Assembly (NCBI GenBank): GCA_003152315.1
Contig: PLZV01000051.1
Span: 62,001 to 126,000, forward strand
Length of the DNA: 64,000 bases
Reading direction: 5' to 3'
Source of the DNA: Verrucomicrobiota bacterium
GTDB lineage: Bacteria; Verrucomicrobiota; Verrucomicrobiia; Palsa-1439
Shown here: positions 1-64,000 of the stretch, one piece after another
How positions within the stretch are numbered: the stretch's first letter is position 1
Layout of the letters: every line of letters starts with the position of its first letter
Position numbers and translations under genes: made by a program
The notes under the pieces: generated by a model
What the model was told of the DNA's origin: nothing
Database searches by the model: none
The model's input: the letters and a program-made list of their open reading frames with translations, nothing else

Positions 1-168
1 CACGCCTTGGGCAGCGCCTTCACTGAACGAGTTGGGCACGCGACTGACACCGCCGACGCCCTGGCCGACCTGGTTCGCGCCCTGATTTGCGCTCTCTGTC
101 GTGGATGCACAACCGCAGGCAAACAGCAGTGCAACTGCGGCCGTTGTTGAAATCAGCATTCTGATCAT
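1..168 (-). CDS. Small lipoprotein, C-terminus beyond the left edge
   Basis: The minus strand is open from an ATG at 168 to the window edge (56 codons, no stop). The product starts MIRMLIS, then a short hydrophobic stretch and a lipobox-like LFAC-G-C, followed by a Ser/Thr/Asn/Gln/Gly-rich low-complexity segment. This is the shape of a small outer-membrane lipoprotein of entericidin-like size. An AGGAGAA Shine-Dalgarno sequence lies just upstream of the ATG. It follows the CsgG-like gene by only 17 bp on the same strand, so the two are probably co-transcribed and both act at the outer membrane. The function is unknown and the total length cannot be seen. Confidence 0.7.
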   Translation of the reverse strand, partial: MIRMLISTTAAVALLFACGCASTTESANQGANQVGQGVGGVSRVPNSFSEGAAQGV

Positions 169-185
169 GACAATTCTCCTTTAGG

Positions 186-1112
186 TTATTGAGCCCTGAC
201 GATGTCACCGGCCTTGATGCCTTTCAAGGGGCTACCGGATACAGCCTTGGCATATTTCTCCTCGACCTTGGTGACCTTGACGGTGCCCTTCTTCTCCACC
301 TCGGCCCCGAGTTGCTCGCCCGTGGCTGGATCCACCAGGCTTTCCCCGACGCTGTAGATGGTAAATACGTCACCCTCAGAAATGCCCGTCTTTCCGCCAC
401 CGCTGATGAGCACGTTGTTGTCATCAGTGACCTTGATGATGCGCGCCTCAAACGGAACACCCTTCAGCTTGTCGGCGATCGTAGCGACGCACTTGTCGAT
501 TGTCTCTTGCATCGCCTTGCCAAGCGGCGTTTTTGAGAAGCCCGAGCTGCCAAACCCAACACCCGCCACGTTTGCGCCGAACCCTACGCCCCCCGCAGTC
601 GCCTTGCCCTCGGCGCGTTCTGAAGCCAAAACTTCGCCCGTTGTCGTATCAATTAGGCGGATGATCACCGCCATATGCGCTTCGGAGCGTTTGTTGGCGA
701 TGCTGAATCCGCCGAAGCCGACACCGTTGGCGCTGCCGCTGCTGTTTTCTTGAAATTCCGTGACGGTGCCCTTGATGAGGATTTGCGCGTTCACGAGCTT
801 GCCCGTTTGCGCCGATTGCGACTTCTGCGCTCGTCCGCTGTTGGCGAGGTCCTGTTCCGCCACCACGGCGCCGAGTTGCTGGCGTTCCATCACCGTAAAC
901 TGGCCGCTTTGCATCAGTGCATCCGTCAATTGATCGGCCATGCCGTCGCCAAGATCAACCTGTCCCCGCCACGGGGTCTTGTTTTCAAAGCTCGACACGG
1001 CAACGATCTTTTTCAAGGTTGCGCCGTGCGCGGCGACTGCGAACGACAACGCCGCCAAGGTGAGTCCCAAAAGTTTACCAGTCATCCATCGGTTGGAAAT
1101 GCCTGCTCTCAT
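186..1112 (-). CDS. CsgG-family outer-membrane/periplasmic protein
   Basis: A 308-residue protein with a cleavable signal peptide (hydrophobic stretch ending near AAHG-A). The CsgG-type fold is recognisable: a first strand KIVAVSSFEN, then GMADQLTDALMQSGQFTVMERQQL, an ILIKGTVTEF strand and an AVIIRLIDTTTGEVL strand. The last third, after about residue 220, is a separate small beta domain (EARIIKV...GDVFTIY...GDIVRAQ). CsgG-like proteins form or assist outer-membrane assemblies, but this lacks the lipid-anchored pore context of curli operons, so curli secretion is not implied. The ATG at 1112 was chosen over an upstream in-frame start at 1163 because GGAGG precedes it and the signal peptide begins there. 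The downstream lipoprotein is probably in the same operon. Confidence 0.75.
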   Translation of the reverse strand: MRAGISNRWMTGKLLGLTLAALSFAVAAHGATLKKIVAVSSFENKTPWRGQVDLGDGMADQLTDALMQSGQFTVMERQQLGAVVAEQDLANSGRAQKSQSAQTGKLVNAQILIKGTVTEFQENSSGSANGVGFGGFSIANKRSEAHMAVIIRLIDTTTGEVLASERAEGKATAGGVGFGANVAGVGFGSSGFSKTPLGKAMQETIDKCVATIADKLKGVPFEARIIKVTDDNNVLISGGGKTGISEGDVFTIYSVGESLVDPATGEQLGAEVEKKGTVKVTKVEEKYAKAVSGSPLKGIKAGDIVRAQ

Positions 1113-1199
1113 GTATTGCCTCCTGATCAGTGGGTTGCCTCCGCCGCCGCCAGAGTGCGACAAGTAAATGGATTTTTCAACCTCATTTTATTCCATTAA

Positions 1200-2357
1200 T
1201 TACCCGCCGTCCGCAACCATGGCGCCAGTCAATAGGAACCTCTCCAGCACCTGCGTGGCGTGGAGAACTTCCTTGCACTCCACAAATTCGTTGGCGGTAT
1301 GGGCCTGAGCGATGCTGCCCGGACCGAAGGCGACGGCGGGAACGCCGTATTGCGCCAAAATCCCCGCATCACAAAACCACGGCGCACCAACGAGCGCGCT
1401 TTTTGGATCCTTTGTCGCCAGTGCCAGCTTCTGCACGAACGGGTTTTGCGGGTCCGTCCGCAACGGCGGGCAGTCGCTCAGGATTTCCGTCGTGATGGGA
1501 ATATGTCGGAGCGTCTCGCGCAGTGTCGCAAGGATATCTTCGTGGACCTCACCCGGTACCGTGCGGCGATCGACCTCGATCTCGCAGTAGTCCGGCACGA
1601 TGTTGTTTTGCGTGCCGCCGCGGATGGTACCCACGTTCACGGTGGGCGCGCCCAGAACCGGATCAGCCGTTTTCGCCAGCGCCCGCGTGTAATCGCCTAG
1701 TAAATACTGGACAACCTCCGCCATTTTACCGATCGCGTTGACTCCCTTCTCTGGCATCGAACCGTGAACACTTCGTCCGCGCGTGACAGCCTTGCACCAG
1801 AGCGCGCCCTTGTGGGTGTACACGATGCGGCCCTCCGTCGGCTCGCCTGCCACCGCGAAATCCACGTGGAACCCCGACTCGGCCAGCGCCTTGGCCCCAT
1901 GATTGCCGCTTTCTTCACCCATCAACGCGCAAAAGTACACATCGAGATCGCCTTCGCGGAATTCCTTTTGTCTCACCGCGTTGGCCAGCGCGGCAAGCAT
2001 TGCCGCCAGCGGGCCTTTCGCATCGCAGGCGCCCCGACCGTAGAGTTTGTCGTCGCGAATCTCGGCGGCAAACGGGTCAATCGTCATCCCCGCCACGCTG
2101 ACGGTGTCGCTGTGCGGCGCGAAGGCAACGGATTGCCTGGCGCCGCGCGAGGTAAATTTCCCGATGACATTGGGGCGGCCCGGTTCGACTTCGCGCAGCT
2201 CCACGTCGAGCGCAAGTTTACGGAGGACCTCGGCGATGTATTCGGCGATGGGCGCTTCGCCCGTATTGTTCTTCGCGGTGCCGGGATCACCGTGAGGGCT
2301 CACGCTCGGAATCCGCACGAGATCCTGCAGGAGTTGTGTGATTTGCTCGTCGTTCAC
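1200..2357 (-). CDS. M20-family metallopeptidase (ArgE/DapE/carboxypeptidase type)
   Basis: A 385-residue co-catalytic zinc hydrolase, expected to cleave an amide bond in an N-acylated or short peptide substrate in the cytoplasm. Metal-site motifs appear in family order: APHSDTV (His), GRGACDAKG (bridging Asp), MGEESGNHG (Glu-Glu, catalytic base and ligand), AVAGEPTEG (Glu), and a C-terminal QAHTANEF (His). An internal dimerisation domain lies between. The GTG at 2357 is preferred because it overlaps the stop of the upstream HAD gene as GTGA. The longer frame to 2450 would lie wholly inside that gene. It is third in an epimerase-HAD-peptidase operon. The exact substrate cannot be told; acetylornithine or succinyl-diaminopimelate deacylase are possible. 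Confidence 0.85.
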   Translation of the reverse strand: MNDEQITQLLQDLVRIPSVSPHGDPGTAKNNTGEAPIAEYIAEVLRKLALDVELREVEPGRPNVIGKFTSRGARQSVAFAPHSDTVSVAGMTIDPFAAEIRDDKLYGRGACDAKGPLAAMLAALANAVRQKEFREGDLDVYFCALMGEESGNHGAKALAESGFHVDFAVAGEPTEGRIVYTHKGALWCKAVTRGRSVHGSMPEKGVNAIGKMAEVVQYLLGDYTRALAKTADPVLGAPTVNVGTIRGGTQNNIVPDYCEIEVDRRTVPGEVHEDILATLRETLRHIPITTEILSDCPPLRTDPQNPFVQKLALATKDPKSALVGAPWFCDAGILAQYGVPAVAFGPGSIAQAHTANEFVECKEVLHATQVLERFLLTGAMVADGG

Positions 2358-2947
2358 GGTTTGCGCTGGGGCGGTTCCACGAGCACCCATTGCATGTTGG
2401 CGGCCCGGGCCGCGGTGATGCCGGCGCTCGTGTCCTCGAAGACGAGGCATTTTTGCGGAGCGACGCCGAGTTGACGCGCGGCCTCGAGAAACGGGTCCGG
2501 CGCAGGTTTACCCAGGCGATAATCTTCCACGGTGACGATGGTCTGGAATTTGCGCAGGATTCCCAGCGCCTCGAGGGTCCGGGTCACGATGTTCCGCGTG
2601 CCTCCCGACGCGACGGCCAGCGGCTTCACCCCATGGAACTGGTGCACCAATTCGACCACCGGCTCAATCGGGAGCGTCTGGGGGATCAACTGGATGAAGA
2701 GTTCATCCTTGTGGGTCGCGGTTTCCCGCACGGGCATAGAGCAACCGTGGCGTTCGTTGAGAATCTCAACGATCCGCTCGGTGGGCACCCCGCCGAGTTC
2801 GTAGAACAGCGCTTCCGGGAAGTCGCACTCGTGCCCTTTCAAGACCGCAAGCCAGGCCTGGTAATGCAGGGGCATCGTGTCGGCCAGCGTGCCGTCACAA
2901 TCAAAAATGTACGCTTCGAATTCGCCCGCGGGTAATTCGATCTTCAT
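2354..2947 (-). CDS. HAD-superfamily phosphatase / beta-phosphoglucomutase-like
   Basis: A 197-residue haloacid dehalogenase-type hydrolase. All four HAD motifs are visible: FDCDGTLAD (nucleophile and acid Asp), VASGG (motif II Ser), GKPAPDPF (motif III Lys) and VFEDTSAGI (motif IV acidic pair). A helical cap sits between motifs I and II, which with the size places it in the CbbY/beta-phosphoglucomutase subgroup acting on small sugar phosphates. It overlaps the epimerase upstream (ATGA at 2944..2947) and the peptidase downstream (GTGA), so the three are translationally coupled. A phosphosugar substrate linked to the epimerase is an inference only. Confidence 0.85.
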   Translation of the reverse strand: MKIELPAGEFEAYIFDCDGTLADTMPLHYQAWLAVLKGHECDFPEALFYELGGVPTERIVEILNERHGCSMPVRETATHKDELFIQLIPQTLPIEPVVELVHQFHGVKPLAVASGGTRNIVTRTLEALGILRKFQTIVTVEDYRLGKPAPDPFLEAARQLGVAPQKCLVFEDTSAGITAARAANMQWVLVEPPQRKP

Positions 2948-3888
2948 GTTTGCTTTCGAAACCAGACCACAAACCTCTGGATACCTTCTTCAATGGTCAC
3001 CTGTGGGGTATAGCCCAGCAGCCGCTTTGCCTTTGAGATATCGGCATACGTGATGGGCACGTCGCCCGGCTGCGCGGGCAACTGCCGAAGCTGCGCCTTT
3101 TTCCCGACTGCCTCCTCGATCAGTTGCACCAGTTCACGCAACTCCACCGTGCGCGATTCGCCGAGGTTCACGATCTCGAATCCCGCGCAGCGATCGAGCG
3201 CGGCGAGGAAGCCTTGCACCACGTCGTCGATGTAGGTGTAGTCGCGCGCCGTCTTGCCGTCACCGTAAATCTCGACCGGCTTCCCGCGCAGGATCGCGCT
3301 GGTAAATTTATGGATGGCCAGATCGGGCCGCTGTCGCGGACCGTACACGGTGAACAGCCGCGGACAAGTCACCTCGAGGCCATGCAAATGATGATAAACT
3401 CGGCACAACGCTTCGGCCGCGAGTTTGCTGGCCGCGTACGGCGAAATCGGCTGCAACGGTGCCGCATCTTCCCGAAATGGAACCGGCTGGCCAACGCCGT
3501 AAACGCTCGAAGAGGATGCGAAGACAAATCTCCGCACGCCAAATTCGCGCGCCAACTCAAGCAGGTTCTGGGTCCCCAGAATGTTGACCTCCGTGTACAA
3601 CCGCGGCTGCGCCACCGAAGGACGAATGCCCGCGCGCGCGGCAATATGCGCGACAGCGTCGAAGCGGCCGGCGGAAAAAACCGTGCGCAGCGCTGTAACG
3701 TCACGAATATCGGCTTCAACGATAGCGGCACGGTCCGCAAACATCGCGACATTACGCCGTTTGAGCGCGGGATCGTAGAAGTCGTTGAAGTCATCCACGA
3801 CCGTTACCCCGTCTCCCCGCGCGAGTAGGGCCTCGACCACGTGCGAGCCGATAAAGCCCGCGCCTCCGGTGACCAAAATCGTCATCAT
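2944..3888 (-). CDS. NAD-dependent sugar-nucleotide epimerase/dehydratase
   Basis: A 314-residue extended short-chain dehydrogenase. It begins with the NAD-binding GxxGxxG (TGGAGFIGSH), has DDFNDFYDP after strand 2, an FASSSSVYG serine strand and the catalytic YAASK. The ending motif pattern (YGPRQRPD, YGDGKTARDYTYIDD) resembles UDP-glucuronate/UDP-glucose 4-epimerases that supply surface polysaccharide. The start is one of two tandem ATGs (3888 or 3885); no strong Shine-Dalgarno separates them. It is the first gene of a three-gene operon and is divergent from the secreted phosphodiesterase at 3955. Confidence 0.85.
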   Translation of the reverse strand: MMTILVTGGAGFIGSHVVEALLARGDGVTVVDDFNDFYDPALKRRNVAMFADRAAIVEADIRDVTALRTVFSAGRFDAVAHIAARAGIRPSVAQPRLYTEVNILGTQNLLELAREFGVRRFVFASSSSVYGVGQPVPFREDAAPLQPISPYAASKLAAEALCRVYHHLHGLEVTCPRLFTVYGPRQRPDLAIHKFTSAILRGKPVEIYGDGKTARDYTYIDDVVQGFLAALDRCAGFEIVNLGESRTVELRELVQLIEEAVGKKAQLRQLPAQPGDVPITYADISKAKRLLGYTPQVTIEEGIQRFVVWFRKQT

Positions 3889-3917
3889 AAAGTAACGTAA
3901 CACGAATCGCTTTGCCG

Positions 3918-3945
3918 TTGCAGCCTCGAAAATTGACGGTACAAT
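3918..3945 (+). promoter_or_regulatory. Candidate sigma-70 promoter for the phosphodiesterase gene
   Basis: TTGCAG (3918..3923) and TACAAT (3940..3945) are separated by 16 bp. The predicted start would be only a few bases before the ATG at 3955, so the leader would be very short. This is a weak pattern match in the 66-bp divergent gap. Confidence 0.3.
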
Positions 3946-3954
3946 TCGTCACTC

Positions 3955-5493
3955 ATGCGCGTTCTTACCATCATTTTGGCGGCGTTCTTGTCCGCGGCTG
4001 CCTCCGGATACGCCGCCGGCAAAGCCGAGCACGTGGTCGTCGTGGTGTGGGACGGGATGCGGCCGGACTTCGTCAACGAGACCAACACCCCAACGCTGTA
4101 CCAGCTCGCGCGCGAGGGCGTGTTCTTCCAGAATCACCATGCCGTCTTCTTGAGTTCGACGGAGGTCAATGCCACCGCGATGGCAACGGGCTGCTACCCG
4201 AACCGTAGCGGCATTCTCGGCAATCACGAGTACCGCCCCCAGATCAACCCGCTGACGAATGTTGCCGTCGAGGCGCTCGACACGGTCCGCAAGGGCGACG
4301 AGATCACGCACAACCACTACCTTCAATTGCCCACGCTGGCGGAGATCCTGCAGCATGCCGGAAAGAAAACAACCATCGCGGGCGCCAAACCCGTCGCGCT
4401 CTTGCAGGACCGGCTGGAACAAGGCCGGGTCTGCGCGGATTGCGTGGATCTGTTTGAACGCAGGACCGTCCCGGCCGCCGCCGTGGACAAACTGGACTTG
4501 CCGGCGTTTACGCCCAGGGACATCCCGAACACGCGTCAGGATGAAGTGATAACGCATGCGCTCATCGGCCCGATGTGGGACAAGGATGTGCCGGCGTTTT
4601 CTCTGCTGTGGCTGAGCGAGCCGGACGCCACTCAGCATGCCTCGGGCCTCGGTACGGCCAAGGCTCTCAAGGCATTGAAAAGCTCCGATGACAATCTCGC
4701 CCGCGTGCTGAAGGAGTTGACCGCGCGCGGCATCCGCGACAAGACTGACGTCTTCGTCATTTCCGACCACGGATTCTCGACGATTTCGCGCGTGCTGAAT
4801 GTTGCCGCCTTCTTGAAAGATGCGGGCTTCAATGCCGCGCGCGAGTTCAAGCAGCCGCCCGTCAATGGCGATGTCATGGTGGTCGGCAACGGCGGAACGG
4901 CGTTGCTTTATGTCATCGGCCACGATCCAAAACTCATCCATAAAATGGTCGAGCTTCTCCAGGCGCAGGACTTCGCCGGCGTGATTCTTACCCGCGAACC
5001 GATAGAGGGGACGTTCACCCTCGACAAGGTCCGCATCAATACACCCGACGCGCCGGATATCGCCGTGTCCCTGCGCTGGACACGGGACAAGAACGACGCC
5101 GGTATTCCCGGTTCGCTCCCCTGCGAGAGTTCTTTGGGCGTCAATCAGGGAATCCACTCCAGCCTCAGTCCATTCGACATACATAACACGCTCATCGCCG
5201 CCGGCCCGGATTTCCAAAAAGGATGGGTCGATCACCTGCCCTCGGGCAACATCGACCTCGCGCCAACAGTCCTGCACATCCTGGGAGTCCCGGCACCCGA
5301 ACGCATGGACGGCCGGGTCCTCTCTGAAGCGCTAACCTCAGGGACCTCGAAGTCCCCCGACCCCGTTACACACACGTTTGACGCGACCCGCGATCTCGGC
5401 ACCTCTGTCTGGCAGCAGTACTTGCGCGTGACCGAATTTGGCGGGACCACCTACCTCGATGAGGGCAACGGTCATTCAGAACCCAGGAAGTAA
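3955..5493 (+). CDS. Secreted type I phosphodiesterase / nucleotide pyrophosphatase
   Basis: A 512-residue alkaline-phosphatase-superfamily hydrolase with a signal peptide (cleavage near SGYAAG). Metal and nucleophile motifs appear in order: VWDGMRPD (Asp), the nucleophile segment SSTEVNATAMATG (Thr aligned with the NPP nucleophile), WLSEPDATQHASG (Asp, His), VISDHGF (Asp-His) and a late DIHNTL (His). It should hydrolyse phosphodiester or pyrophosphate bonds in the periplasm or outside the cell. It stands alone on the plus strand, divergent from the sugar-nucleotide operon. The last 50 residues, after MDGRVLSE, form a non-catalytic tail. The substrate is unknown. Confidence 0.85.
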   Translation: MRVLTIILAAFLSAAASGYAAGKAEHVVVVVWDGMRPDFVNETNTPTLYQLAREGVFFQNHHAVFLSSTEVNATAMATGCYPNRSGILGNHEYRPQINPLTNVAVEALDTVRKGDEITHNHYLQLPTLAEILQHAGKKTTIAGAKPVALLQDRLEQGRVCADCVDLFERRTVPAAAVDKLDLPAFTPRDIPNTRQDEVITHALIGPMWDKDVPAFSLLWLSEPDATQHASGLGTAKALKALKSSDDNLARVLKELTARGIRDKTDVFVISDHGFSTISRVLNVAAFLKDAGFNAAREFKQPPVNGDVMVVGNGGTALLYVIGHDPKLIHKMVELLQAQDFAGVILTREPIEGTFTLDKVRINTPDAPDIAVSLRWTRDKNDAGIPGSLPCESSLGVNQGIHSSLSPFDIHNTLIAAGPDFQKGWVDHLPSGNIDLAPTVLHILGVPAPERMDGRVLSEALTSGTSKSPDPVTHTFDATRDLGTSVWQQYLRVTEFGGTTYLDEGNGHSEPRK

Positions 5494-5941
5494 GTGCCTC
5501 GCCGCGGTAGGTTGTTCGCCTGTTATTCACAAAAACGAACCCGAATGTAATAATTCGTGCCTGCATCCTAACCCCCTATCGCCCTGTTACATCCGCACGA
5601 AAACAAGCCAAGTCAAATCGGGTTCGTTTCGTAGAAACACATGTTTTGCGACCTCTCCTCCCCTAACAAACGACGCCCTCCTTGTCCACCATAGCCTTGG
5701 CGGCGGCGGATTCCTCCCCTGTCAAAGAACTGCACCGACTATACCCGTTCCACCGCACCGTGTCGAGCAGAAATATCGCTTAAAGATAACAGCTCGAGGA
5801 AGGTGTCGGCAGTTGATGGACTATTGCCCTTGGCGATAAGTTATGGCTTGAATAACCTATGAGTTTTTTGTAGTCTCCTTCACTGAAAGGCGGCGAGCTA
5901 AAGGGCTGCGCAGTACCGCAGTTGAGCTCGAAGGGAGTTGC
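5494..5941. other. 448-bp intergenic region with a 12-bp inverted repeat
   Basis: No convincing gene is present. The region is less GC-rich than its surroundings and holds a perfect 12-bp inverted repeat (annotated separately). A short A/T-rich segment ending in a T6 run lies at 5863..5872, but its stem is only 5 bp, so I do not call a terminator. An AAGGGA Shine-Dalgarno sequence precedes the prepilin gene. Confidence 0.6.
5533..5629. repeat. Perfect 12-bp inverted repeat with long spacer
   Basis: The left arm AAACGAACCCGA (5533..5544) is exactly complementary to the right arm TCGGGTTCGTTT (5618..5629), with 73 bp between. It lies between two plus-strand genes. It could be a paired operator or the base of a structured transcript; nothing ties it to a known element. 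Confidence 0.55.
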
Positions 5942-6676
5942 ATGACGCGGCACAGCAGGGCTTTTACACTCATCGAATTGCTTGTCGTCATCGCCATCAT
6001 CGCGATTCTGGCTTCGTTGTTGCTGCCGGCTCTCGGGCGTGCCCGAGAGAGTGGCAAGCGCGCCGTCTGCGCCTCGAATCTTCGCCAAATTGGAATCGCT
6101 GCGACCATGTATGTCGACGATTGGGGGCATTTCCCAAACACATTGTATACAGGCTTTGAGGAAATGTGGCGTTGGGCGGGCAACCTGATTTACGACGTAG
6201 GCGGTACGGTTGATCTTCCGACCCGGCCGCTGAACCCCTATCTCAAAGTCACCCATGTGAATTTATTCTCAGCGACTCCCTCCCATCTCGCGCCCAACAT
6301 ATCGTCGCCCGCGCGCTGTCCGTCTGACCGCCTCGGAGGTCTCAGCATGTACCAGAATGTAGGTTCAAGTTATTATTTCAACAACGATGGACAGAAGATT
6401 AACGGCCAGACGAACGGCCTGGCCGGCCTGGCTATCGCCGATGTCGACACCCCGTCCAAGGTGGTCCTGGCAGGTGACTACGCGCTGAATTATGCGTTCA
6501 GCCTCGCGGATGATTATGGAGATTATCCCCAGTACAAGGGGCCACACGAGCCAGGCACCACTTGGGGCAATGCGGTCTTCGTGGATGGCCACGTGAGTTG
6601 GATCCATTTTGGCGACACCGCCGCCAACTACTACCAAGGCCCGGACTGGACGATGGTCGCGGTAGTCGGCAAGTGA
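5942..6676 (+). CDS. Prepilin-type protein with H-X9-DG C-terminal motif
   Basis: A 244-residue type II secretion/type IV pilin-like protein. A short leader ends in RAF before [20 protein letters not shown], the class III prepilin cleavage and helix motif with the conserved Glu at +5. The C-terminal [11 protein letters not shown] matches the H-X9-DG ending of the large prepilin families of Planctomycetes, Verrucomicrobia and Lentisphaerae. After processing by a prepilin peptidase it would be an exported pseudopilin-like surface protein. It is a single gene. The nearest possible assembly genes are the GspF-like (15821) and PilT-like (23643) genes, about 10-17 kb away, so a functional link is only a suggestion. 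Confidence 0.85.
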
Positions 6677-6787
6677 AAGGGTGAATTTCGCAAAGAATGC
6701 CGGGCGCGTTTGCTACCGCTGGATTTTCTGTGCTTGATTCAAACCTAAAACTGGGTCATTAATCCCGAGGTTCACGGGTGATTCTTT

Positions 6788-7270
6788 ATGAAAACAACCT
6801 TCCAGCGCTACGCTCTTGTCGTGCTCACGCTTAGCCTCCTTTTACCGCTCCCGACATTTGCGGAGGGAGGAAAGGATTCTCCGCTTCACAACGAAATGGA
6901 AGCGATCAATCGCAGCCTTCGGCTGATCAACCGCCAATATGCCGACCCGGCGCAGAAAGCGTCCACGTTGGAACTCGTGGCGACGATGCAAAAACACGCC
7001 GAGACGGCCCAGACGCTCACCCCGCCAAAATCGGACAAGATGGCGGCTGCGGACCAGGCCAAGTACCTCGACACGTTTCACAAAGACCTGGATGCCCTGA
7101 TCAAGGAGATCGGCCTGTTGAAGCAGGCCATTACCGCCGGCACGGCGGACGCCACCAAGGCGGAAATCGACAAGATCTCTCAACTGAAGGATTCGAGCCA
7201 CAAGGAACTCGGTGTGGGTGGTGGCGCCCACAAGCATGGAGGCCCACCGCCGCCGGCACCGGGGCAGTGA
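6788..7270 (+). CDS. Cytochrome b562 family periplasmic protein
   Basis: A 160-residue protein with a signal peptide (cleavage near TFA-EGG) followed by a four-helix bundle. The first helix, NEMEAINRSLRLI, aligns with the DNMETLNDNLKVI helix of E. coli cytochrome b562 and keeps the axial Met. The last helix, ISQLKDSSHKELG, keeps a His at the position of the second axial ligand. TPPKSDK matches the TPPK turn of the family. It should bind one b-type haem non-covalently and carry electrons in the periplasm. The tail is rich in Gly, His and Pro. It ends 1 bp before the PSCyt1-fusion gene, so the two are probably co-transcribed and may exchange electrons. Confidence 0.8.
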   Translation: MKTTFQRYALVVLTLSLLLPLPTFAEGGKDSPLHNEMEAINRSLRLINRQYADPAQKASTLELVATMQKHAETAQTLTPPKSDKMAAADQAKYLDTFHKDLDALIKEIGLLKQAITAGTADATKAEIDKISQLKDSSHKELGVGGGAHKHGGPPPPAPGQ

Positions 7271-7271
7271 A

Positions 7272-8171
7272 GTGAGGGGCTTCGCGGCCAAGACGCTCGC
7301 CCTGCCCTTGGTTTTGTTGATCGTTGGCGTACGGGATGCCGGGGCAGAAGAACAACCGCCCAGGGCCGTGTCGACGGTGTCAATCCAGGCCGCGTCCCCC
7401 CCTCAGGTCCTCGCTGGCCATGTCCGCAAAATTTTCAAGGCCAGGTGTACGGAGTGCCACGGCGCGGATCTACTACGGCCCAAGGGTAAATTCAGCTACG
7501 TCCTCGAGCTCGCCCGCGTCGCCGCGAACCCCAAAATGATCGTCCCGGGAAGGCCTGCGCAATCGGAACTTTACCAGACGGTTTTCCATGACGAAATGCC
7601 CCCTCCCAAGTCCAAGCGACCGCCGTTGACCCCCGAGGAAAAGGACATCGTCAAATCCTGGATCGAAGCCGGCGCACCCGCCAACCTTCCCGATGAGAAC
7701 ACGAGGACGACTCCGCCGTTGACTTTGGGCCGGCGCTTCCTTCGCGACATCGGGCAGTTTCATCCGCCGTCCACGCATTTTCCCATCGCCCTTCTCATTG
7801 TCGCGCTGCCGGCCGAGTTCCTGTGGAAGCTCACCCGCAAAGACTCGTGGAGAGCGACAGCTCGATTCTGCGTCCTGCTCGGGGCGGTGACCGCGGTGAT
7901 TACGGCAACCCTGGGTTGGTGCGATGCCCCTTTTTCAACCTATGCCGGGGTTTCGGCATCCGTGCTGTGGTGGCACCGATGGTTCGGCACCGCGACCGCA
8001 GTCTGGGTTGTATTGGTTGCCCTGCTTTCGGAATCTTCAAACCGACGGGAAAATTCGCAACGCCTGTGCCGCTGGTTCCATCTGACCCTGGTCGTCGGCG
8101 CCATCCTGGTCAGCATCGCCGGCTACCTGGGCGCCTCCTTGATCTACGGCCTCAATCATTTTTCCTGGTGA
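7272..8171 (+). CDS. PSCyt1-type cytochrome c fused to a DUF2231-like membrane domain
   Basis: A 299-residue protein. It has an N-terminal signal peptide, then a planctomycete-type cytochrome c domain with CTECH (about residues 59-63) and the typical later segment IVPGRPAQSELYQTVFHDEMPPP...KDIVKSWIEAGAP. After this come four hydrophobic segments starting at HPPSTHFPIALLIVALPAEF, which resemble DUF2231. The GTG at 7272 is chosen because it lies just after the b562 stop and starts the signal peptide; the longer frame from 7212 overlaps b562. It probably anchors a periplasmic haem to the inner membrane. Its 3' end overlaps the convergent efflux gene by 20 bp. Confidence 0.75.
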   Translation: MRGFAAKTLALPLVLLIVGVRDAGAEEQPPRAVSTVSIQAASPPQVLAGHVRKIFKARCTECHGADLLRPKGKFSYVLELARVAANPKMIVPGRPAQSELYQTVFHDEMPPPKSKRPPLTPEEKDIVKSWIEAGAPANLPDENTRTTPPLTLGRRFLRDIGQFHPPSTHFPIALLIVALPAEFLWKLTRKDSWRATARFCVLLGAVTAVITATLGWCDAPFSTYAGVSASVLWWHRWFGTATAVWVVLVALLSESSNRRENSQRLCRWFHLTLVVGAILVSIAGYLGASLIYGLNHFSW

Positions 8172-9642
8172 GCGAAGGTTTCGCTGGTCGGGAAGCTTGC
8201 GCCGCCACGAAGGGATTTTGCCAACCGCCGCCGAGCGACTTTACCAGCGCCACCGCGGCCGCGAGTTGCTGGCCGCGCAGTTGCACAGTGGTGATCTCGA
8301 TATCCAGGGCGGTGTTTTGCGCCGTCGCCACCTCAAGATAGGTAACTAAACCGGCCCGGTAACGGTTGTCGGCAATTTCGAGCTGCTTGCGGGCCGCCAG
8401 CAACGCCGCGCTTTCCGCATCGCATTGGATAGTGAGAAAATTCTGGGCGGCAAGATTGTCTTCCACGTCGGCAAACGCCGCCAGCACAACTTGGCGGTAA
8501 TTGGCCACCGTCTCTTCATAGGCCGCCCGGGCGAAGCGGAGATTGGCCCGGTTTTTTCCTCCCTCGAAGAGTGGCAACGTCAGTGACGGACCAACAGACC
8601 AAAACCGGCTTTGCCAGTTGAACACTGTCCCGGCATTCAGACTTTCAAAACCGCCCAGACCGTTGAACTGAATCGTCGGAAAGAACGCGCCCTTGGCTAC
8701 GCCAATGCTCGCGTTCGCGGCGGCCATCCGGCGCTCGGCGGCGGAAACGTCGGGTCGGCGCTCGAGCAACTCCGACGGTAAACCAGGCGGAATGACCGGT
8801 GGCGCGGCATCGAGCGGTCGTTCTGCCACGGCAAACGTGGAAGCGGGTTGACCGGTCAACACGGCGAGAGCATGTTCGAATTGCGCGCGCTGCAGCATGG
8901 TGCCCGGGAGCTCTGCCTGCGTCGTCTTGAGCACCGTTTCGGCCTGGGCCACGTCCAGGTCCGTCGCAATCCCACCGCTACGACGGTTCTGCGTCAGTTC
9001 GAGCGATTTTTGGAAAACTTCAATATCTGATCGGAGTAACGCCGTCTGGGCGTCGAGGGTGCGCAGCGTAAAATAGTCTGTGGCCACTTCGGCCTGGATC
9101 CCCAACCTGACCGTCTCCAAATCATCGAGGCTGGCCTGTTCCTGAGACCTTGATGATTCAACACTGCGCCGCACCCGCCCCCAGAGGTCCACTTCGTACG
9201 TGAGGTCGATCGGCGCTGTAAATGTATTGAAGGAGAAAGTCTGGCTCTTGCCCGCGGCCTTTCCATTGAGGGGTCGGTTCCTCGAGTCGCCCTCACGCGT
9301 GGCCGATGGCGAGAAGTCAAAATGTGGAAACAATCCGGCCCGGGTGACATCTGTCAGCGCGCGCGCCTGGTCGAAAGCCGCAACTGCCGCCTTGAGTTGC
9401 TGATTGGCCGCCGCGGCGTTGGTTTCCAAGCGGGTCAAATCCGCGTCGCCAAACATCTCCCACCAGTTGCCCTTGGGCCGACCGGCTTGCGGCTCGGCAA
9501 CTTTCCATTCATTGGTCGCGCCCGAGTAGGCGCCGGGCATGATAACGGCGGCTTCCGGACGTTTGTAGTCCGGGCCAACCGCGCAGCCCGCCACCAGGAG
9601 ACCTACAATCACCGCAAGAATTCTCTGCTGTGCAATTCTCAT
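8152..9642 (-). CDS. RND efflux outer-membrane lipoprotein, NodT/OprM type
   Basis: A 496-residue TolC-fold outer-membrane channel. A lipobox LLVAGC near residue 20 is followed by the NodT signature VGPDYKRP. Two repeats of coiled-coil-forming helices surround beta segments such as DLTYEVDLWGRVRRSVE and the later FFPTIQFNGLGG. It forms the exit duct of the tripartite pump. The start ATG overlaps the stop of the membrane-fusion gene (ATGA at 9639..9642), giving the order pump, adaptor, channel. Its 3' end runs 20 bp into the convergent gene at 7272..8171. Confidence 0.93.
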   Translation of the reverse strand: MRIAQQRILAVIVGLLVAGCAVGPDYKRPEAAVIMPGAYSGATNEWKVAEPQAGRPKGNWWEMFGDADLTRLETNAAAANQQLKAAVAAFDQARALTDVTRAGLFPHFDFSPSATREGDSRNRPLNGKAAGKSQTFSFNTFTAPIDLTYEVDLWGRVRRSVESSRSQEQASLDDLETVRLGIQAEVATDYFTLRTLDAQTALLRSDIEVFQKSLELTQNRRSGGIATDLDVAQAETVLKTTQAELPGTMLQRAQFEHALAVLTGQPASTFAVAERPLDAAPPVIPPGLPSELLERRPDVSAAERRMAAANASIGVAKGAFFPTIQFNGLGGFESLNAGTVFNWQSRFWSVGPSLTLPLFEGGKNRANLRFARAAYEETVANYRQVVLAAFADVEDNLAAQNFLTIQCDAESAALLAARKQLEIADNRYRAGLVTYLEVATAQNTALDIEITTVQLRGQQLAAAVALVKSLGGGWQNPFVAAQASRPAKPSLTRKND

Positions 9643-10865
9643 TTGCTGGTGACCGTCTTGGGCGCTTCCGCGATGCGGACGGTCGTGCCGCTGACCAGCG
9701 AGTCCGACGGATTGACGATGACCTGGTCGCTGGCGCTGACGCCGGACAGCACCTCGACTTTCTGACCAAAATCACGACCGATCTGCACATTGTGCAAGTC
9801 AACCTTGCCGTCGGGTCCCACAACACCGACCTGCAGGCCCTGGGCACGGAACAACAATGTGTTCGACGGCAATGTCAGCGTTGCGCTGGGTGCTGTGTCG
9901 AGAAAGCGTACCTGGGCGTAGCTGCCCGGGAGGATTTCATTCTTGGAGTTGTCTACTTCCAGTTCGGTCAGCAACGTGCGTGAATCCGTCGCCATCGCTC
10001 CCGAGGTCGTGACAACCTTTGCCGGAAAGACGCGACCGGGCATTTCGGGAATCAGCACTTCTGCCGATTGGCCCGGAGCGATGCCGTGAGAGGCCGTCTG
10101 CGGCACGCGCACGTAGACGCGTAGTGTTTCGGTCTGTGCCAGTCGGAAAAGCTCCTTGCTGCTGCCCGCCACGATGAGGTCGCCGACATCGGTATTACGC
10201 GCCGTGATCGTTCCGGCAAACGGAGCTGTGACCCGCGCAAAAGAGACGAGCTGCTCCAGGCGATGAACGTTGGCGCGTGCGGCCTCTACGGTCGCGGTCT
10301 TGAGCTTAAAGTCCGCCTGCTTCTCGGCGTTTTCCTGCTCGCTGACACTGGAGGTCTTGAGTAGGTCAGCCCAGCGATCAGCGGTGGTCTTCGCCAAAGC
10401 CAGAGCCGCGTCTGACTCCGCGAGTTGGGCACGGGCCTGGTCGAGTTGTTGGTCCAGGTCCGGTATGTCGATTTCGGCAATCAACTGGCCGGCCTCGACA
10501 TGTGCGCCAATATCCACAAGCCAGCGCTTGAGATAACCGTTGGCCCGGGCGAAAATCGGCGCTTCGACCAGGGGTTTGACCTCCGCTGGCAGCAAAAGAC
10601 CGCCGGGAGATTCACTCGGCGTGGGCGACACGACCCGAACCGTGGGAGTGGCCAGATCGAGTGTCTCGGCGCGCACTACCGTGCGTTGATGCCAGCGCGG
10701 GATAAAGCCGATGATGAATCCAACCAGAATCAGCGCCGCGACGATGCCCCCAACGCGGCGCAGGTTGATCCGCGACTTCCCGCCTTCCTGGCCAAGCGGC
10801 GCGATGGGCGACGCCTGTCCCTTGGTTTCCGGGGATTGTGTTGGACTGTTCTCAAGCGAGTTCAT
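9639..10865 (-). CDS. RND efflux membrane-fusion (adaptor) subunit
   Basis: A 408-residue periplasmic adaptor with one N-terminal membrane anchor (GGIVAALILVGFIIGFI). The lipoyl-like half motif FARANGYLKRWLVDIGAHVEAGQLIAEID is followed by a coiled-coil hairpin (about residues 135-210), then the beta-barrel VTAPFAGTITARNTDVGDLI and a membrane-proximal domain. It bridges the inner-membrane pump and the outer-membrane channel. It lies 12 bp after the pump gene and overlaps the channel gene, so it is firmly in the same operon. Confidence 0.93.
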   Translation of the reverse strand: MNSLENSPTQSPETKGQASPIAPLGQEGGKSRINLRRVGGIVAALILVGFIIGFIPRWHQRTVVRAETLDLATPTVRVVSPTPSESPGGLLLPAEVKPLVEAPIFARANGYLKRWLVDIGAHVEAGQLIAEIDIPDLDQQLDQARAQLAESDAALALAKTTADRWADLLKTSSVSEQENAEKQADFKLKTATVEAARANVHRLEQLVSFARVTAPFAGTITARNTDVGDLIVAGSSKELFRLAQTETLRVYVRVPQTASHGIAPGQSAEVLIPEMPGRVFPAKVVTTSGAMATDSRTLLTELEVDNSKNEILPGSYAQVRFLDTAPSATLTLPSNTLLFRAQGLQVGVVGPDGKVDLHNVQIGRDFGQKVEVLSGVSASDQVIVNPSDSLVSGTTVRIAEAPKTVTSK

Positions 10866-10877
10866 AACAACGTTTCC

Positions 10878-13800
10878 TCATGTATGTACCGTAGTTGGCA
10901 GAATGCCGTGTGACGCTATCACCGCGTCGACTCTCTCCTGGTCCGAGGTCGTCGCGTGACGGCGCAACAGGCTGAACACGACCGGCACGAAAAAGAGCGT
11001 GGCAAACGTGGCAACCACCAGGCCGCCGATGACCGCGCGCCCCAGTGGCGCATTCTGCTCGCCACCTTCCCCGAGGCCCAGGGCCATGGGAAGCATGCCA
11101 ATGATCATGGCCAGCGCCGTCATCATTACCGGACGTAAACGGCCCACACCGGCCTCCCAGGCCGAATGTAACGGGTCATGTCCCTCCCGCAAGTGGTTTC
11201 GCGCGAAAGTGACGACCAGGACGGAATTCGCCGTGGCGACGCCGAGGCTCATGATGGCGCCCATTAACGCGGGGACGCTCGCCGTGGTGACCGTAATGTG
11301 CAACGCCCAGACCACGCCGGCGAGTGCGCCCGGCAGTGCGGTGATGATGATGAATGGGTCGAGCCAACTCTGGAAGTTCACGACCAGGAGTAAATAGATG
11401 AGCGCAATGGCCATCACCAGGCCGATGCTTAGCCCGATGAAGCTGGAGTGCATGGTTTCAGCCTGCCCGCGCACCAGGATGAGATTGCCTCGCGGCAGTT
11501 CTTTTTCTGCCTGCTTGATGAGCGGCTGGATGTCCCGCAACACCCCGCCCAGGTCGCGCCCGCTGACGCCGCCGAAGATATCGATCACCGGCCTAACGTC
11601 GTAGTGGGAAATGACCGGTGGACCAGTAGCCCGCTTGAAACTGGCAAGATTGGAGAGCAATTGGCCATTCCCCGCGCCAGGTTGACTGGCGCTTACCGGC
11701 ATCGAGTTGAGGTCGGTCAATGAACTCATCCGGTATTCCGGGGCACGGACGTTCAGTAGATACTGGATGCCAAGACCAGCATTGAGCCAGTAAGAAGGCG
11801 CCACCTGGCTGCTGCCGCTGAGGTTCAGCAACACCGAGTTGGCAACGTCGCTCTCGGTCAGCCCCATCTCGGACGCCTTCGTACGGTCGATCGCGAACTC
11901 GAGTCTCGGTCGGTCGCTGGGTTGCTGGATGCGCACGTCCACCGCGCCGGGAACCCGTCGTAGGTTGTCCATCAGGCGCGCGGCAATCTCGCGGTTCTTG
12001 ACCTGGTCACGGCCGACAATCTGGATATCAAACGGAGCCGGCAGACCGAAGTTGATCGTCTGGCTGACGATGTCCGCGGGCAGGAAGTAAAATGTCGTGC
12101 CCGGAAAATCACGGTTCAAGCGCAAACGCAGGCGCCGGACATATTCCGGGGTGGGCCGATGACCCTCCTTGAGCGAAACCAAAATATCCGCATCACCCGG
12201 TCCCACGAAACCGCTGTCGCTATAGCTGAGGTTGATGCCCGAATTCGGCAAACCGATGTTGTCGAGAATGCCGTGCAATTCTTCGCCCGGGATCTCGCGG
12301 CGAATGTCAGCCTCAATCTCGTCGATGGCCTTGGCGGTCTCCTCAATGCGCGTACCGCTGCGAACGCGCGCGTGCAACCGGAACGTCCCCGCGTCAACCG
12401 AGGGAAAAAAATCCTGTCCGAGCATGGGTACCAGCAAACACGTACCGAGGCAGAACGCCAGGAACACCACCGTGAAAGCGACCCGATGCTCAAAAACGAT
12501 GCCGAGAGAGACCCCATAGTTCTCGCGCAGTTTACCAAACCCCTTCTCGAAACGGACCTGCAACCGGGCGAACGGACGCATCCACGGCGCGACCTTGTTG
12601 GGATCGGCGCCATGACCGTGGTACTCCACATTGCGATAGAACCACATCACCATTGTCGGCACCAACGTTCGCGACAGCGCATAGCTAGCCAGCATCGCGA
12701 ACACCACCGCTTCGGCCAGCGGCACGAACAAATAGCGCGCCACGCCCGCCAGGAAAAACATCGGGACGAACACAATGCAAATGCACAGCGTGGAGACGAA
12801 CGCCGGCAGGGCGATCTCCTGCGCGCCGTCCAAAATTGCCTGGATGGTCGGTTTGCCCAGCGCCATTTGACGGTGGACATTCTCCAACTCAACGGTCGCA
12901 TCGTCCACGAGAATGCCGACGGCCAGCGCCAGTCCGCCCAACGTCATCAGGTTGATCGTTTCTCCCAGTGCGCTGAGAGTGGCCAGCGAGACCAACACCG
13001 AAAGCGGAATCGAGAGGGCAATGATGACCGTGCCCCGCCACGAACCCAGGAACAAAAGGATCATGATCGCCGTCAGGCACGCGGCGATCACGCCCTCGCG
13101 GACCACGCCCGAGATGGCGGCGCGCACGAAAATCGACTGATCGATGAATTGTTTCACGATCAGTTTATCGGAGACAGTCTTCATCGTCGCGGCCATGGCC
13201 TGCTTGATGCCGTTGGCGACGCTCAGAGTCGAGGCTGTTCCGGTCTTGAGAATACTAATCAAAACACTGCGAACGCCGTCCTGGCGGACAACATTCTGCT
13301 GGGGCAGATATCCATCGCGTACCTGGGCCACATCGCGAATGCGAATCACCGCCCCGTTGATGGTCTTAATCGGCAGGTCATTCAACTCATCCAGTAATTT
13401 CGGGCTGGTGTTGAGGTTGATGTCGTATTCCGTCGAGCCGATCTTCGCCGTGCCACCGGGCAGTACGAAATTCTGGAGGCTAAGGGCCGTAACGACATCC
13501 TGTGGTGAAAGATTCTGGGACTGCAGCGCCTTCAGGTTGAGGTCCACCGAGACCAGCCGTTGCTTGCCGCCGAAAGGGAACGGGATGGCAGCCCCCTGCA
13601 CGGTGATCAAGCCGATGCGAATCTGGTTCACACTGGTGTCAAAAATCTCCTGCTCGGAGAGCGTCTGACTGCTCACACCGTACTGGATGATGGGGACCGT
13701 GGACGCGTTATACTGGATAACAAGCGGCGGTGTGGTCCCGGGTGGTAACGCGCGCAAAACAGTTTGTGATATGGCCGTGCACTGGGCCACGCCCGCGTCC

Positions 13801-14105
13801 ACCGAGGTTCCCTGTCGGAAGAACACTTTGATGATGCCAATCCCGAAATAGGAGGAAGACTCAATGTGCTCGATATTGTTAACCGTGGTGGTCAGCGCCC
13901 GCTCTTCATTGTAGACGATGCGGTTTTCCATATCGACCGCATTCAAACCCGTATAGTTCCAGATGATGCTGACCACGGGGATATTAATGGCCGGAAAAAT
14001 GTCCGTCGGCGTGCGCAGCAGGATGAACGGCGTCAGGAGCAAGAGCAGCAGTGCCGCTACGACAAAGGTATAAGGACGGCGGAGCGCTAGCTTGACGATC
14101 CACAT
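10878..14105 (-). CDS. RND multidrug efflux pump (AcrB/HAE1 family)
   Basis: A 1075-residue inner-membrane proton antiporter with the 12-helix RND layout: TM1 near residues 12-30, a large periplasmic loop, TM2-6, a second loop, TM7-12. TM4 holds VGILVDDATVELENVHRQ with the paired Asp residues of the proton relay. The second half has GAIMSLGVATANSVLVVTFA and RLRPVMMTALAMIIGMLPMALGLGEGGEQNAPLGRAVIGG, typical of HAE1/HAE2 pumps. The family exports drugs, dyes or aromatic compounds; there are no CusA-type Met relay features to suggest metal. It is the first gene of the pump operon, downstream of the TetR gene, with an operator-like palindrome 46 bp before its start. Confidence 0.93.
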   Translation of the reverse strand: MWIVKLALRRPYTFVVAALLLLLLTPFILLRTPTDIFPAINIPVVSIIWNYTGLNAVDMENRIVYNEERALTTTVNNIEHIESSSYFGIGIIKVFFRQGTSVDAGVAQCTAISQTVLRALPPGTTPPLVIQYNASTVPIIQYGVSSQTLSEQEIFDTSVNQIRIGLITVQGAAIPFPFGGKQRLVSVDLNLKALQSQNLSPQDVVTALSLQNFVLPGGTAKIGSTEYDINLNTSPKLLDELNDLPIKTINGAVIRIRDVAQVRDGYLPQQNVVRQDGVRSVLISILKTGTASTLSVANGIKQAMAATMKTVSDKLIVKQFIDQSIFVRAAISGVVREGVIAACLTAIMILLFLGSWRGTVIIALSIPLSVLVSLATLSALGETINLMTLGGLALAVGILVDDATVELENVHRQMALGKPTIQAILDGAQEIALPAFVSTLCICIVFVPMFFLAGVARYLFVPLAEAVVFAMLASYALSRTLVPTMVMWFYRNVEYHGHGADPNKVAPWMRPFARLQVRFEKGFGKLRENYGVSLGIVFEHRVAFTVVFLAFCLGTCLLVPMLGQDFFPSVDAGTFRLHARVRSGTRIEETAKAIDEIEADIRREIPGEELHGILDNIGLPNSGINLSYSDSGFVGPGDADILVSLKEGHRPTPEYVRRLRLRLNRDFPGTTFYFLPADIVSQTINFGLPAPFDIQIVGRDQVKNREIAARLMDNLRRVPGAVDVRIQQPSDRPRLEFAIDRTKASEMGLTESDVANSVLLNLSGSSQVAPSYWLNAGLGIQYLLNVRAPEYRMSSLTDLNSMPVSASQPGAGNGQLLSNLASFKRATGPPVISHYDVRPVIDIFGGVSGRDLGGVLRDIQPLIKQAEKELPRGNLILVRGQAETMHSSFIGLSIGLVMAIALIYLLLVVNFQSWLDPFIIITALPGALAGVVWALHITVTTASVPALMGAIMSLGVATANSVLVVTFARNHLREGHDPLHSAWEAGVGRLRPVMMTALAMIIGMLPMALGLGEGGEQNAPLGRAVIGGLVVATFATLFFVPVVFSLLRRHATTSDQERVDAVIASHGILPTTVHT

Positions 14106-14150
14106 GGCGTCCTCCGCAATCCGCTACGATAGCAATTCGTGTTCATGTTG

Positions 14151-14166
14151 TTGACCGGACGGTCTA
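14151..14166. promoter_or_regulatory. Operator-like palindrome before the efflux operon
   Basis: TTGACCGGACGGTCTA is an imperfect inverted repeat (TTGACCG / CGGTCTA) in the 64-bp gap between the tetR stop and the pump start. It agrees at 11 of 16 positions with the perfect palindrome upstream of tetR. As I recall it, the NemR operator of E. coli is TAGACC-N4-GGTCTA, which this site nearly matches. Binding by the adjacent regulator is inferred. Confidence 0.6.
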
Positions 14167-14169
14167 GCA

Positions 14170-14799
14170 TTACGGCTGATGGCTTGGTGTGCCCGTAATG
14201 ACCTTTTCGGACGCGCCAATCAGTCGAAAGATCGTCGGCTTCAAGTGGCGGATGATTCCCAGGTCATTTTCGATTTTTGCCTGCAAGAGCACCCCCAGAA
14301 CGCTGCCGTACAGATCACGGGCTTTGCCGTCACAGTCCTGCTCCGGCACCAGCCCTTCCCGGACGGCGTCCCGGATTGCCGCCGCGAGATACTTGCAGCG
14401 CCACTCCATAATCTGGAGCGATTTCTTCCGTATTTTTTCATCCTGCGTACTCAACTCGGAGCCCAGGGAAGTGAAAGCACAGCCGCAAACCCTGCCAAAT
14501 TTTTGCATTTGCCGATTCTGTTGCTCATAAACAAAATCGCAATATCCCGCCAATCGTTCCAGCGGCGCTGTCTGCGATGAAAAAATACGGTCCAGATCGG
14601 GTCGCAACTTTTGCCAATGGCCGTCGATGGCTGCGACCGCCAAATCCGACTTCGACGGGAAGAAATGATAAAAGCTTCCCTTCTTTGCGCCCGCCCGCTC
14701 GCAAATGTGATCCACACTTACCGATCCGTAGCTCTGTTCCCAAATGAGCTGCATGGCAGTATCCAACAGCTTCTGCTTGGTATCGCATTCAGTCTTCAT
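14170..14799 (-). CDS. TetR/AcrR-family repressor, NemR-like
   Basis: A 209-residue transcription factor. The N-terminal HTH reads KQKLLDTAMQLIWEQSYGSVSVDHICERAGAKKGSFYHFF in segments, with the recognition helix KGSFYHFF shared with NemR and its relatives. The C-terminal domain has VCGCAFTSLGSELS, where NemR has its GC...SAE segment with the redox-active Cys. That suggests sensing of electrophiles, quinones or hypochlorite, but this is inferred from similarity. It sits directly upstream of the RND operon on the same strand. Its own start is preceded by a perfect 16-bp palindrome, so autoregulation is likely. Confidence 0.85.
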   Translation of the reverse strand: MKTECDTKQKLLDTAMQLIWEQSYGSVSVDHICERAGAKKGSFYHFFPSKSDLAVAAIDGHWQKLRPDLDRIFSSQTAPLERLAGYCDFVYEQQNRQMQKFGRVCGCAFTSLGSELSTQDEKIRKKSLQIMEWRCKYLAAAIRDAVREGLVPEQDCDGKARDLYGSVLGVLLQAKIENDLGIIRHLKPTIFRLIGASEKVITGTPSHQP

Positions 14800-14828
14800 A
14801 CTTCAACAATGTCCAATCATCGCTTGAG

Positions 14829-14844
14829 TTGACTGATCAGTCAA
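14829..14844. promoter_or_regulatory. Perfect 16-bp palindrome upstream of tetR
   Basis: TTGACTGATCAGTCAA equals its own reverse complement. It is centred 37 bp upstream of the tetR start codon, a usual place for an autorepressor operator. The related site at 14151..14166 stands before the pump operon. Confidence 0.7.
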
Positions 14845-15010
14845 ATGGAAAAAATCAGCGTTGAAAAACTATCTGCGTTTAGCGGTGTTACTGTATAGAG
14901 TAGCCCGAGGCATCTCGCGGTTGTTTGTGGATGAGAATGAAGGAGTTATACTGTTGCATCTAACAGGTGCGCGGGTATGTTTGTCTAAGAGAAATACAAG
15001 GAGCTGAAAT

Positions 15011-15760
15011 ATGAAATATCATTCTGTTAGCCTGACAGCGGTGGCGATTGGACTTCTCCTCGTGGGGTGCGAAACCCCTTCGGGTCGTCCGGACAACACG
15101 GCGACAGGTGCGTTGGTTGGCGGTGCGACCGGCGCGGGCATTGGGGCTATTGCTGGCGGCCGTCATGCGGGTGAAGGCGCATTGATCGGCGGTGCGATTG
15201 GGGCACTCACCGGCGCCATCGTTGGGAATTCCGTCGACCAGCAGCAACGGGAACGAGTGCGCGAATATTCCCCGCAAACGTTGGTGCGCATCGACCAGGG
15301 TCAACCGCTGGGAACAGTGGACATCAAGGCTCTGGCGAAGGCGGGCGTCAGCGACGAGGTCATCATCAGCCAGATTCGCAATTCGCACACGGCCTACCAC
15401 CTGAGCACCGCCGAGATCATCGACCTGAAGGATGCCGGCGTCAGCGAGCGGGTCATCGACGTCATGATCAACACGGCCAGCGGCGCCGACGCAGGACCCC
15501 CACCGCCACCTCCGTCCACGCAATATGAAGAGGTCGTGGTGGCCCAGCCTCCACCACCGCCAATCGTGGAAGAATACTACTATCCGGCGCCGGGCCCGGG
15601 CTACGTATGGGTCGGTGGCTATTGGGGATGGTACGGCGGACGCTGGATGTGGGTGCGAGGCCGCTGGGCCTGGCCGCCCCATCGCCATGCCGTTTGGGTT
15701 GGGGGCTATTACGAACATCGCGGCGGCAGCGGCGTGTGGATCTCCGGCCACTGGAGATGA
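15011..15760 (+). CDS. Glycine-zipper lipoprotein with WxxGxW repeats
   Basis: A 249-residue predicted outer-membrane lipoprotein. The signal peptide ends in the lipobox LLLVGC. A glycine-zipper segment (GALVGGATGAGIGAIAGG, then a second copy GALIGGAIGALTGAIVG) suggests membrane-inserting helices. A helical region after residue 75 and a Pro-rich linker lead to a C-terminal block with YVWVGGYWGW, GRWMWVRGRWAW and AVWVGGYYEH, the YxWxGxW-type repeats. An AAGGAG Shine-Dalgarno sequence lies 7 bases before the ATG. A role in envelope stress or outer-membrane integrity is usual for glycine-zipper lipoproteins but is not shown here. Confidence 0.8.
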   Translation: MKYHSVSLTAVAIGLLLVGCETPSGRPDNTATGALVGGATGAGIGAIAGGRHAGEGALIGGAIGALTGAIVGNSVDQQQRERVREYSPQTLVRIDQGQPLGTVDIKALAKAGVSDEVIISQIRNSHTAYHLSTAEIIDLKDAGVSERVIDVMINTASGADAGPPPPPPSTQYEEVVVAQPPPPPIVEEYYYPAPGPGYVWVGGYWGWYGGRWMWVRGRWAWPPHRHAVWVGGYYEHRGGSGVWISGHWR

Positions 15761-15820
15761 CCGGCGCGGCGTAGCTAAATTCGTTTCGCGGTTGAGTTTT
15801 TCCTGATTGCGGAGCAAGGT

Positions 15821-16858
15821 GTGGCGGCCAGTGGAAACGGCCGCGAAATGGGAATGAAACCTTCCTCCAAAGATCTGGCGGTCCTTTATTACCAGTTGGG
15901 GACGATGCTGCAAGCGGGTGTCCCGATCCGAAATGCGCTCAGGTCGCTACAGGAAACCGGGCCGCGTCCGCTGCGCAAAACTGTCGCGTTTCTAGGCGAG
16001 CGCGTTCAGGAAGGCGAGCCCCTGCATCAGGCTGTCGCCCAGTGCCCACATTGCCGTTTTGCCCGCCTCGATCAGCATACTCTCGCCGTCAGCGAACAGA
16101 GCGGGGCCCTGGACGTGGGACTCTTGTCTCTCGGCAACTACTACGAGAATCTGGCGCGAGCGCGGCGCAAAATGATTTCTGCTTCGATGTTTCCCGCCTT
16201 AATACTGATGGTGGCGGTATTCGTCTCCCATCTTCCCGCCCTCGTCGCGGGCGCAATGGGGCAGGGAAACTACGGATTGTCGGAGTACTTGCGTGACACG
16301 GTCGGGTTCCTCATTCTTCTTGCCGTCGCGATTTGCGCCATGGGCTGGTTGATCCGCACCGCTCTTAAGACCCCCAAGCTGGATCTGGTGATAGACCGAT
16401 TCATCCGCCACGTGCCGCTGTTTGGCCGCGTGCGATTTGATTATGCCCTGAGCCAGTGGATCTCTTCGGTTCGATTGATGCTCAAAGCCGGTTTTGGCGT
16501 CGTGCCCGCACTCGAGTTCTCCAGCAAGACCATCAATAGCCCACAGATCGCCCACGCCTACGACATTGCCCGCCCCCTCATCGACAGCCAGTTGGAAGTC
16601 AGCCGCGCGCTGCAGGCCACCGGCGTTTTCCCGGAGCAACTGATCCAATTTTGGGCGACGGGAGAACAAAGTGGTCGTCTGGACGACATGCTGGACCGGC
16701 TGGCGCAGCATTACGAGGAACGCTGGCGTCAGAGCCTGGATCTTCTCAGCAGTTGGCTCCCGCGGATCGCCTATGGACTCGTCTGCGTGTATATGATTTT
16801 CCAAATGGCGAATCTGCTCGGCCCCCTTATCGGCGCTTATTCAGAAGCACTGCAGTAA
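15821..16858 (+). CDS. GspF/PilC-like type II secretion inner-membrane protein
   Basis: A 345-residue polytopic protein with two T2SSF-type helical repeats, LAVLYYQLGTMLQAGVPIRNAL and later ISSVRLMLKAGFGVVPALEFSS, each followed by membrane helices (near residues 130-150, 165-185 and 320-340). PilC/GspF proteins form the platform under the secretion or pilus ATPase. At 345 residues it is somewhat shorter than typical (about 400). The GTG at 15821 follows GGAG by about 7 bases; internal ATGs ten and twelve codons later are alternatives. The only related genes nearby are a PilT-type ATPase (23643) and a prepilin (5942); no GspD/E/G set is present. Confidence 0.75.
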   Translation: MAASGNGREMGMKPSSKDLAVLYYQLGTMLQAGVPIRNALRSLQETGPRPLRKTVAFLGERVQEGEPLHQAVAQCPHCRFARLDQHTLAVSEQSGALDVGLLSLGNYYENLARARRKMISASMFPALILMVAVFVSHLPALVAGAMGQGNYGLSEYLRDTVGFLILLAVAICAMGWLIRTALKTPKLDLVIDRFIRHVPLFGRVRFDYALSQWISSVRLMLKAGFGVVPALEFSSKTINSPQIAHAYDIARPLIDSQLEVSRALQATGVFPEQLIQFWATGEQSGRLDDMLDRLAQHYEERWRQSLDLLSSWLPRIAYGLVCVYMIFQMANLLGPLIGAYSEALQ

Positions 16859-16906
16859 TGTTGATTGCCAGCGTGACTTTTTGCGCGCACGTTTGTCTAA
16901 TTAGCG

Positions 16907-17485
16907 ATGCCAGCGCCCGTCAAATGCGACGACCCTGTGTCCGCGCCTGAGATGGCAACCACGCCTTCGGCACCGCCCGCGCCCGGGTCGTGGCAGGCCC
17001 TCTACGAGCAACACTCCCGCTATGTCTATTATCTGGCCCTGCGTACGGTCGGCGATCCCGCCCTCGCCGAGGACATCACGCACGATGTGTTCTTGAAAGC
17101 CTATCGCCACCTCGACCAATTTCGCGGTCAATCCGGCCTACGGACCTGGCTGTATCGCATCACCATCAACCATTGCCAGAACGTGCAGCGCGCCTGGCAG
17201 AAGCGGAACATCATTAGCACCGGCGATCCGCAAGTATTGGACGCCGTGGCCGCCAATACGGACAGCCCCTTGCGCGTCCTGGAGATCAAGGAACTGGGAC
17301 AGAGAATCCAGCAAACGCTGGAGGCACTGCCCGACGAATACCGGTTACTACTCTTGCTTGTGGCGGACGAAAATCTGAGCTACCAGGAAATCGCGTCGCT
17401 GACGGAGCAGAGCTCCGATGCGGTGCGGGGCAAGTTGCACCGCGCCCGCCGGGCATTCGTCCTGGAATTTCAAAAGAACAGTTGA
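16907..17485 (+). CDS. ECF-type RNA polymerase sigma factor
   Basis: A 192-residue sigma factor. Region 2 is LYEQHSRYVYYLALRTVGDPALAEDITHDVFLKAYRHLDQFRGQSGLRTWLYRITINHC in segments, with the DVFLKAY and TWLYRI hallmarks. Region 4 is TLEALPDEYRLLLLLVADENLSYQEIASLTEQSSDAVRGKLHRARR. It would direct RNA polymerase to a small stress-type regulon. Its stop touches the downstream small gene, which may encode an anti-sigma-like partner although no membrane helix or ZAS motif is seen there. Autoregulation and control of the following cluster is a reasonable guess. Confidence 0.9.
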   Translation: MPAPVKCDDPVSAPEMATTPSAPPAPGSWQALYEQHSRYVYYLALRTVGDPALAEDITHDVFLKAYRHLDQFRGQSGLRTWLYRITINHCQNVQRAWQKRNIISTGDPQVLDAVAANTDSPLRVLEIKELGQRIQQTLEALPDEYRLLLLLVADENLSYQEIASLTEQSSDAVRGKLHRARRAFVLEFQKNS

Positions 17486-17493
17486 AAGGCCCT

Positions 17494-17745
17494 ATGAATT
17501 CAGACACACCCAAGCAACGCCTTCAGCAACGTCAGGTGGAGGAACAGTCCGCTGAACAACAGCAGACCACCGGACAGCAAGCCGGCCTGGCGTTCGATTC
17601 CGTAGAGGAATTGCTGCGCTATGACAACCTCCAGACCATACCGCCCCCGGCGATTGCCGAGCGCCTCAAGGCTTCCCTGGAACAGGAGCCAGAACCGAAG
17701 CGCTCCTGGTGGCATCGGCTGTTTGGGGGCCGCGCCTCGGAATGA
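17494..17745 (+). CDS. Small hydrophilic protein, possible sigma-factor partner
   Basis: About 83 residues: a Gln/Glu-rich N-terminal half, then FDSVEELLRYDNLQTIPPPAIAERLKASLEQEP and a basic, Trp-containing tail (RSWWHRLFGGR). The segment PPAIAERLKASL resembles the short helix at the N-terminus of many anti-sigma proteins, but no transmembrane helix follows. The ATG at 17494 with upstream GAAAGG is preferred to a TTG at 17482. It lies immediately after the ECF sigma gene and before the rhomboid-like gene. I do not recognise a family. Confidence 0.65.
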   Translation: MNSDTPKQRLQQRQVEEQSAEQQQTTGQQAGLAFDSVEELLRYDNLQTIPPPAIAERLKASLEQEPEPKRSWWHRLFGGRASE

Positions 17746-17770
17746 TGTTCACGCTTCAGCCGGGTGACTC

Positions 17771-18427
17771 ATGAAACGGTCTCTATCTCAACTTTCAGGA
17801 TTACTTACCCCCGGTGTCCGCGTCCTATTGGTCGCGCTCACCGTGTCATACGTGGTCGCCGTTCTCGGAAGCGTGTTGAGGGCATATGACTTGTACCGCT
17901 GGCTCGCACTTGACCCCTCTGCAGTTTGGAAAGGATGCGTATGGCAGGTGGTCACGTATCCGCTGTTGCCGGAAGGACTCATGAATTTCATTTTCAGTGC
18001 GATCGCCATCGTGTGGCTCGGTCGACAACTGGAGCGGGAGTGGTCTCGGAAGGAGTTGTGGTCCTATTGCCTGCTCACAGCCACCGGAGCCGGCGCGGCA
18101 AAGCTGTTGTTGTCATCTTGGAACGGCTACCCGCTGACGGGAACCGCCGGTATCGTCCTCGGCATGCTCGCGGCCTGGCTGCGACTCTTTGGCCATGAGA
18201 AGGCGGTGTTTTGGTCCGTTTGGGAGACGACGGTTTTGCAGGCCGGCCTGCTGATGACTGCCATTGGTCTGCTGCTAATGCTGTTCACTGCCGGTTGGGT
18301 GGATACGTTGGTCATGTTTTGCGGAGGTCTTGCTGGTTGGCTGTATCTGTCAGTGCGCTGGAAATTGAATCGCGAACAGCCGGGCCAAATAACAGAATCC
18401 CGCCGAATTCGCCGGCTGGAATTATGA
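17771..18427 (+). CDS. Rhomboid-fold membrane protein lacking catalytic residues
   Basis: A 218-residue protein with about six membrane helices. The rhomboid layout is visible: an N-terminal helix, WKGCVWQVVTYPLLPEGLMNFIFSAIAIVWLGRQLEREW (L1 loop and TM2, with the usual Asn), then TM4 with PLTGTAGIVLGMLAAW. In active rhomboids the TM4 motif is GxSG; here it is GTAG, so the nucleophile Ser is Ala126. In TM6 the catalytic His position of the HxxG motif is Met182/Phe183 (VMFCGGLAG). I therefore call it a pseudoprotease (iRhom/derlin-like idea). Its stop overlaps the following radical SAM start as ATGA. Confidence 0.7.
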   Translation: MKRSLSQLSGLLTPGVRVLLVALTVSYVVAVLGSVLRAYDLYRWLALDPSAVWKGCVWQVVTYPLLPEGLMNFIFSAIAIVWLGRQLEREWSRKELWSYCLLTATGAGAAKLLLSSWNGYPLTGTAGIVLGMLAAWLRLFGHEKAVFWSVWETTVLQAGLLMTAIGLLLMLFTAGWVDTLVMFCGGLAGWLYLSVRWKLNREQPGQITESRRIRRLEL

Positions 18428-19293
18428 TCCTCGTCGAACCCAATCCGTTGCCGATACGCATTCACGACCGGGCGGTGGTCGCCCGCGAACGTGCGCAAGC
18501 CGCACGTGCCGCCCTGGCTGACTGCCAGTTGTGCGCGCATCATTGCGGCGTCAATCGGCTCGCCGGCGAACAAGGACTTTGTCACGCCGGCGCCGAGGCG
18601 CGGGTGTTTTCCACACAGTTGGAAGTGGGTGACGAATTAGAATTGCTTCCCACGTTTGCCATCGCTCTCAGCGGCTGCGATCTGCGGTGCTCCTTCTGCA
18701 TTACCGGAGCTGAAAGTTGGAACCCACGAGTGGGGGAACCGTTGTGTACCGCCACCCTCGCGGCACAGGCAGAGGCCGCCATGAAGACGGGAGCGCGGAC
18801 CGCCATGATTCTCGGAGGCGAGCCAACCGTTCATTTACCAGCCGCGCTGGAGATTGTCGCTGTGTTACCACCGTCGCTGCGCCTCATCTGGAAGACCAAC
18901 GCCCATGGCACCGCCCTGGCCCGAACCTGGCTGGAGGGGCTGTTCGACGTCTGGCTGGCGGATTACAAATTCGGGAACGACCACTGCGCGGAACGTTTGG
19001 CGGGCGTACCGCGCTACCAGAATGTGGTTCGCGAGAATCTTGCCTGGGCCAGCCACCATAGCGAACTCATCGTCCGTCATCTGCTGATGCCGGGACATGT
19101 GGATTGCTGCTGGGAACCCATTGCCCGATGGCTCGCGGCAGAACTGCCGGCTGTGAAGGTGAGTCTGCGATCCGGCTTCTGGCCTGCGTGGCGGGCCACA
19201 AATCATCCGGAATTGTCCCGACCTTTCTCGCTGACGGAACTGCAGTCCGCGTGGACCATCGCCCGCAGTTATAGCTTGCGTCTGATCGAATGA
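18424..19293 (+). CDS. Radical SAM protein, pyruvate-formate-lyase-activase-like
   Basis: A 289-residue radical SAM enzyme with CDLRCSFC (CxxxCxxC) binding the SAM [4Fe-4S] cluster, preceded by CQLCAHHCGVNR, a Cys-rich N-terminal element found in PflA-like proteins of unknown role. ILGGEPTVH corresponds to the GGEP motif. The ATG at 18424 overlaps the rhomboid stop (ATGA), which excludes the longer upstream frame. It is tightly coupled to the next small gene as well. In this context it may modify a partner in the Ycf46/DUF1257/DUF2997 cluster, but no substrate is evident. Confidence 0.8.
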   Translation: MILVEPNPLPIRIHDRAVVARERAQAARAALADCQLCAHHCGVNRLAGEQGLCHAGAEARVFSTQLEVGDELELLPTFAIALSGCDLRCSFCITGAESWNPRVGEPLCTATLAAQAEAAMKTGARTAMILGGEPTVHLPAALEIVAVLPPSLRLIWKTNAHGTALARTWLEGLFDVWLADYKFGNDHCAERLAGVPRYQNVVRENLAWASHHSELIVRHLLMPGHVDCCWEPIARWLAAELPAVKVSLRSGFWPAWRATNHPELSRPFSLTELQSAWTIARSYSLRLIE

Positions 19294-19505
19294 AACCCAA
19301 GACTCATCACTCCAAGATGGCAACGACTGGGAATGCGTCGATGACAGAGTTGCTGATCCACGCGGATGGCACCGTTTTCGCCCACAACCTGACGCCTGCC
19401 ATGGCCGAGTTGTTGAGTGCCCTCAACCCGTCCGACGGACCGATGAAGCAACGCGCTTGCGCAATCAAACCGCGACCATCCGATGAACTTCCAGCAAGAA
19501 CTTGA
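19290..19505 (+). CDS. Small protein coupled to the radical SAM and AAA genes
   Basis: A 71-residue frame whose ATG overlaps the radical SAM stop (ATGA at 19290..19293) and whose end overlaps the start of the AAA ATPase gene by 23 bp. The middle part, MTELLIHADGTVFAHNLTPAMAELL, looks like a folded alpha/beta peptide, while the tail is basic and irregular. It could also begin at the internal ATG at 19341. The coupling on both sides supports expression. I do not recognise it; it may be a peptide partner or substrate of the radical SAM enzyme. Confidence 0.5.
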   Translation: MKPKTHHSKMATTGNASMTELLIHADGTVFAHNLTPAMAELLSALNPSDGPMKQRACAIKPRPSDELPART

Positions 19506-21036
19506 GACCCTGATCCGGGCCCGTTACCCGATCCTGTACATCGTGACTTCCGAAGAGACGCGGGTCCAAAACCTGATTGTGCCGATCGCCGCCAAACGCC
19601 AGAAAAAAGTGTTCGAGTGGTCTTATAGCACGGGTCTGCTTCCCGCTGGCACTTCTTTCCAGTCCCAGAAGCACCGGAATGCCGCCACGAAGGACCCATT
19701 GACCGCGCTGGACCAGGTGATCGACCAGGTCGAGCCGGCGATTTTCGTCTTCAAGGATTTCCACCCATTCCTGACCAAAAATAATTTTGCGGTGATCCGC
19801 AAACTCAAGGATATCGCCCTGCACCTGAAGAACAGCTACAAAACGGTCATCCTCATTTCCCCCACCCTGGAGATTTCCATGGAGCTGGACAAGGAAATCA
19901 CCCTGCTGAATTTCCCGCTCCCCTCGCGCGAGGACCTCGGCGTGTTATTGGACGGGATCATCAAGGATCTGAAGGACGTGAAGGAAGTAAAGATTGAACT
20001 CGACGATGCCGGTCGCGAACGTTTGTTGCAGGGCGCCCTCGGCCTCACGCTGAGCGAAGCGGAAAACGTGTTTGCCAAAATCATCGTCAAGGACGGCCGT
20101 CTGAGCGGTGACGACGTGCAGGAGGTCTTCGCCGAGAAGCAACAGATCATCCGCAAGAGCGGGTTGTTGGAATACTACGCCACCAGCCAGACGATCTCCG
20201 ACGTCGGAGGCATGGCGGTACTCAAGGATTGGTTGCTGAAACGCGCTGTGGCGTTTACCGAGCAGGCCCGCGAATTTGGCCTGCCCGCCCCGAAGGGCGT
20301 GTTGCTCTTGGGCGTACAAGGCTGCGGCAAGAGCCTGTGTGCGAAAGCCGTCTCCAGCCTTTGGCAGCTTCCGCTCCTGCGGTTTGACATGGGTCGCATG
20401 TTCAACAGCCTGGTTGGTTCTTCCGAGGAAAACGTCCGGAAGGCCATTGCCGTGGCCGAGTCTGTCGCTCCCGCCATCCTTTGGGTGGACGAAATCGACA
20501 AGGCCTTTGCCGGCATCCAGGGTTCGGGCGGTTCGGACGGAGGTACCACGGCACGCGTCTTCGGGACATTCCTGACATGGCTTTCGGAGAAGACGACCGC
20601 CGTGTTCGTGGTCGCCACGGCAAATGACATCTCCCAACTTCCACCCGAACTCCTGCGCAAAGGAAGGCTGGACGAGATCTTCTTCGTCGATTTGCCCGCG
20701 GAAGAGGAACGCACTGAGATTTTCCGCATCCATCTGGCCCGGCGCGGACGCCGTCCCGAAGACTTCGACATCAAGGCGTTGGGGACTGCCAGCGAACACT
20801 TCAGCGGCGCCGAAATCGAGGAAGCAATCATCAGTGCTTTGTATGACGCCTTCTACGCGCAACGTGACCTGACGATGGACGATATTCTCCAGACGATGAG
20901 CCAGACGGTGCCGCTCTCCAAGACCATGGACGAACATCTGAACCGCCTGCGCAGTTGGGCCGAAGGCCGGGCCCGGCATGCCAGCGTCCCGCGCGCCCTC
21001 ACACCGGCCAAGGACCATCGGCGCATGGAGTTTTAG
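19483..21036 (+). CDS. AAA ATPase of the Ycf46 type
   Basis: A 517-residue protein. The first 220 residues are an alpha/beta region (RARYPILYIVTSEE, AIFVFKDFHPFL, TVILISPTLEI) typical of Ycf46-like proteins. The AAA module follows with Walker A GVQGCGKS, Walker B AILWVDEIDKAF, sensor 1 ATANDIS and an arginine-finger region ELLRKGRLDEIFFVDLP. The SRH and C-terminal helical lid end near RRMEF. Ycf46 is conserved in cyanobacteria and plastids, where its role is poorly known, and it often neighbours DUF1257 and DUF2997 genes, as here. It is probably the motor of this cluster. Confidence 0.85.
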   Translation: MNFQQELETLIRARYPILYIVTSEETRVQNLIVPIAAKRQKKVFEWSYSTGLLPAGTSFQSQKHRNAATKDPLTALDQVIDQVEPAIFVFKDFHPFLTKNNFAVIRKLKDIALHLKNSYKTVILISPTLEISMELDKEITLLNFPLPSREDLGVLLDGIIKDLKDVKEVKIELDDAGRERLLQGALGLTLSEAENVFAKIIVKDGRLSGDDVQEVFAEKQQIIRKSGLLEYYATSQTISDVGGMAVLKDWLLKRAVAFTEQAREFGLPAPKGVLLLGVQGCGKSLCAKAVSSLWQLPLLRFDMGRMFNSLVGSSEENVRKAIAVAESVAPAILWVDEIDKAFAGIQGSGGSDGGTTARVFGTFLTWLSEKTTAVFVVATANDISQLPPELLRKGRLDEIFFVDLPAEEERTEIFRIHLARRGRRPEDFDIKALGTASEHFSGAEIEEAIISALYDAFYAQRDLTMDDILQTMSQTVPLSKTMDEHLNRLRSWAEGRARHASVPRALTPAKDHRRMEF

Positions 21037-21068
21037 ACTGCGTGAATTGAGAACAAGGATACCGGCCC

Positions 21069-21206
21069 ATGAATCTGGAATCGATTGCGGAATTCTTCAG
21101 GAGATGTGGCCAATTTGGTGGAAATATCTTCGTGCTGGTGTTCGTCACTTTCCTGGTCATCGGCACGGTGATCTATGTGCTATCGATCGTGTTTGCGCAT
21201 CATTGA
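21069..21206 (+). CDS. 45-residue single-pass membrane protein
   Basis: A short frame of 45 codons. It starts MNLESIAEFFRRCG, then has one strong membrane helix (NIFVLVFVTFLVIGTVIYVL) and ends FAHH. AAGGA lies about 10 bases before the ATG. It is placed 32 bp after the AAA ATPase gene on the same strand, inside an otherwise tightly packed operon, so it is likely translated. No family is recognised. It may anchor a complex to the membrane. Confidence 0.6.
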   Translation: MNLESIAEFFRRCGQFGGNIFVLVFVTFLVIGTVIYVLSIVFAHH

Positions 21207-21285
21207 TGCTTTCGCAACAAGATTTACCGCGTGAGTAAGATGGCAGTCCTTTGTCTAATCCATGAACGAAGGAGTCTTCATATAT

Positions 21286-21762
21286 ATGAGTTCCGTAAGC
21301 ATTTTAACACCCGTTGTTGTGGCGGCCTGGCCCGTGTTCAGCGCGGTCGTCGCAGCGGCAGCCACTTCTCTGGGGTACACCGTCGTGGCGGATGTCCTGG
21401 ATAAGGTGGGGCCGATGACCGCAACGACCAAAACCGTCCAGCGTGTGGAATTGCAAATCGCCAATACCGAACTGGTGACCGACCAGTTGGGTCGCGACCA
21501 GCGCATCACCGTCACCCGCGGCGGGGTGACCGTGACCTTTTCGCGCGACGCGCGCGGCCGTGCCCAGGTCTGCGTCAATGGCGTTGGTGAAACCGAGGAA
21601 GCACTCCGCGCGTTCGGTGAAGAATTGAGCCAACGCGTGGTCCAACAATATGTCTACCAACGATTGATCGATGAGTGTCGGGCGCGCCAATTTCTTGTCG
21701 TCGAGGAAGAAGTGGAAGCCGACAAGAGCATTCGTTTAAAGGTCCGTCACTGGGAGGGTTGA
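21286..21762 (+). CDS. DUF1257 (Ycf35)-like protein with divergent N-terminus
   Basis: About 158 residues. The C-terminal half, QRVVQQYVYQRLIDECRAR followed by FLVVEEEVEADKSIRLKVRHW, matches the end of Ycf35/DUF1257 proteins (YAYHK...EE, VVEEEV...IRL). The first 30 residues are instead hydrophobic (LTPVVVAAWPVFSAVVAAAA), and the middle segment RDQRITVTRGGVTVTFSRDARG is a beta hairpin. I chose the ATG at 21286 because GGAG lies about 12 bases upstream; an ATG at 21262 lacks such a site. It precedes the DUF2997 gene by 2 bp, the same pairing as in cyanobacteria. Function unknown. Confidence 0.65.
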   Translation: MSSVSILTPVVVAAWPVFSAVVAAAATSLGYTVVADVLDKVGPMTATTKTVQRVELQIANTELVTDQLGRDQRITVTRGGVTVTFSRDARGRAQVCVNGVGETEEALRAFGEELSQRVVQQYVYQRLIDECRARQFLVVEEEVEADKSIRLKVRHWEG

Positions 21763-21764
21763 AG

Positions 21765-21965
21765 ATGCCGCAACGCGAGTTTGAGATCACCATTGCTCCC
21801 AACGGGAATGTGGAGTTGCACATCAAAGGATACAAGGGCAAGAGCTGTCTTGATGTCGTCCGTCTCTTTGAACAAATCGTCGGCAAAGTTGAATCCCAGC
21901 GCGAAACGAGCGAGTTTTATGAACCCGAAGAGGATGTCCGTTTCCGAATCGATCAACGGCAATAA
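21765..21965 (+). CDS. DUF2997 protein
   Basis: A 66-residue protein: FEITIAPNGNVELHIKGYKGKSC, then an amphipathic helix (LDVVRLFEQIVGKV), then SEFYEPEEDVRF. This matches the DUF2997 pattern of a two-strand start ending in G-x-S-C, a helix, and a Tyr-Glu tail. GGGAGG lies 7 bases before the ATG at 21765. DUF2997 proteins of cyanobacteria are usually encoded with DUF1257 and a ferredoxin near Ycf46; their biochemical role is unknown. Confidence 0.8.
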   Translation: MPQREFEITIAPNGNVELHIKGYKGKSCLDVVRLFEQIVGKVESQRETSEFYEPEEDVRFRIDQRQ

Positions 21966-21988
21966 ACGGGTGGGGCACGGAGAGAACT

Positions 21989-22879
21989 GTGAGAGACGCG
22001 GCAATCCATAGGCCTCAAGAGGCTTCGCAGTACTATCCGCCTCGCGAACGCTGGTATAGCCGGTTTTGGTATCCATGGTATCTCCTCAAGCGGAAACTCC
22101 ATCTGGCCGTCATAACAGACGGATTTGAACTGCCGCTGCACAAGCTGATATTGGGGATGACGGTGCCGGGACTCTCGTGGCTGTGGTATGGACGTCGCAT
22201 TTTTAGCTTGGTGACGATCGCGAGTTATTGCCTCTTCGCGATCACGTTTCTAATCTGGATCGGCTACCCGATGGGAACCCTATCGCTGGCAATGTTGATG
22301 TCGATCCATACGAGCAGCATTCTGTACATGAATCGGCGGCTGACGCCCGATGTGCAGTTATGGAAGCGAATCGTCTGGTCGCTGGTGGTGTTCGCGCTGG
22401 TGAGCCTGTTGGTCTATCAACCGCTGCGTCGGCAGTTGGAACGACGGTGGTTCATGGCGTTACGCATCGGCGAGCGCGTGTTGGTCGTTAAAACGAGCGT
22501 GTCTTCCGGCCTCGTCAAACGTGGTGACCGGGTCGTCTATCAGATCAACGCCGGCCGGAGGTACCAAACCCTGATCGAAGAGGGTTATGGGGTCAGCGAA
22601 GTATTGGCTGTGCCCGGTGACAAGATCTCCTTCCAGGCAAAAGATTTTTCTGTCAATGGCGTGCGGCAGCCGCGGCGCGCCTATATGCCGGCCACCGGGA
22701 ATCTGGTGGTGCCTGATGGAAGCTGGTTTATTTGGCCGGATGTGACTATAAGTGGACACGGTGAAGTAGGAGCCGACATGACGGAAAATGCCATGACCGC
22801 GCTGGCGATGGTACCCAGGTCAAACTTCATTGGAGTGGTGTTCCACCGCTGGTGGTGGAGAAGACAGACTCTGCCATGA
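21989..22879 (+). CDS. Signal-peptidase-I-like (S26) membrane protein without catalytic residues
   Basis: A 296-residue protein with about four membrane helices in its first 150 residues. A periplasmic domain then aligns with signal peptidase I: RIGERVLVVKTSVSSGLVKRGDRVVY (boxes B-C), VLAVPGDKISF (box D) and LVVPDGSWFIWPD...VPRSNFIGVVF (box E). The nucleophile motif SGSMEP is replaced by RRWFMAL (Ser to Phe), and the general-base Lys before VI-GLPGD is replaced (SEVL). It is therefore probably an inactive S26 fold with an added membrane domain. It starts with GTG after GGAGAG. Its stop overlaps the TPR gene (ATGA). Confidence 0.7.
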   Translation: MRDAAIHRPQEASQYYPPRERWYSRFWYPWYLLKRKLHLAVITDGFELPLHKLILGMTVPGLSWLWYGRRIFSLVTIASYCLFAITFLIWIGYPMGTLSLAMLMSIHTSSILYMNRRLTPDVQLWKRIVWSLVVFALVSLLVYQPLRRQLERRWFMALRIGERVLVVKTSVSSGLVKRGDRVVYQINAGRRYQTLIEEGYGVSEVLAVPGDKISFQAKDFSVNGVRQPRRAYMPATGNLVVPDGSWFIWPDVTISGHGEVGADMTENAMTALAMVPRSNFIGVVFHRWWWRRQTLP

Positions 22880-23646
22880 GCCGATTCAACAATCTGGAAC
22901 TCGGCGGCGAATCCGAGGAACAATCAGCCGCGCAACCCCTCGTCAAGGACGAGGCTTATTATCAGCAGGAAGCCCAGACGGCGTTTGAAGCCGGCGATTT
23001 CGAGCAGGCCTTGCGTTCCCACGCCAAAGTACTGGAATACAATCCGCAGAACGCCGCCGCCTGGACGGGTCAGGTGAAAATGCTAATTGAATTGGGCGAA
23101 TTTCGCGAAGCCAAGCTGTGGGCCGACAAGGCGCTGGAGACGTTTCCGCACGAACCCGAGTTGCTTGCGGCCAAGGGCGTGGCGTTGGCCCGGATCGGCG
23201 ATATCAAGGATGCCCTGGCATTTTCGGATGCTGCCGTCGAGGAACGAGGCGACACCCCCTATGTCTGGTTGGCCCGGGGAGACGTCTTGCTCGCCGCGAA
23301 GCGCCGCCAAGCCGCGTTTTGCATGGAACAGGCGGTCGCGCGAGCCCACAATTGGCTCGTCCGCTGGCAGGCCTCGCGGATTTACTATTACTACAGCAAA
23401 TTCTCACTCGCGTTACAAATGGCACAACAGGCTTTGGCTTTGGACGCTGGCCGGAGCGTAATTTGGATGCAACTGGGATACTGTCAAAGCGCCCTCGGTC
23501 TTACCGCCCTGGCCAATGAATCCTTTGAACAAGTCCGACAGCTGAATCCGCACAATCGCGAGGTTACGGCGGCGTTGTTGGAGTCGACACGACTGGGGCT
23601 GGCCAGAAGATTTTCCCGCTTCTGGAGACGGGTCTTGCGCCGATGA
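22876..23646 (+). CDS. TPR-repeat protein
   Basis: A 256-residue protein with at least five tetratricopeptide-like repeats between residues 35 and 230 (for example AYYQQEAQTAFEAGDFEQAL, AAAWTGQVKMLIELGEFREA, PELLAAKGVALARIGDIKDA, VIWMQLGYCQSALGLTALA). The C-terminus is strongly basic (RRFSRFWRRVLRR). TPR proteins usually act as scaffolds, here perhaps for the PilT-like ATPase or the AAA ATPase. The ATG at 22876 overlaps the upstream stop (ATGA), and its own stop overlaps the pilT-like start (ATGA at 23643). Confidence 0.8.
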   Translation: MSRFNNLELGGESEEQSAAQPLVKDEAYYQQEAQTAFEAGDFEQALRSHAKVLEYNPQNAAAWTGQVKMLIELGEFREAKLWADKALETFPHEPELLAAKGVALARIGDIKDALAFSDAAVEERGDTPYVWLARGDVLLAAKRRQAAFCMEQAVARAHNWLVRWQASRIYYYYSKFSLALQMAQQALALDAGRSVIWMQLGYCQSALGLTALANESFEQVRQLNPHNREVTAALLESTRLGLARRFSRFWRRVLRR

Positions 23647-24731
23647 GACAAATGAAACTTGAGTCCCTGTTGGCGGCTGCAAAACAACATAACGCATCCG
23701 ACCTGCACCTTATTTTTGGGGTTCCCCCGGCCTACCGCATCAATGGCGAAATCATCCTGGCCGACGAAGATGCCATGTCCGCCGAGCAGATCTCTGAAAT
23801 TACCTACGGGCTGCTGAACGACTTACAGCGGCAAACGTTCGAGCGGGAATGGGAGCTTTGTATTTCCCTGTATCATAGCGCGGCCGGCCGGGTCCGCGTA
23901 ACGATCTACCGTCGCAATGGTCGCCCCGAACTGTGCTTCCGTCTTTGCGGCGAATCGATCCCCAGTCGTGAAATCCTGGGCCTGCCGCCAAAGGTCGATG
24001 AACTGGCACGCCGTCCCAATGGGCTGGTCTTGATCACCGGGCCGACCGGATCCGGGAAAACCACTACGCTCAATTATATGATCAACCTGATCAACAGCGA
24101 GCGCCGCTGCAAGATCGTGACCATTGAGGACCCGATCGAATTCGTCCACCAAAACCGTTCAGCGATCATCGTCCAGACCGAAGTGTTGACGGACACCCAT
24201 TCGTTTCATCGTGCCCTGATCCACGTGTTGCGGCAGGATCCGGATGTCATCGTCATTGGCGAGATGCGCGATCCGGAGACGATTGCGACCGCGTTGACCG
24301 CGGCGGAGACCGGTCATCTCGTGCTGGCCACGTTGCACTCCCCGAACACGACCCAGGCGCTGGAGCGCATCACGGGCATCTACGAAGGCAGTACCCAACG
24401 GCAGGTGATCCTCCAATTGTCCAACGTCCTACAGGGCATCCTCGCGCAGGATTTGTTGCCATCCGCCGATCGCTCCCGTCGCGTGCTCGCCTATGAAATG
24501 ATGATCGCCACCCCGGCGATCCGTAACGGGATTCGCGAAAACAAAATTACCCAGCTCGAAAACACGATGCAAGTGTCAGCCAAGGACGGGATGGTGTTGA
24601 TGGATAATTATCTCGCCGAGCTTTACGAGCGCTGCCTGATTACCTACGACACCGCCATCAGCCGCGCGCGTCGGGCGGAAAGCATCGTGAAAGACAACCA
24701 GCCCGCGAACGGTCAGCCAGCGCGCCGATAA
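23643..24731 (+). CDS. PilT/PilU-type secretion ATPase
   Basis: A 362-residue hexameric motor ATPase with all PilT landmarks: DLHL at the N-terminal domain start, Walker A GPTGSGKTTT, Asp box IVTIEDPIEFVH, Walker B DVIVIGEMRDPET, His box GHLVLATLHSPNT, and an AIRNGIRENK segment matching the AIRNLIRE motif needed for retraction. It lacks a Cys zinc site and a long N-terminal domain, so it is PilT/PilU rather than PilB. It ends a run of overlapping genes beginning with the signal-peptidase-like gene. With no pilin or secretin here, it may serve type IV pili encoded elsewhere or power this cluster's own process. Confidence 0.88.
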   Translation: MRQMKLESLLAAAKQHNASDLHLIFGVPPAYRINGEIILADEDAMSAEQISEITYGLLNDLQRQTFEREWELCISLYHSAAGRVRVTIYRRNGRPELCFRLCGESIPSREILGLPPKVDELARRPNGLVLITGPTGSGKTTTLNYMINLINSERRCKIVTIEDPIEFVHQNRSAIIVQTEVLTDTHSFHRALIHVLRQDPDVIVIGEMRDPETIATALTAAETGHLVLATLHSPNTTQALERITGIYEGSTQRQVILQLSNVLQGILAQDLLPSADRSRRVLAYEMMIATPAIRNGIRENKITQLENTMQVSAKDGMVLMDNYLAELYERCLITYDTAISRARRAESIVKDNQPANGQPARR

Positions 24732-24748
24732 ACTCCCGCCGCATTTAC

Positions 24749-24762
24749 CGGCGATATCGCCG
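24749..24762. other. 14-bp perfect palindrome between convergent genes
   Basis: CGGCGATATCGCCG lies in the 38-bp gap between the pilT-like and feoA stops. It has no loop and no T run, so I do not call it a terminator. Confidence 0.4.
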
Positions 24763-24769
24763 CTTGCCG

Positions 24770-25219
24770 TCAAACACGCCGCACGAGAATCTCGCGCGCA
24801 ATCTCAATTTCGAGCGCGAGCTCGGTCTCGCCCACACGCACGACGAACGTCGGCCGTTTCTGCTGCAGGATGAGCCGACTGCCCGGTGTGAGTCCGTAGA
24901 CCGCCAGGGCGTTGCGGCGTGAAGCTCGCGAACTGTTCAGGCAGACGAGTTCGCTATGCTCGCCTTCCTCCAATTCATGCAGGCCGAGAAGCGTACGGTC
25001 GGGGGCGGGCTTGCGGCCGCGATGGAACAAGCGTTGCAGCACATTCAGTCCTTGCGTCTTTTCGGGGAACTCGTAGCGGCAGTTCGGACAGCACACGAGC
25101 TTGCAGAATCTCCCCAGGGGGCAACCGTGCTGGCACGGCGTTTCTTGTTTCTCGAACTCAAACCCGCACAGGGGGCAGTGCAGAAACTGTGGCGCGGACA
25201 CTTTCAGTTTAGATTCCAA
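24770..25219 (-). CDS. feoA: FeoA with N-terminal Cys-rich metal-binding region
   Basis: A 149-residue protein. The first 55 residues hold nine cysteines (HCPLCGFEF, CQHGCPLGRFCKLVCCPNC), which look like one or two zinc- or iron-binding knuckles. The C-terminal 80 residues are an SH3-like FeoA domain (LLGLHELEEGEHSELVCLNS...LAVYGLTPGSRLILQQKRPTFVV). FeoA binds FeoB at the inner membrane and supports Fe(II) import. It overlaps feoB by 11 bp. The Cys-rich addition is not part of the classical 75-residue FeoA and could sense iron or Fe-S status. Confidence 0.88.
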   Translation of the reverse strand: MESKLKVSAPQFLHCPLCGFEFEKQETPCQHGCPLGRFCKLVCCPNCRYEFPEKTQGLNVLQRLFHRGRKPAPDRTLLGLHELEEGEHSELVCLNSSRASRRNALAVYGLTPGSRLILQQKRPTFVVRVGETELALEIEIAREILVRRV

Positions 25220-27176
25220 ACAGGCCTCCCAGGTGGTTTACCAGTCCGCCGACGAAGAACGCGAACGGGAAAATAAACATCGTGATCCAGAAAGCCGTCT
25301 TCTTGCCAAGTTCGCGCGAGATCATGAACAGGGTCGCGATGCACGGCATAAAGAGCGTAAGCGTCACCATGGCCACAAGCACCTGATGCGGCGTGAGCAA
25401 GTGTTTCGGCCCCGTCGCCGCGTCGAGCAGGAATACGGCGCCGTAGTCGCGCCGCAGAAAGCCGATAAGGAATGCGCTCGCCGTCTCACGCGGCAGCCCG
25501 AGCCAGCCCGTCACCAGCGGTTCGCCAAACCGTGCGATCTTGTCGAGCACGCGTAGCTTATCGAGGATGAAAAGAACCATCGTGCCGAGGACAAACAGCG
25601 GGATGACCTCTTTGAGATACCATTCGAGCCGCGCGAACGTCTTCGCAACGACGTTACCAAGGTGCGGCTGACGCATCGGCGGCAACTCCAGAATGAAGTC
25701 ACTCGTCTCGCCGCCATATAACTTCGCCGCAAGCCAGCCGATGATGAAGGAGATGAGAACCATCAAGATTATCCAAAATACAACCGCACGGATGGAAATG
25801 CTGGCCATCATGGCCATCAGCACGCCAAGTTGTGCCGAACATGGCACGGCCAACGCCAGAAGCAGCGTCGTGATCACGCGTTCCTTGCGGGTTTCGAGGA
25901 TGCGCGTGGTCATTGTTGCCATCGTGTCGCAACCCAACCCGAGTACCATCGGTAAGACCGCCTTGCCGTTGAGGCCCATGCCGCGAAACAGGCGGTTCAG
26001 CATTACCGCGAGACGCGACAGATAGCCCGAGTCTTCCAGCACGCTGAAGACGAGGAAGAACGTCGTGACGATCGGCAGCACAATGGCCAGCGAGTAGCTG
26101 AGCGCCATGGTGATCACGCCATATTCGCCGACGAGGAAATCATGCGCCAACCGCCTCACTTGGGTCCACCCTCCGAGCGTTGCACTCGGGGCAAGCGAGT
26201 AGGTTGGCGCGCTGACGATCTGGGTGTTTTCCCAGATAGAAATCCCGTATGTTGGTGAGAGCGGGATTTCCAAGTTGTAATGAGATTCTTGCGTGTCGTG
26301 CGTGTGCGGGAAGGGCAATACTATGTCCACCACCTGAATGGCCCACGGGTTGATGTAACGCCCGAACACGACCTTCTCGAAAAAACCAACCGCCGTGCCC
26401 GCGCCGAGCAGGCCAACGAACCAAAACGTGAAGTAAAGAACCAGTGCCGCCAGGGCGAGACCTTTGATTGGATGGGTCGCCCACCAGCCGAGTTTCTGAG
26501 CAAAGCTCGCGTGGCGCGGCTGCGTGATCGTGTACACCTGGGCGAGGATGGCGTTTGCGCGGGCGAGCTGAGCCTCAATCTCGGTGGGGCAAGGACGGCT
26601 GCCCGGAGCGTCCGACGGCAGGCTCGGGATGCGCGCCCTACCGATGGCTTGCTGCAACAGGTGAACTCCTGTTCCGGCGATGGCGATGGTTGGCACGACG
26701 GGAACACCAAGAATCTCACTGAGCTTGCGGACATCGATGCGACCGCCGCATTTATCGAGTTCATCCATCAAATTCAACACGAGCACCATCGGGCGACGAA
26801 GCTCGGCGAGTTGCAGGGTGAGCAGCAAGGCGCGACGGAGATTCTTCGCGTCGGCCACCTGCACAACCGTGGCTTCCGGGTAATCTCGCAGCACGTCACA
26901 CGTCACCCGCGCATCTTCCGTGCGCGGTGCAAACTCGTTCACACCCGGCGTATCGAGCACCGTAAATTCCTTGTCATCGATGAAGGTCCCACCGCGCGCG
27001 ATCTCGACGGTGGTGCCGGGATAGTTGGAAATGATGACAAATTTGCCCGTGAGTTTGTTGAACAGGACGCTCTTGCCGACGTTGGGGTTGCCAACAAGCA
27101 CCAGCATGGGCTGGGTTGTGGCCGTCTTGCGGCCTGCGGTCGACACGGCGTTATTTTCGTGGCAGGGCATGGGCAT
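25209..27176 (-). CDS. feoB: FeoB ferrous iron transporter
   Basis: A 655-residue protein. The N-terminal G domain shows G1 GNPNVGKS, the NYPGTTVE switch I, G3 DTPG and G4 NLMDELDK. A helical spacer follows, then gate/nucleoside-transporter-like membrane domains with conserved Cys (LGLGCDTMATMTTRILETRKER, VPCSAQLGVLMA). The protein imports Fe(II). It is shorter than the 770-residue E. coli protein and lacks the C-terminal Cys tail, which fits the separate Cys-rich FeoA. The start overlaps the radical SAM stop as TAATG. The placement links iron uptake to AhbC/AhbD haem synthesis. Confidence 0.93.
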   Translation of the reverse strand: MPMPCHENNAVSTAGRKTATTQPMLVLVGNPNVGKSVLFNKLTGKFVIISNYPGTTVEIARGGTFIDDKEFTVLDTPGVNEFAPRTEDARVTCDVLRDYPEATVVQVADAKNLRRALLLTLQLAELRRPMVLVLNLMDELDKCGGRIDVRKLSEILGVPVVPTIAIAGTGVHLLQQAIGRARIPSLPSDAPGSRPCPTEIEAQLARANAILAQVYTITQPRHASFAQKLGWWATHPIKGLALAALVLYFTFWFVGLLGAGTAVGFFEKVVFGRYINPWAIQVVDIVLPFPHTHDTQESHYNLEIPLSPTYGISIWENTQIVSAPTYSLAPSATLGGWTQVRRLAHDFLVGEYGVITMALSYSLAIVLPIVTTFFLVFSVLEDSGYLSRLAVMLNRLFRGMGLNGKAVLPMVLGLGCDTMATMTTRILETRKERVITTLLLALAVPCSAQLGVLMAMMASISIRAVVFWIILMVLISFIIGWLAAKLYGGETSDFILELPPMRQPHLGNVVAKTFARLEWYLKEVIPLFVLGTMVLFILDKLRVLDKIARFGEPLVTGWLGLPRETASAFLIGFLRRDYGAVFLLDAATGPKHLLTPHQVLVAMVTLTLFMPCIATLFMISRELGKKTAFWITMFIFPFAFFVGGLVNHLGGLFGI

Positions 27177-28546
27177 TAGTAAACGAACGATTCCAGTTCA
27201 TAGTGGCCGACATGTGGTCGACCGCGTTGTTCATCGAAGTGAAGGGCATCACGAATGGCTTGTTCCTGACTGCGCATCTCGGCGGCAGACAACGCCGCTA
27301 CCTTCAAGGCCTTCGTCTGTTCCGCGTAGCGGCCGTTTGGATAGATCACCAGCGGGGAAAAGTAGATAAAATCGTTGCGACCCAGCGGCAGTTCGTTGAT
27401 CAAACGGGCCGTTTCCCGAACATGTGCTTCGGCGAAGTCATGGCCACCGGCTCCCAGCAACGCGATCACCCCCACCACGAGACCCACTTCTTTCAAGCTC
27501 GTCACGCACTGCGCGATGCTCGCGCTCGTCGCCGGCTTGCAGAGCCATTTCAATAAATTGTCGTCCCCTGTTTCCAAGCCGAGATACACGCGACGCAGAC
27601 CGAGGTTATGTAGTTCCTCAAACTCCTGCGGCGTGCGGTGCGGGCCCGTAAACGCATCGAGAAATGTGCTCACTCCGTCGAAGCGGGTCTTGTGACCGAG
27701 CCACCAGTTTGCAGGCACGTGCTCGTCCCCATGAGGCGGGAACTCAAAGTGATCGCGGAGCACGCCGAAGATTCTCACCAAATCGCCCTGTGGCAGAGTG
27801 AGCGCATTGGCTTCACCGAGGAAGACGGAGCGGCGCGCACACAACGCCTCACCATGGAACGCAATCGCGTCTTGCAGGTGGCGGCTGAACTGATCGGCCG
27901 TCTTGCGACCGTAGAACACGCCGGAATACAACTCGCAAAACAGGCAGCAGGAATACGCGCAGCCTTCCGTGGCCTGCAACACAAGCGAGTTATACTGGTC
28001 GGGCGGCAGCACGGCGACACGACCGTAGATCGAGTGAAACTTCTCCGCATCGCGTCGAGCCACTTTCAAATCGAATTCCGCGGCGCGGGCCACTGACGGG
28101 ACTATCTCCGCCAGTGCTTGAGCAGGACCGGGTTTCGCATCCTCCAACGTGATCGGGCCTGCGTTCAGTTCCTCCCAGACCGGGGTAACTTTTTCGTGGG
28201 CTGCTTTGACCAGGGCATCGGTGTCTTCGGCTGATAGTGCATGGCGTTCGATGCCCCCACCTTCCTCGACGCTACGTATACGGGTCGAAAGCCCTCGGTG
28301 CGACAGGCCGCGTCGATGGTATTGATTGGGACGGGCAACCTTCGTCAGGCGACCTTCGCGGTCGTAGTGTAATGCCAAATCCTCCTCGAAGTAGAACGCA
28401 AGTTCCAGCGCTGAGAGAGCGAGGTAGACGCGCACGCCGCTTTTCAGGCGCACCTGCAGCCCCGCCGTATAGCGCGGCACTTCACCAAGCGCCAGTGCGC
28501 GCTGATATTGCAGAGTCTTCGTGCCCTTTGTCGTTGCAACCGTCAT
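27176..28546 (-). CDS. Radical SAM protein of unknown substrate
   Basis: A 456-residue protein. About 180 residues of unassigned N-terminal sequence precede the SAM-cluster motif GCAYSCCLFCELY, the CxxxxCxxC spacing seen in one group of radical SAM proteins (GCxYxxCxFC). Later segments YLGLETGDDNLLKWL and VIALLGAGGHDF follow the usual barrel order. The ATG at 28546 is likelier than the one at 28564. It lies between ahbC and feoB in the same operon. An oxygen-independent step in haem or iron metabolism is possible, but nothing in the sequence fixes the reaction. Confidence 0.8.
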   Translation of the reverse strand: MTVATTKGTKTLQYQRALALGEVPRYTAGLQVRLKSGVRVYLALSALELAFYFEEDLALHYDREGRLTKVARPNQYHRRGLSHRGLSTRIRSVEEGGGIERHALSAEDTDALVKAAHEKVTPVWEELNAGPITLEDAKPGPAQALAEIVPSVARAAEFDLKVARRDAEKFHSIYGRVAVLPPDQYNSLVLQATEGCAYSCCLFCELYSGVFYGRKTADQFSRHLQDAIAFHGEALCARRSVFLGEANALTLPQGDLVRIFGVLRDHFEFPPHGDEHVPANWWLGHKTRFDGVSTFLDAFTGPHRTPQEFEELHNLGLRRVYLGLETGDDNLLKWLCKPATSASIAQCVTSLKEVGLVVGVIALLGAGGHDFAEAHVRETARLINELPLGRNDFIYFSPLVIYPNGRYAEQTKALKVAALSAAEMRSQEQAIRDALHFDEQRGRPHVGHYELESFVY

Positions 28547-28592
28547 AAAACCCCAAAATTGCATCCCGCGGACCGCTCGCCCGCGCAGCCCG

Positions 28593-29783
28593 TCACATCG
28601 TCAGTGCATCCGTTTCAGCGAGACTGATTTCGTTGTCCGTCAAATAACATGCGGGATCCGAAGCCCAGGGATCGCCGTACACTTGTGCCGCACGCACCCG
28701 GAAACTCCCGCCGCAAATCTCTTTGAACCGACACTGTCCGCAGCGGCCCTTGAGCAGCGGCAGACGATTGCGCAGGCCCGCGAGCAACGGGATCGAATTG
28801 TCGGACCATATCTCGCTGAAGGGGCGTTGCTTCACGTTACCGAGCGTTGCGGATTGCCAGAACTGGTCGGGATGCACGTTGCCCTGCGTGTCGATGTTGG
28901 CGATACCGACGCCGGATGAATTCGCGCCGCCGCCATTCCACTTCATCAACTGGTAGACTTCCTCGGCGCGCGCCGACTTGCGTTCGCACAACTTCAGATA
29001 GAGGTAGACGTTGTCCGCGTGATTGTCGACAGTCAGAATTTCTTTCTTCAGTCCGCGCTCATGAAACGCCCGGGTGCGTTCCAGGATGATGTCCATCGCG
29101 CGGCGAATCTCCGCGGTCGTCAATTCGTCCGCCGCGTTGCCACGACCCGAGTAAACCAGGTGGTAAAAGCAGGCGCGCTGGATGTCCTCGGCTTCGATAA
29201 AGTTGAAGATGTCATGCAGATCCATGCAGTTGCGGCGTGTGAGCGTAAGACGCAGGCCGACCTTCTGGCCGACGGCGCGGCAGTTGCGCATTCCGCGCAC
29301 GGCGCCGTCGAACGCCCCCTTCTTGCCGCGGAACAAGTCATTCGTCTCGCCGATTCCATCGAGGGAAATGCCGGCATAGGTGAGACCGATTTCGTGCAAC
29401 CACTGGGCGGTCGGCTCGTCGATCAGCGTTCCATTGGTGGACAGCGTGACGCGCAAGCCGCTCGTGGCAGCGTACTCCATCAACTCCAGGAGATCGGGTC
29501 GCGTGAGCGGTTCACCACCCGAGAACAGCAGCGCGGGCACCTTGAACGCCACAAGGTCATCGATCACGCGCTTCGCTTCTTCGGGCGTTAGTTCGCCCGG
29601 ATACTTCTGCGCGTGACTGTCGGAATAACAATGCACGCACCGCAGGTTGCAGGTCCGCGTGACGTTCCAGACAACGATGGGGCGGCGTTCAGCAGCCGAC
29701 TTCGGCGCGCCGTGGCCGTGGCCATATCGCAGTCCATCGGCAGGTTGTTCTTCGCCACAGTAGAGCTTGGTGATATTGACCAT
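28593..29783 (-). CDS. ahbC: AhbC-type radical SAM enzyme, 12,18-didecarboxysiroheme deacetylase
   Basis: A 396-residue radical SAM enzyme. The N-terminus (MVNITKLYCGEEQPADGLRYG) has the AhbC signature, followed by VVWNVTRTCNLRCVHCYSD with the SAM cluster CxxxCxxC and an FSGGEPLTRPDL motif. The C-terminal CGQCRFKEICGG binds a second cluster. AhbC removes two acetate side chains from 12,18-didecarboxysiroheme to give Fe-coproporphyrin III. NirJ of haem d1 synthesis is a close relative, but AhbD next door and the fused AhbAB at 54052 favour the haem pathway. The ATG at 29783 with upstream GGAGG is chosen; the longer frame to 30017 lacks support. Confidence 0.9.
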   Translation of the reverse strand: MVNITKLYCGEEQPADGLRYGHGHGAPKSAAERRPIVVWNVTRTCNLRCVHCYSDSHAQKYPGELTPEEAKRVIDDLVAFKVPALLFSGGEPLTRPDLLELMEYAATSGLRVTLSTNGTLIDEPTAQWLHEIGLTYAGISLDGIGETNDLFRGKKGAFDGAVRGMRNCRAVGQKVGLRLTLTRRNCMDLHDIFNFIEAEDIQRACFYHLVYSGRGNAADELTTAEIRRAMDIILERTRAFHERGLKKEILTVDNHADNVYLYLKLCERKSARAEEVYQLMKWNGGGANSSGVGIANIDTQGNVHPDQFWQSATLGNVKQRPFSEIWSDNSIPLLAGLRNRLPLLKGRCGQCRFKEICGGSFRVRAAQVYGDPWASDPACYLTDNEISLAETDALTM

Positions 29784-29809
29784 GATGCGACCTCCTGGCT
29801 TCTCCAGAC

Positions 29810-30985
29810 CTAGAGTGCCTCCTCCAAAGTTTGCTGTTTCCGCACGCGTCGCGGTTCGTAGACACAGTGCGGTTCCTCGGCCATGTAATTTCCGCGCGTT
29901 GCGTAGAACGCACGGGCACGGCAGCCGAGACAGATCTTCTTGAATTCGCACAGCCCGCATTTGCCTTCGAGTTGCTCGACGTCGCGCAGGCGGCCGAAGA
30001 CTTCCGAGTGCTCCCAAATCTCACGCATGGGCTGCCGCTTCACATTGCCCGCGCTGACCGGCAGATAACCGCAGGGGAAGACCTCGCCCGTGTGTGACAC
30101 GAAGCAAATCGCGCTGCCGGCAAGGCAGCCTTTCGTCATCGCCGCCATGTTGGGGCCGCCACTGTTGCCGTGACCGCTTGGACGACTGTTGCCACGAGCC
30201 TGAACGGGGCTCGGTTTGCCATGGCTGTGCGATGCTTCGACGTGGACGTGCTCGACGGCGGCCCGCTGGCGCATCACGCGGAAGTAATGCGGAGCGCACG
30301 TGGCCTTGAGATGGATCTCCCGTTCCTTGCTCCTATCGTACATCCAGTTCAGCACCCGCTCATATTCATCAGCGGGCAGCACATTGGACTCGGCGATCTG
30401 CACGCCGCAGCCGACGGGGACGAGCATGAACAAGTGCAGCGCCTCGGCCCCGAGTTCCTTGGCCATCGCGTAGACCGTCTCGATCTGGTGGACATTGTGT
30501 TTGGTGATGGTGCAATTGATCTGCATGCTCATGCCGAGGCGACGCAGGTGGCGAAAACCGTTCAATGCGGCGGCGAGGGAGCCGGGTTGGCGACGGAAAC
30601 TGTCATGCGTCGCTTCGTCCGCGCCATCGATACTAATGGCGACGCGTTGAATGCCGCTGTCGACGATGGCGTGGGCGATATGCTCGTCGATGAGCGTGCC
30701 GTTGGTTGCCAACGCGACGGGCAGGCCGTGCTCTGTGGCGTGCGCCGCAATCTGGAAAATGTCGGGGCGAAAGAGAGGTTCACCGCCGGAGAGGACCAGG
30801 ATCGGTCTGGCGAATTCAGCCAAGTTGCGGACAAATACCAACGCCTCCTGGGTGGAAAGATCGGTTTTCATGAGCTGCTTGCTCACGTCGAGACGGCGGC
30901 AATGAATGCATTCAAGGTTGCAGCCCGCAGTCGTCTCCCAGAAGAGGAGCCTGAGCTCACTGTGGTTATCGGTTGCCGCGACCAT
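29810..30985 (-). CDS. ahbD: AhbD-type radical SAM haem synthase
   Basis: A 391-residue radical SAM enzyme with LRLLFWETTAGCNLECIHCRR (CxxxCxxC), VLSGGEPLFRPDI and a C-terminal CGLCEFKKICLGCRARAF for an auxiliary cluster. AhbD decarboxylates the two propionates of Fe-coproporphyrin III to vinyl groups, the last step to haem b. Between about residues 255 and 295 it carries a His/Ser/Gly-rich insert (VEHVHVEASHSHGK...), longer than I remember in other AhbD proteins, possibly metal-binding. A sigma-54 promoter at 31002..31017 predicts a start 6 bases before the ATG at 30985, so the longer TTG-initiated frame is unlikely. First gene of the ahbD-ahbC-rSAM-feoB-feoA operon. Confidence 0.9.
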   Translation of the reverse strand: MVAATDNHSELRLLFWETTAGCNLECIHCRRLDVSKQLMKTDLSTQEALVFVRNLAEFARPILVLSGGEPLFRPDIFQIAAHATEHGLPVALATNGTLIDEHIAHAIVDSGIQRVAISIDGADEATHDSFRRQPGSLAAALNGFRHLRRLGMSMQINCTITKHNVHQIETVYAMAKELGAEALHLFMLVPVGCGVQIAESNVLPADEYERVLNWMYDRSKEREIHLKATCAPHYFRVMRQRAAVEHVHVEASHSHGKPSPVQARGNSRPSGHGNSGGPNMAAMTKGCLAGSAICFVSHTGEVFPCGYLPVSAGNVKRQPMREIWEHSEVFGRLRDVEQLEGKCGLCEFKKICLGCRARAFYATRGNYMAEEPHCVYEPRRVRKQQTLEEAL

Positions 30986-31001
30986 GGCAACCAAATGATT
31001 T

Positions 31002-31017
31002 AGCAGCGCCGGTGCCA
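31002..31017 (-). promoter_or_regulatory. Sigma-54 promoter of the ahbDC-feo operon
   Basis: The minus strand reads TGGCAC-CGGCG-CTGCT, then AAA. It matches the -24/-12 consensus TGGCAC-N5-TTGCW except for one base. The predicted start at 30991 is 6 bases before the ahbD ATG. Confidence 0.7.
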
Positions 31018-31097
31018 GCACGGCCAACGTTTTGGTAACTAACAGATATCCAGCATATTACAGCTGTATCCCAGCCAGACGTATGCTTGGGAAAACC

Positions 31098-31110
31098 TGA
31101 CAAGTTGACG
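31098..31110. promoter_or_regulatory. TGACA-type element 2 upstream of ahbD
   Basis: The minus strand reads CGTCA-ACT-TGTCA, a degenerate copy of the 13-bp TGACA-N3-TGTCA palindrome. Its centre is at -113 relative to the predicted sigma-54 start, 30 bp from element 1. Together the two elements also form an 8-bp inverted repeat that could act as a terminator for the porin gene. Confidence 0.5.
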
Positions 31111-31127
31111 GCTCACACGACTGTTAT

Positions 31128-31140
31128 GGACAAGTTGTCA
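31128..31140. promoter_or_regulatory. TGACA-type element 1 upstream of ahbD
   Basis: The minus strand reads TGACA-ACT-TGTCC, one mismatch from the perfect palindrome. Its centre is at -143 relative to the predicted start at 30991, the same distance as before the operons at 53146 and 59666. It is a candidate enhancer-binding site. Confidence 0.6.
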
Positions 31141-31152
31141 GGCGGAGCTGCA

Positions 31153-33165
31153 TCAGAATCGGACCGTGCAACTGGCGCTGGCGAGATGTGCCGTGTAGTT
31201 GTTGCTGCCACCGCTGCTGGGTTCGTTGTACTCGTAGAAGCCGTAACGCAGACGAGCGATCACATTCTTGCTTATTTTGCGGCTGACACCCGCGAGCAGC
31301 GCGTGGCGTTGGAAATCCAAGCCGAGCGGCAAACCGGCGGAGGAGTTGTCGCTGAAATTGTCGGAACGCGAGTAACTGTACTCAAGGGTGAGATCGGTCT
31401 TGTTATCGAGCGCGTAGCCGGTCGTGCCCATAATCGTGTAGACGTCGCCTCGGTACGTCTGTACGGACGGATCATGGTTGGCGAACGCCACGGTGCGTGT
31501 GTCCTGCAATGAGAAGTAGCCGGTCAAGTACCAGCGTGACATCGGCGTGATCGTGGCGCTGACGCTGTAGATATTCGCGTCGTAATTGCCCGACTCCAGT
31601 GAACCGCCCGGCGCAAGCAGCGGAACAGCTTCCGAGGAGGTTCGGGTGTCGGTCGAAACGAGTTGGTAGGTGAACGCGACACTAAAACGCGAGCAGGGGC
31701 GCAACGTCAGCTTGCCCATCGCTTCATCGGTAGTAAAGTCCTGCGCGGTGATGAACCCGGGATAACCCGGCACCGTGTCTCTTTCGTAGTCGTAGTCATT
31801 ATTGGCGACGTAATGCCGATAGCTGCCAGCCAGCGTTACGCGAGGCAGGGGCGCGGTGTTGAAACCGACGCGATAATCCCGGCGGAAGACCGTCGCGTCG
31901 TTGCCGAGCGCGAGGCTCGACGCGCCGTCCTGTGTTTCCTCTTCATCCAAATCGATCTGCTCTTCCTGCCACTGCCCTTCGGCGTACAGGGTCGTGTAGG
32001 GGATCTTGGTGTAGCGCATGCCAAAAGTTTCTGAGAGGCTCTTGGTATCATTGGCCGAGTGAATCAGGTTGGTCGTGCTCGGAGAGACGCCTTGCGTTAG
32101 CAGCGCGTCAGTGAAACCATGCGTATCGGTTTTTTCGGCCTGTAACCCGGCATAGAAACTGAGGCCCTTGAATGGCCCAAACATGCTATTCAGGTTGACC
32201 ACATGGGAATCCAAATCGACATTGATGGCACTTGCCGCCCAGTTGTTCCCAAACGGTCCCACAGGCGGGGGAGTAACCACTTGCATGTCCCCGTTCCCGG
32301 AAAGCGTGCTGTAAAGGTAGCCCAGTGACCAATAGACCTTGTCATTCACATGGCTGTCCATGCGGAACGTATTGTAGAACGCATCGTGGTCATTGTTCTC
32401 GTGGACGGTAATGGTCTGGCTGGAACTGGTATTGAGATCGACCGAGGTGTCGGCACGGGTGTCATTCATGCTGAAATGTTCGTACCGAAAATCGTCACGC
32501 AGATGGACTTTGCTGATGTCATACTCGGCGCTTAACTTCAGGATGTCGGTGTATTCGTGCACGTCCTTGGACGATGGGTAGATTTTGCGGGTATCAGTAC
32601 CCTGCGTCACACCACCCCACTCGAGTAAGGATTTGTCACCATCCCGGAACTGATGTTCATAGCCCACAGTCACCTTGGGAAGATTGGGCAGCGTTAGCCC
32701 GGCCTCGAAGAACATGTTCCCCACGTCCATTCCCAGGTCATCGTTCAACTTAAACGATGACGGCGTAAACGGCCGGAAGAATCCACCGGTATTGTCGTAA
32801 TACTCGCGATACTCGGTGAACCCGCCGCGGACAAAGCCGACATCCTTCTTTGTGATTTGCAACTGGAGCTTGTAGTCGTGGTCGTCGAGAATAAACCGCC
32901 CTTCCCCGTCCAGCGTGATGTCCTTGCTGATGTCGTCGTGCAGCGTCGCGTCCTCGATGCCACCGGTCCAACCATCCCGGATCCCAACGTCTTCACGGAA
33001 CTTTTGGGTGTTGCCGGAGACCTTGGCAAAGGTTGCCTCGGGGGTAACAGAGACTTCGAGCGTCGAATTCGTTGCCGGGTCAGCCGCGCGAGTTGTTTCA
33101 AGACCCGCGACCCCCATCGAGAGTGTGGCCAGGAGCATTCTCAAGAAGATGCGTTTCATCGACAT
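31153..33165 (-). CDS. Outer-membrane beta-barrel of a porin-cytochrome complex
   Basis: A 670-residue protein with a signal peptide (cleavage near TTRA-AD). The rest is almost entirely alternating beta strands with short turns and long acidic loops, ending in ASCTVRF with the terminal Phe of outer-membrane barrels. Strands such as VTVGYEHQFRDGD, VYWSLGYLYSTL and TDLTLEYSYSRSDNF resemble MtrB/PioB-type porins that sheathe a multihaem cytochrome. It lacks the N-terminal CxxC of Shewanella MtrB. It directly follows the genes for an 8-haem periplasmic and a 9-haem secreted cytochrome. The ATG at 33165 is 7 bp after that stop (33159 is an alternative). Confidence 0.8.
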   Translation of the reverse strand: MSMKRIFLRMLLATLSMGVAGLETTRAADPATNSTLEVSVTPEATFAKVSGNTQKFREDVGIRDGWTGGIEDATLHDDISKDITLDGEGRFILDDHDYKLQLQITKKDVGFVRGGFTEYREYYDNTGGFFRPFTPSSFKLNDDLGMDVGNMFFEAGLTLPNLPKVTVGYEHQFRDGDKSLLEWGGVTQGTDTRKIYPSSKDVHEYTDILKLSAEYDISKVHLRDDFRYEHFSMNDTRADTSVDLNTSSSQTITVHENNDHDAFYNTFRMDSHVNDKVYWSLGYLYSTLSGNGDMQVVTPPPVGPFGNNWAASAINVDLDSHVVNLNSMFGPFKGLSFYAGLQAEKTDTHGFTDALLTQGVSPSTTNLIHSANDTKSLSETFGMRYTKIPYTTLYAEGQWQEEQIDLDEEETQDGASSLALGNDATVFRRDYRVGFNTAPLPRVTLAGSYRHYVANNDYDYERDTVPGYPGFITAQDFTTDEAMGKLTLRPCSRFSVAFTYQLVSTDTRTSSEAVPLLAPGGSLESGNYDANIYSVSATITPMSRWYLTGYFSLQDTRTVAFANHDPSVQTYRGDVYTIMGTTGYALDNKTDLTLEYSYSRSDNFSDNSSAGLPLGLDFQRHALLAGVSRKISKNVIARLRYGFYEYNEPSSGGSNNYTAHLASASCTVRF

Positions 33166-33172
33166 GGTTCCG

Positions 33173-33979
33173 TCAATACCGCAAGTGTGAGTTGATATCT
33201 GAACCGTGAACCGCGGTGTGACAACCCGCGCTGAAACAAGTGCCCTGTTGCAGGAAGGGCGTGTGGTCGAAGGTGCCGATGAACACCTGGCCTGCCGTCT
33301 TGGGCATCGCGATCTGTGCATGACATTTCAGGCACAGATTGTTGTCGCGTTCAGTCAGCATCTTTGAATTGATCGATCCATGCACGTTGTGGCAGGAGGT
33401 GCAGCCTTCGCGCATGGCTTCATGCTCGAACACGTGCGGTCGTGCCTGTTCGCGATGGCACTGCGCGCAGTCCTGGTTCACGCGACCAACCTGCATTTCT
33501 TTCGGCTTAAGAATGTCTTCGCCGTGCGGATCGTGGCAGGACGTGCAACTCATCCGCCCTTCCTTGACCGGATGGTGGAATTGGAGGCTGAACTCGGCGT
33601 TCTTGTCCAAGTGGCACTGGAAACAGGCTTCGGGGCTCTTGCGGGGATTGACGATCAACTTGCGGTCGCCGCCGGAATCCACGTGTAAACTGCCGGGACC
33701 ATGGCAACTCTCGCAGCCTTCACCCTCCACCCGTGGGCCTTCGCCGGGAATCTGGATGCGTGCGTGCTGGGTGAGCTTGAAGTTTTTCACTTCCTTCTCA
33801 TGGCACGCAGCGCACGTGTCCATCCCCACGTACTTGGCCCCGGGAATCATCGGCGGAGCCAGGACCACGCGGTCGACAGTCGCACAGGAGATGGCAATGA
33901 TCGCCGTCGCCACGCCACCGATCAGGCCGGTGAGAGCTTTCGCCCGCAGGAACCTTCCTTGTGGCTTGTCCTGGCTCAT
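33173..33979 (-). CDS. Octahaem c-type cytochrome, probable periplasmic part of the conduit
   Basis: About 268 residues. Seven CxxCH motifs (CAACH, CESCH, CFQCH, CTSCH, CAQCH, CTSCH, CLKCH) plus a final CFSAGCH with CX4CH spacing give eight likely haems. The N-terminus has a hydrophobic stretch ending AIISC-like (IAISC), which could be a lipobox. The fold pattern resembles DmsE/MtrA-type decahaem proteins but with fewer haems. It would sit at or inside the porin encoded downstream. An ATG at 33979 with AAGGA upstream is chosen; a GTG at 34000 is also possible. Confidence 0.85.
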   Translation of the reverse strand: MSQDKPQGRFLRAKALTGLIGGVATAIIAISCATVDRVVLAPPMIPGAKYVGMDTCAACHEKEVKNFKLTQHARIQIPGEGPRVEGEGCESCHGPGSLHVDSGGDRKLIVNPRKSPEACFQCHLDKNAEFSLQFHHPVKEGRMSCTSCHDPHGEDILKPKEMQVGRVNQDCAQCHREQARPHVFEHEAMREGCTSCHNVHGSINSKMLTERDNNLCLKCHAQIAMPKTAGQVFIGTFDHTPFLQQGTCFSAGCHTAVHGSDINSHLRY

Positions 33980-34013
33980 CGAGTTCGAGGTTTCCTTCAC
34001 GTGCTCGTCCCGC

Positions 34014-36539
34014 TTACCTGAGGTCGGCGTTCGGGAAGTCTACCTGGAACGAATTGCCGCCGGTATTGGTGCTCAGCACCGTATAGGTCCACTGGAGCAG
34101 GCGGACGGTAAAGGCGGTGTTATGAACGCCCGCGCTTAATTCACGTTCAATCAAGTACTCGTTCCAGGCGGCGTTGCGCTGCGCGGCATAGATAACAGGG
34201 AACGAAGTGCGGTTGGTATAGCTCGTCCAATGTGAACCGCCGGAGCCGATTGTCAGCCCGGTGGAGAGCATCTTGTTCACCAGATTTGTCAGCAGGCCGG
34301 TCACTTCCGTTTGCACGCCGTTCGCGACGCCGTCACCGTCATAGTCACCGCCATGCGGCAGACTGCTCGCAACGACCGAGAGATGGTCGAAGTCGGTAAC
34401 AGGATCCACACCGGCATGGCACTGATTGCACGCCGCGAGGTTCTCCGCACCGCTGAGCCGATCGGTCATGCTAAACGTATGGTCGCCAACCGTGTTAGAG
34501 CCCGTGAATTTCGGGTTGGAATCCGGGAACATGTGGCAATCCACGCACTTGGCCACGCCGGCGTGAGCGGAGTTTTCCAATGTCACGCTGGCAATGGTAT
34601 TTGTCACGCCGGCGACGACCGCCTGAACGTTCGTGCTCGCGCGGAGACCGAGCAAGACATCGGTGGCCGTGCTCTCGTGTGGGATTGTGGTGGCGGAGGA
34701 GTACGTTGCCGGTGGACTGCGCCGCGCATTGTGGCAGAACATGCACGTCGCCGAAGGGCCTTGACCGGTCAACGTTGGCGGCGTTGCCGCCACGGAGTCA
34801 TCCAGGGTAACGGTGTCGTAGATCCGCACCTGATGAGCTTGCGTGGGAAACATCGCCACGTTGTGAGGATCATGGCACGCCTGGCATGTGAGGCGCCCGG
34901 CTTCGAGGCGGGTGAGGGCCTTGCCCTTCAAATTGTCCACGAAACTTGTCGGAGAATGGCACTTGGAGCAGGAGGCATTGGGGGCCTCGCCGATGGACAC
35001 CGACAAGTAACCATCATCTGCACCATGGGGGCCCAGGCTCCACTGCTTGGGACGATTGTGAAATTCACCGTCCTGATGGCAGGTGGCGCACACAGCAACG
35101 TCCAAATTTGCCGACTCAGCACCGGGATGTTGGCTGCCGGGGCCGTGGCAGTTTTCGCACTGAATGTTGGCCAGATTCTGCAGGTTCGTAGGCATGGCCG
35201 CGTAGTTGCCCACTTGCAATACCGTTGGGAACTTCCATCCAAGCGTCTTCTCAACATCGTCAAAACCGCCGTTGACCGCCAAGGGGGCGGGGTTGTTGCC
35301 CAATGTGTGGCAGGCAAAGCAACTTTCATTGTAATCGGGTGCAAGGAAACCGTCTACGCCGCGTTGGGCCATCGTCGCATGTAGCGTCTGGCTCCACGGA
35401 GTGTAATAATCCGATAGCCCGACCTGGGGACTGGTCCCGTGGCACGAGGCACAGGTGGCCACGCCCTTGTAGGTCGCACCGTGTACCGTCACGAAGGAGG
35501 AGTTTGTCTGCCCGCCGCCGGCCACTGTGAGTTGCAGCACATAGTCGCCTTCTTTGTCCGGTCGCAGCGACGGTGTACGCGTCTTCGCATTTTCCAGAAC
35601 TGCCGCCGAACCCGCCGGCACTGCGTTGACCACCCAACTGTAGGTCGAGGCATTGGTGCCGTTGGGTGCCGCCGTTAGGTACTGGCGTTCTCCAAGCGGG
35701 ATCGACGGTTGTGCCGGCGAGACGCTGGTAGAGATAACCGTGACAGTCCCCGTCGCCGAATGCGCCGCAGCGTCCGACACAATGACCTGAAGATCATACG
35801 TGCTCTTTGTCACCTGTTCGGAGGTGACGCCGACAAGATTTGAATTCGAAGCCAGATCAAACTGATTGTCCAAGTCGATGGGATTCAAAACGTTGGTAAC
35901 ACCACCACTGGTTACTTCCAACAAATTCGTGAAACTGGTGAGCGGCAGGGTGTTGAACTTTGGCGCATTTGTGGTGCTTGAGTTGAAAGTCGCATTCGTA
36001 CGCACATCGGTGTCGGTAATCGTCCACGCGTACGTGAATGGAGCGGTCATGCCGTTGGTGGAAACAGCATCCGCGTTCACGGTGACGTTGGAATTGAAGC
36101 CGACGTCGTACCAGGTCGTCTGCGCGACGGCGGGCGTTGTGGAGGGAACGTTGATCGTTATCAGAATAGATTTGGCGCCAATCCCTCGCTTGTTGAATCT
36201 GGCAGTCACTCGCAGCCTTGCCGTGCCGTGAAAATTCGTCGGGATGGGGATCGCGGCACTGCTGACGGTGTCGAAACCAACAGAGAGGGAATTGCTTAGG
36301 ACGGGAAAGGTCGCCTTCCACCCCTTCGCCCTGATGGTCGCCTTACCGAGCACCGAGCCCGGGCTGGTGACGATAAGGTTGAGTTGATACGAAAGGGTTC
36401 CCCCAGACGTGAGATCGCCTCCGGTTAGCACGGTTCCAAGCTGTGCGCCAGCAGGTGCTGCGTAAGTTGGCACGGCGATCAAGGTGGCCAGTGCGACGAC
36501 CAACGCGCTGGTTCGTTTTAGAAGATGTGTTCCCGGCAT
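34014..36539 (-). CDS. Secreted 9-haem cytochrome c with N-terminal Ig-like domains
   Basis: An 841-residue protein with a signal peptide (cleavage near TYA-AP). Residues 30-380 are beta-rich, Thr/Ser/Asn-rich Ig/PKD-like domains (for example TYAWTITDTD, STYSWVVNA, GDYVLQLTVAGGG). From about 390 on come nine CxxCH motifs: CASCH, CFACH, CENCH, CATCH, CSKCH, CQACH, CMFCH, CVDCH, CNQCH. A C-terminal non-haem domain includes DYDGDGVANGVQTE, a Ca-binding-like loop. This is the likely extracellular cytochrome of the conduit, with Ig-like domains as spacer or adhesion part. GGAGG precedes the ATG, and a sigma-54 promoter lies just upstream. First gene of the three-gene operon. Confidence 0.88.
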   Translation of the reverse strand: MPGTHLLKRTSALVVALATLIAVPTYAAPAGAQLGTVLTGGDLTSGGTLSYQLNLIVTSPGSVLGKATIRAKGWKATFPVLSNSLSVGFDTVSSAAIPIPTNFHGTARLRVTARFNKRGIGAKSILITINVPSTTPAVAQTTWYDVGFNSNVTVNADAVSTNGMTAPFTYAWTITDTDVRTNATFNSSTTNAPKFNTLPLTSFTNLLEVTSGGVTNVLNPIDLDNQFDLASNSNLVGVTSEQVTKSTYDLQVIVSDAAAHSATGTVTVISTSVSPAQPSIPLGERQYLTAAPNGTNASTYSWVVNAVPAGSAAVLENAKTRTPSLRPDKEGDYVLQLTVAGGGQTNSSFVTVHGATYKGVATCASCHGTSPQVGLSDYYTPWSQTLHATMAQRGVDGFLAPDYNESCFACHTLGNNPAPLAVNGGFDDVEKTLGWKFPTVLQVGNYAAMPTNLQNLANIQCENCHGPGSQHPGAESANLDVAVCATCHQDGEFHNRPKQWSLGPHGADDGYLSVSIGEAPNASCSKCHSPTSFVDNLKGKALTRLEAGRLTCQACHDPHNVAMFPTQAHQVRIYDTVTLDDSVAATPPTLTGQGPSATCMFCHNARRSPPATYSSATTIPHESTATDVLLGLRASTNVQAVVAGVTNTIASVTLENSAHAGVAKCVDCHMFPDSNPKFTGSNTVGDHTFSMTDRLSGAENLAACNQCHAGVDPVTDFDHLSVVASSLPHGGDYDGDGVANGVQTEVTGLLTNLVNKMLSTGLTIGSGGSHWTSYTNRTSFPVIYAAQRNAAWNEYLIERELSAGVHNTAFTVRLLQWTYTVLSTNTGGNSFQVDFPNADLR

Positions 36540-36566
36540 ATTCGTTGTCCTCCATCTCTCTGCTAT

Positions 36567-36582
36567 TGCAGTGAGCGTGCCA
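36567..36582 (-). promoter_or_regulatory. Sigma-54 promoter of the porin-cytochrome operon
   Basis: The minus strand reads TGGCAC-GCTCA-CTGCA, then ATA: one mismatch to the consensus. The predicted start at 36556 leaves a 17-base leader holding GGAGG before the ATG at 36539. Confidence 0.7.
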
Positions 36583-36669
36583 GCGGCGCAGTATAGCTCT
36601 GTAATCTCCTAAAATGCAATTACTTACCAAGTGACACACAGGGCATTAGTACGACCGGTCGCTGAAACT

Positions 36670-36685
36670 TGCGCGGGATCGCTCA
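36670..36685. promoter_or_regulatory. TGCGCG-type box 1 upstream of the conduit operon
   Basis: TGCGCGGGATCGCTCA agrees at 12 of 16 positions with the perfect palindrome TGCGCGAAGTCGCGCA found before resB (47946..47961). It lies about 120 bp upstream of the predicted start. Confidence 0.45.
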
Positions 36686-36691
36686 GGGAAC

Positions 36692-36707
36692 TGCGCGCTT
36701 CCACGCA
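36692..36707. promoter_or_regulatory. TGCGCG-type box 2 upstream of the conduit operon
   Basis: TGCGCGCTTCCACGCA matches 11 of 16 positions of the resB palindrome. Its centre is 22 bp from box 1, about two helical turns. Confidence 0.4.
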
Positions 36708-36713
36708 ATAGAG

Positions 36714-36726
36714 CGGGCACTTGTCA
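36714..36726. promoter_or_regulatory. TGACA-type half site upstream of the conduit operon
   Basis: CGGGC-ACT-TGTCA keeps the centre and right arm of the TGACA-ACT-TGTCA motif (9 of 13). The centre is at -164 from the predicted start, close to the -165 of the site before resB. Confidence 0.4.
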
Positions 36727-36804
36727 CCATGGCATGATTGTTTTTGGCAGGTTTGTAGGGAGAATCCACGCACGGGCACAGACGGTGCTTGACGCGAGAA
36801 GCTC

Positions 36805-36906
36805 ATGCTTTCAGCCAAGCGATTAGGATTATTGCTCGTGGTGATCGGAGCGATCACGATGGCTTTAACTGCGTTCGTGATCTACCTCAGCACAACCCCG
36901 CGGTGA
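36805..36906 (+). CDS. Possible 33-residue membrane peptide
   Basis: ATG to TGA encodes 33 residues beginning MLSAKRLG, with a single hydrophobic stretch (LLLVVIGAITMALTAFVIYL) and a short tail. GAGAAG lies just before the ATG, but the spacing is short. It is on the plus strand between two minus-strand operons. The size and shape resemble small accessory subunits of membrane complexes. The evidence is the membrane helix and position only. Confidence 0.3.
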   Translation: MLSAKRLGLLLVVIGAITMALTAFVIYLSTTPR

Positions 36907-36968
36907 TCAATGCAAATGAGAACCATGAGTCAGTCAAACGTTCGCGTTGCGAGCGTTCGGCATCTGCT

Positions 36969-38372
36969 TCAGCACGTTAGCGCGCTGTGGCCGGGCTCGC
37001 CCACTGGTTCCAGAAGCGCGTACTTGCTCAATCGGCGGCGCAGTGCGTCGCGCTCAATGCCGAGCAACTCGGCAGCGTGCGTTTGATTGCCGCCGGCACG
37101 TTCCATCGCCTGCAACACCAACTCCCGCTCCACATCCACCAATGCGACACCAGTGGCCGGTAGTTCAATGATCCACTTGCCGCCGCGCTTCGCGCCCGCT
37201 CGAATCTCAGGGGGAAGGTGTTTCGGCAAAATCACCTGGTCGGCTTCGAGAATCACGAGCCGCTCGATGACGTTGCGCAGTTCCCGCACATTCCCGGGCC
37301 ATGGATAATTCTGCAACGCTTCGAGAGTTGCCGGGGACATTTGCTTGAGCGGCTTCTTGAATTCGTGCGCGAAGCCTTTGAGGAAATGCTCGGCCAGTAG
37401 CGCAATGTCCTTGGGTCGCTCTGCCAGCGTCGGCATATTCACCGAGATAACTTTTAGGCGGTAGTAAAGGTCCTGGCGGAACTCCCCGCGCGCGACCGTC
37501 TCTTCGAGGTTCTTATTGGTCAGTGCGATGACGCGCACATCCACGCCGATGTCCTGCGATCCACCGACCCGGCGGAAGTGCCGCGTCTCCAGCACGCGCA
37601 ACAGTTTTGCCTGCATGGTGAGCTTCATGTCACCAATTTCGTCCAACAGAATGGTGCCGCCGTCGGCGAGTTCAAACAGCCCCTTCTTCGTGTTTTTCGC
37701 GTCGGTGAACGCGCCGCGCTCGTGGCCGAACAACTCGCTCTCGATAAGGTTTTCGGGCAACGCCGAGCAGTTGATGTCCATGAACGGCTGATTCGCTCGC
37801 GCACCGCCGAAGTGGATGGCCCGCGCGGCAAGTTCCTTACCGGTGCCGTTCGCGCCTTCGACGAGAACAGTCGTCGCGTCACTCGGGGCAATCTTGGCGA
37901 TCAATTCGCGCACCGCTTTCATGGGCGCACTGTTGCCGACGAGATTGTCGAGCCCGAACTTGCGTCGCTGCTGGCCGTGCAAACGTGACATCTCGCGACG
38001 CAGCTTCAACTCTTCGCGCGCCTTCTCCAGCGCCACGCGCACCTCATCGAATTCGAACGGTTTGCACAAATAATTGTAGGCGCCAAGGCGCACGCATTCG
38101 ACAGCGCGCGCGATCGACGTTTCCGCCGTTAACATGATGACGGCGATGTCGCGTTCCAGGGTCTTGATTTCCTGCAGAACCTGCACACCATCCATGCCCG
38201 GCAACCTCAAATCCAGCAGCACAAGGTCGAAGCCATCCTCGCGAATGAGATTGAGACCCTCCTCGCCGGTGGGTGCGGTTTCAACGTCGTAGCCTTCACG
38301 GCCAAGCTTTTGTTGTAGTGACCAACGTACGAGTTTCTCGTCGTCGATAATGAGAATTTTAGTTCTCGGCAT
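36969..38372 (-). CDS. NtrC-family sigma-54-dependent response regulator
   Basis: A 467-residue activator. The receiver domain (residues 1-120) has acidic pair DD10-11, phospho-acceptor Asp54 in VLLDLRLPGMDG and Lys in LCKPF. The AAA+ domain has Walker A EGANGTGKE, the sigma-54 contact loop GAFTDA, Walker B GGTILLDEIGDM and the PWPGNVRELRN segment. A C-terminal Fis-type HTH reads GNQTHAAELLGIERDALRRRLSKY. The ATG at 38372 overlaps the kinase gene by 14 bp and has AAGGAG upstream; the longer frame to 38711 is rejected. It is the last gene of the resB operon and is the natural candidate to activate the sigma-54 promoters found in this window. Confidence 0.93.
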   Translation of the reverse strand: MPRTKILIIDDEKLVRWSLQQKLGREGYDVETAPTGEEGLNLIREDGFDLVLLDLRLPGMDGVQVLQEIKTLERDIAVIMLTAETSIARAVECVRLGAYNYLCKPFEFDEVRVALEKAREELKLRREMSRLHGQQRRKFGLDNLVGNSAPMKAVRELIAKIAPSDATTVLVEGANGTGKELAARAIHFGGARANQPFMDINCSALPENLIESELFGHERGAFTDAKNTKKGLFELADGGTILLDEIGDMKLTMQAKLLRVLETRHFRRVGGSQDIGVDVRVIALTNKNLEETVARGEFRQDLYYRLKVISVNMPTLAERPKDIALLAEHFLKGFAHEFKKPLKQMSPATLEALQNYPWPGNVRELRNVIERLVILEADQVILPKHLPPEIRAGAKRGGKWIIELPATGVALVDVERELVLQAMERAGGNQTHAAELLGIERDALRRRLSKYALLEPVGEPGHSALTC

Positions 38373-39885
38373 GTGCGAACTCCTTTTGTGTCTCCGGTCC
38401 GGCTTGCGGCGCGAACGTCTCGGGTTTGCAGGCGGCCAACTCCAGCGTAAACGTCGTTCCGTTCCCCGGTTCGCTGTCCACGGAAATGGTGCCGTGATGT
38501 TTCTCAATGATCGTGCGCGTGATCGAAAGGCCGAGGCCGGTCCCACGATGTTTGGTGGTAAAGAACGGAGAGAAGATCTTGGCGAGATGTTGTCGCGCAA
38601 TCCCAACACCGGTGTCCCGAACCTTGATGCGAACAATCTCGCTCCCATTACGTTGGGTCGATTCTGTGGATACGGTGAGCGTCCCGCCGCTGGGCATGGC
38701 CTGAACGCCATTCAGCAGGATGTTCAGGAGCGCCTGCTGCATTTGCCCCGCATCGGCGGAGATGCTGGGCAGGCCGGCGGCAAGACGTTCCTCAATCTTG
38801 ACATGAAACTTCTGCGCGTCCGGCCGCACCAGCGCGAGCATCGGGCGGATGAATTCGTGCACGTCGCACGGTGCAATCTCGGGATCACGGAGCCGCGCAA
38901 ATTCGAGAAGATCATGCAGTGTGCGATTGAGCCGCGTGATCTGCTGGCGAATCTCGGCAACGATCTCCGTCCGCTGGCCGTTGAGGTTGTTCTCTTCCGC
39001 GAGCACTTCCACGGCGGCGCCGATGCCGGCGAGCGGGTTGCGAATTTCGTGGGCGATGCCGGCGGCGAGTTCGCCAATCGTTGCGAGCTTGCCGGCTTGC
39101 TGGATTTGCTTCTGATGTGACTCCTCGAGTTCGCGCGTAGCGTTGTCGAGGCTTTGTACCATCGCGTTAAAACCCCCGGCAAGTTCGCCCACTTCATCGT
39201 GGGTTTCGGCAGCCGCGCGAGCGTTCAGGTCGCCCGTTTGGACTCGGCGCATCTGTTCGAGCACGTTGCTGACGGGTTGCGTGACGAGCCGCACAATGAG
39301 TAGCCACAGCACGATGCCGACCAGCACAAAGATCACGACCCCGTAAACGATAAGCAGATTGCGGTTGTTGGCGACATTGGCCTCGGCGGGCACGAGCGAC
39401 TTTTCCACGACGATCGCGCCGATGGCAGCGAATTTCGGATCGTGGCAACGCTGGCAGCTCTCGCTGTTGAGCACCGGTCGCATTACCACGGAGAGCCGCT
39501 GACCGTTCTCGACGCGCGTGCCCTGCAGCACCTGATTCTCGGTGAACAACTCCGCGGGCACCGTCATGACGGCACGCTGGACCTCCTGCGTGTCGGTCGA
39601 GAAAATAACGGTGCCGTCGCGTTTGATGAGGCGGCCGCGCCAAATTTCGTCGGAGCCTTTCATCTTTAGCAGGAACCCCTGCACCTCTTCGTGGCGGTCG
39701 CTGAGCATGACACCATTGAGGTATTCATGGATCAGCGAGGCCGCGATGACGTTTTGCGCCTGCGTACGCTCGTGCCACCACGCGCTCTGCACGCGAATGA
39801 CGAAATAGGTGTAGATGGAAATCACCACCGCGACCGTTATGCCGACGGCGACCAGGATTTTCGCGGTGAGGCTGCGCCTAAACAT
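38359..39885 (-). CDS. Sensor histidine kinase with periplasmic c-type haem site
   Basis: A 508-residue membrane kinase. TM1 spans about residues 8-30, and the periplasmic sensor runs to about 175 with CQRCH at 144-148, a covalent haem-c attachment motif. TM2 lies near 178-200. A HAMP domain (TQPVSNVLEQMRRVQTGDLNA) is followed by a His box GIAHEIRNPLAG, N box QALLNILLNGVQAM and G boxes DTGVGIA and GTGLGLSI. The haem would sense periplasmic redox state or a gas ligand. It overlaps the NrfD-like gene upstream by 8 bp and the response-regulator gene by 14 bp, so the pair is translationally coupled. Confidence 0.9.
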   Translation of the reverse strand: MFRRSLTAKILVAVGITVAVVISIYTYFVIRVQSAWWHERTQAQNVIAASLIHEYLNGVMLSDRHEEVQGFLLKMKGSDEIWRGRLIKRDGTVIFSTDTQEVQRAVMTVPAELFTENQVLQGTRVENGQRLSVVMRPVLNSESCQRCHDPKFAAIGAIVVEKSLVPAEANVANNRNLLIVYGVVIFVLVGIVLWLLIVRLVTQPVSNVLEQMRRVQTGDLNARAAAETHDEVGELAGGFNAMVQSLDNATRELEESHQKQIQQAGKLATIGELAAGIAHEIRNPLAGIGAAVEVLAEENNLNGQRTEIVAEIRQQITRLNRTLHDLLEFARLRDPEIAPCDVHEFIRPMLALVRPDAQKFHVKIEERLAAGLPSISADAGQMQQALLNILLNGVQAMPSGGTLTVSTESTQRNGSEIVRIKVRDTGVGIARQHLAKIFSPFFTTKHRGTGLGLSITRTIIEKHHGTISVDSEPGNGTTFTLELAACKPETFAPQAGPETQKEFAHAEN

Positions 39886-41164
39886 GCCCGCTTGCCTCCA
39901 TTGGTCCGATCGTCGTCACGTCGGCTATTGCCCTGGGCGCGTGATGTCCACCGATGTCCGGATGCTCGAACAACGGCAAGTAACGCGCCGCCAGCCCGAA
40001 GAGCACGACCCCGAACGAAAGCAGATTCAGTACGACAGTGATTTCAATCCACGACGGGAAGTAGTTCGAGCCGGTGGCCGGCAACAAGCCGATCCAGGCG
40101 ACGTTGAGTCGATTCAGGTTGACCCCCAGGATGACGGGAATCGCTGCGGCAAACGCCCAACGTCGCCGGCCCGACCAGCGAGTCCGCAGCACGACGAACA
40201 ACGGCAACGTCAAGAGCAGCATCTCCAACGTGAACGTGAAGCCCTGGAGTGGACAACGGAATATATACATCCATGCATTGCGTGCCGTGAGATCGGCGAT
40301 GCGGAGAAAGAGATAGATGAACAACAGCGGGGTCATACCCTTGGCCAGTGAGGTGAGTACGCGCGGTTCCAGCGGCTTGTGGAATATCCAGAACGTTAGT
40401 GCCGACACGAAAATCGCCATCGCAAACCCCGAGATGAGCGCGCTGAGGAAGAAGAAAATGGGCAACAGGGGCGTGTACCACAGTGGCAGCAGCTTGTTGG
40501 GCACGATGAGAAACAGCGAGCCCAGCGACGACTGATGCAGCGTCGAGAGAATCACGCCGCAGATCACGAATGGCACCGTGATCGCGTGTACGAAATGCGA
40601 GATCCGCTTCCAACCGAACCGGTCGAGCACGATGGGCGCAAACTCGACCGACAACACACCGGTGTACAACATCACGCACCATGATACCTCGAAGAGCACC
40701 GAGTGATGCTGCCAGTAGAAGATCGGCCGCCAGATTTGGTGATATCGCCCCAGATCGACCAGCAGCGCGCCCGATGCTGACAGCATGTACCCGAGATACG
40801 CAGCCAGAACAACGGGCCGCAAAATCGGGTAGAACGTGCGGATACGGAAGATGTACACCATGCACGCCGTGAGGAACCCGCCCGCAGCAAAGGCGATTCC
40901 GCAAACGACCAGCGCTTTCCAGATACCCCAAGGGAACTGATCGGAAAGATTCGTCACAGCACCGAGGCCCAGAGCATACCGTGAGGTGAACGCATATCCC
41001 CCCAGACCCCAGAGCACGATCAGCAACGACCAGCCAAATACGCCCGACATATGTTTCGGAGATTGACGGCCCGAGAGCAACCAGCAAACGAAGACCGCGC
41101 CGCTCATCATCGCGAACACGCCGACGATGCGGAACAGCGCGAGAATCCAGTTGAACTCGTTCAT
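39878..41164 (-). CDS. NrfD/HybB-like integral membrane quinol subunit
   Basis: A 428-residue protein with about ten membrane helices (first near residues 5-27, last near 395-415). The PFAM NrfD pattern is suggested by FPWGIWKALVVCGIAFAAGGFLTACMVYIF, LGRYHQIWRPIFYWQHHSVLFEVSWCVMLYTGVL and STLHQSSLGSLFLI, the last being the HybB signature. It should bind menaquinol at the periplasmic side and pass electrons to the FeS subunit. The ATG at 41164 overlaps the FeS gene stop (ATGA); the 60-residue longer frame is rejected. The order cytochrome, FeS protein, NrfD resembles Geobacter CbcSTU. Confidence 0.88.
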   Translation of the reverse strand: MNEFNWILALFRIVGVFAMMSGAVFVCWLLSGRQSPKHMSGVFGWSLLIVLWGLGGYAFTSRYALGLGAVTNLSDQFPWGIWKALVVCGIAFAAGGFLTACMVYIFRIRTFYPILRPVVLAAYLGYMLSASGALLVDLGRYHQIWRPIFYWQHHSVLFEVSWCVMLYTGVLSVEFAPIVLDRFGWKRISHFVHAITVPFVICGVILSTLHQSSLGSLFLIVPNKLLPLWYTPLLPIFFFLSALISGFAMAIFVSALTFWIFHKPLEPRVLTSLAKGMTPLLFIYLFLRIADLTARNAWMYIFRCPLQGFTFTLEMLLLTLPLFVVLRTRWSGRRRWAFAAAIPVILGVNLNRLNVAWIGLLPATGSNYFPSWIEITVVLNLLSFGVVLFGLAARYLPLFEHPDIGGHHAPRAIADVTTIGPMEASGHV

Positions 41165-42018
41165 GGCTGCTCCGTCCCGTCTCGGGTCCGCCACCGAACG
41201 ATCGCGCTCAGGATGAGGCCGACGCCGATGACCACGAATGGCAGTTTCGAAATTGCCTTCCACGTAAGGGCAGGCAAGGGCTCCTTCGGCAGGCCGCTCG
41301 GGAAACCAAGTTCCTCGGGCGTGGTATCGGACAGATAAATCCATGAGGTGCCGCCGACGATGTCCTCACCGTAGATGGACGTGTAGCGGTCCGGTTGCGA
41401 ATCCAGTCGGGCTTTCGCTTCCTGCAACAAGTCGCTGCGCTTCCCGAACTTCAACGTGCCCGTCGGACAGGCCGCGACGCACGCCGGTGATTGACCTTTC
41501 GCCTGCCGGTCGGCGCAGAAATCGCATTTGGCGACCCGAGGCATCAGCGCGTTGTCCCATTCGTACTTCGGCACGCTGAATGGGCAGGCAAGGAGGCAGT
41601 AGCGGCAACCGATGCAGATGTTCTCGTGATAAACGACCGGGCCGGCCGCTGTCTTCTCCAACGCGGCCACGGGGCAGACCGACACGCATGCCGGTTCGAG
41701 GCAGTGCATGCATTGGCGTTTCACGGGCTGCTTCGGTTTCGTGCCGCCATTTCGGAAATCAACGAAAGTGCGGGACTGAAAACTCAGTTTACCGTCGCCC
41801 GCGCCGTAACCGATCGCCGCGGTGGGAAGCGAGCCAAATCCCGCGCGCACACGGCAGGCATTTTCGCACGCGCGACAACCGATGCATCGCATGAGATCCA
41901 CCAACACGCCAGCGCCCCCGTTTGGATTGACCTGCGGCTCCGCGAAAAGCTCCCGGGCGCCCAGTACCGTCAGTGCACCCGTGGCGCCAACTTGAAAGAA
42001 TCTTCGTCGGGAGATCAT
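41161..42018 (-). CDS. HybA/NrfC-like periplasmic FeS protein, Tat exported
   Basis: A 285-residue protein with an N-terminal twin-arginine signal (ISRRRFFQVGATGALTVLGA). The four-cluster ferredoxin region has CIGCRACENAC, CMHCLEPACVSVC, CIGCRYCLLAC and a CDFC...CVAAC set, so up to four [4Fe-4S] clusters. A C-terminal membrane helix (residues 255-275) anchors it, as in HybA. It transfers electrons between the NrfD-like quinol subunit and the octahaem cytochrome. It overlaps both neighbours by 4 bp. Confidence 0.92.
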   Translation of the reverse strand: MISRRRFFQVGATGALTVLGARELFAEPQVNPNGGAGVLVDLMRCIGCRACENACRVRAGFGSLPTAAIGYGAGDGKLSFQSRTFVDFRNGGTKPKQPVKRQCMHCLEPACVSVCPVAALEKTAAGPVVYHENICIGCRYCLLACPFSVPKYEWDNALMPRVAKCDFCADRQAKGQSPACVAACPTGTLKFGKRSDLLQEAKARLDSQPDRYTSIYGEDIVGGTSWIYLSDTTPEELGFPSGLPKEPLPALTWKAISKLPFVVIGVGLILSAIVRWRTRDGTEQP

Positions 42019-42917
42019 TGCGGCTTCTCCCCACGTTTCTTGCGACGGAAGTGCGGCAGGGCAACGCCGAGGAAAATGCCCAACAGGAACGAGAGGCCGA
42101 CAACCGGCGGGAAAACACGCCGATTCGCCGCAAGCATCTCGCGCGACTTGCCCGTTTCCTTCTCCAGTTCATCGAGGCGCGCCGTGAGCTTTTCCGGCGT
42201 GGCCGCTTTCAGCTCTTTGACTTCCTCGGTTAACGTCGCACGCTCATGGCTGGCGTGCACCATGTCCCGATGGCAATTGGCGCAGGTTTCGGCGCCGACG
42301 CCGAAGGTGTGCCCGCGGACGCCGAGCCCGCGAATCTTCATCACCGCGCCCTTCACCTCGGGCATATGGCAACTCAGGCAATGCAGACCTTCCAGCGAAT
42401 GCGTGGCGTGCGAGAAGCTCTTAAGTCGGTCCGTGTGGCACGTGCCGCACATCTGATCGGGTTCATCCTTGCGCAACTGCATCTCGTGCATCTTGTGGCA
42501 GTCGAAGCAGCGGATGTTTTTCTGGCCGTGGGCGCTGACGCGCCACTCGCCATACGTGATCGCGTGACAACTCTGGCAAACTTCCGATGTAACAGGCAAC
42601 ACCATCTTCGACTTGTCGGGATGGTCATCTTTCGCCGCGCCATGGCATGATTCGCAACTAATGCCTTCATGCGAGAACGTGCCCGTCTTGCGGTCGAGTT
42701 TGCTCACATGACAAACGAGGCATTCCCATTTCTTGCCCTCGTTCGTCCACTCGTTCAGGAAGACATCGTTCATCGTCTGCGCGTGGGGCGAGGCTTGCCA
42801 TTCTTTCGTCTCCGCCTCGTGGCAGACCACGCAGCGGTCGGACTCTTTTTGTTCGTCGGCCCGAGCAACCAATACGGTTGCCAGTAAAATCAGAACGATA
42901 TGCCTAAGAGGTGCCAT
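42015..42917 (-). CDS. Membrane-anchored octahaem cytochrome c
   Basis: A 300-residue protein with an N-terminal signal peptide and eight CxxCH motifs between residues 28 and 215 (CVVCH, CLVCH, CESCH, CQSCH, CFDCH, CGTCH, CLSCH, CANCH). An alpha-helical segment (about 225-265) and one C-terminal membrane helix (VVGLSFLLGIFLGVAL) end in a basic tail. It is likely the haem subunit of a quinol:cytochrome module with the FeS and NrfD proteins encoded next. Its start overlaps the 11-haem gene by 14 bp. The haem spacing does not match octahaem nitrite or hydroxylamine enzymes, and no Lys-ligated CxxCK site is seen. Confidence 0.88.
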   Translation of the reverse strand: MAPLRHIVLILLATVLVARADEQKESDRCVVCHEAETKEWQASPHAQTMNDVFLNEWTNEGKKWECLVCHVSKLDRKTGTFSHEGISCESCHGAAKDDHPDKSKMVLPVTSEVCQSCHAITYGEWRVSAHGQKNIRCFDCHKMHEMQLRKDEPDQMCGTCHTDRLKSFSHATHSLEGLHCLSCHMPEVKGAVMKIRGLGVRGHTFGVGAETCANCHRDMVHASHERATLTEEVKELKAATPEKLTARLDELEKETGKSREMLAANRRVFPPVVGLSFLLGIFLGVALPHFRRKKRGEKPQ

Positions 42918-44826
42918 TCGGTGAAGTTTCCTTTTCTTTCGACTCTGGATGTGGGGCCTTTTTCCCGATGAGCCACGACGGATTCATCGGGTATTCCTTT
43001 GGATCGAAGATGGTCCAGTAGAAATGCCAGACCACGATCGCGAGAGTCGCCAGCAGCGCTTCGTAGTAGTGGATAACTTGCGCGACGTCGTGCCACACCT
43101 TCGGCCACCAGCGCAACACGGTGTCCGTAAATACCAGCATCACGCCCGTGACGATCATCACCACCGAGCCCCAAATCAACGCCCAGTATTCGGCTTTCTC
43201 GATGTAGCTCCACTTCCGATGCGCCGGCGGTGTCTGGCGCAAGCCGAGGTTGTACGCCAGCATCGCGAAGACATCCGTAAAGTCGTGCAGCCGCAGCCAC
43301 AATACTTTCAATTCGGCGCGACCGCGCGTGGTGCCGAACAACGTTGCGAGATGGACCACGAAAAGCACTAGGAACGTCCATCCGCACACGCGATGGATTA
43401 TCCCGCGCAACCAGTTGCCATTGGTCATTGCGCGGAATGGCCAACTCCAGAACGCGTCGGGGAATTTGTGGACGAAGCCGGTGTACGCCAACAAGACGAA
43501 CAGCGCCATCAGCAAAAAGTGTTGTGCGCGCATCAAAGGCGTGAGCCGCATTTCGCCGTCCTGCGTTTTCGCCCAGCGGACGTGGTTGCGTGCTTTGCGG
43601 AAATAGTCGAGGCCATTGTGCGCCAGCATCCCGCCAATGGTCGCGACGATGAGCACCACATAGAGACGCGAGATGAAGTTTACGATCCACGGTTTACCTT
43701 CCGCCGCCCCCGGAGGCGCGTGAATGCGGAAGAACTCGGCGCTGAGGCGCGTGCCGATACCGGGATGACACTTGCCGCAGGTCTGCGCCAGGTTGTTGGT
43801 GTTGATCGTTGAACGCGCATCCTTGGCGGGCAGGATGTCGTGCACACCATGACAAGAGGCGCAATTGGCGGCGGTCAGGTTGCCACCCTGCAGCGCCAGG
43901 CCGTGGAAACTTTGAATGTACGTTGTAAACACATTCGGCGGAAGCTGGTATTGCGTGACGATGCGCTGCGCGGCATGACACTGGCCGCACGTTTCCGGGA
44001 TGTTGGCCGGAGAAACCCGGGACGCGGCCAATTTGACCGCCTGGATCGTGTGCTCCCCGTGGCAATCGGTGCAGACGGGCGCGTCACGCACGCCCTGGGC
44101 CACCGCAGTGCCGTGAATACTGCGGGAATAGGTCTGGCGCACATTGTCATGGCACTTGCCGCAAGTCGCGGGGATCGTCTGCCAGTACAATTTCGACTCC
44201 GGGTTCGTGGAGCGATGTAAATCGTGCGTGCCGTGGCAGTCGGAACAAACCGCTGCGTTGGCGACACCGTTGGCGTGGGCCAGTCCGTGCACGCTTTTGT
44301 CGTACGAAACGACAACCGCGCGCTGGCGCAGGTTGAATTTTTCCATCTCGGCGACATTCCCGTGGCAGCGACCGCAGGTTTCGGGGATATGCGCGCGGTT
44401 CACCGGCGAAGCGGGATTGCGGTAATCGAGCAACTCGTGGGCCTTGCCGTGGCAATCCTGGCAAGACGCGGCTTCCGCAACACCTTTGCTAATCGCCTGG
44501 CCGTGGTCGCTCTTGAGATAAATGTCGGCTTCGATGCGATGACATTGGCTGCAACTGACGGGCTTGTGCGTCTCGGCGTGCGGTAGATCCGTAATGTCCG
44601 TGTGGCAACTGGTACAGAGGTTCTTGGCGTGGATCGAAGCGTTGAACTTTGCGTCGTCAACGAATAACGAAACTGCCTTGCCGGCAGCGTTGGTCTTGGT
44701 GAGCGATATGTCCGAGTGGCAAACGAAACAGTCAGCGTTGTCGATGGCCCGCGCGTGTGAAACGGGCCATAAACAAAGAGTCAGTATGCAGACGCATGCT
44801 GCCCACCATTTGTCAGGACCTTGCAT
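42904..44826 (-). CDS. 11-haem cytochrome c fused to a cytochrome b membrane domain (CbcL-like)
   Basis: A 640-residue protein. After a signal-like helix come eleven CxxCH motifs in the first 400 residues (CFVCH, CTSCH, CSQCH, CQDCH, CGRCH, CSDCH, CGKCH, CTDCH, CGQCH, CASCH, CGKCH). Four to five membrane helices of cytochrome b561/hydrogenase-b type follow, with histidines in HNGLDY, QHFLLMALFVLLAYTGFVHKF, HRVCGWTFLVLFVVHL and VWHFYW. The layout is that of Geobacter CbcL (nine c haems plus diheme b domain), an inner-membrane menaquinol oxidase for extracellular electron transfer. The ATG at 44826 is inside the end of ccsA, without a clear Shine-Dalgarno. Confidence 0.88.
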   Translation of the reverse strand: MQGPDKWWAACVCILTLCLWPVSHARAIDNADCFVCHSDISLTKTNAAGKAVSLFVDDAKFNASIHAKNLCTSCHTDITDLPHAETHKPVSCSQCHRIEADIYLKSDHGQAISKGVAEAASCQDCHGKAHELLDYRNPASPVNRAHIPETCGRCHGNVAEMEKFNLRQRAVVVSYDKSVHGLAHANGVANAAVCSDCHGTHDLHRSTNPESKLYWQTIPATCGKCHDNVRQTYSRSIHGTAVAQGVRDAPVCTDCHGEHTIQAVKLAASRVSPANIPETCGQCHAAQRIVTQYQLPPNVFTTYIQSFHGLALQGGNLTAANCASCHGVHDILPAKDARSTINTNNLAQTCGKCHPGIGTRLSAEFFRIHAPPGAAEGKPWIVNFISRLYVVLIVATIGGMLAHNGLDYFRKARNHVRWAKTQDGEMRLTPLMRAQHFLLMALFVLLAYTGFVHKFPDAFWSWPFRAMTNGNWLRGIIHRVCGWTFLVLFVVHLATLFGTTRGRAELKVLWLRLHDFTDVFAMLAYNLGLRQTPPAHRKWSYIEKAEYWALIWGSVVMIVTGVMLVFTDTVLRWWPKVWHDVAQVIHYYEALLATLAIVVWHFYWTIFDPKEYPMNPSWLIGKKAPHPESKEKETSPNGTS

Positions 44827-45610
44827 AACTGTGCAACCCACTCAGCAGGAAGTTCACGCCGTAGTAGGTGAAAATGACGGAGGCAAATCCGATGACGGAA
44901 ATCCAGGCGGCGCGTTTGCCTTTCCAGCCGCGCATAAAACGACAGTGCAGGAATACGGCGTAGATGAACCAGGTGATCAGCGACCAGGTTTCCTTCGGAT
45001 CCCAGCTCCAATACGTGCCCCAAGCGGAATTCGCCCACACCGCGCCCGTCATGATGCCCGCCGTCAGGAACAGAAACCCGAATGAAATCGTCTTGGCCGT
45101 GGCGGCATCAAATGCTGACGTGATCTCAGGCCGTGTCTTGCTGCCGGTGCGCGCAGCGATGAGATAACCAATACTCGCCAGGGCCGCGACCGCGAACCCG
45201 CCGTAGCCCAGGAAACACATGAACACATGCACCGTCAACCAGTTGCTGCGTAATGCGGGCATGAGCGGCTGGATTTTCGTCTCGAACGTGCTCGCGTACG
45301 CCAGCGTCAGCACCGCGAGCGCTGCCGTCGCCGCCCCGAGCACGGGAATCTGCCTGCGAATCCGTAGCGCCAGGTAGACGACCACGACCGCCCACGCGAG
45401 CAACACCATCGACTCAAACATGTTACTGAACGGCGCGCGCCCCGCGATAGACCAGCGCACCGCCATGTAGATCGTTTGCGCCACGGCTCCCGCCGACAGG
45501 AACACAGTCGTGGCCGAGGCGAGCCACCCTTTTTTCGAGAACAGGTTAGCTGCCGAGAACAGCAGCGCCGTCAGATACCCAGCGAGGCTGAGATTGAAGG
45601 CCCACGTCAT
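44813..45610 (-). CDS. ccsA: CcsA/ResC cytochrome c haem lyase subunit
   Basis: A 265-residue protein with about eight membrane helices. The haem-handling WWD motif appears as WANSAWGTYWSWDPKETWSLI, and flanking His residues (VHVF, FLHC) are present. With ResB it forms the system II synthase that attaches haem to CxxCH motifs in the periplasm. The ATG at 45610 has a strong AAGGAG 7 bases upstream, yet it lies 65 bp inside the 3' end of hemA, an unusually long overlap. The naming is confusing in the literature; CcsA and ResC are the same family. Confidence 0.92.
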   Translation of the reverse strand: MTWAFNLSLAGYLTALLFSAANLFSKKGWLASATTVFLSAGAVAQTIYMAVRWSIAGRAPFSNMFESMVLLAWAVVVVYLALRIRRQIPVLGAATAALAVLTLAYASTFETKIQPLMPALRSNWLTVHVFMCFLGYGGFAVAALASIGYLIAARTGSKTRPEITSAFDAATAKTISFGFLFLTAGIMTGAVWANSAWGTYWSWDPKETWSLITWFIYAVFLHCRFMRGWKGKRAAWISVIGFASVIFTYYGVNFLLSGLHSYARS

Positions 45611-46631
45611 AAAGCCGCTCCTTTTCGAGGTTAAGTTTTTCCATCAACGCCGCCGCGCGCGTGTCAATGATCTGCCGGCACAAGGCCAACTCCTGCTCGC
45701 GTGACCGCACATTTTCACCCACGATCGCTTCCAGGTCGTCGATATTGTAGAGGTAAACATTGTCGAGATGCTGCACATCGGAGTCGATGTTGCGCGGCAC
45801 GGAAATGTCGATGAGGAACAACGGACGATTTCGTCGTGCGCCCATCAGTTTCTCCACGTCGGCACGATGCAGCAGGGTCTTCGGGCAGCCTGTCGATGCG
45901 ACGACGATGTCCGCATCAGCCATCGCCGTAAGGCAATCTTCGAACCGCACCGCCTTGCCGCCGAATTCATTGGCCAGATCCACGGCGTGGTCGAAGGACC
46001 GATTGGAAACGAGAATCGACTGCGCGCCTTTCTTCGCCAGGTGGCGCACACAGGCTTCCCCCATCTGGCCCGCGCCGATGATGATCACCGTCTGCTTCGA
46101 GAGATCGTGTCGGAAAATCTTCTCGGCCAACTCGACCGCCACACTGCCGACGGAGGTCGCACCCCGGCCGATGCCGGTGCGCGTGCGGACTTCCTTCGCC
46201 GCCTGGAAGGCTTTCTGGAAAAGGCGATTCAGCACGCCTCCCGTAAGCCGCGCGGCATGGGCGGTGTCGTAGGCCTTTTTCACCTGGCCCGTGATCTCGG
46301 TTTCACCGACGACCATCGAGTCGAGTCCGCCAGTGACTCGAAACAGATGCCGCACAGCCTCGACATCTTCGTGTACGTAGACATGCGAACGAAAGTCGCG
46401 GCGGTCGCTACTGAGGAGCCGGAACAGCGAGTCGATGTGGCCGGTCACCCGCGGTGTGGTGCCGTATATTTCCACACGGTTGCAGGTTGAGAGCAGCACG
46501 ACTTCACTGAGGTCGCCACAAAGTTTCAAACGGCAGGCGCAACAGACGAGCTGTGACGGCTTCACAGCGAGCAACTCGCGCAACTCAACGGGCGCCGTCT
46601 TGTAGCTGAGTCCGGCCGCGAAAAGCGTCAT
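45546..46631 (-). CDS. hemA: Glutamyl-tRNA reductase, short C-terminal domain
   Basis: A 361-residue enzyme that reduces Glu-tRNA to glutamate-1-semialdehyde, the first step of tetrapyrrole synthesis. It starts MTLFAAGLSYKTAPVE, has the catalytic Cys in LLSTCNRVEIY, the GVLNRLFQKAFQAAKEVR helix and an NADPH-binding IIIGAGQMGE. The dimerisation domain at the C-terminus is cut short: E. coli HemA has 418 residues, while here it ends after RLYDVGLQSQP...LGS, within the ccsA reading frame. The ATG at 46631 overlaps the resB stop (ATGA). Having hemA between resB and ccsA ties precursor supply to cytochrome maturation. Confidence 0.92.
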   Translation of the reverse strand: MTLFAAGLSYKTAPVELRELLAVKPSQLVCCACRLKLCGDLSEVVLLSTCNRVEIYGTTPRVTGHIDSLFRLLSSDRRDFRSHVYVHEDVEAVRHLFRVTGGLDSMVVGETEITGQVKKAYDTAHAARLTGGVLNRLFQKAFQAAKEVRTRTGIGRGATSVGSVAVELAEKIFRHDLSKQTVIIIGAGQMGEACVRHLAKKGAQSILVSNRSFDHAVDLANEFGGKAVRFEDCLTAMADADIVVASTGCPKTLLHRADVEKLMGARRNRPLFLIDISVPRNIDSDVQHLDNVYLYNIDDLEAIVGENVRSREQELALCRQIIDTRAAALMEKLNLEKERLYDVGLQSQPRWVSDGAAVLGS

Positions 46632-47842
46632 GCCGTCTTCCCTCGGGCATCGAACCATGGGTTGAGGTAGAACACGATGAACAAACCAGCGATCATCAAC
46701 GCGAAGCCGGTGTAGACGACCGGCACGCCGCGATCCTTCACAACCTGGAACGAGGTGTACGACAAGTCGTCCGGGTTGTAGCCCGATTGGTAAAAGGTGT
46801 ATCCCTTGTAGTGGAATGGGCTGTTCACTTCCACCGTGCGCTCGCCGACGACGGATTCACCCTCGACCAGTTGAATCGTGCTCTTGAACGATTTGATTGG
46901 GCCGGTGGGCATCGTTTTGTGCTCCACCACGCCGTGATTCTGGTAAATCATCTCCAGCGGGCTTGGCCCGGTCGCCGGCGTGTCTTTCGTATGCATCGTA
47001 AAATCGGGGAACTTTGCAAACAGCCAGCGGTGGTTCTGGTAGGTCGGTCCATTGACCGCCACAAGGATCGCAGGATTGCGCGGTTCACTGGAGCGGCTCG
47101 TGATCTCATGCGTCTGCATGTCCACGATAAAATCCGGAATGTACTTCAGGATGGTGATCTTGAACTCCCCGAACCCCTGCTCCTCGCCAACTTTGACCGG
47201 CAGCGTGGCCTTCAGGTTTTTCTCGGGCCACGCGACGAGCAACGCGTTGCAGCAGTCACCCTGCTTCGCCTGCGCCTTATCGTCGGTATCCGTCTTCGGC
47301 TGGTCGTATGTCTCAATTTCAAACTTGGCCAGGTGAATACCGAACGGTAGCAGTTTCACGTTCTTCTCCGTTACGAACTGCGCGTTCGTTTCGCCCTCGC
47401 GAAGTTCGATGTAGCCTTTCTCGCCCCACACGCCGCGGATTACGCCGCCCGTCAGGATCAGGAGGATGCTGATGTGCGTGAGCATCGAGCCGAAAGCGCG
47501 ATACCGCGCGTAGCCACTGGTGCGAAGCACGGTCGAGAAGCGGCGTGTGCTGCAAACAGACACGGTTGCGGCCAGTGTGCAAAGCAAACCGATAAACCAG
47601 AGCGAGTAGAAAATGTGCGTGAGGCCGAGCTTGCCGAACAGCTCCATGCGAGACGCCGCGTCGGGATTCTGGCGAATGTATTTAGCGACATCCGTGCCCT
47701 GCGGAATCAGGGTTCCCGTGATGCAAGCGACGGCGATGACCACGACCACCGTTACCGCGAACTTCACCGAGGCCAATCGATCGAACACGAGCGTCGTGAA
47801 GGTTCTCGTTGGCGCATTTGATTTGTTATTGGCCTGGCCCAT
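46628..47842 (-). CDS. resB: ResB-like cytochrome c maturation protein
   Basis: A 404-residue membrane protein. Helices lie near residues 28-45, 85-105 and 120-140, a large periplasmic domain follows, and a last helix near 380-398. VFDRLASVKFAVTVVVVIAVACITGTLIPQG is the typical ResB start, and the ending YTGFALMIAGLFIVFYLNP is also characteristic. It works with CcsA to deliver and attach haem to apocytochromes. It is the first gene of the long overlapping operon running down to the NtrC-type regulator; a sigma-54-like promoter is 30 bp upstream. Confidence 0.92.
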   Translation of the reverse strand: MGQANNKSNAPTRTFTTLVFDRLASVKFAVTVVVVIAVACITGTLIPQGTDVAKYIRQNPDAASRMELFGKLGLTHIFYSLWFIGLLCTLAATVSVCSTRRFSTVLRTSGYARYRAFGSMLTHISILLILTGGVIRGVWGEKGYIELREGETNAQFVTEKNVKLLPFGIHLAKFEIETYDQPKTDTDDKAQAKQGDCCNALLVAWPEKNLKATLPVKVGEEQGFGEFKITILKYIPDFIVDMQTHEITSRSSEPRNPAILVAVNGPTYQNHRWLFAKFPDFTMHTKDTPATGPSPLEMIYQNHGVVEHKTMPTGPIKSFKSTIQLVEGESVVGERTVEVNSPFHYKGYTFYQSGYNPDDLSYTSFQVVKDRGVPVVYTGFALMIAGLFIVFYLNPWFDARGKTA

Positions 47843-47871
47843 TACAATCGTCCCGATACTCCCCTTGGCTT

Positions 47872-47887
47872 AGCAGTGGCCTTGCCA
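47872..47887 (-). promoter_or_regulatory. Sigma-54-like promoter of the resB operon
   Basis: The minus strand reads TGGCAA-GGCCA-CTGCT, then AAG: two mismatches to the consensus, with exact spacing. The predicted start is 47861, 19 bases before the resB ATG. Confidence 0.6.
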
Positions 47888-47945
47888 GTGAGTTCTGATG
47901 AGGGACGTGATGTGTCGTAACCTGTTTATTTACAGGTTGTTAAGC

Positions 47946-47961
47946 TGCGCGAAGTCGCGCA
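47946..47961. promoter_or_regulatory. Perfect palindrome TGCGCGA-AG-TCGCGCA upstream of resB
   Basis: The 7+2+7 inverted repeat is centred about 93 bp upstream of the predicted sigma-54 start. Similar but degenerate boxes stand before the conduit operon. A 7-bp inverted repeat AACCTGT/ACAGGTT with a 6-bp spacer lies nearby at 47920..47939. Confidence 0.5.
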
Positions 47962-48019
47962 AGCCGCCGATTGCTTTGGTTGGGCTTGGCCGACAAAGTG
48001 GCGGGGAGTTGTAGTTTAA

Positions 48020-48032
48020 TGACAGCTTGTCA
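48020..48032. promoter_or_regulatory. TGACA-type palindrome upstream of resB
   Basis: TGACA-GCT-TGTCA has perfect 5-bp arms. The centre is at -165 from the predicted resB start. It is the best-conserved copy of the motif shared with the other sigma-54 promoters. Confidence 0.6.
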
Positions 48033-48049
48033 CATGGCGGAAACGCAAA

Positions 48050-48084
48050 GACGCCGGGCAAGTTCAACAAGCGTGCCCGGCGTC
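48050..48084 (-). terminator. Rho-independent terminator after the tetrahaem cytochrome gene
   Basis: A perfect 11-bp stem (GACGCCGGGCA, 48050..48060, with TGCCCGGCGTC, 48074..48084) and a 13-base loop. On the minus strand it is followed by TTTGCGTTT. It lies 20 bp after the cytochrome stop. Confidence 0.85.
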
Positions 48085-48103
48085 AGTGATACAGTCTGGC
48101 GGC

Positions 48104-48664
48104 TTAGTGCTTCACCTTGGGATCAGGATGCGCGATCTTTTCGACCATCGCTTTCTCATCGAATCCCTTGAAGTTTGGACTTTCTGGATTGTGACAGAGC
48201 TTGCAGCTTTCGTTCGCCGGATAGATCATGCCGGCGGCAATTGATTTGGCTCGGTCTTCCATTGTGCTCTTGGCCATGAACTTCTTGCCGGGGCCGTGAC
48301 ATGACTCACAGGTCACGCCGTCCTCAGGTTTGATTTTCTCGGTCGCAATGGACTCCGTGAAATTGTATGCGGTCGAGTGACACTTGAGACATTTGCCACT
48401 CTTCTGTGGATCGTCAATACCGGCCTTCTTGGCGATATTCTTGGCGGCTGGCGTGCCAAGTGTATCGAACGCCTTGGCGTGCGGGCCGGCCTGCCATTTA
48501 CCGAGAGCGTTGCCGCTATCCTCCGATTTGTGGCAGATGCCACACATCTTTGGGCCGATGTAGTTCGCGGGGTCGCGGCTGTCTGCGTACGCGCGAGTTG
48601 AAACCACCGCACCAACTGCAACCGCGACGGTGGCTAGGATGGCAGAATGTAAAGTCGTCTTCAT
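48104..48664 (-). CDS. Tetrahaem cytochrome c554-like protein
   Basis: A 186-residue periplasmic protein with a signal peptide (cleavage near AYA-DS) and four CxxCH motifs: CGICH, CLKCH, CESCH, CKLCH. The order YIGPKMCGICHKSE...WQAGPHAKAF...CESCHGPG follows the cytochrome c554 family pattern. It would be a mobile carrier taking electrons from the Rieske/b complex encoded upstream to other cytochromes. GGGAGA precedes the ATG at 48664. It is separated from the cytochrome b gene by about 200 bp and has its own strong terminator, so it may be expressed more highly. Confidence 0.9.
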   Translation of the reverse strand: MKTTLHSAILATVAVAVGAVVSTRAYADSRDPANYIGPKMCGICHKSEDSGNALGKWQAGPHAKAFDTLGTPAAKNIAKKAGIDDPQKSGKCLKCHSTAYNFTESIATEKIKPEDGVTCESCHGPGKKFMAKSTMEDRAKSIAAGMIYPANESCKLCHNPESPNFKGFDEKAMVEKIAHPDPKVKH

Positions 48665-48841
48665 CAAATCTCCCATGGTTGAATGTTGCACATCGCCTGG
48701 CCTTACCAGTGTGCGTCACCCGCACCATAATTCAAACCCCAACAATTTGCAGTAAAAATCGTTGTGTGACCACGTTCTTGGCGCGATGCGAAGGCGGCAC
48801 GCCCGCTAAACACTGGCACTTGGGGATATCGCACAACTCTC

Positions 48842-48854
48842 TGACAGCCTGTCC
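48842..48854. promoter_or_regulatory. Additional TGACA-type match before the c554-like gene
   Basis: TGACA-GCC-TGTCC matches 10 of 13 positions of the shared motif. No -24/-12 element with correct spacing was found between it and the gene, so its meaning is uncertain. Confidence 0.3.
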
Positions 48855-48868
48855 CGGAATAATGGGCG

Positions 48869-50014
48869 TCAATGCTTCGGTTGTTCGGAGAGACGGTGCG
48901 GCACGCCGTAGATATCGATGTGGTAATGGCGGCCACGGAATGTGATGTCTCGCTCCGAGAAATGGCCGAGCAGGCCGAACACAATGGCCAAGAGCAATGC
49001 GGCTATGCCAATGCTCACCGCGATCGGGCGTTTCTTTGGATGGCGCTCGGGGCTGCGATCAAGGAACGCCCAGAGCAACAGCAGCAGTTGCGGGATCAGG
49101 GACACAAACAAGCCCAGAGTCTTCGGGAAATACTTCAAGAGTTGATAGGTCGGCAGAAAATACCATTCGGGTTTGATGCCTTCCGGCGTGACGAACGGAT
49201 CGGCTTTCTCGCCCAGCTCGATGGGCCATAGCAAGATCAGCGTGACGAGCAGGCCGATGAGCGCGCAGAACACAACTCCCTCCTTGAGCACGTGATGCGG
49301 GAAGAACGGGATGCCATGGCTTTTGTCAATCGGCTTCTCCTCGCCGACGCGCTCGAACGTGGCCAGACCCTGCACCCGCATCAGAAAGAGGTGTGTCACA
49401 ATCAGCATCGTCAACACCCACGGCAGCACGACCACGTGGAGCACGTAAAACCGCGCCAGTGTTTCGCCTGTCACGCCTTCGCCGCCGCGCAGCAACACCT
49501 TGAGATATTGACCCACCAGGGGGATCGCCCCGGTAATCTCGGTGCCGACGGTGGTGGCCCAGTACGAAAGCTGATTCCACGGCAGCAGGTAGCCGGTGAA
49601 GCCGAACGTCACGGTGCAGCCGAAGATGAAGACCCCGAACACCCAGGTCAGCTCGCGCGGCTTCTTGTACGCGCCCATGAAGAAGGTACGCATCATGTGG
49701 ATCAATACGCAGAGGATCATCAGCGTCGCGCCCCACGCGTGCAGGCCGCGGATCAGCCAGCCGAAGTGTGCCTTGGTCATGATGAAGCGCACGCTCTCGA
49801 AAGCGGTATTGGTCGTGGGCCGGTAATAGATCATCAGCAGGATGCCGGTGACAACCTGGTTCAGAAACAGAAAGAGCGACAGGCTGCCGAACGTGTGCCA
49901 GAAACCGGTCTCTGCTGGCAGCGGCTTGTGCAGTTGCCCATCAGCGAACTTTTCCGCGACGCCAATGTCGAGACGTTCGGCCAGCCAGGTGCGGATTCTC
50001 GGTGGCAGGTTCAT
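48869..50014 (-). CDS. Cytochrome b of a Rieske/cytochrome b complex
   Basis: A 381-residue protein with about eight membrane helices. The N-terminal four-helix part carries the b-haem His pairs (GLHAWGATLMILCVLIHMMR and LHVVVLPWVLTMLIVTHLF). The Qo-site motif PEWYFLP follows (IKPEWYFLPTYQLLK), so the b6-like and subunit-IV-like parts are fused in one chain. It oxidises menaquinol together with the Rieske protein. The ATG at 50014 overlaps the Rieske stop (ATGA); the longer frame to 50272 is an artefact of the overlapped gene. No cytochrome c1 or f gene is present; multihaem cytochromes take that place. Confidence 0.92.
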   Translation of the reverse strand: MNLPPRIRTWLAERLDIGVAEKFADGQLHKPLPAETGFWHTFGSLSLFLFLNQVVTGILLMIYYRPTTNTAFESVRFIMTKAHFGWLIRGLHAWGATLMILCVLIHMMRTFFMGAYKKPRELTWVFGVFIFGCTVTFGFTGYLLPWNQLSYWATTVGTEITGAIPLVGQYLKVLLRGGEGVTGETLARFYVLHVVVLPWVLTMLIVTHLFLMRVQGLATFERVGEEKPIDKSHGIPFFPHHVLKEGVVFCALIGLLVTLILLWPIELGEKADPFVTPEGIKPEWYFLPTYQLLKYFPKTLGLFVSLIPQLLLLLWAFLDRSPERHPKKRPIAVSIGIAALLLAIVFGLLGHFSERDITFRGRHYHIDIYGVPHRLSEQPKH

Positions 50015-50448
50015 GCGGATTTCACCAGCACTTCGCCGTTGACCACCGCCACACCGTGTTCGGCCAATTGTCGCGGCGGCGGTCCGGCCACGGGGCGGCC
50101 GTTGATGTCGAAGAATCCAGCGTGACACGGGCAAGCAATCTGGTGTCGCGCCGCGTCCCAGCCGACGATGCAGCCAAGATGCGTGCAGATTGCTGCGAAC
50201 GCTCGAAATCCCTGCGGCGTGCGGATGACAATCACCGGGTGTCCGCCAATCGCGACTATTTTCGTTTGCCACTCGGCAAACTCGTCAGCCTTGCCGGCGG
50301 AAACCGTTTGCACGCTCGGTCCACGCTTTTGCGCCGGCCATACGTAGCTGATCACGGGCGCGACGAAAGCCACCGCCCACGTCAAGAGGCCGCCAGCCAC
50401 CAGCCAGTCCAGAAACGTTCGCCGGGAAATTCGCTGTTCCTCGTTCAT
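50011..50448 (-). CDS. Rieske iron-sulfur protein
   Basis: A 145-residue protein. The N-terminus has a twin-arginine-like ISRRTFLDWL and one membrane anchor (VAGGLLTWAVAFVAPVISYVW). The cluster-binding boxes are CTHLGC and CPCHAGFF, with two Cys and two His ligands, followed by the Pro loop (GPPPRQL). It takes one electron from quinol at the Qo site of cytochrome b. It is joined by 4-bp overlaps to the 9-haem gene upstream and the cytochrome b gene downstream. Confidence 0.93.
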   Translation of the reverse strand: MNEEQRISRRTFLDWLVAGGLLTWAVAFVAPVISYVWPAQKRGPSVQTVSAGKADEFAEWQTKIVAIGGHPVIVIRTPQGFRAFAAICTHLGCIVGWDAARHQIACPCHAGFFDINGRPVAGPPPRQLAEHGVAVVNGEVLVKSA

Positions 50449-51638
50449 GGTTTGCGTCCCTGCTCCAGTTGTCGCCGCTTTGCCCAGAATATGATCGCCA
50501 TGAGGGCCAGGAACGCCCAGATCGGCGTCAGCGCGTGTCGTTTCCAGCGTTCGATGCGCTCCAGGTCGGCGACATCGGCGAGTGTCAGCTTCACGATCTC
50601 GTCCGAGCGCTTCACGACGGGCTGTAACTGGTCCACCGCCAGCAGGTGCTGCATCGCTTCCAGTTGGGTCACTTGCGTCTTTGCTTCCTGCAGCAGCAAC
50701 TCTTCGTCATCAGTCGCCAGCCCGCGCACCGTGGCATCGTGCACCACGGTGACAGCGTTACTGCAACCGTCTTGCGCGCGGCGGATCAGGCCCGCGATAT
50801 CGTCACGCAATTGGAGTTGCTTCGGATCCTTGGCGTGACACTGGACGCACGTCTTGGCGAATAATTCCACCGACGCCTTCTGGATACCGTGGTTGCCGTG
50901 GCAACTGACGCACTCGTTGAACAAACCAGCCGCCGCAGCCTCGGCATGCGGGCTCTTCTCGAATAATTCGCGCTGGCGGACGTGACACTTGCCGCAGACC
51001 TGGCCAACCTGGGCAGTGCCCGGTGGCGTGGCGCCGTGGCTGCCGTGGCACGTGACGCAGGTCGGCGCACTGAGGTCGCCCTTCTCGAATACCATGTAGG
51101 CGTGGTAGCTGGACTTGTATTGGGTGATGATGTCGGTCGGCAGCTTGTACTCTTGCATCAACTTCACATCCCCATGGCAGCGGCCACAGGTTTGCGGGAT
51201 GTTCGTCGGATACACGTGGGCCTGCGGCGATTTGACTTTGAGAATGTCGTGGACGCCATGGCAATCGATACAAACCGCCACCTTCTGGTCGTTCTGCGCG
51301 AACAGTTGCTCGCCGTGCTTGCTGGTCTTGTAGCGGTCAAGTTGATCGGTGGGCAAACCGTAGGGATTCATCCGCCGCACGTCGCCGTGGCAACTGGCGC
51401 ATAACTCAGCGATCGCCTTCTTGTTGTCGGGACGCTTGAAATTGTCGGTGGCGTGCGCGGTGACGTCGGTCGCTTTGGGATCGCCGCCATGACAGTCCAG
51501 GCACGTCAGACCGGCCTGGGCGTGAGCACTCGGGGCGTAAAGCGCATTTTCCTTTTCGTGGCACTTGAGGCACGAAATGTCAGCGGCGGACGTGGCAGTA
51601 GCTGTGGCTACGAGCAATGCGAGCGCGACCTTGATCAC
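50445..51638 (-). CDS. Nonahaem cytochrome c with C-terminal membrane anchor
   Basis: A 397-residue protein. The signal peptide (VIKVALALLVATATATSA) is followed by nine CxxCH motifs: CLKCH, CLDCH, CASCH, CIDCH, CGRCH, CVTCH, CGKCH, CVSCH, CVQCH. A long alpha-helical region (about residues 270-365) leads to a single membrane helix near the C-terminus (HALTPIWAFLALMAIIFWA). It probably replaces cytochrome c1 as the electron acceptor of the Rieske protein. The GTG at 51638 overlaps the upstream stop (GTGA) and has GGAGG 6 bases before it; the 48-residue longer frame is rejected. Confidence 0.88.
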   Translation of the reverse strand: MIKVALALLVATATATSAADISCLKCHEKENALYAPSAHAQAGLTCLDCHGGDPKATDVTAHATDNFKRPDNKKAIAELCASCHGDVRRMNPYGLPTDQLDRYKTSKHGEQLFAQNDQKVAVCIDCHGVHDILKVKSPQAHVYPTNIPQTCGRCHGDVKLMQEYKLPTDIITQYKSSYHAYMVFEKGDLSAPTCVTCHGSHGATPPGTAQVGQVCGKCHVRQRELFEKSPHAEAAAAGLFNECVSCHGNHGIQKASVELFAKTCVQCHAKDPKQLQLRDDIAGLIRRAQDGCSNAVTVVHDATVRGLATDDEELLLQEAKTQVTQLEAMQHLLAVDQLQPVVKRSDEIVKLTLADVADLERIERWKRHALTPIWAFLALMAIIFWAKRRQLEQGRKP

Positions 51639-53146
51639 ATCGAGCCTCCGTTGTGGCACTCGCTGCATTTTTGGCCTTTCCAAGCGTCGCCCAAGTCTTC
51701 GGATGGATGCTGGAATTCGAGGCCCTGGGCACTGAGGGTTTTGAGTTCCGCCCCCGGTCCCTGAGCGATGATCGTGTGGCAACTGGTGCAGTCGGCCGAA
51801 ATGGTCTTGCCGTCAGTGCTCGTGTGTTCGCCGTCGTGGCAGCGGAAGCAGCCGGCCCATTGGAAGTGGCCGATGTTGTTCGGATATACCTTCCAACGGG
51901 ACTTCATCTCGGGAAAGAAGTTCTCGCGGTAAATCTTCTGCAATTCGTTGACCGCGCGTTGGACGGTTTCCCGGTTGGATGAACCGTACTTCTGGGAAAG
52001 TGTGTCGGCGATTTTCTTGAGGGCTTCGTTCGTGGTCTGGTAGTCCGCCGCCAGCACATCGACCGCGTTCTTCTTGATCGATGGCAGAGACGGATCGATG
52101 CGGCCCAGGGCCATCGACATATCCACGGATTCGTCGGGTGAGCGGAAGATATGTGTGGGGCGGTTGTGGCAATCGACACAGTCCATGCGCCGCATCGCTT
52201 CGGGGGTGACCTGCGGCGGTTTCAGCCTGCCTTCCTTGGCTTCGTACACAGTGACATGGCCCTGATGGTCAGTGATGCGGACCCACGGGATCTGCTGGCG
52301 TGCTTCATCGGCTGCGATGTATTCCACCTTGTTGGCGACGTTCATGTGCCAGTGGATCCCTCCCACCGGACCGTGCGTCGAATCGCCGCCGCCAACTTTG
52401 AGCAATAGTTCGACCGTCCACGGGCTGTTCTTCTCGTCGTACTTGTAATGCGTGCGGATCTTTTCGACGGCGCCGTAGAACTTCTGCGGCCAATGGCACT
52501 GTTCGCACGTCTCCTGCGCCGGCCGCAAGTTTCTAACGGGGGTCGGGATCGGGCGGGGATACTTTTCGAACAGCGCCGCGTATACTTGATAACTGCCCGA
52601 GAGTTTTGATTTCACAAACCAAGTTGCGCCCTGACCAATATGGCACTCGACGCACGTGACGCGCGCATGCGGCGAGTTCTGGTAGGCCGTGTATTCAGGT
52701 TTCATCACCGCGTGGCAGGTCTGGCCGCAGAACTGAACGGATTCGGTGAACTGATACGTGCGGTAGCTGCCGAATGCCGTGAATATCAGGAACACAAACG
52801 TGACCACCACCACGATCAGGAACGTGTTACGCTGCCGGGCCACGTTGAAGTCGATGCGCGGGTGGCGCGGGATTTCGCCCGGGGCAAGCCGGCGGCGCCG
52901 GCGGCGTTCAAGCAGCACGCCCAAGAGGATCAGGAGTAAGCCAGCGGACAGGAATGATGGCGCGACAACGTACGTCAGGATGCCCATATACGGGTTGCCG
53001 AATCCCGCATAGAAATCGATGGCGATCAGGCAGGCAACGGCGAAGAAACTGCACGCGGCGAGAATAATGCCGGAAAGGCTAATCCAATTCTGGATTAGCG
53101 ACGGCATAGCCACAGGCGCGTCAGTTCGCTGGCGAGAGTCGTTCAC
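51635..53146 (-). CDS. NapC/NirT-related 7-haem membrane cytochrome
   Basis: A 503-residue protein with three N-terminal membrane helices (about 20-42, 55-78, 108-126), two more than classical NapC. The first haem motif is CGQTCH (CX3CH) in FCGQTCHAVMKPEY, a spacing common in one NapC-like group. Six CxxCH motifs follow: CVECH, CEQCH, CVDCH, CFRCH, CTSCH, CSECH. It may oxidise quinol or connect the Rieske/b complex with the 9-haem protein. It starts with GTG at 53146, with an ATG at 53107 as alternative. A sigma-54 promoter with perfect consensus lies upstream. First gene of the Rieske/b operon. Confidence 0.85.
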   Translation of the reverse strand: MNDSRQRTDAPVAMPSLIQNWISLSGIILAACSFFAVACLIAIDFYAGFGNPYMGILTYVVAPSFLSAGLLLILLGVLLERRRRRRLAPGEIPRHPRIDFNVARQRNTFLIVVVVTFVFLIFTAFGSYRTYQFTESVQFCGQTCHAVMKPEYTAYQNSPHARVTCVECHIGQGATWFVKSKLSGSYQVYAALFEKYPRPIPTPVRNLRPAQETCEQCHWPQKFYGAVEKIRTHYKYDEKNSPWTVELLLKVGGGDSTHGPVGGIHWHMNVANKVEYIAADEARQQIPWVRITDHQGHVTVYEAKEGRLKPPQVTPEAMRRMDCVDCHNRPTHIFRSPDESVDMSMALGRIDPSLPSIKKNAVDVLAADYQTTNEALKKIADTLSQKYGSSNRETVQRAVNELQKIYRENFFPEMKSRWKVYPNNIGHFQWAGCFRCHDGEHTSTDGKTISADCTSCHTIIAQGPGAELKTLSAQGLEFQHPSEDLGDAWKGQKCSECHNGGSM

Positions 53147-53166
53147 TTCGTTTCTCGTGCAGTCTT

Positions 53167-53182
53167 AGCAACGTTAGTGCCA
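53167..53182 (-). promoter_or_regulatory. Sigma-54 promoter (perfect consensus) of the Rieske/b operon
   Basis: The minus strand reads TGGCAC-TAACG-TTGCT, then AAG, an exact match to TGGCAC-N5-TTGCW. The predicted start is at 53156, 10 bases before the GTG at 53146. Confidence 0.8.
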
Positions 53183-53292
53183 TCGCCCAGCTTTATACCA
53201 CAACCTCTTGGCTTCAAGCTCTTTCAATGAGATCCACAAGTTTGGGCCAATCGTGATCCAATGACAGAGTGACCGCCAGTAGGCCGGTTCGA

Positions 53293-53305
53293 TGACAACT
53301 CGTCA
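53293..53305. promoter_or_regulatory. TGACA-type element upstream of the Rieske/b operon
   Basis: TGACA-ACT-CGTCA sits inside the wider palindrome ATGAC-AACTC-GTCAT. The centre is at -143 from the predicted sigma-54 start. It also lies 59 bp before the divergent crp/fnr-like gene, which it might affect. Confidence 0.6.
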
Positions 53306-53363
53306 TGCGCCAACCGCTCGACAATGTCGGGCTTTGCGTGCTAGACATTCGTCGGCCAAAGCG

Positions 53364-54038
53364 ATGGATCTGACCCACTTGCTACGCAGTTGCCAGTTGT
53401 TCTCTGACCTCGACGAGCGCGAACTGGATGGCTTGCGCCAGATCGCCGTCTGTCGCGAGTATCGCAAGGGCCAGTTCGTCTTTACCGAGGGCAGCCCTTC
53501 GCGCGGAGTTCACATCGTGGTTGCCGGGACCGTGAAGATCTACCGGGTCGGGCCGGACGGTCGTGAGCGCGTATTTCACATCGTGCAGGCGGGTGACGCG
53601 TTCGCCGAAGCGGCCATGTTCATGGACGCCTATCCCGCGACCGCGGAGGCGGTGACAACCGCGACCGTAATCCTGATCGAGAAGAACGGCTTCAAACAAT
53701 TGTTGGGTCGCGACCCAAAACTGAGTTTCAAGATTATCGGAACGCTTGTGAAATGGCTGCGCCAAATGCGTGATGCGCTGACGGATCTCACGCTCAAAGA
53801 AGTTCCCGCGCGGTTCGCCAGCTACGTGCTTAGCTTGCCTGCCCCGCCTGGCAAGCCGATCAAGGTGATTATCAGCAAAACCACACTGGCGCAGATGATC
53901 GGCACTACGAAAGAAACATTCTCGCGCGTACTGGGTCGCCTCGCGGAGCATCGTGTCCTCACCTACCGTGGCGACCAGATTCGCATCCTCAACCGCAAGC
54001 GCCTGGAGAGAATCGCGCGCGGCGACGAAAAGATCTGA
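53364..54038 (+). CDS. Crp/Fnr-family transcription regulator (Dnr-like)
   Basis: A 224-residue protein. The cyclic-nucleotide-binding-like beta roll spans residues 1-115 (YRKGQFVFTEGSPSRGVHIVVAGTVKIYRVG...GDAFAEAAMFMDAYPATAEA). A long dimer helix and a winged HTH with LAQMIGTTKETFSRVLGRLAEHRVL follow. The N-terminal Fnr cysteines are absent, so it does not carry an Fnr [4Fe-4S] cluster. It could sense NO through haem like Dnr, given that NO genes follow. An FNR-type box before nnrS (55110..55123) is a likely target. The ATG at 53364 fits the start of the family; an upstream 24-residue extension is rejected. Confidence 0.88.
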   Translation: MDLTHLLRSCQLFSDLDERELDGLRQIAVCREYRKGQFVFTEGSPSRGVHIVVAGTVKIYRVGPDGRERVFHIVQAGDAFAEAAMFMDAYPATAEAVTTATVILIEKNGFKQLLGRDPKLSFKIIGTLVKWLRQMRDALTDLTLKEVPARFASYVLSLPAPPGKPIKVIISKTTLAQMIGTTKETFSRVLGRLAEHRVLTYRGDQIRILNRKRLERIARGDEKI

Positions 54039-54051
54039 CCGGCATAACCCT

Positions 54052-55089
54052 ATGAGTACTGTCACTGATCCGCTGGACATCAAGCTGCTGGGATTGCTGC
54101 AAACTGAAGTACCCCTCGTTGAGCGGCCATTTGCCACACTTGCGGACCACGTCGGAGCGAGTGAAAAGGATGTTCTCGAGCACGTACAGAATCTCAAGAC
54201 CGCCAAGGTTATCCGCCAGATCAGCGCCATCTTCGACACGCGTAGCCTCGGCTACGCATCGAGCCTCGTCGCGGCGCAGATCGACCCGTCGCGTGTGGAT
54301 GAAGCCGCGGCGATTATCAACCAACATCCCGGCGTCAGTCACAACTACTTGCGAAATCATTCCTTCAATCTCTGGTACACCATTGCCATCTCACCGCTGA
54401 GCAAGCTGGGCCTGGATAAGACGGTGGAATTGTTGCACCGCCAATCCCAAGCACTCTCGACACGATTGCTGCCCACGCTGAAATTGTTCAAGATCGGCGT
54501 TAAGTTTGATGTGGGAGGGGATTCCCGCCCCGACGATCTTGATGCGCCCACCTACACGGAAAAGAGCCGCACAACCGACACCGCGCTCACCCCGATGCAG
54601 GTGGAATTCGTCCGCATCCTGCAACGCGATTTGCCGATTACGCCAAGGCCGTTTGTCGAATATGCGAAGGAACTGGGAATGACATTGCCGGCACTGCAGG
54701 TCATGCATCGTCAATTCCTCGATTCCGGCAAGATGCGCCGGTTCGCCGCCGTGCTGCATCATCGGAGCGCTGGCTTCAGCGCGAATGCGATGGGCGTGTG
54801 GGCCGTGCCCGGCAAAGACGACGAAATAGATCGTGTCGGCGCACTGATGGCCGGTTTCCGCGCCGTCAGCCACTGCTACCGTCGACCCTCGTACCCCGAT
54901 TGGCCGTACAATATTTTCACGATGGTCCACGGCAAATCGCAGGAAGCATGCGAGCAAACCCTTGCAACCATCGCTGAAAGAGCCGCCATCCGCGAACACA
55001 GCGCGCTTTACTCGACGAAGGAGTACAAGAAAGTCCGGGTGCGCTACTTCACCCCCGATGAAGCGGTGTGGGAACGCCAGCAGGCCTGA
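54052..55089 (+). CDS. ahbAB: Fused AhbA-AhbB siroheme decarboxylase
   Basis: A 345-residue protein made of two tandem Lrp/AsnC-like modules. The first (residues 1-165) runs from LDIKLLGLLQTEVPLVERPFATLADHVG to IRQISAIFDTRSLGYASSLVA. The second (about 185-345) repeats this with FVRILQRDLPITPRPFVEYAKELG and RRFAAVLHHRSAGFSANAMGVW. The PL.ERPF and RRFAA..HHR patterns are those of AhbA/AhbB and NirDL, which decarboxylate the C12 and C18 acetates of siroheme. In many organisms the two are separate subunits; here they are one chain. With AhbC, AhbD and HemA in this window it completes the post-siroheme haem route. It would be misread as an AsnC regulator by name. Confidence 0.88.
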   Translation: MSTVTDPLDIKLLGLLQTEVPLVERPFATLADHVGASEKDVLEHVQNLKTAKVIRQISAIFDTRSLGYASSLVAAQIDPSRVDEAAAIINQHPGVSHNYLRNHSFNLWYTIAISPLSKLGLDKTVELLHRQSQALSTRLLPTLKLFKIGVKFDVGGDSRPDDLDAPTYTEKSRTTDTALTPMQVEFVRILQRDLPITPRPFVEYAKELGMTLPALQVMHRQFLDSGKMRRFAAVLHHRSAGFSANAMGVWAVPGKDDEIDRVGALMAGFRAVSHCYRRPSYPDWPYNIFTMVHGKSQEACEQTLATIAERAAIREHSALYSTKEYKKVRVRYFTPDEAVWERQQA

Positions 55090-55109
55090 GAATTTTCAAG
55101 TTGTGTTTG

Positions 55110-55123
55110 TTGACCGGCGTCAA
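55110..55123. promoter_or_regulatory. FNR/Dnr-type box upstream of nnrS
   Basis: TTGAC-CGGC-GTCAA is a perfect 5+4+5 inverted repeat with the architecture of Crp/Fnr-family boxes (TTGAT-N4-ATCAA). It lies 35 bp before the nnrS-like start. The regulator encoded at 53364 is the likely binder. Confidence 0.65.
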
Positions 55124-55132
55124 TTCGCGCTT

Positions 55133-55149
55133 CTTACACGTCGTGTAAG
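55133..55149. promoter_or_regulatory. 17-bp palindrome just upstream of nnrS
   Basis: CTTACACG-T-CGTGTAAG has perfect 8-bp arms. It ends 8 bp before the start codon and overlaps the Shine-Dalgarno region (AAGG), so binding or hairpin formation there would repress expression. No known NO-regulator motif matches exactly. Confidence 0.6.
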
Positions 55150-55157
55150 GTGTGAAC

Positions 55158-56897
55158 ATGACAAAGGCGCTGACCACCGAAGCTCCACAGCAGAGCGAAC
55201 CGATCCACCACTCGATGCTGGTCTCGGACATCAACCGGCAGTATCCGCAGTGCGGGCCGGTGTTTGAGAAGTATGGAATCGCAGGATGCGGCGGTGAGTA
55301 CGGACCGGCGGAACCGTTGTTCATTTTCGCGGCGGCGCATCGCGTGCCGTTGCGCGAATTGGTGGATGAACTGAACCGTGCGCTACGCGGCGAGTGGAAA
55401 GACGAACGCGGTGTACAGAAAACTCAAGGCATGGCGGAAGCAGCGAGTGAAACCCTTTACAAGCGGTTCGTGTTCGGGGCGTTGTTTGTCGCGCTGACGG
55501 CAGGTTTCGGTCTGGGACTCGTCAATCTCACACGGATCACCCTGGCGCAATCGTTTTACGAGATCAGCGGCGTCCTGAAACAGATTCACGGTCACGCCCA
55601 GGTTTTCGGCTGGGTCGGATTGTTTATCATGGGCGTGGCATTCCACGCGGTTCCACGGATGAAAATGCAGCCCTTACGGCACGTGCGCGCGGCAAAATGT
55701 TGCTTCGTCTTGATGCTCGTGGGCGTGCTCCTGCGCGTCCTCGCGCAACCGCTGGCCAGACACCCGGTCGGCGCGGCTGCGCTGCTAATCTCCGGCATCC
55801 TGGAGTTGGCGGCAGTTGGGTTGTTTGTGCGGTTGCTTGGCGGTGCCGTGCTGCGCTCGGAACAGGAGCGTGAGCCGTACGAGAAGTTCATTTGGACAAG
55901 TGTCGCGTGGTTCGCCATTCTCGCCATGTGGAATTTCGAAATTGTGTTCCAAATGTTCCTGAAGCGTTCGGTGGGCATTCCCGCCCTGCAGGACGCGTTG
56001 TGGATTCATGCGGCGTTCTTTGGGTTCATCGCCAACATGATTTTTGGCTTTTCACTCCGCGTGCTGCCGCATTTTCTCGGGTTGCGTGAGACGAAGACGT
56101 GGGCGGCGAACGTGGCGTTTGTGTTGTGGAACGTGGCGATCTTTCTGCGGTATCCGGTGGAGCAACTGGCCTGGGCAGCATCGGTGCTGGAAGCAATGGC
56201 CATCGTCCTCTTCGTCTGGGCTCTTGGCGTGTTTGCCCGGCGTCGCACGAAGATTGAGATCAAGGGTGTGGACAACACCTTCGTGTGGTTCGTGTACCTG
56301 GGTTACGCGTGGCTTCTCATCGCCGCCGCGACCCCGTTCCATGCCGACGTGTTCCGCCTCAGCGCGTCGTCCCGGCACACAATGGCAATCGGATTCGTCA
56401 CGCCGCTGATTTTCGGCGTGAGCTATCGCGTGTTGCCGATCTTCAACGGCGTGAACCTGTGGAGCACCCGGCTCATGCGCGTGTCATTCTGGCACCTGGC
56501 CGCGGGCAGCACGCTGGCGTTCTCGATGGCCTTGAACAATGTGTTCGGGACGACCTGGAGCTACGCGTGGTCGGGCATCGCGGGCTTTCTCGTATTCGCG
56601 GCCCTGGTGATGTTCGCGGTGAACATCGCAATGACGTTACGCACCAGGGCCGAGAAGTTCACGCGCGAATCGATTGTCAAGCTGACGACGCGCGTAACCG
56701 AATTGCTCGAAATCCATCCCGATATTCGCCCGGTGCTGATTCATGGCGGACTGGGGGGTCTCGCGGCGATGCAGCATGACCCGCCGCGCTTTGTCACCAT
56801 TGAGTTCGCGGCGCGCCGGCACGGCATCGACCCGCAGCCGCTCATCAAGCTTCTGAACGAAGAAATCCAAAGGAGAAAAAAGCATGAGTCTCATTAA
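55158..56897 (+). CDS. nnrS: NnrS-family haem/copper membrane protein with flanking DUF1858-like domains
   Basis: A 579-residue protein. Residues 18-75 form a DUF1858-like domain (MLVSDINRQYPQCGPVFEKYGIAGCGG). About twelve membrane helices follow, with the NnrS-type conserved His residues (GHAQVFGWVGLFIMGVAFH, WIHAAFFGFIANMIFGFSLRVLPHFLG, RHTMAIGFVTPLIFGVSYRVLP). A second DUF1858-like domain ends the chain (RVTELLEIHPDIRPVLIHGGLGG). NnrS protects cells during NO stress. The ATG at 55158 has AAGG 8 bases upstream; a GTG at 55152 is possible. First gene of an NO-detoxification operon. Confidence 0.88.
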   Translation: MTKALTTEAPQQSEPIHHSMLVSDINRQYPQCGPVFEKYGIAGCGGEYGPAEPLFIFAAAHRVPLRELVDELNRALRGEWKDERGVQKTQGMAEAASETLYKRFVFGALFVALTAGFGLGLVNLTRITLAQSFYEISGVLKQIHGHAQVFGWVGLFIMGVAFHAVPRMKMQPLRHVRAAKCCFVLMLVGVLLRVLAQPLARHPVGAAALLISGILELAAVGLFVRLLGGAVLRSEQEREPYEKFIWTSVAWFAILAMWNFEIVFQMFLKRSVGIPALQDALWIHAAFFGFIANMIFGFSLRVLPHFLGLRETKTWAANVAFVLWNVAIFLRYPVEQLAWAASVLEAMAIVLFVWALGVFARRRTKIEIKGVDNTFVWFVYLGYAWLLIAAATPFHADVFRLSASSRHTMAIGFVTPLIFGVSYRVLPIFNGVNLWSTRLMRVSFWHLAAGSTLAFSMALNNVFGTTWSYAWSGIAGFLVFAALVMFAVNIAMTLRTRAEKFTRESIVKLTTRVTELLEIHPDIRPVLIHGGLGGLAAMQHDPPRFVTIEFAARRHGIDPQPLIKLLNEEIQRRKKHESH

Positions 56898-57168
56898 GAC
56901 GATCAAAGAGAAGTTCGCGGCCCATCGTGAAGGCGGTTGTTGTTGCGGCCACGGCCAATCGCATACGCAAGCAGCGCCGAAGACAATCACCAAAGACATG
57001 ATCGTGCGCGAAGTGGCGGACCGTTGGCCACAGACGGTCGCGGTTTTCGGCGATCACAAAGTGGACTTCTGTTGCGGCGGGGCACACTCCATTGAGCAGA
57101 CGGCTCGCGCTCGCGGTTGTCAGGACATCGACGGGTTGGTCGCAGACTTGAATCGGGCAATCCAGTAA
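56884..57168 (+). CDS. ScdA-N (DUF542) domain protein, RIC/YtfE-like fragment
   Basis: A 94-residue protein. A Cys/His-rich start (GGCCCGHGQSH) is followed by a DUF542 domain: VREVADRWPQTVAVFGDHKVDFCCGGAHSIEQTARARG. In YtfE/ScdA this domain precedes a diiron haemerythrin domain that repairs iron-sulfur clusters after NO damage. Here the haemerythrin part is absent. The gene overlaps nnrS by 14 bp and lies 29 bp before the NO reductase gene. A role in Fe delivery or NO stress repair is inferred from context. Confidence 0.85.
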   Translation: MSLIKTIKEKFAAHREGGCCCGHGQSHTQAAPKTITKDMIVREVADRWPQTVAVFGDHKVDFCCGGAHSIEQTARARGCQDIDGLVADLNRAIQ

Positions 57169-57197
57169 ACACCGATTTCCAAACGGAGGGGGTTTTC

Positions 57198-59453
57198 ATG
57201 CATTATCGACGATTGTGGTTTAGCCTGGCGGTAGTCATCATCGGTTCCTTTGCGGTGCTTGGGTATTTCGGACGGGAGATATATCGCATGGCTCCGCCAA
57301 TCCCGCAGCGTGTCGTTACCAGCGACGGTCACGTTTTGTTCACAGGACAGGACATCAAAGATGGACAGAACGTCTGGCAATCGATCGGCGGACAGGAAGT
57401 CGGGACGGTGTGGGGACACGGGGCATACGTCGCGCCTGACTGGACAGCGGACTGGCTGCATCGTGAACTAACGTGGATTCTCGACCGCTGGGCCAACCAG
57501 GAGCACGGCAAGTCGTACGATCAACTCGATGTCGAGACAGGCGCGGCGTTAAAGGCACGGCTAAAGAAAGAGATCCGTACCAATACCTACGATTCCGGCA
57601 CCGGCGACCTCGTTGTTTCACCGTTGCGTGCCGAAGCGATTACCGCTGTGAGCCGGCATTACACCTCGCTCTTCGGCGATGATCCCAGTGTGGCCAAGCT
57701 GCGCAACGCCTACGCGATTCCGAAGAGCGCGATCAAAGATCCCGAACGGCAACGGAAAATGAACGCCTTCTTCTTCTGGGCGGCGTGGGCGTGCGGTACG
57801 GAACGTCCCAACGAGGCCGTTACCTATACGCAGAACTGGCCGCCCGAGCAATTGATCGACAATAAGCCGAGCGGTTTGATCATCGTATGGTCGGTGATCA
57901 GTTTCGTGCTGTTGCTGGCGGGTATCGGGGCGCTGTCCTGGCGCATGGCGGCAAAGCGCGGCGAGGAAGACATCGCCGAAACGCTTCCGGAGACAGACCC
58001 TCTGCTCGGCTTATCGCCCACGCCATCGATGCGCGCGACGCTGAAATACTTCTGGGTCGTCACGGCGCTGATCGTACTGCAGGTCGGGCTGGGCGCGGTG
58101 ACAGCGCACTATGGCGTCGAGGGCGACGGGTTTTACGGGATTCCGTTAAGCAAGTGGTTGCCGTACTCCGTGACTCGCACGTGGCACCTCCAGTTGGCGG
58201 TTTTCTGGATCGCAACCGCCTGGCTGGCGACGGGGTTGTTCGTCGCACCGGCCGTGTCGGGGTATGAACCGAAAGGGCAGCGCGCGGGCGTAAACTTCCT
58301 GTTCGCATGTTTGCTCGTCATTGTACTCGGTTCGATGTTCGGACAATGGCTTGGAGTGCAACAAAAACTCGGGTTCGACGCGAATTTCTGGTTCGGCCAC
58401 CAGGGCTACGAGTACGTCGACCTGGGGAGGTTTTGGCAGTTGTTTTTGTTCATCGGATTGTTCCTATGGTTGTTTCTCATGGGCCGCGCCCTGTGGCCCA
58501 TGTTCAAGAAACCGAACGAGAGCAGGCACTTGCTGGCGCTGTTCTTGATTTCGTCGCTGGCCATCGCGCTGTTCTACGGCGCGGGACTGATGTGGCATCG
58601 GCAGACGAATCTAGCCATCGCGGAGTACTGGCGTTGGTGGGTCGTGCATCTGTGGGTGGAAGGATTCTTCGAGGTATTCGCGACGGTTGTCATTGCGTTC
58701 CTGTTTGTGCGGATGGGATTGCTGCGAGTAGCGTCGGCGACGAGCGGCGTGCTGTTCTCGACGGTCATCTTCCTGTCGGGCGGCATCATCGGCACGTTCC
58801 ATCATTTGTATTTCACCGGGACTCCCACCTCGATACTGGCCCTGGGAGCGACCTTCAGCGCGATGGAGGTTGTCCCATTGGTGTTAATCGGCTTCGAAGC
58901 CTATGGAAACCTGACGTTGAGCCGTGCACGCGATTGGGTAAGCGCCTACAAGTGGCCGATCTACTTCTTCGTGGCGGTCGGGTTTTGGAATCTTGTTGGC
59001 GCAGGGCTGTTCGGCTTCTTCATCAACCCGCCGATCGCGCTGTACTATATGCAAGGGTTGAACACCACACCCGTGCACGCCCATACCGCCTTGTTCGGCG
59101 TGTACGGGATGCTCGGCATTGGGCTGATGTTGTTCTGCCTGCGCGGGTTGTCACCGCAACAGATGTGGCGCACCGGCGCGCTCAGTTTTTCGTTCTGGGC
59201 GATCAACATCGGGCTGGCGCTCATGGTGCTGCTGAGTCTACTGCCGATTGGGTTCTTACAGACCCTCGCGAGCGTGGAACACGGCATGTGGTACGCGCGT
59301 TCCGCAGAGTTTCTGCAAACAGGCCTGATGGACAAGCTGCGCTGGATGCGTATGATCGGCGATACGATCTTCGCTATCGGCACGGTGGCGCTTGGCTGGT
59401 TTATTGTGGGACTAAAAACAGGATGGTCCGTCACGAAATCCCAAGCACCGTGA
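57198..59453 (+). CDS. norB: Quinol-dependent nitric oxide reductase (qNor)
   Basis: A 751-residue single-subunit enzyme that reduces 2 NO to N2O with quinol electrons. The N-terminal membrane helix and a 190-residue periplasmic extension are typical of qNor. The catalytic core has the haem ligand TWHLQLAVFW, VVHLWVEGFFEVFATVV (FeB His and the conserved Glu), TFHHLYFTG (FeB His pair) and HAHTALFGVYG (axial His of both haems). The extension lacks CxxCH, as expected for qNor rather than cNor. GGAGGGGG precedes the ATG at 57198. No nitrite reductase or nosZ gene is seen nearby, so detoxification is as likely as respiration. Confidence 0.93.
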   Translation: MHYRRLWFSLAVVIIGSFAVLGYFGREIYRMAPPIPQRVVTSDGHVLFTGQDIKDGQNVWQSIGGQEVGTVWGHGAYVAPDWTADWLHRELTWILDRWANQEHGKSYDQLDVETGAALKARLKKEIRTNTYDSGTGDLVVSPLRAEAITAVSRHYTSLFGDDPSVAKLRNAYAIPKSAIKDPERQRKMNAFFFWAAWACGTERPNEAVTYTQNWPPEQLIDNKPSGLIIVWSVISFVLLLAGIGALSWRMAAKRGEEDIAETLPETDPLLGLSPTPSMRATLKYFWVVTALIVLQVGLGAVTAHYGVEGDGFYGIPLSKWLPYSVTRTWHLQLAVFWIATAWLATGLFVAPAVSGYEPKGQRAGVNFLFACLLVIVLGSMFGQWLGVQQKLGFDANFWFGHQGYEYVDLGRFWQLFLFIGLFLWLFLMGRALWPMFKKPNESRHLLALFLISSLAIALFYGAGLMWHRQTNLAIAEYWRWWVVHLWVEGFFEVFATVVIAFLFVRMGLLRVASATSGVLFSTVIFLSGGIIGTFHHLYFTGTPTSILALGATFSAMEVVPLVLIGFEAYGNLTLSRARDWVSAYKWPIYFFVAVGFWNLVGAGLFGFFINPPIALYYMQGLNTTPVHAHTALFGVYGMLGIGLMLFCLRGLSPQQMWRTGALSFSFWAINIGLALMVLLSLLPIGFLQTLASVEHGMWYARSAEFLQTGLMDKLRWMRMIGDTIFAIGTVALGWFIVGLKTGWSVTKSQAP

Positions 59454-59510
59454 CAGGGCAACGAAACCATGGCGAGTTTCCTATCTGTCCAGCACAGTCG
59501 TCGGTGTCGC

Positions 59511-59523
59511 TGTCAACGCGTCA
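59511..59523. promoter_or_regulatory. TGACA-type element upstream of the cysteine desulfurase operon
   Basis: TGTCA-ACG-CGTCA matches 10 of 13 positions of the shared motif. The centre is at -143 from the predicted sigma-54 start at 59660. Confidence 0.5.
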
Positions 59524-59633
59524 GTATTGGATGGACCTTCTGACATTCTGACAACAATCTGCTGCTACTGTCCTGATGTGTCCGTTGACAGAAATGCCAC
59601 CGGTAGAGTATGTTGCGCCGGAATTGGCCGCAA

Positions 59634-59649
59634 TGGCACTTTCATTGCT
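59634..59649 (+). promoter_or_regulatory. Sigma-54 promoter (perfect consensus) of the cysteine desulfurase operon
   Basis: TGGCAC-TTTCA-TTGCT, then AAG, is an exact consensus match. The predicted start at 59660 is 6 bases before the ATG at 59666. This rules out the upstream in-frame starts. Confidence 0.8.
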
Positions 59650-59665
59650 AAGAAGCATAAGGGGC

Positions 59666-60799
59666 ATGGTATATCTCGATTATAATGCAACGACTCCCGT
59701 TGACCCGCGCGTGGCGGAAGCAATGGGGCCGTTTCTGCACGAACAGTTTGGCAATCCCTCCAGCCTGCACGCCTACGGCGAGCACGCCAAGCAAGCTGTC
59801 GACAAAGCGCGGGAACAAACAGCCGGTCTCCTGGGCTGTCACACCGACGAGATTGTCTTCACCAGTGGTGGCAGTGAATCCAACAACGCGGCGATCAAGG
59901 GTGTGGCGTTTACATTGCGGCAGAAGGGTTTCCACATTATCACGTCGCAGATTGAGCACTCCGCTGTCATCAGTCCCTGCAAATTCCTGGAGCAGCTCGG
60001 TTTCTCGGTCACGTATCTGCCGGTGGATCGTTACGGAATGGTGAGCGTGACTGATGTGGAGGCGGCCATCCAACCCACTACGATCTTGATCTCGATCATG
60101 CATGCCAACAACGAAGTCGGCACCATTCAGCCGATCCAGGCAATCGGCCAGCTTGCGCGTTCACGTGGCATCCTGATGCACACTGACGCCGCGCAATCCG
60201 CCGGCAAGGTTCCTACGCTCGTGGAAGATCTGAAAGTTGACCTGATGACCATCGCCGGGCACAAGTTCTACGCGCCCAAGGGCATCGGTGCGCTGTACAT
60301 CCGCCGTGGTGTGCAACTAGAGCCGCTGATCCACGGTGCCGGTCATGAGTCCGGGAGACGCGCCGGGACGGAAAATGTCCCGCTCATCGTCGCGCTTGGC
60401 AAGGCGTGCGAATTGGCTGCCAACGAACTGGACTCCCGCTGGGGTCACCTTCTCACAATGCGTGATCATCTCCACGACAACTTGAAAAAAATGTTCGGCC
60501 AGCGGCTGCACCTGAACGGACATCCTACCGAACGCGTGCCCAATACGCTCAACGTCAGCATCGAAGGCCAATTCGGTCAGGAACTATTGAAGAAAATCCC
60601 CGAAGTGGCAGCGTCCACCGGTTCGGCCTGTCATGCGCGCAGCCACGAAATGTCGCACGTGCTGCGGGCAATGGGCGTGCCGGAACGGGTGGGTTGCGGC
60701 GCGGTGCGGTTCAGCCTCGGGCAATGGACAACTGTTAGCGACATCGAAACCCTGCTGGAGTTACTTCAGTTGCGTGTTTTGCCGGCGAGCGTGACGTGA
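59666..60799 (+). CDS. Cysteine desulfurase (NifS/IscS type)
   Basis: A 377-residue PLP enzyme that takes sulfur from cysteine for iron-sulfur cluster assembly. It starts MVYLDYNATTPVDP as the family does. PLP-site features are TSGGSESNN, the Asp/Gln of HTDAAQSAGK and the Schiff-base Lys in MTIAGHKFYAPKG. The persulfide Cys loop is STGSACHARSHEMSHVL, a group I/NifS-like long loop. The protein is probably NifS or IscS in function; nothing nitrogen-fixing is nearby. Its stop overlaps the YwiC-like start (GTGA). Confidence 0.92.
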   Translation: MVYLDYNATTPVDPRVAEAMGPFLHEQFGNPSSLHAYGEHAKQAVDKAREQTAGLLGCHTDEIVFTSGGSESNNAAIKGVAFTLRQKGFHIITSQIEHSAVISPCKFLEQLGFSVTYLPVDRYGMVSVTDVEAAIQPTTILISIMHANNEVGTIQPIQAIGQLARSRGILMHTDAAQSAGKVPTLVEDLKVDLMTIAGHKFYAPKGIGALYIRRGVQLEPLIHGAGHESGRRAGTENVPLIVALGKACELAANELDSRWGHLLTMRDHLHDNLKKMFGQRLHLNGHPTERVPNTLNVSIEGQFGQELLKKIPEVAASTGSACHARSHEMSHVLRAMGVPERVGCGAVRFSLGQWTTVSDIETLLELLQLRVLPASVT

Positions 60800-61575
60800 A
60801 GAAATTCCTTGAGCGCCCTGCCGGGCCAAGCCACGTGGCGTCCAAACCACCCATGCCGCGCGAACACGGCGCATGGGGGATACTGCTGATACCGTTTGCC
60901 ACGGCAGTGGGGATTGCCGGGACCTGGAATCTACAGGTGGCACTCCTGCTGATCAGTGTGCTGTGTTTCTACATTGCCCGCACCAGTTTCCTGAAAGAGG
61001 ACACGACCTGGACCTTGTTCCTGCTCGCCGTCAGCGCGGTGTGCCTGGCGCCGCTCCTCGGCGTGTGGCGGCTCTGGTGGCTTGCCGCGCTTGGCGCTGT
61101 GGCAGCACCACTCGCGTTTCGCAAGACGGGACGCGGCATCGCGTCGCAGCTTACCGCGGTCGCGGGTCTGACGCTGACAGCACCAGCGGCATGGTACGCC
61201 GCAACGGGAAATCTGGACCGGCACGCCTGGCTGTTGTGGGGATTGAACTTCCTCTACTTTGCGGGCGGCGTGGTCTACGTGAAGATGCATGTCGCGGCGG
61301 CTGTTCGGCGAAAACTCTTCGAGACAGCGGCGGAGAAGGTTCGTTGGGGCTCGACGAGTCTGGCATTTTACGGTGGATTGGCTCTGTGTGTGGTTGGACT
61401 GGCGACGGCGCACGTGATTCCGTGGTTGGCAACACTGGCGTTTGCGCCAGTGGTCGTGCGGGCAGCAATCGGGGTGGGACGATTATCATCGACGTTACAT
61501 ATCAAGCGGCTGGGGTGGACAGAGGTGGCACATTCGGTTGTGTTCGGTGTGCTCCTAATTTTAGGAGGATGGTGA
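60796..61575 (+). CDS. YwiC-like membrane protein
   Basis: A 259-residue protein with seven to eight membrane helices. The N-terminal MPREHGAWGILLIPF is the YwiC-family signature (UbiA-like first motif region without the DxxxD pair). In Bacillus, ywiC lies near the anaerobic nitrate-respiration genes, and in other genomes near NO and nitrate genes. Here it follows cysteine desulfurase with a GTGA overlap and stands near the NO reductase. The function is unknown; a link to anaerobic respiration is suggested only by neighbourhood. Confidence 0.78.
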   Translation: MKKFLERPAGPSHVASKPPMPREHGAWGILLIPFATAVGIAGTWNLQVALLLISVLCFYIARTSFLKEDTTWTLFLLAVSAVCLAPLLGVWRLWWLAALGAVAAPLAFRKTGRGIASQLTAVAGLTLTAPAAWYAATGNLDRHAWLLWGLNFLYFAGGVVYVKMHVAAAVRRKLFETAAEKVRWGSTSLAFYGGLALCVVGLATAHVIPWLATLAFAPVVVRAAIGVGRLSSTLHIKRLGWTEVAHSVVFGVLLILGGW

Positions 61576-61577
61576 GG

Positions 61578-63530
61578 ATGAGCAGAAAGATTCTTTTGAC
61601 CAGTGTATGTCGTCCGCTCGGACCAAAATATGGCGATGCGCCATCGGTAGGGTATGAGTTGTTGTACTGCCAGGTGACGCGCGCCCAGGGACTTTTCAGC
61701 CCGCGGACGGTGAACATTCTCTATTCCCTCGAGTACATCGCCGAAAACCTCGATGAACCCACCGTGGTATTGCAGTACCCGTCGAAGAAAGAGTTCATCC
61801 GCGAACTCAAAAAGGGCTACGACTACGTGGGCATTTCCTTCCTGATGGCTGTCATGCACCGGATGAAGGAAATGGTTGCCCTGGTTCGTCAGTACGCGCC
61901 CCAAACCAAGATTGTCCTCGGCGGGTACGGAACCGTGTTGTCGGACGAGGAACTCAAGCCCTACGCCGATTACATCTGCCGCGAAGAAGGCGTGGCGTTT
62001 TTTCGCCGACTGCTGGAGGAACCGGAAATCCCGATGCCTTACAAGCATCCGCTGGTCGTCAGTTGGCTGAAGGTGTTCTCGCTGCCGGTGTCGGGCACGG
62101 GCAAGATTTTTGCCGGACTCGGCTGCCCCAATGGCTGCGATTTCTGCTGCACCTCGCACTTCTTCAAGCGCAAGCACATCCGGCTGTTGCCGGACGGTAA
62201 GGACATCTACGCGGTCGCGGAACGTTACCACGCGCTGCATCCGAACCTGGTGTTCCTCATCATCGACGAGGATTTTCTGCTCAACAAGAAACGGGCGATG
62301 CAGTTCCGCGATTGCGTGCTAAAGGCTGGCAAAACCCTGTCGATTTTCGTCTTCTCCAGCGTCAAGGCGATCAGCCAGTACACGGTCGAAGAAATCCTCG
62401 AAATGGGAATCGACGGCTTTTGGATTGGCTATGAAGGGACGCGCTCCAATTATGCCAAGCAACAAGGAAGACCGATCGACGAAATCCTTACTGAATTTCG
62501 CGAACATGGCATCTCGATATTGACCTCGATGATCCTTGGGTTTGATTATCAGACGCCGGAAGTGGTGGCGGAAGAGTTGGACGGGCTAATGAAACTCAAA
62601 CCGTCGCTGGGCCAGTTCCTTATTTACGGCCCCGTGCCCGGCACCCCTTTCAACGAGCGGGTCAGGAAAGAAAACCTGATGCACGAGGAGTACGTCCAGC
62701 ATCCCGAATTGCTCTACCGACGGGCGGATGGGTTCACCACCACCATGAAACACCCGACGCTCTCGGCCGAAAGGATCGAAGAATTGCAGCGCTGGTGTTT
62801 TGAGCAGGATTTTCAGCGACTCGGCCCGAGCACCTTCCGCTTTCTCGAAGCACGATTGCTCGGCTATCGGAAACTCAAGGACTCGCCCAATCCTGCCTTG
62901 CGCGGCAAGGCGCAGCATTATGCCAGGGAGCTTCGCCACGCGTATCCCGTTTTTCTTGCGGGCCGGTTGTTTGGACCGAACCCCAACATTCGCCGCTGGA
63001 TCCGTGACCTGCAACGCGGCCTCCATGCTGAATTCGGACGCCCCACTCTGGTGGAGCGCGCTGCCTCCGTCCTGGCTGTGGGCGCAGCGGTCTGGACCGG
63101 GTTGACGCTAAAGCTCAATCTATTTCAGCATCCCCGGCTAAAGCGAACGACCTACCGTTTGCCCGACAAGCGCTGGAGTGCCTTTCATCTCTGGGAGGAA
63201 ATTCCGCAGATATTCGCGAGACCGGAGTTTTCAATCCAGCTGGATTTCCAGCATGCGAAGAAGCAGGTCTGGATGCGATTGGAGGGCACGCTCTCCACGG
63301 CCACGGCCGAGAGGCTGGCGCAACGTATTCATGATTCCCTGGCACACACCAGAGGTCGTTTGGTTTTGGATTTGAACAAGCTGCACCGGGACAAAGTCGA
63401 GAACCTGCAACCGTTACGGGACAAACTCGCTGCTTATCGCAGTCGTATCCGGCTGGTCCTCCCCAAATTATCCACCGCCGATCCCGAACTGATTCTTCTG
63501 GACGCCATGTTCCGCCGCTATAAGAATTGA
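61578..63530 (+). CDS. Radical SAM protein with N-terminal Rossmann-like and C-terminal STAS-like domains
   Basis: A 650-residue protein. Residues 60-140 form a B12-binding-like alpha/beta domain (YDYVGISFLMAVMHRM, TKIVLGGYGTVLSDEEL), but the DxHxxG cobalamin motif is not seen. The radical SAM domain starts at GLGCPNGCDFCC (CxxxCxxC) and continues with IIDEDFLLNKKRAMQF and GFWIGYEGTRSNYAKQ. A C-terminal region (about 565-650) with VWMRLEGTLSTATAERLAQRI and RGRLVLDLNKL resembles a STAS-like regulatory domain. The ATG at 61578 with AGGAGG upstream is chosen; the 235-residue longer frame overlaps the YwiC gene. Lipid or cofactor modification is possible; the substrate is unknown. Confidence 0.8.
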   Translation: MSRKILLTSVCRPLGPKYGDAPSVGYELLYCQVTRAQGLFSPRTVNILYSLEYIAENLDEPTVVLQYPSKKEFIRELKKGYDYVGISFLMAVMHRMKEMVALVRQYAPQTKIVLGGYGTVLSDEELKPYADYICREEGVAFFRRLLEEPEIPMPYKHPLVVSWLKVFSLPVSGTGKIFAGLGCPNGCDFCCTSHFFKRKHIRLLPDGKDIYAVAERYHALHPNLVFLIIDEDFLLNKKRAMQFRDCVLKAGKTLSIFVFSSVKAISQYTVEEILEMGIDGFWIGYEGTRSNYAKQQGRPIDEILTEFREHGISILTSMILGFDYQTPEVVAEELDGLMKLKPSLGQFLIYGPVPGTPFNERVRKENLMHEEYVQHPELLYRRADGFTTTMKHPTLSAERIEELQRWCFEQDFQRLGPSTFRFLEARLLGYRKLKDSPNPALRGKAQHYARELRHAYPVFLAGRLFGPNPNIRRWIRDLQRGLHAEFGRPTLVERAASVLAVGAAVWTGLTLKLNLFQHPRLKRTTYRLPDKRWSAFHLWEEIPQIFARPEFSIQLDFQHAKKQVWMRLEGTLSTATAERLAQRIHDSLAHTRGRLVLDLNKLHRDKVENLQPLRDKLAAYRSRIRLVLPKLSTADPELILLDAMFRRYKN

Positions 63531-63604
63531 GCAGCGGCGTGGGCACAGGTTTCCAGTGCTGCTGATTCTATCGGTACCGTGAATACGAAGGCGCGGGCCC
63601 GGCA

Positions 63605-64000
63605 CTACGAGGCGTGGGCGTTTTGCTTGCCGTTGGCGAGCGCCCGCCGTACGGCGGCGAGGAGTTCGGCCTTGTCGAGAGGCTTGCTGAGGTATTCATG
63701 CGCGCCGTTGCGGATCGTCTCCATGTATTGGCCCCAGTCACCAAAGGCAGTGATGACAATCACCGGCACTTTCGGAAACGCGGCTTTCACGGCACCGAGG
63801 AACGCCGTGCCACTCATGCCCGGCATGGACACATCGGTGATGACGAGGTCGAAGTGCTTCTTCGTTTCATTAATAAAACGCATCGCGCTCGGCGCGGTGG
63901 AATGCGGGAAAACCTCGAAGCCGTCCTTCTCCAGCACTTTCTTGAGCGCCTTCAGCACTTCGATGTCGTCATCCACCAGGAGAATGACTGCTTCCTTGCC
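63605..64000 (-). CDS. Response regulator receiver domain, N-terminus beyond the right edge
   Basis: The minus strand is open from the stop at 63605 to the window edge, reading GKEAVILLVDDDIEV at its visible start. It has the acidic triad DDD, the phospho-acceptor Asp in LVITDVSMPGMSG, the switch Thr in VIVITAFGD and Lys in YLSKPLDK. No output domain follows the receiver, which ends HAS. It may be a single-domain regulator or the C-terminal receiver of a hybrid kinase whose main part is outside the window; the lack of an in-frame Met upstream favours the latter. Confidence 0.8.
   Translation of the reverse strand, partial: GKEAVILLVDDDIEVLKALKKVLEKDGFEVFPHSTAPSAMRFINETKKHFDLVITDVSMPGMSGTAFLGAVKAAFPKVPVIVITAFGDWGQYMETIRNGAHEYLSKPLDKAELLAAVRRALANGKQNAHAS

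Follow-up and report, generated by a model that had tools for sequence, protein, structure and literature searches.

One of the questions that this locus raises regards why an ECF-type sigma factor, two membrane proteins with protease folds, a radical SAM enzyme, an AAA ATPase and a PilT-type ATPase are encoded side by side, and whether they take part in one process. The genes lie in a window of 64,000 nt (PLZV01000051.1, positions 62,001 to 126,000, forward strand), and all coordinates are those of this window. The packed cluster reported in the first-pass annotation is real, as checked by family assignments in Pfam and NCBIfam and by the ATGA overlaps, which were verified at 18424, 19290, 22876 and 23643. 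Better start codons were found for sm87 (17494), the radical SAM gene (18424), the DUF2997 gene (21765), the TPR gene (22876) and the DUF1257 gene (21286), the last of which aligns with orthologues starting MSAV. The genes are:

15821-16858, plus strand: PilC/GspF-type platform protein, directly upstream and outside the conserved set (Pfam; position in relatives)
16907-17485, plus strand: ECF-type sigma-70 factor, putative operon regulator (Pfam; adjoins the AAA in verrucomicrobial loci)
17494-17745, plus strand: sm87, small soluble partner (without Pfam match; same slot in at least 11 loci)
17771-18427, plus strand: rhomboid fold, dead here, with the tail RRIRRLEL (PF01694, alignment, active-site check, C-terminal motif)
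18424-19293, plus strand: radical SAM enzyme (PF04055, NCBIfam, invariant Cys)
19290-19505, plus strand: sm71, small peptide with LxxDGxxxxHNLTPxxAxLL (homologues in the equivalent slot of other loci)
19483-21036, plus strand: Ycf46-type AAA ATPase, proposed motor (profile and structure-relative searches, tree)
21069-21206, plus strand: 45-aa protein with one TM helix (ORF; slot comparison with other loci)
21286-21762, plus strand: DUF1257-like protein, a Ycf35 variant with hydrophobic N-terminus (Pfam just under cut-off; alignment; AF2)
21765-21965, plus strand: DUF2997 protein (Pfam; alignment)
21989-22879, plus strand: membrane protein, S26 signal-peptidase fold, catalytically dead (Peptidase_S26; alignment; catalytic motifs not found)
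22876-23646, plus strand: TPR protein starting MSRFNNLELGGESEE, proposed adaptor (TPR match; invariant R3 F4 L7 E8)
23643-24731, plus strand: PilT-type hexameric ATPase (TIGR01420, alignment, PilT among PDB matches)

Gene order and distribution in relatives

The cluster is a conserved operon and its clustering is not by chance. Instead of being scattered in relatives, the AAA, DUF1257, DUF2997, dead S26 fold, TPR and PilT genes follow a near-constant order in 22 loci of Verrucomicrobiota and Planctomycetota, most of which also have the radical SAM gene and often the rhomboid. The ECF factor and its small partner are an extra of the verrucomicrobial copies, and the order is retained without them in three loci (L038, L042 and L044). 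The close AAA is patchily distributed (38 of 388 and 35 of 294 genomes). The PilC/GspF (T2SSF) gene, 48 bp upstream of the ECF gene, was considered as an operon part and rejected, since it adjoins ECF only in the window and in one congener.

It was also noted that Ycf46, DUF1257 and DUF2997 are best known from phototrophs. The AAA-DUF1257-DUF2997 module is, however, not mainly phototrophic: it was also found in at least 20 phage contigs, in Hodarchaeota and in Myxococcota, and Spirochaetota have a version made of AAA and DUF2997. In other verrucomicrobial loci the module lies beside DUF3150.

The AAA ATPase and the genes retained with it

The AAA protein matches PF00004 at 2.5e-27, the only AAA stretch recognized by Pfam spanning residues 273-403, its ATPase motifs are intact and its nearest solved structures are Cdc48/p97. 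Over residues 3-517 it is 48-49% identical to cyanobacterial AAAs adjoining DUF1257; the name Ycf46-type is a putative one. In the tree, the operon AAAs form one clade, with reduced versions of the operon nested within it, and the gene loss in these reduced versions runs in blocks. A genome-wide search for co-occurrence found the radical SAM and the operon-type DUF2997 in the same 7 of 13 genomes and TPR in 11 of the 13, and TPR and PilT are mostly retained alongside the AAA in the reduced versions. The AAA stands without TPR in two genomes (G411 and G413); in two others (G412 and G414) the TPR-PilT pair sits elsewhere in the genome, and TPR still begins with MSRFENLEF or MSRFGNLEF. Because the radical SAM falls in the dispensable block, the core of the system consists of AAA, TPR and PilT.

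Rhomboid and S26 membrane folds

The rhomboid fold is recognized by PF01694 (46.3 bits against a cut-off of 22.6), and in the window its catalytic site is absent, with GTAG replacing GxSG and TM6 lacking its His. The S26 protein matches PF10502 (31.4 bits against 22.9) and lacks the box B Ser and box D Lys of the signal peptidase I catalytic site; the catalytic motifs were not found in any relative whose sequence was readable. The earlier description of two inactive proteolytic folds is therefore right for both proteins in the window, and S26 looks dead in all readable relatives, but the description does not extend to the rhomboids of four relatives (L110, L111, L112 and L159), in which GASG and the TM6 His are intact. 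The C-terminal tail of the rhomboid is retained even in copies without the active site. Since these four rhomboids look catalytically intact, the trait that is conserved would be a scaffold role rather than deadness. No protease partner was found within the operon.

Sigma factor, radical SAM enzyme and small proteins

The ECF factor has clear Sigma70_r2 (2e-16) and r4_2 (1.7e-12) matches. A search for an ECF-type promoter motif upstream of the operon, or one common to 14 ECF upstream regions, gave none above shuffles. No family match was found for the 87-aa sm87 or the 71-aa sm71. The sm87 protein has a conserved C-terminal WW.RLF and is a putative anti-sigma factor or sigma partner. The slot of the 45-aa protein holds a protein with two TM helices in L022 and L032.

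The radical SAM enzyme belongs to the superfamily (PF04055, 36.0 bits against 29.5), with CxxxCxxC and invariant Cys, and it has in addition an N-terminal CxxC...C...C and a conserved CC pair. It is distantly like the AmmeMemoRadiSam and PFL-activase types and falls far under every specific NCBIfam cut-off. As for the proposed DUF2997 and DUF1257/Ycf35 proteins, the former is confirmed (52.8 bits against a Pfam cut-off of 24.1) and has an invariant Cys (KGxxC) and Tyr (SE[FY]Y), whereas the latter lies just under its cut-off (22.1 against 22.2 bits) and was without a match in the genome-wide Pfam search; its distant kinship is supported by the alignment and by gene position. The acceptable AF2 model of the DUF1257 protein (pLDDT 78.7, pTM 0.72) showed no match below E = 0.04 among PDB folds, the best matches being partial, and the weak DUF2997 model (pTM 0.43) gave no usable match in the PDB fold search. 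Profile searches with both families against PDB sequences found nothing convincing.

A terminal motif of the TPR and rhomboid proteins

A terminal motif, R[FI]xxLE[LF], is new in the present analysis. All 28 TPR proteins that were checked carry it N-terminally, with R3, F4, L7 and E8 invariant, and the rhomboid carries it, often in degenerate form, at its C-terminus. Searched as a DNA pattern, the N-terminal form gave at most one match per genome, and eight of eight matches were the TPR gene. The motif was confirmed in further Planctomycetota loci and is also present in unrelated proteins encoded next to related AAAs, with 35 terminal matches against a mean of 0.6 for five control motifs, the motif having been defined after two of its carriers had been seen; an earlier, stricter test of near versus far proteins, from which TPR and rhomboid were excluded, gave p = 0.12. 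Zinc-ribbon proteins (L046 and L051) have tandem copies. No motif was found in the phage AAA-DUF1257-DUF2997 loci and many cellular loci of this module are also without it, so it is not general to the AAA family. In a genome-wide search for additional C-terminal carriers, the non-rhomboid matches stayed at the control level, and for this reason no client list can be drawn up.

The AAA is the sole component common to all motif-bearing loci, some of which lie in genomes that have neither an operon radical SAM nor any DUF2997. From this we infer that the motif may be a docking peptide by which TPR and rhomboid bind the AAA.

Possible function of the operon

Based on these sequences, the operon seems to be of a stress type and to encode an undescribed membrane-anchored machine for protein remodelling. 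This retains a part of the first-pass proposal of an undescribed machine for protein handling or modification: the gene order in two phyla, the block-wise co-loss and the common docking-like motif speak for one membrane-associated protein-handling system, which may modify proteins by way of the radical SAM or move them by way of AAA and PilT. As an explanation of the whole, a stress-regulated AAA remodelling complex with a rhomboid scaffold, a TPR adaptor and a PilT-type motor is tentative, and we give it somewhat less than an even chance. By such a mechanism, ECF and its small partner would switch the operon on, and the rhomboid tail would tether the AAA ring to the membrane in the way that p97 is held by Derlin tails. 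The TPR protein would dock on the AAA by the same motif and recruit the PilT-type ATPase, and the add-on block of radical SAM, DUF1257, DUF2997 and S26 may mature or gate substrates. The likeliest task would be to pull on protein assemblies of the membrane or of pilus type, or to take them apart, during envelope stress. Several results weigh against this reading, namely the phage and cellular loci free of the motif, the p value of the stricter motif test, the definition of the motif after two carriers were known, the lack of a protease partner and of an ECF-type promoter, the four apparently active rhomboids and the two genomes in which the AAA stands without TPR.

Another option, rather unlikely in our opinion, is pilus control. 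Here the PilT-type motor would drive retraction in a type IV pilus or a related system, the AAA together with its adaptor would load, take apart or inhibit this motor, and the other proteins would tune the process. Where the operon has lost other genes, TPR and PilT remain with the AAA, and PilT is a TIGR01420 member (392.9 bits against 319.1) with intact Walker A/B and AIRNxIRE (AIRNGIRE in the window). The genome also holds three further PilT/PilU-type genes and several T2SSF loci, and a PilC/GspF gene lies just upstream. Yet the operon PilT belongs to a separate subfamily, only 38-40% identical to the other PilTs of the genome and 64-72% identical to its operon counterparts in other verrucomicrobial genera, the PilC/GspF adjacency is not conserved and the operon has no pilin gene. 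It is improbable that the operon is at heart a modification machine, whose radical SAM enzyme acts on DUF2997, sm71 or DUF1257, the role of the AAA and the membrane proteins being no more than to deliver the substrate. The strict co-occurrence of radical SAM with operon DUF2997 in the 13 genomes, the invariant Cys of DUF2997, a different radical SAM adjoining AAA-DUF2997 in two Spirochaetota and the cyanobacterial DUF2997-Ycf35-Fed7 operon (PMC4284462) fit such a role, but most AAA-DUF1257-DUF2997 loci have no radical SAM beside them, reduced operons keep AAA, TPR and PilT without it, and the enzyme is far from every specific NCBIfam family.

Slightly less probable still is that the genes have no complex in common and are neighbours only through co-regulation, as envelope functions in one ECF regulon. 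ECF leads the operon and the gene families are highly diverse, but the order is held in two phyla even where ECF and its partner are missing, genes overlap and two unrelated members share the motif. A function in conflict or anti-phage defense, in which the operon is related to mobile AAA-DUF1257-DUF2997 elements common to phages, has the least to recommend it and is very improbable. It would agree with the viral contigs, the DUF3150 neighbourhood and the patchy distribution of the AAA; against it, PADLOC gave only generic AAA (IetA), TPR and ATPase similarity and matched no system's protein set, and the operon is coherent, with one AAA clade, a near-fixed order and neither toxin nor nuclease.

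The remodelling complex can be taken further, to a convergent bacterial machine similar to Derlin-p97 in which the terminal R[FI]xxLE[LF] recruits the Ycf46-type AAA and the same peptide code is used in several phyla by many unrelated partners (TPR, rhomboid, zinc-ribbon, SNF2, pentapeptide and NHL proteins). This extension is possible and on balance doubtful. If true, it would give a recruitment rule for a long-uncharacterized AAA family known from plastid genomes. Independently of this, the operon ties one AAA clade of the Ycf46-type family to a fixed set of partners and separates a core from an add-on block, and a peptide of six to seven residues is an easily mutated handle. If the peptide is a docking site, much of the AAA family could be approached through it, and bacteria would have a parallel to the rhomboid-AAA partnership in eukaryotic membrane quality control.

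Comparison with known systems

No description of the operon was found in the searched literature, which was mainly open-access and covered few subscription papers and preprints. In the open-access part, Ycf46, DUF1257 and DUF2997 appear mostly as plastid or cyanobacterial genes and their function is scarcely covered. Cyanobacteria have a DUF2997-ycf35(DUF1257)-fed7 operon (PMC4284462), and the AAA adjoins DUF1257 in 17 cyanobacterial loci. The DUF families are the same; however, the cyanobacterial loci have no rhomboid, S26, TPR, PilT or ECF, their AAA is of another clade and the terminal motif was not seen next to it. The operon PilT resembles that of type IV pili in family and motifs but is paired with a TPR adaptor and an AAA rather than with pilus genes. 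A spirochaetal cluster similar to contractile tails (L062 and L064) encodes a related AAA along with DUF2997 and a radical SAM, and a neighbouring protein ends in RFxxLE[LM]. Its links are to genes for tail sheath, tube and vWA proteins, and it is without rhomboid, S26, TPR and PilT.

The closest parallel in the proposed job, membrane-anchored remodelling, would be Derlin-p97/Cdc48 of ERAD, in which the C-terminal SHP box of Derlin docks p97 (PMC10575581). Both systems have an often inactive rhomboid fold with a terminal docking-like peptide, and both have a Cdc48-like AAA. Still, the operon motif (the tail RRIRRLEL and its relatives) is not an SHP box, the operon AAA has one recognized AAA domain and its own N-terminal region in place of two AAA domains and the p97 N-domain, PilT, radical SAM, DUF1257, DUF2997 and S26 have no counterpart, and some relatives of the operon carry an apparently active rhomboid. 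By this analogy, the machine would work like Derlin-p97 without belonging to it.

Gene Content and Conservation

The operon, built around a Ycf46-type AAA ATPase, contains 12 mostly tightly packed genes, and another gene group follows it:

16907-24731, one strand: ECF sigma factor, small partner (87 aa), rhomboid fold, radical SAM protein, 71-aa peptide, AAA, 45-aa membrane peptide, DUF1257-like protein, DUF2997, signal-peptidase-like (S26) membrane protein, TPR protein and PilT, in this order
24770-28564, minus strand: FeoA-like protein with an additional N-terminal part, FeoB and a radical SAM protein weakly PhpK-family-like, back to back

DUF1257 was the sole named family call under its curated cut-off (short by 0.1 bit), a whole-genome search for PF06868 reported no match, and no fold match was found for the predicted structures of DUF1257 and DUF2997.

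Its nearest named relatives mark the genome as a verrucomicrobial MAG. For comparison we used 80 named loci from a search for AAA relatives and further loci from 39 relatives, 388 same-phylum genomes and 294 genomes from the phylum to which G419, the planctomycete carrying locus L042, belongs; in all of these components were detected by profiles made from the cluster proteins. AAA, DUF1257, DUF2997, S26, TPR and PilT are co-located, in nearly unchanged order, in 22 loci (15 including the window, plus 7), a few of which may share a species. The gene cluster is a conserved operon: the genes are not scattered in relatives, which the first-pass annotation would have taken to mean accidental clustering. 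The ATGA overlaps that it noted are present at four junctions. In most of the 22 loci a radical SAM gene lies upstream of AAA, often preceded by the rhomboid, while the ECF factor and small partner are added in verrucomicrobial copies and both mostly absent from planctomycete ones. Close AAAs are patchy at the thresholds used (38/388 same-phylum genomes and 35/294 of G419's phylum).

Core and Add-on Genes

In the AAA tree the operon AAAs form one group (SH-aLRT 94-96), which also includes two loci without the operon nearby. Reduced loci have either ECF, partner and AAA alone or, in addition, a TM protein, TPR and PilT; they are nested within this group, so that losses are their best interpretation. 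When 13 genomes were searched genome-wide, the radical SAM turned up in exactly the seven having the operon DUF2997 and in none of the six with reduced loci, and TPR in 11; two DUF2997 genes of G411 lie on other contigs, and G412 and G414 each carry a TPR-PilT pair on a separate contig. Based on the tree, this co-occurrence and the separate pairs, AAA, TPR and PilT behave as a core, and radical SAM and DUF2997 as an add-on block, to which rhomboid, DUF1257 and S26 were assigned by synteny.

A Common Terminal Motif

R-F-x-x-L-E opens all 28 operon TPR proteins checked (the window protein starts MSRFNNLELGGESEE), with R, F, L and E invariant and the following 20 residues variable. A peptide of this kind also forms the C-terminus of the rhomboid, which is a membrane protein with no relationship to TPR, giving a common motif R[FI]xxLE[LF]. 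The tail is RRIRRLEL in the window and RISRLEL, RIRRLEL, GRFDNIELD or GRFDNIEL in relatives, with more degenerate forms elsewhere (SRFADLD, KRFSEIDLDG, GFVDID, AFVDVD, HHLELD). Between the window and its congener the rhomboids are just 37% identical, as against 79-95% for the remaining operon genes, yet the tail is retained. Other carriers are encoded close to related AAAs.

Carriers of the terminal motif other than TPR and rhomboid
NHL-repeat protein: locus L045
SNF2 helicases: L052, L067
Zinc-ribbon proteins, two motif copies: L046, L051
Pentapeptide protein: L106
Small or unassigned proteins: L062, L064, L103, L088/L180, L174, L176, L179

The motif was first spotted by inspection and then tested on new loci. 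Within 6 kb of AAAs there were 35 terminal matches, mostly TPR homologues that count as a single family, whereas five control motifs with rearranged residues averaged 0.6; non-TPR carriers were found in 11 loci, including L153 (probably spurious) and a contig represented twice (L088/L180). Among loci that have neither TPR nor PilT, the motif tracks DUF2997 (7/36 versus 2/81, p = 0.004). An earlier, stricter near-versus-far test of the motif, with TPR and rhomboid left out, gave p = 0.12. The 80 viral loci gave 0 matches (controls 0.6). Genome-wide, the N-terminal DNA pattern matched at most once per genome in 11 genomes, all eight matches being the TPR gene, and the C-terminal pattern recovered the rhomboids of G000, G002 and G416, with other matches at control level. 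From the locus, viral and genome-wide scans, and as far as these can tell, the motif is thus a rare tag of the AAA machinery rather than a general degron.

Catalytic State of the Enzymes

The ATPases are intact; the PilT, with its motifs complete, forms its own subfamily. In the radical SAM protein, seven cysteines within or ahead of the cluster motif are invariant, with three further ones behind it. S26 members with a readable region have neither the box B Ser nor the box D Lys, which bears out the inactive signal peptidase of the first-pass annotation; most planctomycete members have an N-terminal zinc ribbon. The annotation's dead rhomboid holds for the window, where the catalytic dyad is absent, but not for L110, L111, L112 and L159, which retain GASG and the TM6 His. 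Some form of the motif is present in their tails too, so the tail is separable from catalysis.

Relatives Outside the Operon

Cyanobacteria, Myxococcota, Hodarchaeota, Spirochaetota and phages likewise have AAA together with DUF1257, DUF2997 or both; in viral contigs (L193-L272) both accompany AAA in 20/80 loci. The open-access literature handles the three mostly as plastid or cyanobacterial genes. In cyanobacteria a DUF2997-ycf35-fed7 cluster is conserved, and a Synechocystis fed7 mutant is sensitive to oxidative, metal and iron-limitation stress (PMC4284462).

In 17 cyanobacterial loci (L073-L108) the protein encoded before AAA is conserved, is 108-150 aa long and has a Cys pair and an N-terminus resembling a ribbon-helix-helix. 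In two Spirochaetota loci (L062, L064) AAA and DUF2997 lie within a cluster resembling a contractile tail (sheath, gp19 tube, vWA); a small radical SAM gene comes immediately before them, and a neighbouring protein ends in RFSNLEL or RFGKLEMD. FHA-domain proteins, some long, adjoin the AAA-DUF1257-DUF2997 module in L080, L091 and L106 (Myxococcota among them). In other verrucomicrobial loci (L117, L121, L126) a DUF3150 protein or SSB-like genes accompany the DUF1257-DUF2997 pair, which suggests a mobile element. In the AAA tree a Methanoregulaceae-labelled contig falls within Armatimonadota and an Omnitrophota-labelled one within Verrucomicrobiota (L066 and L101); these are likely mis-binned or transferred.

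Proposed Mechanism and Comparison with Derlin-p97

One possible mechanism is that the motif docks onto AAA, because AAA is the common factor, also in G029, G412, G414 and G415, genomes that have neither DUF2997 nor the operon radical SAM anywhere. The rhomboid tail would then anchor AAA at the membrane, and the TPR protein may be a bridge that links PilT. The operon is not a member of the Derlin-p97 system, having neither an SHP box nor a two-domain p97 AAA. Yet the C-terminal SHP box of human Derlin-1 binds the p97 N-domain (PMC10575581) and Cdc48/p97 are the nearest solved relatives of the operon AAA, so that, on this model, the operon machine would work like Derlin-p97.
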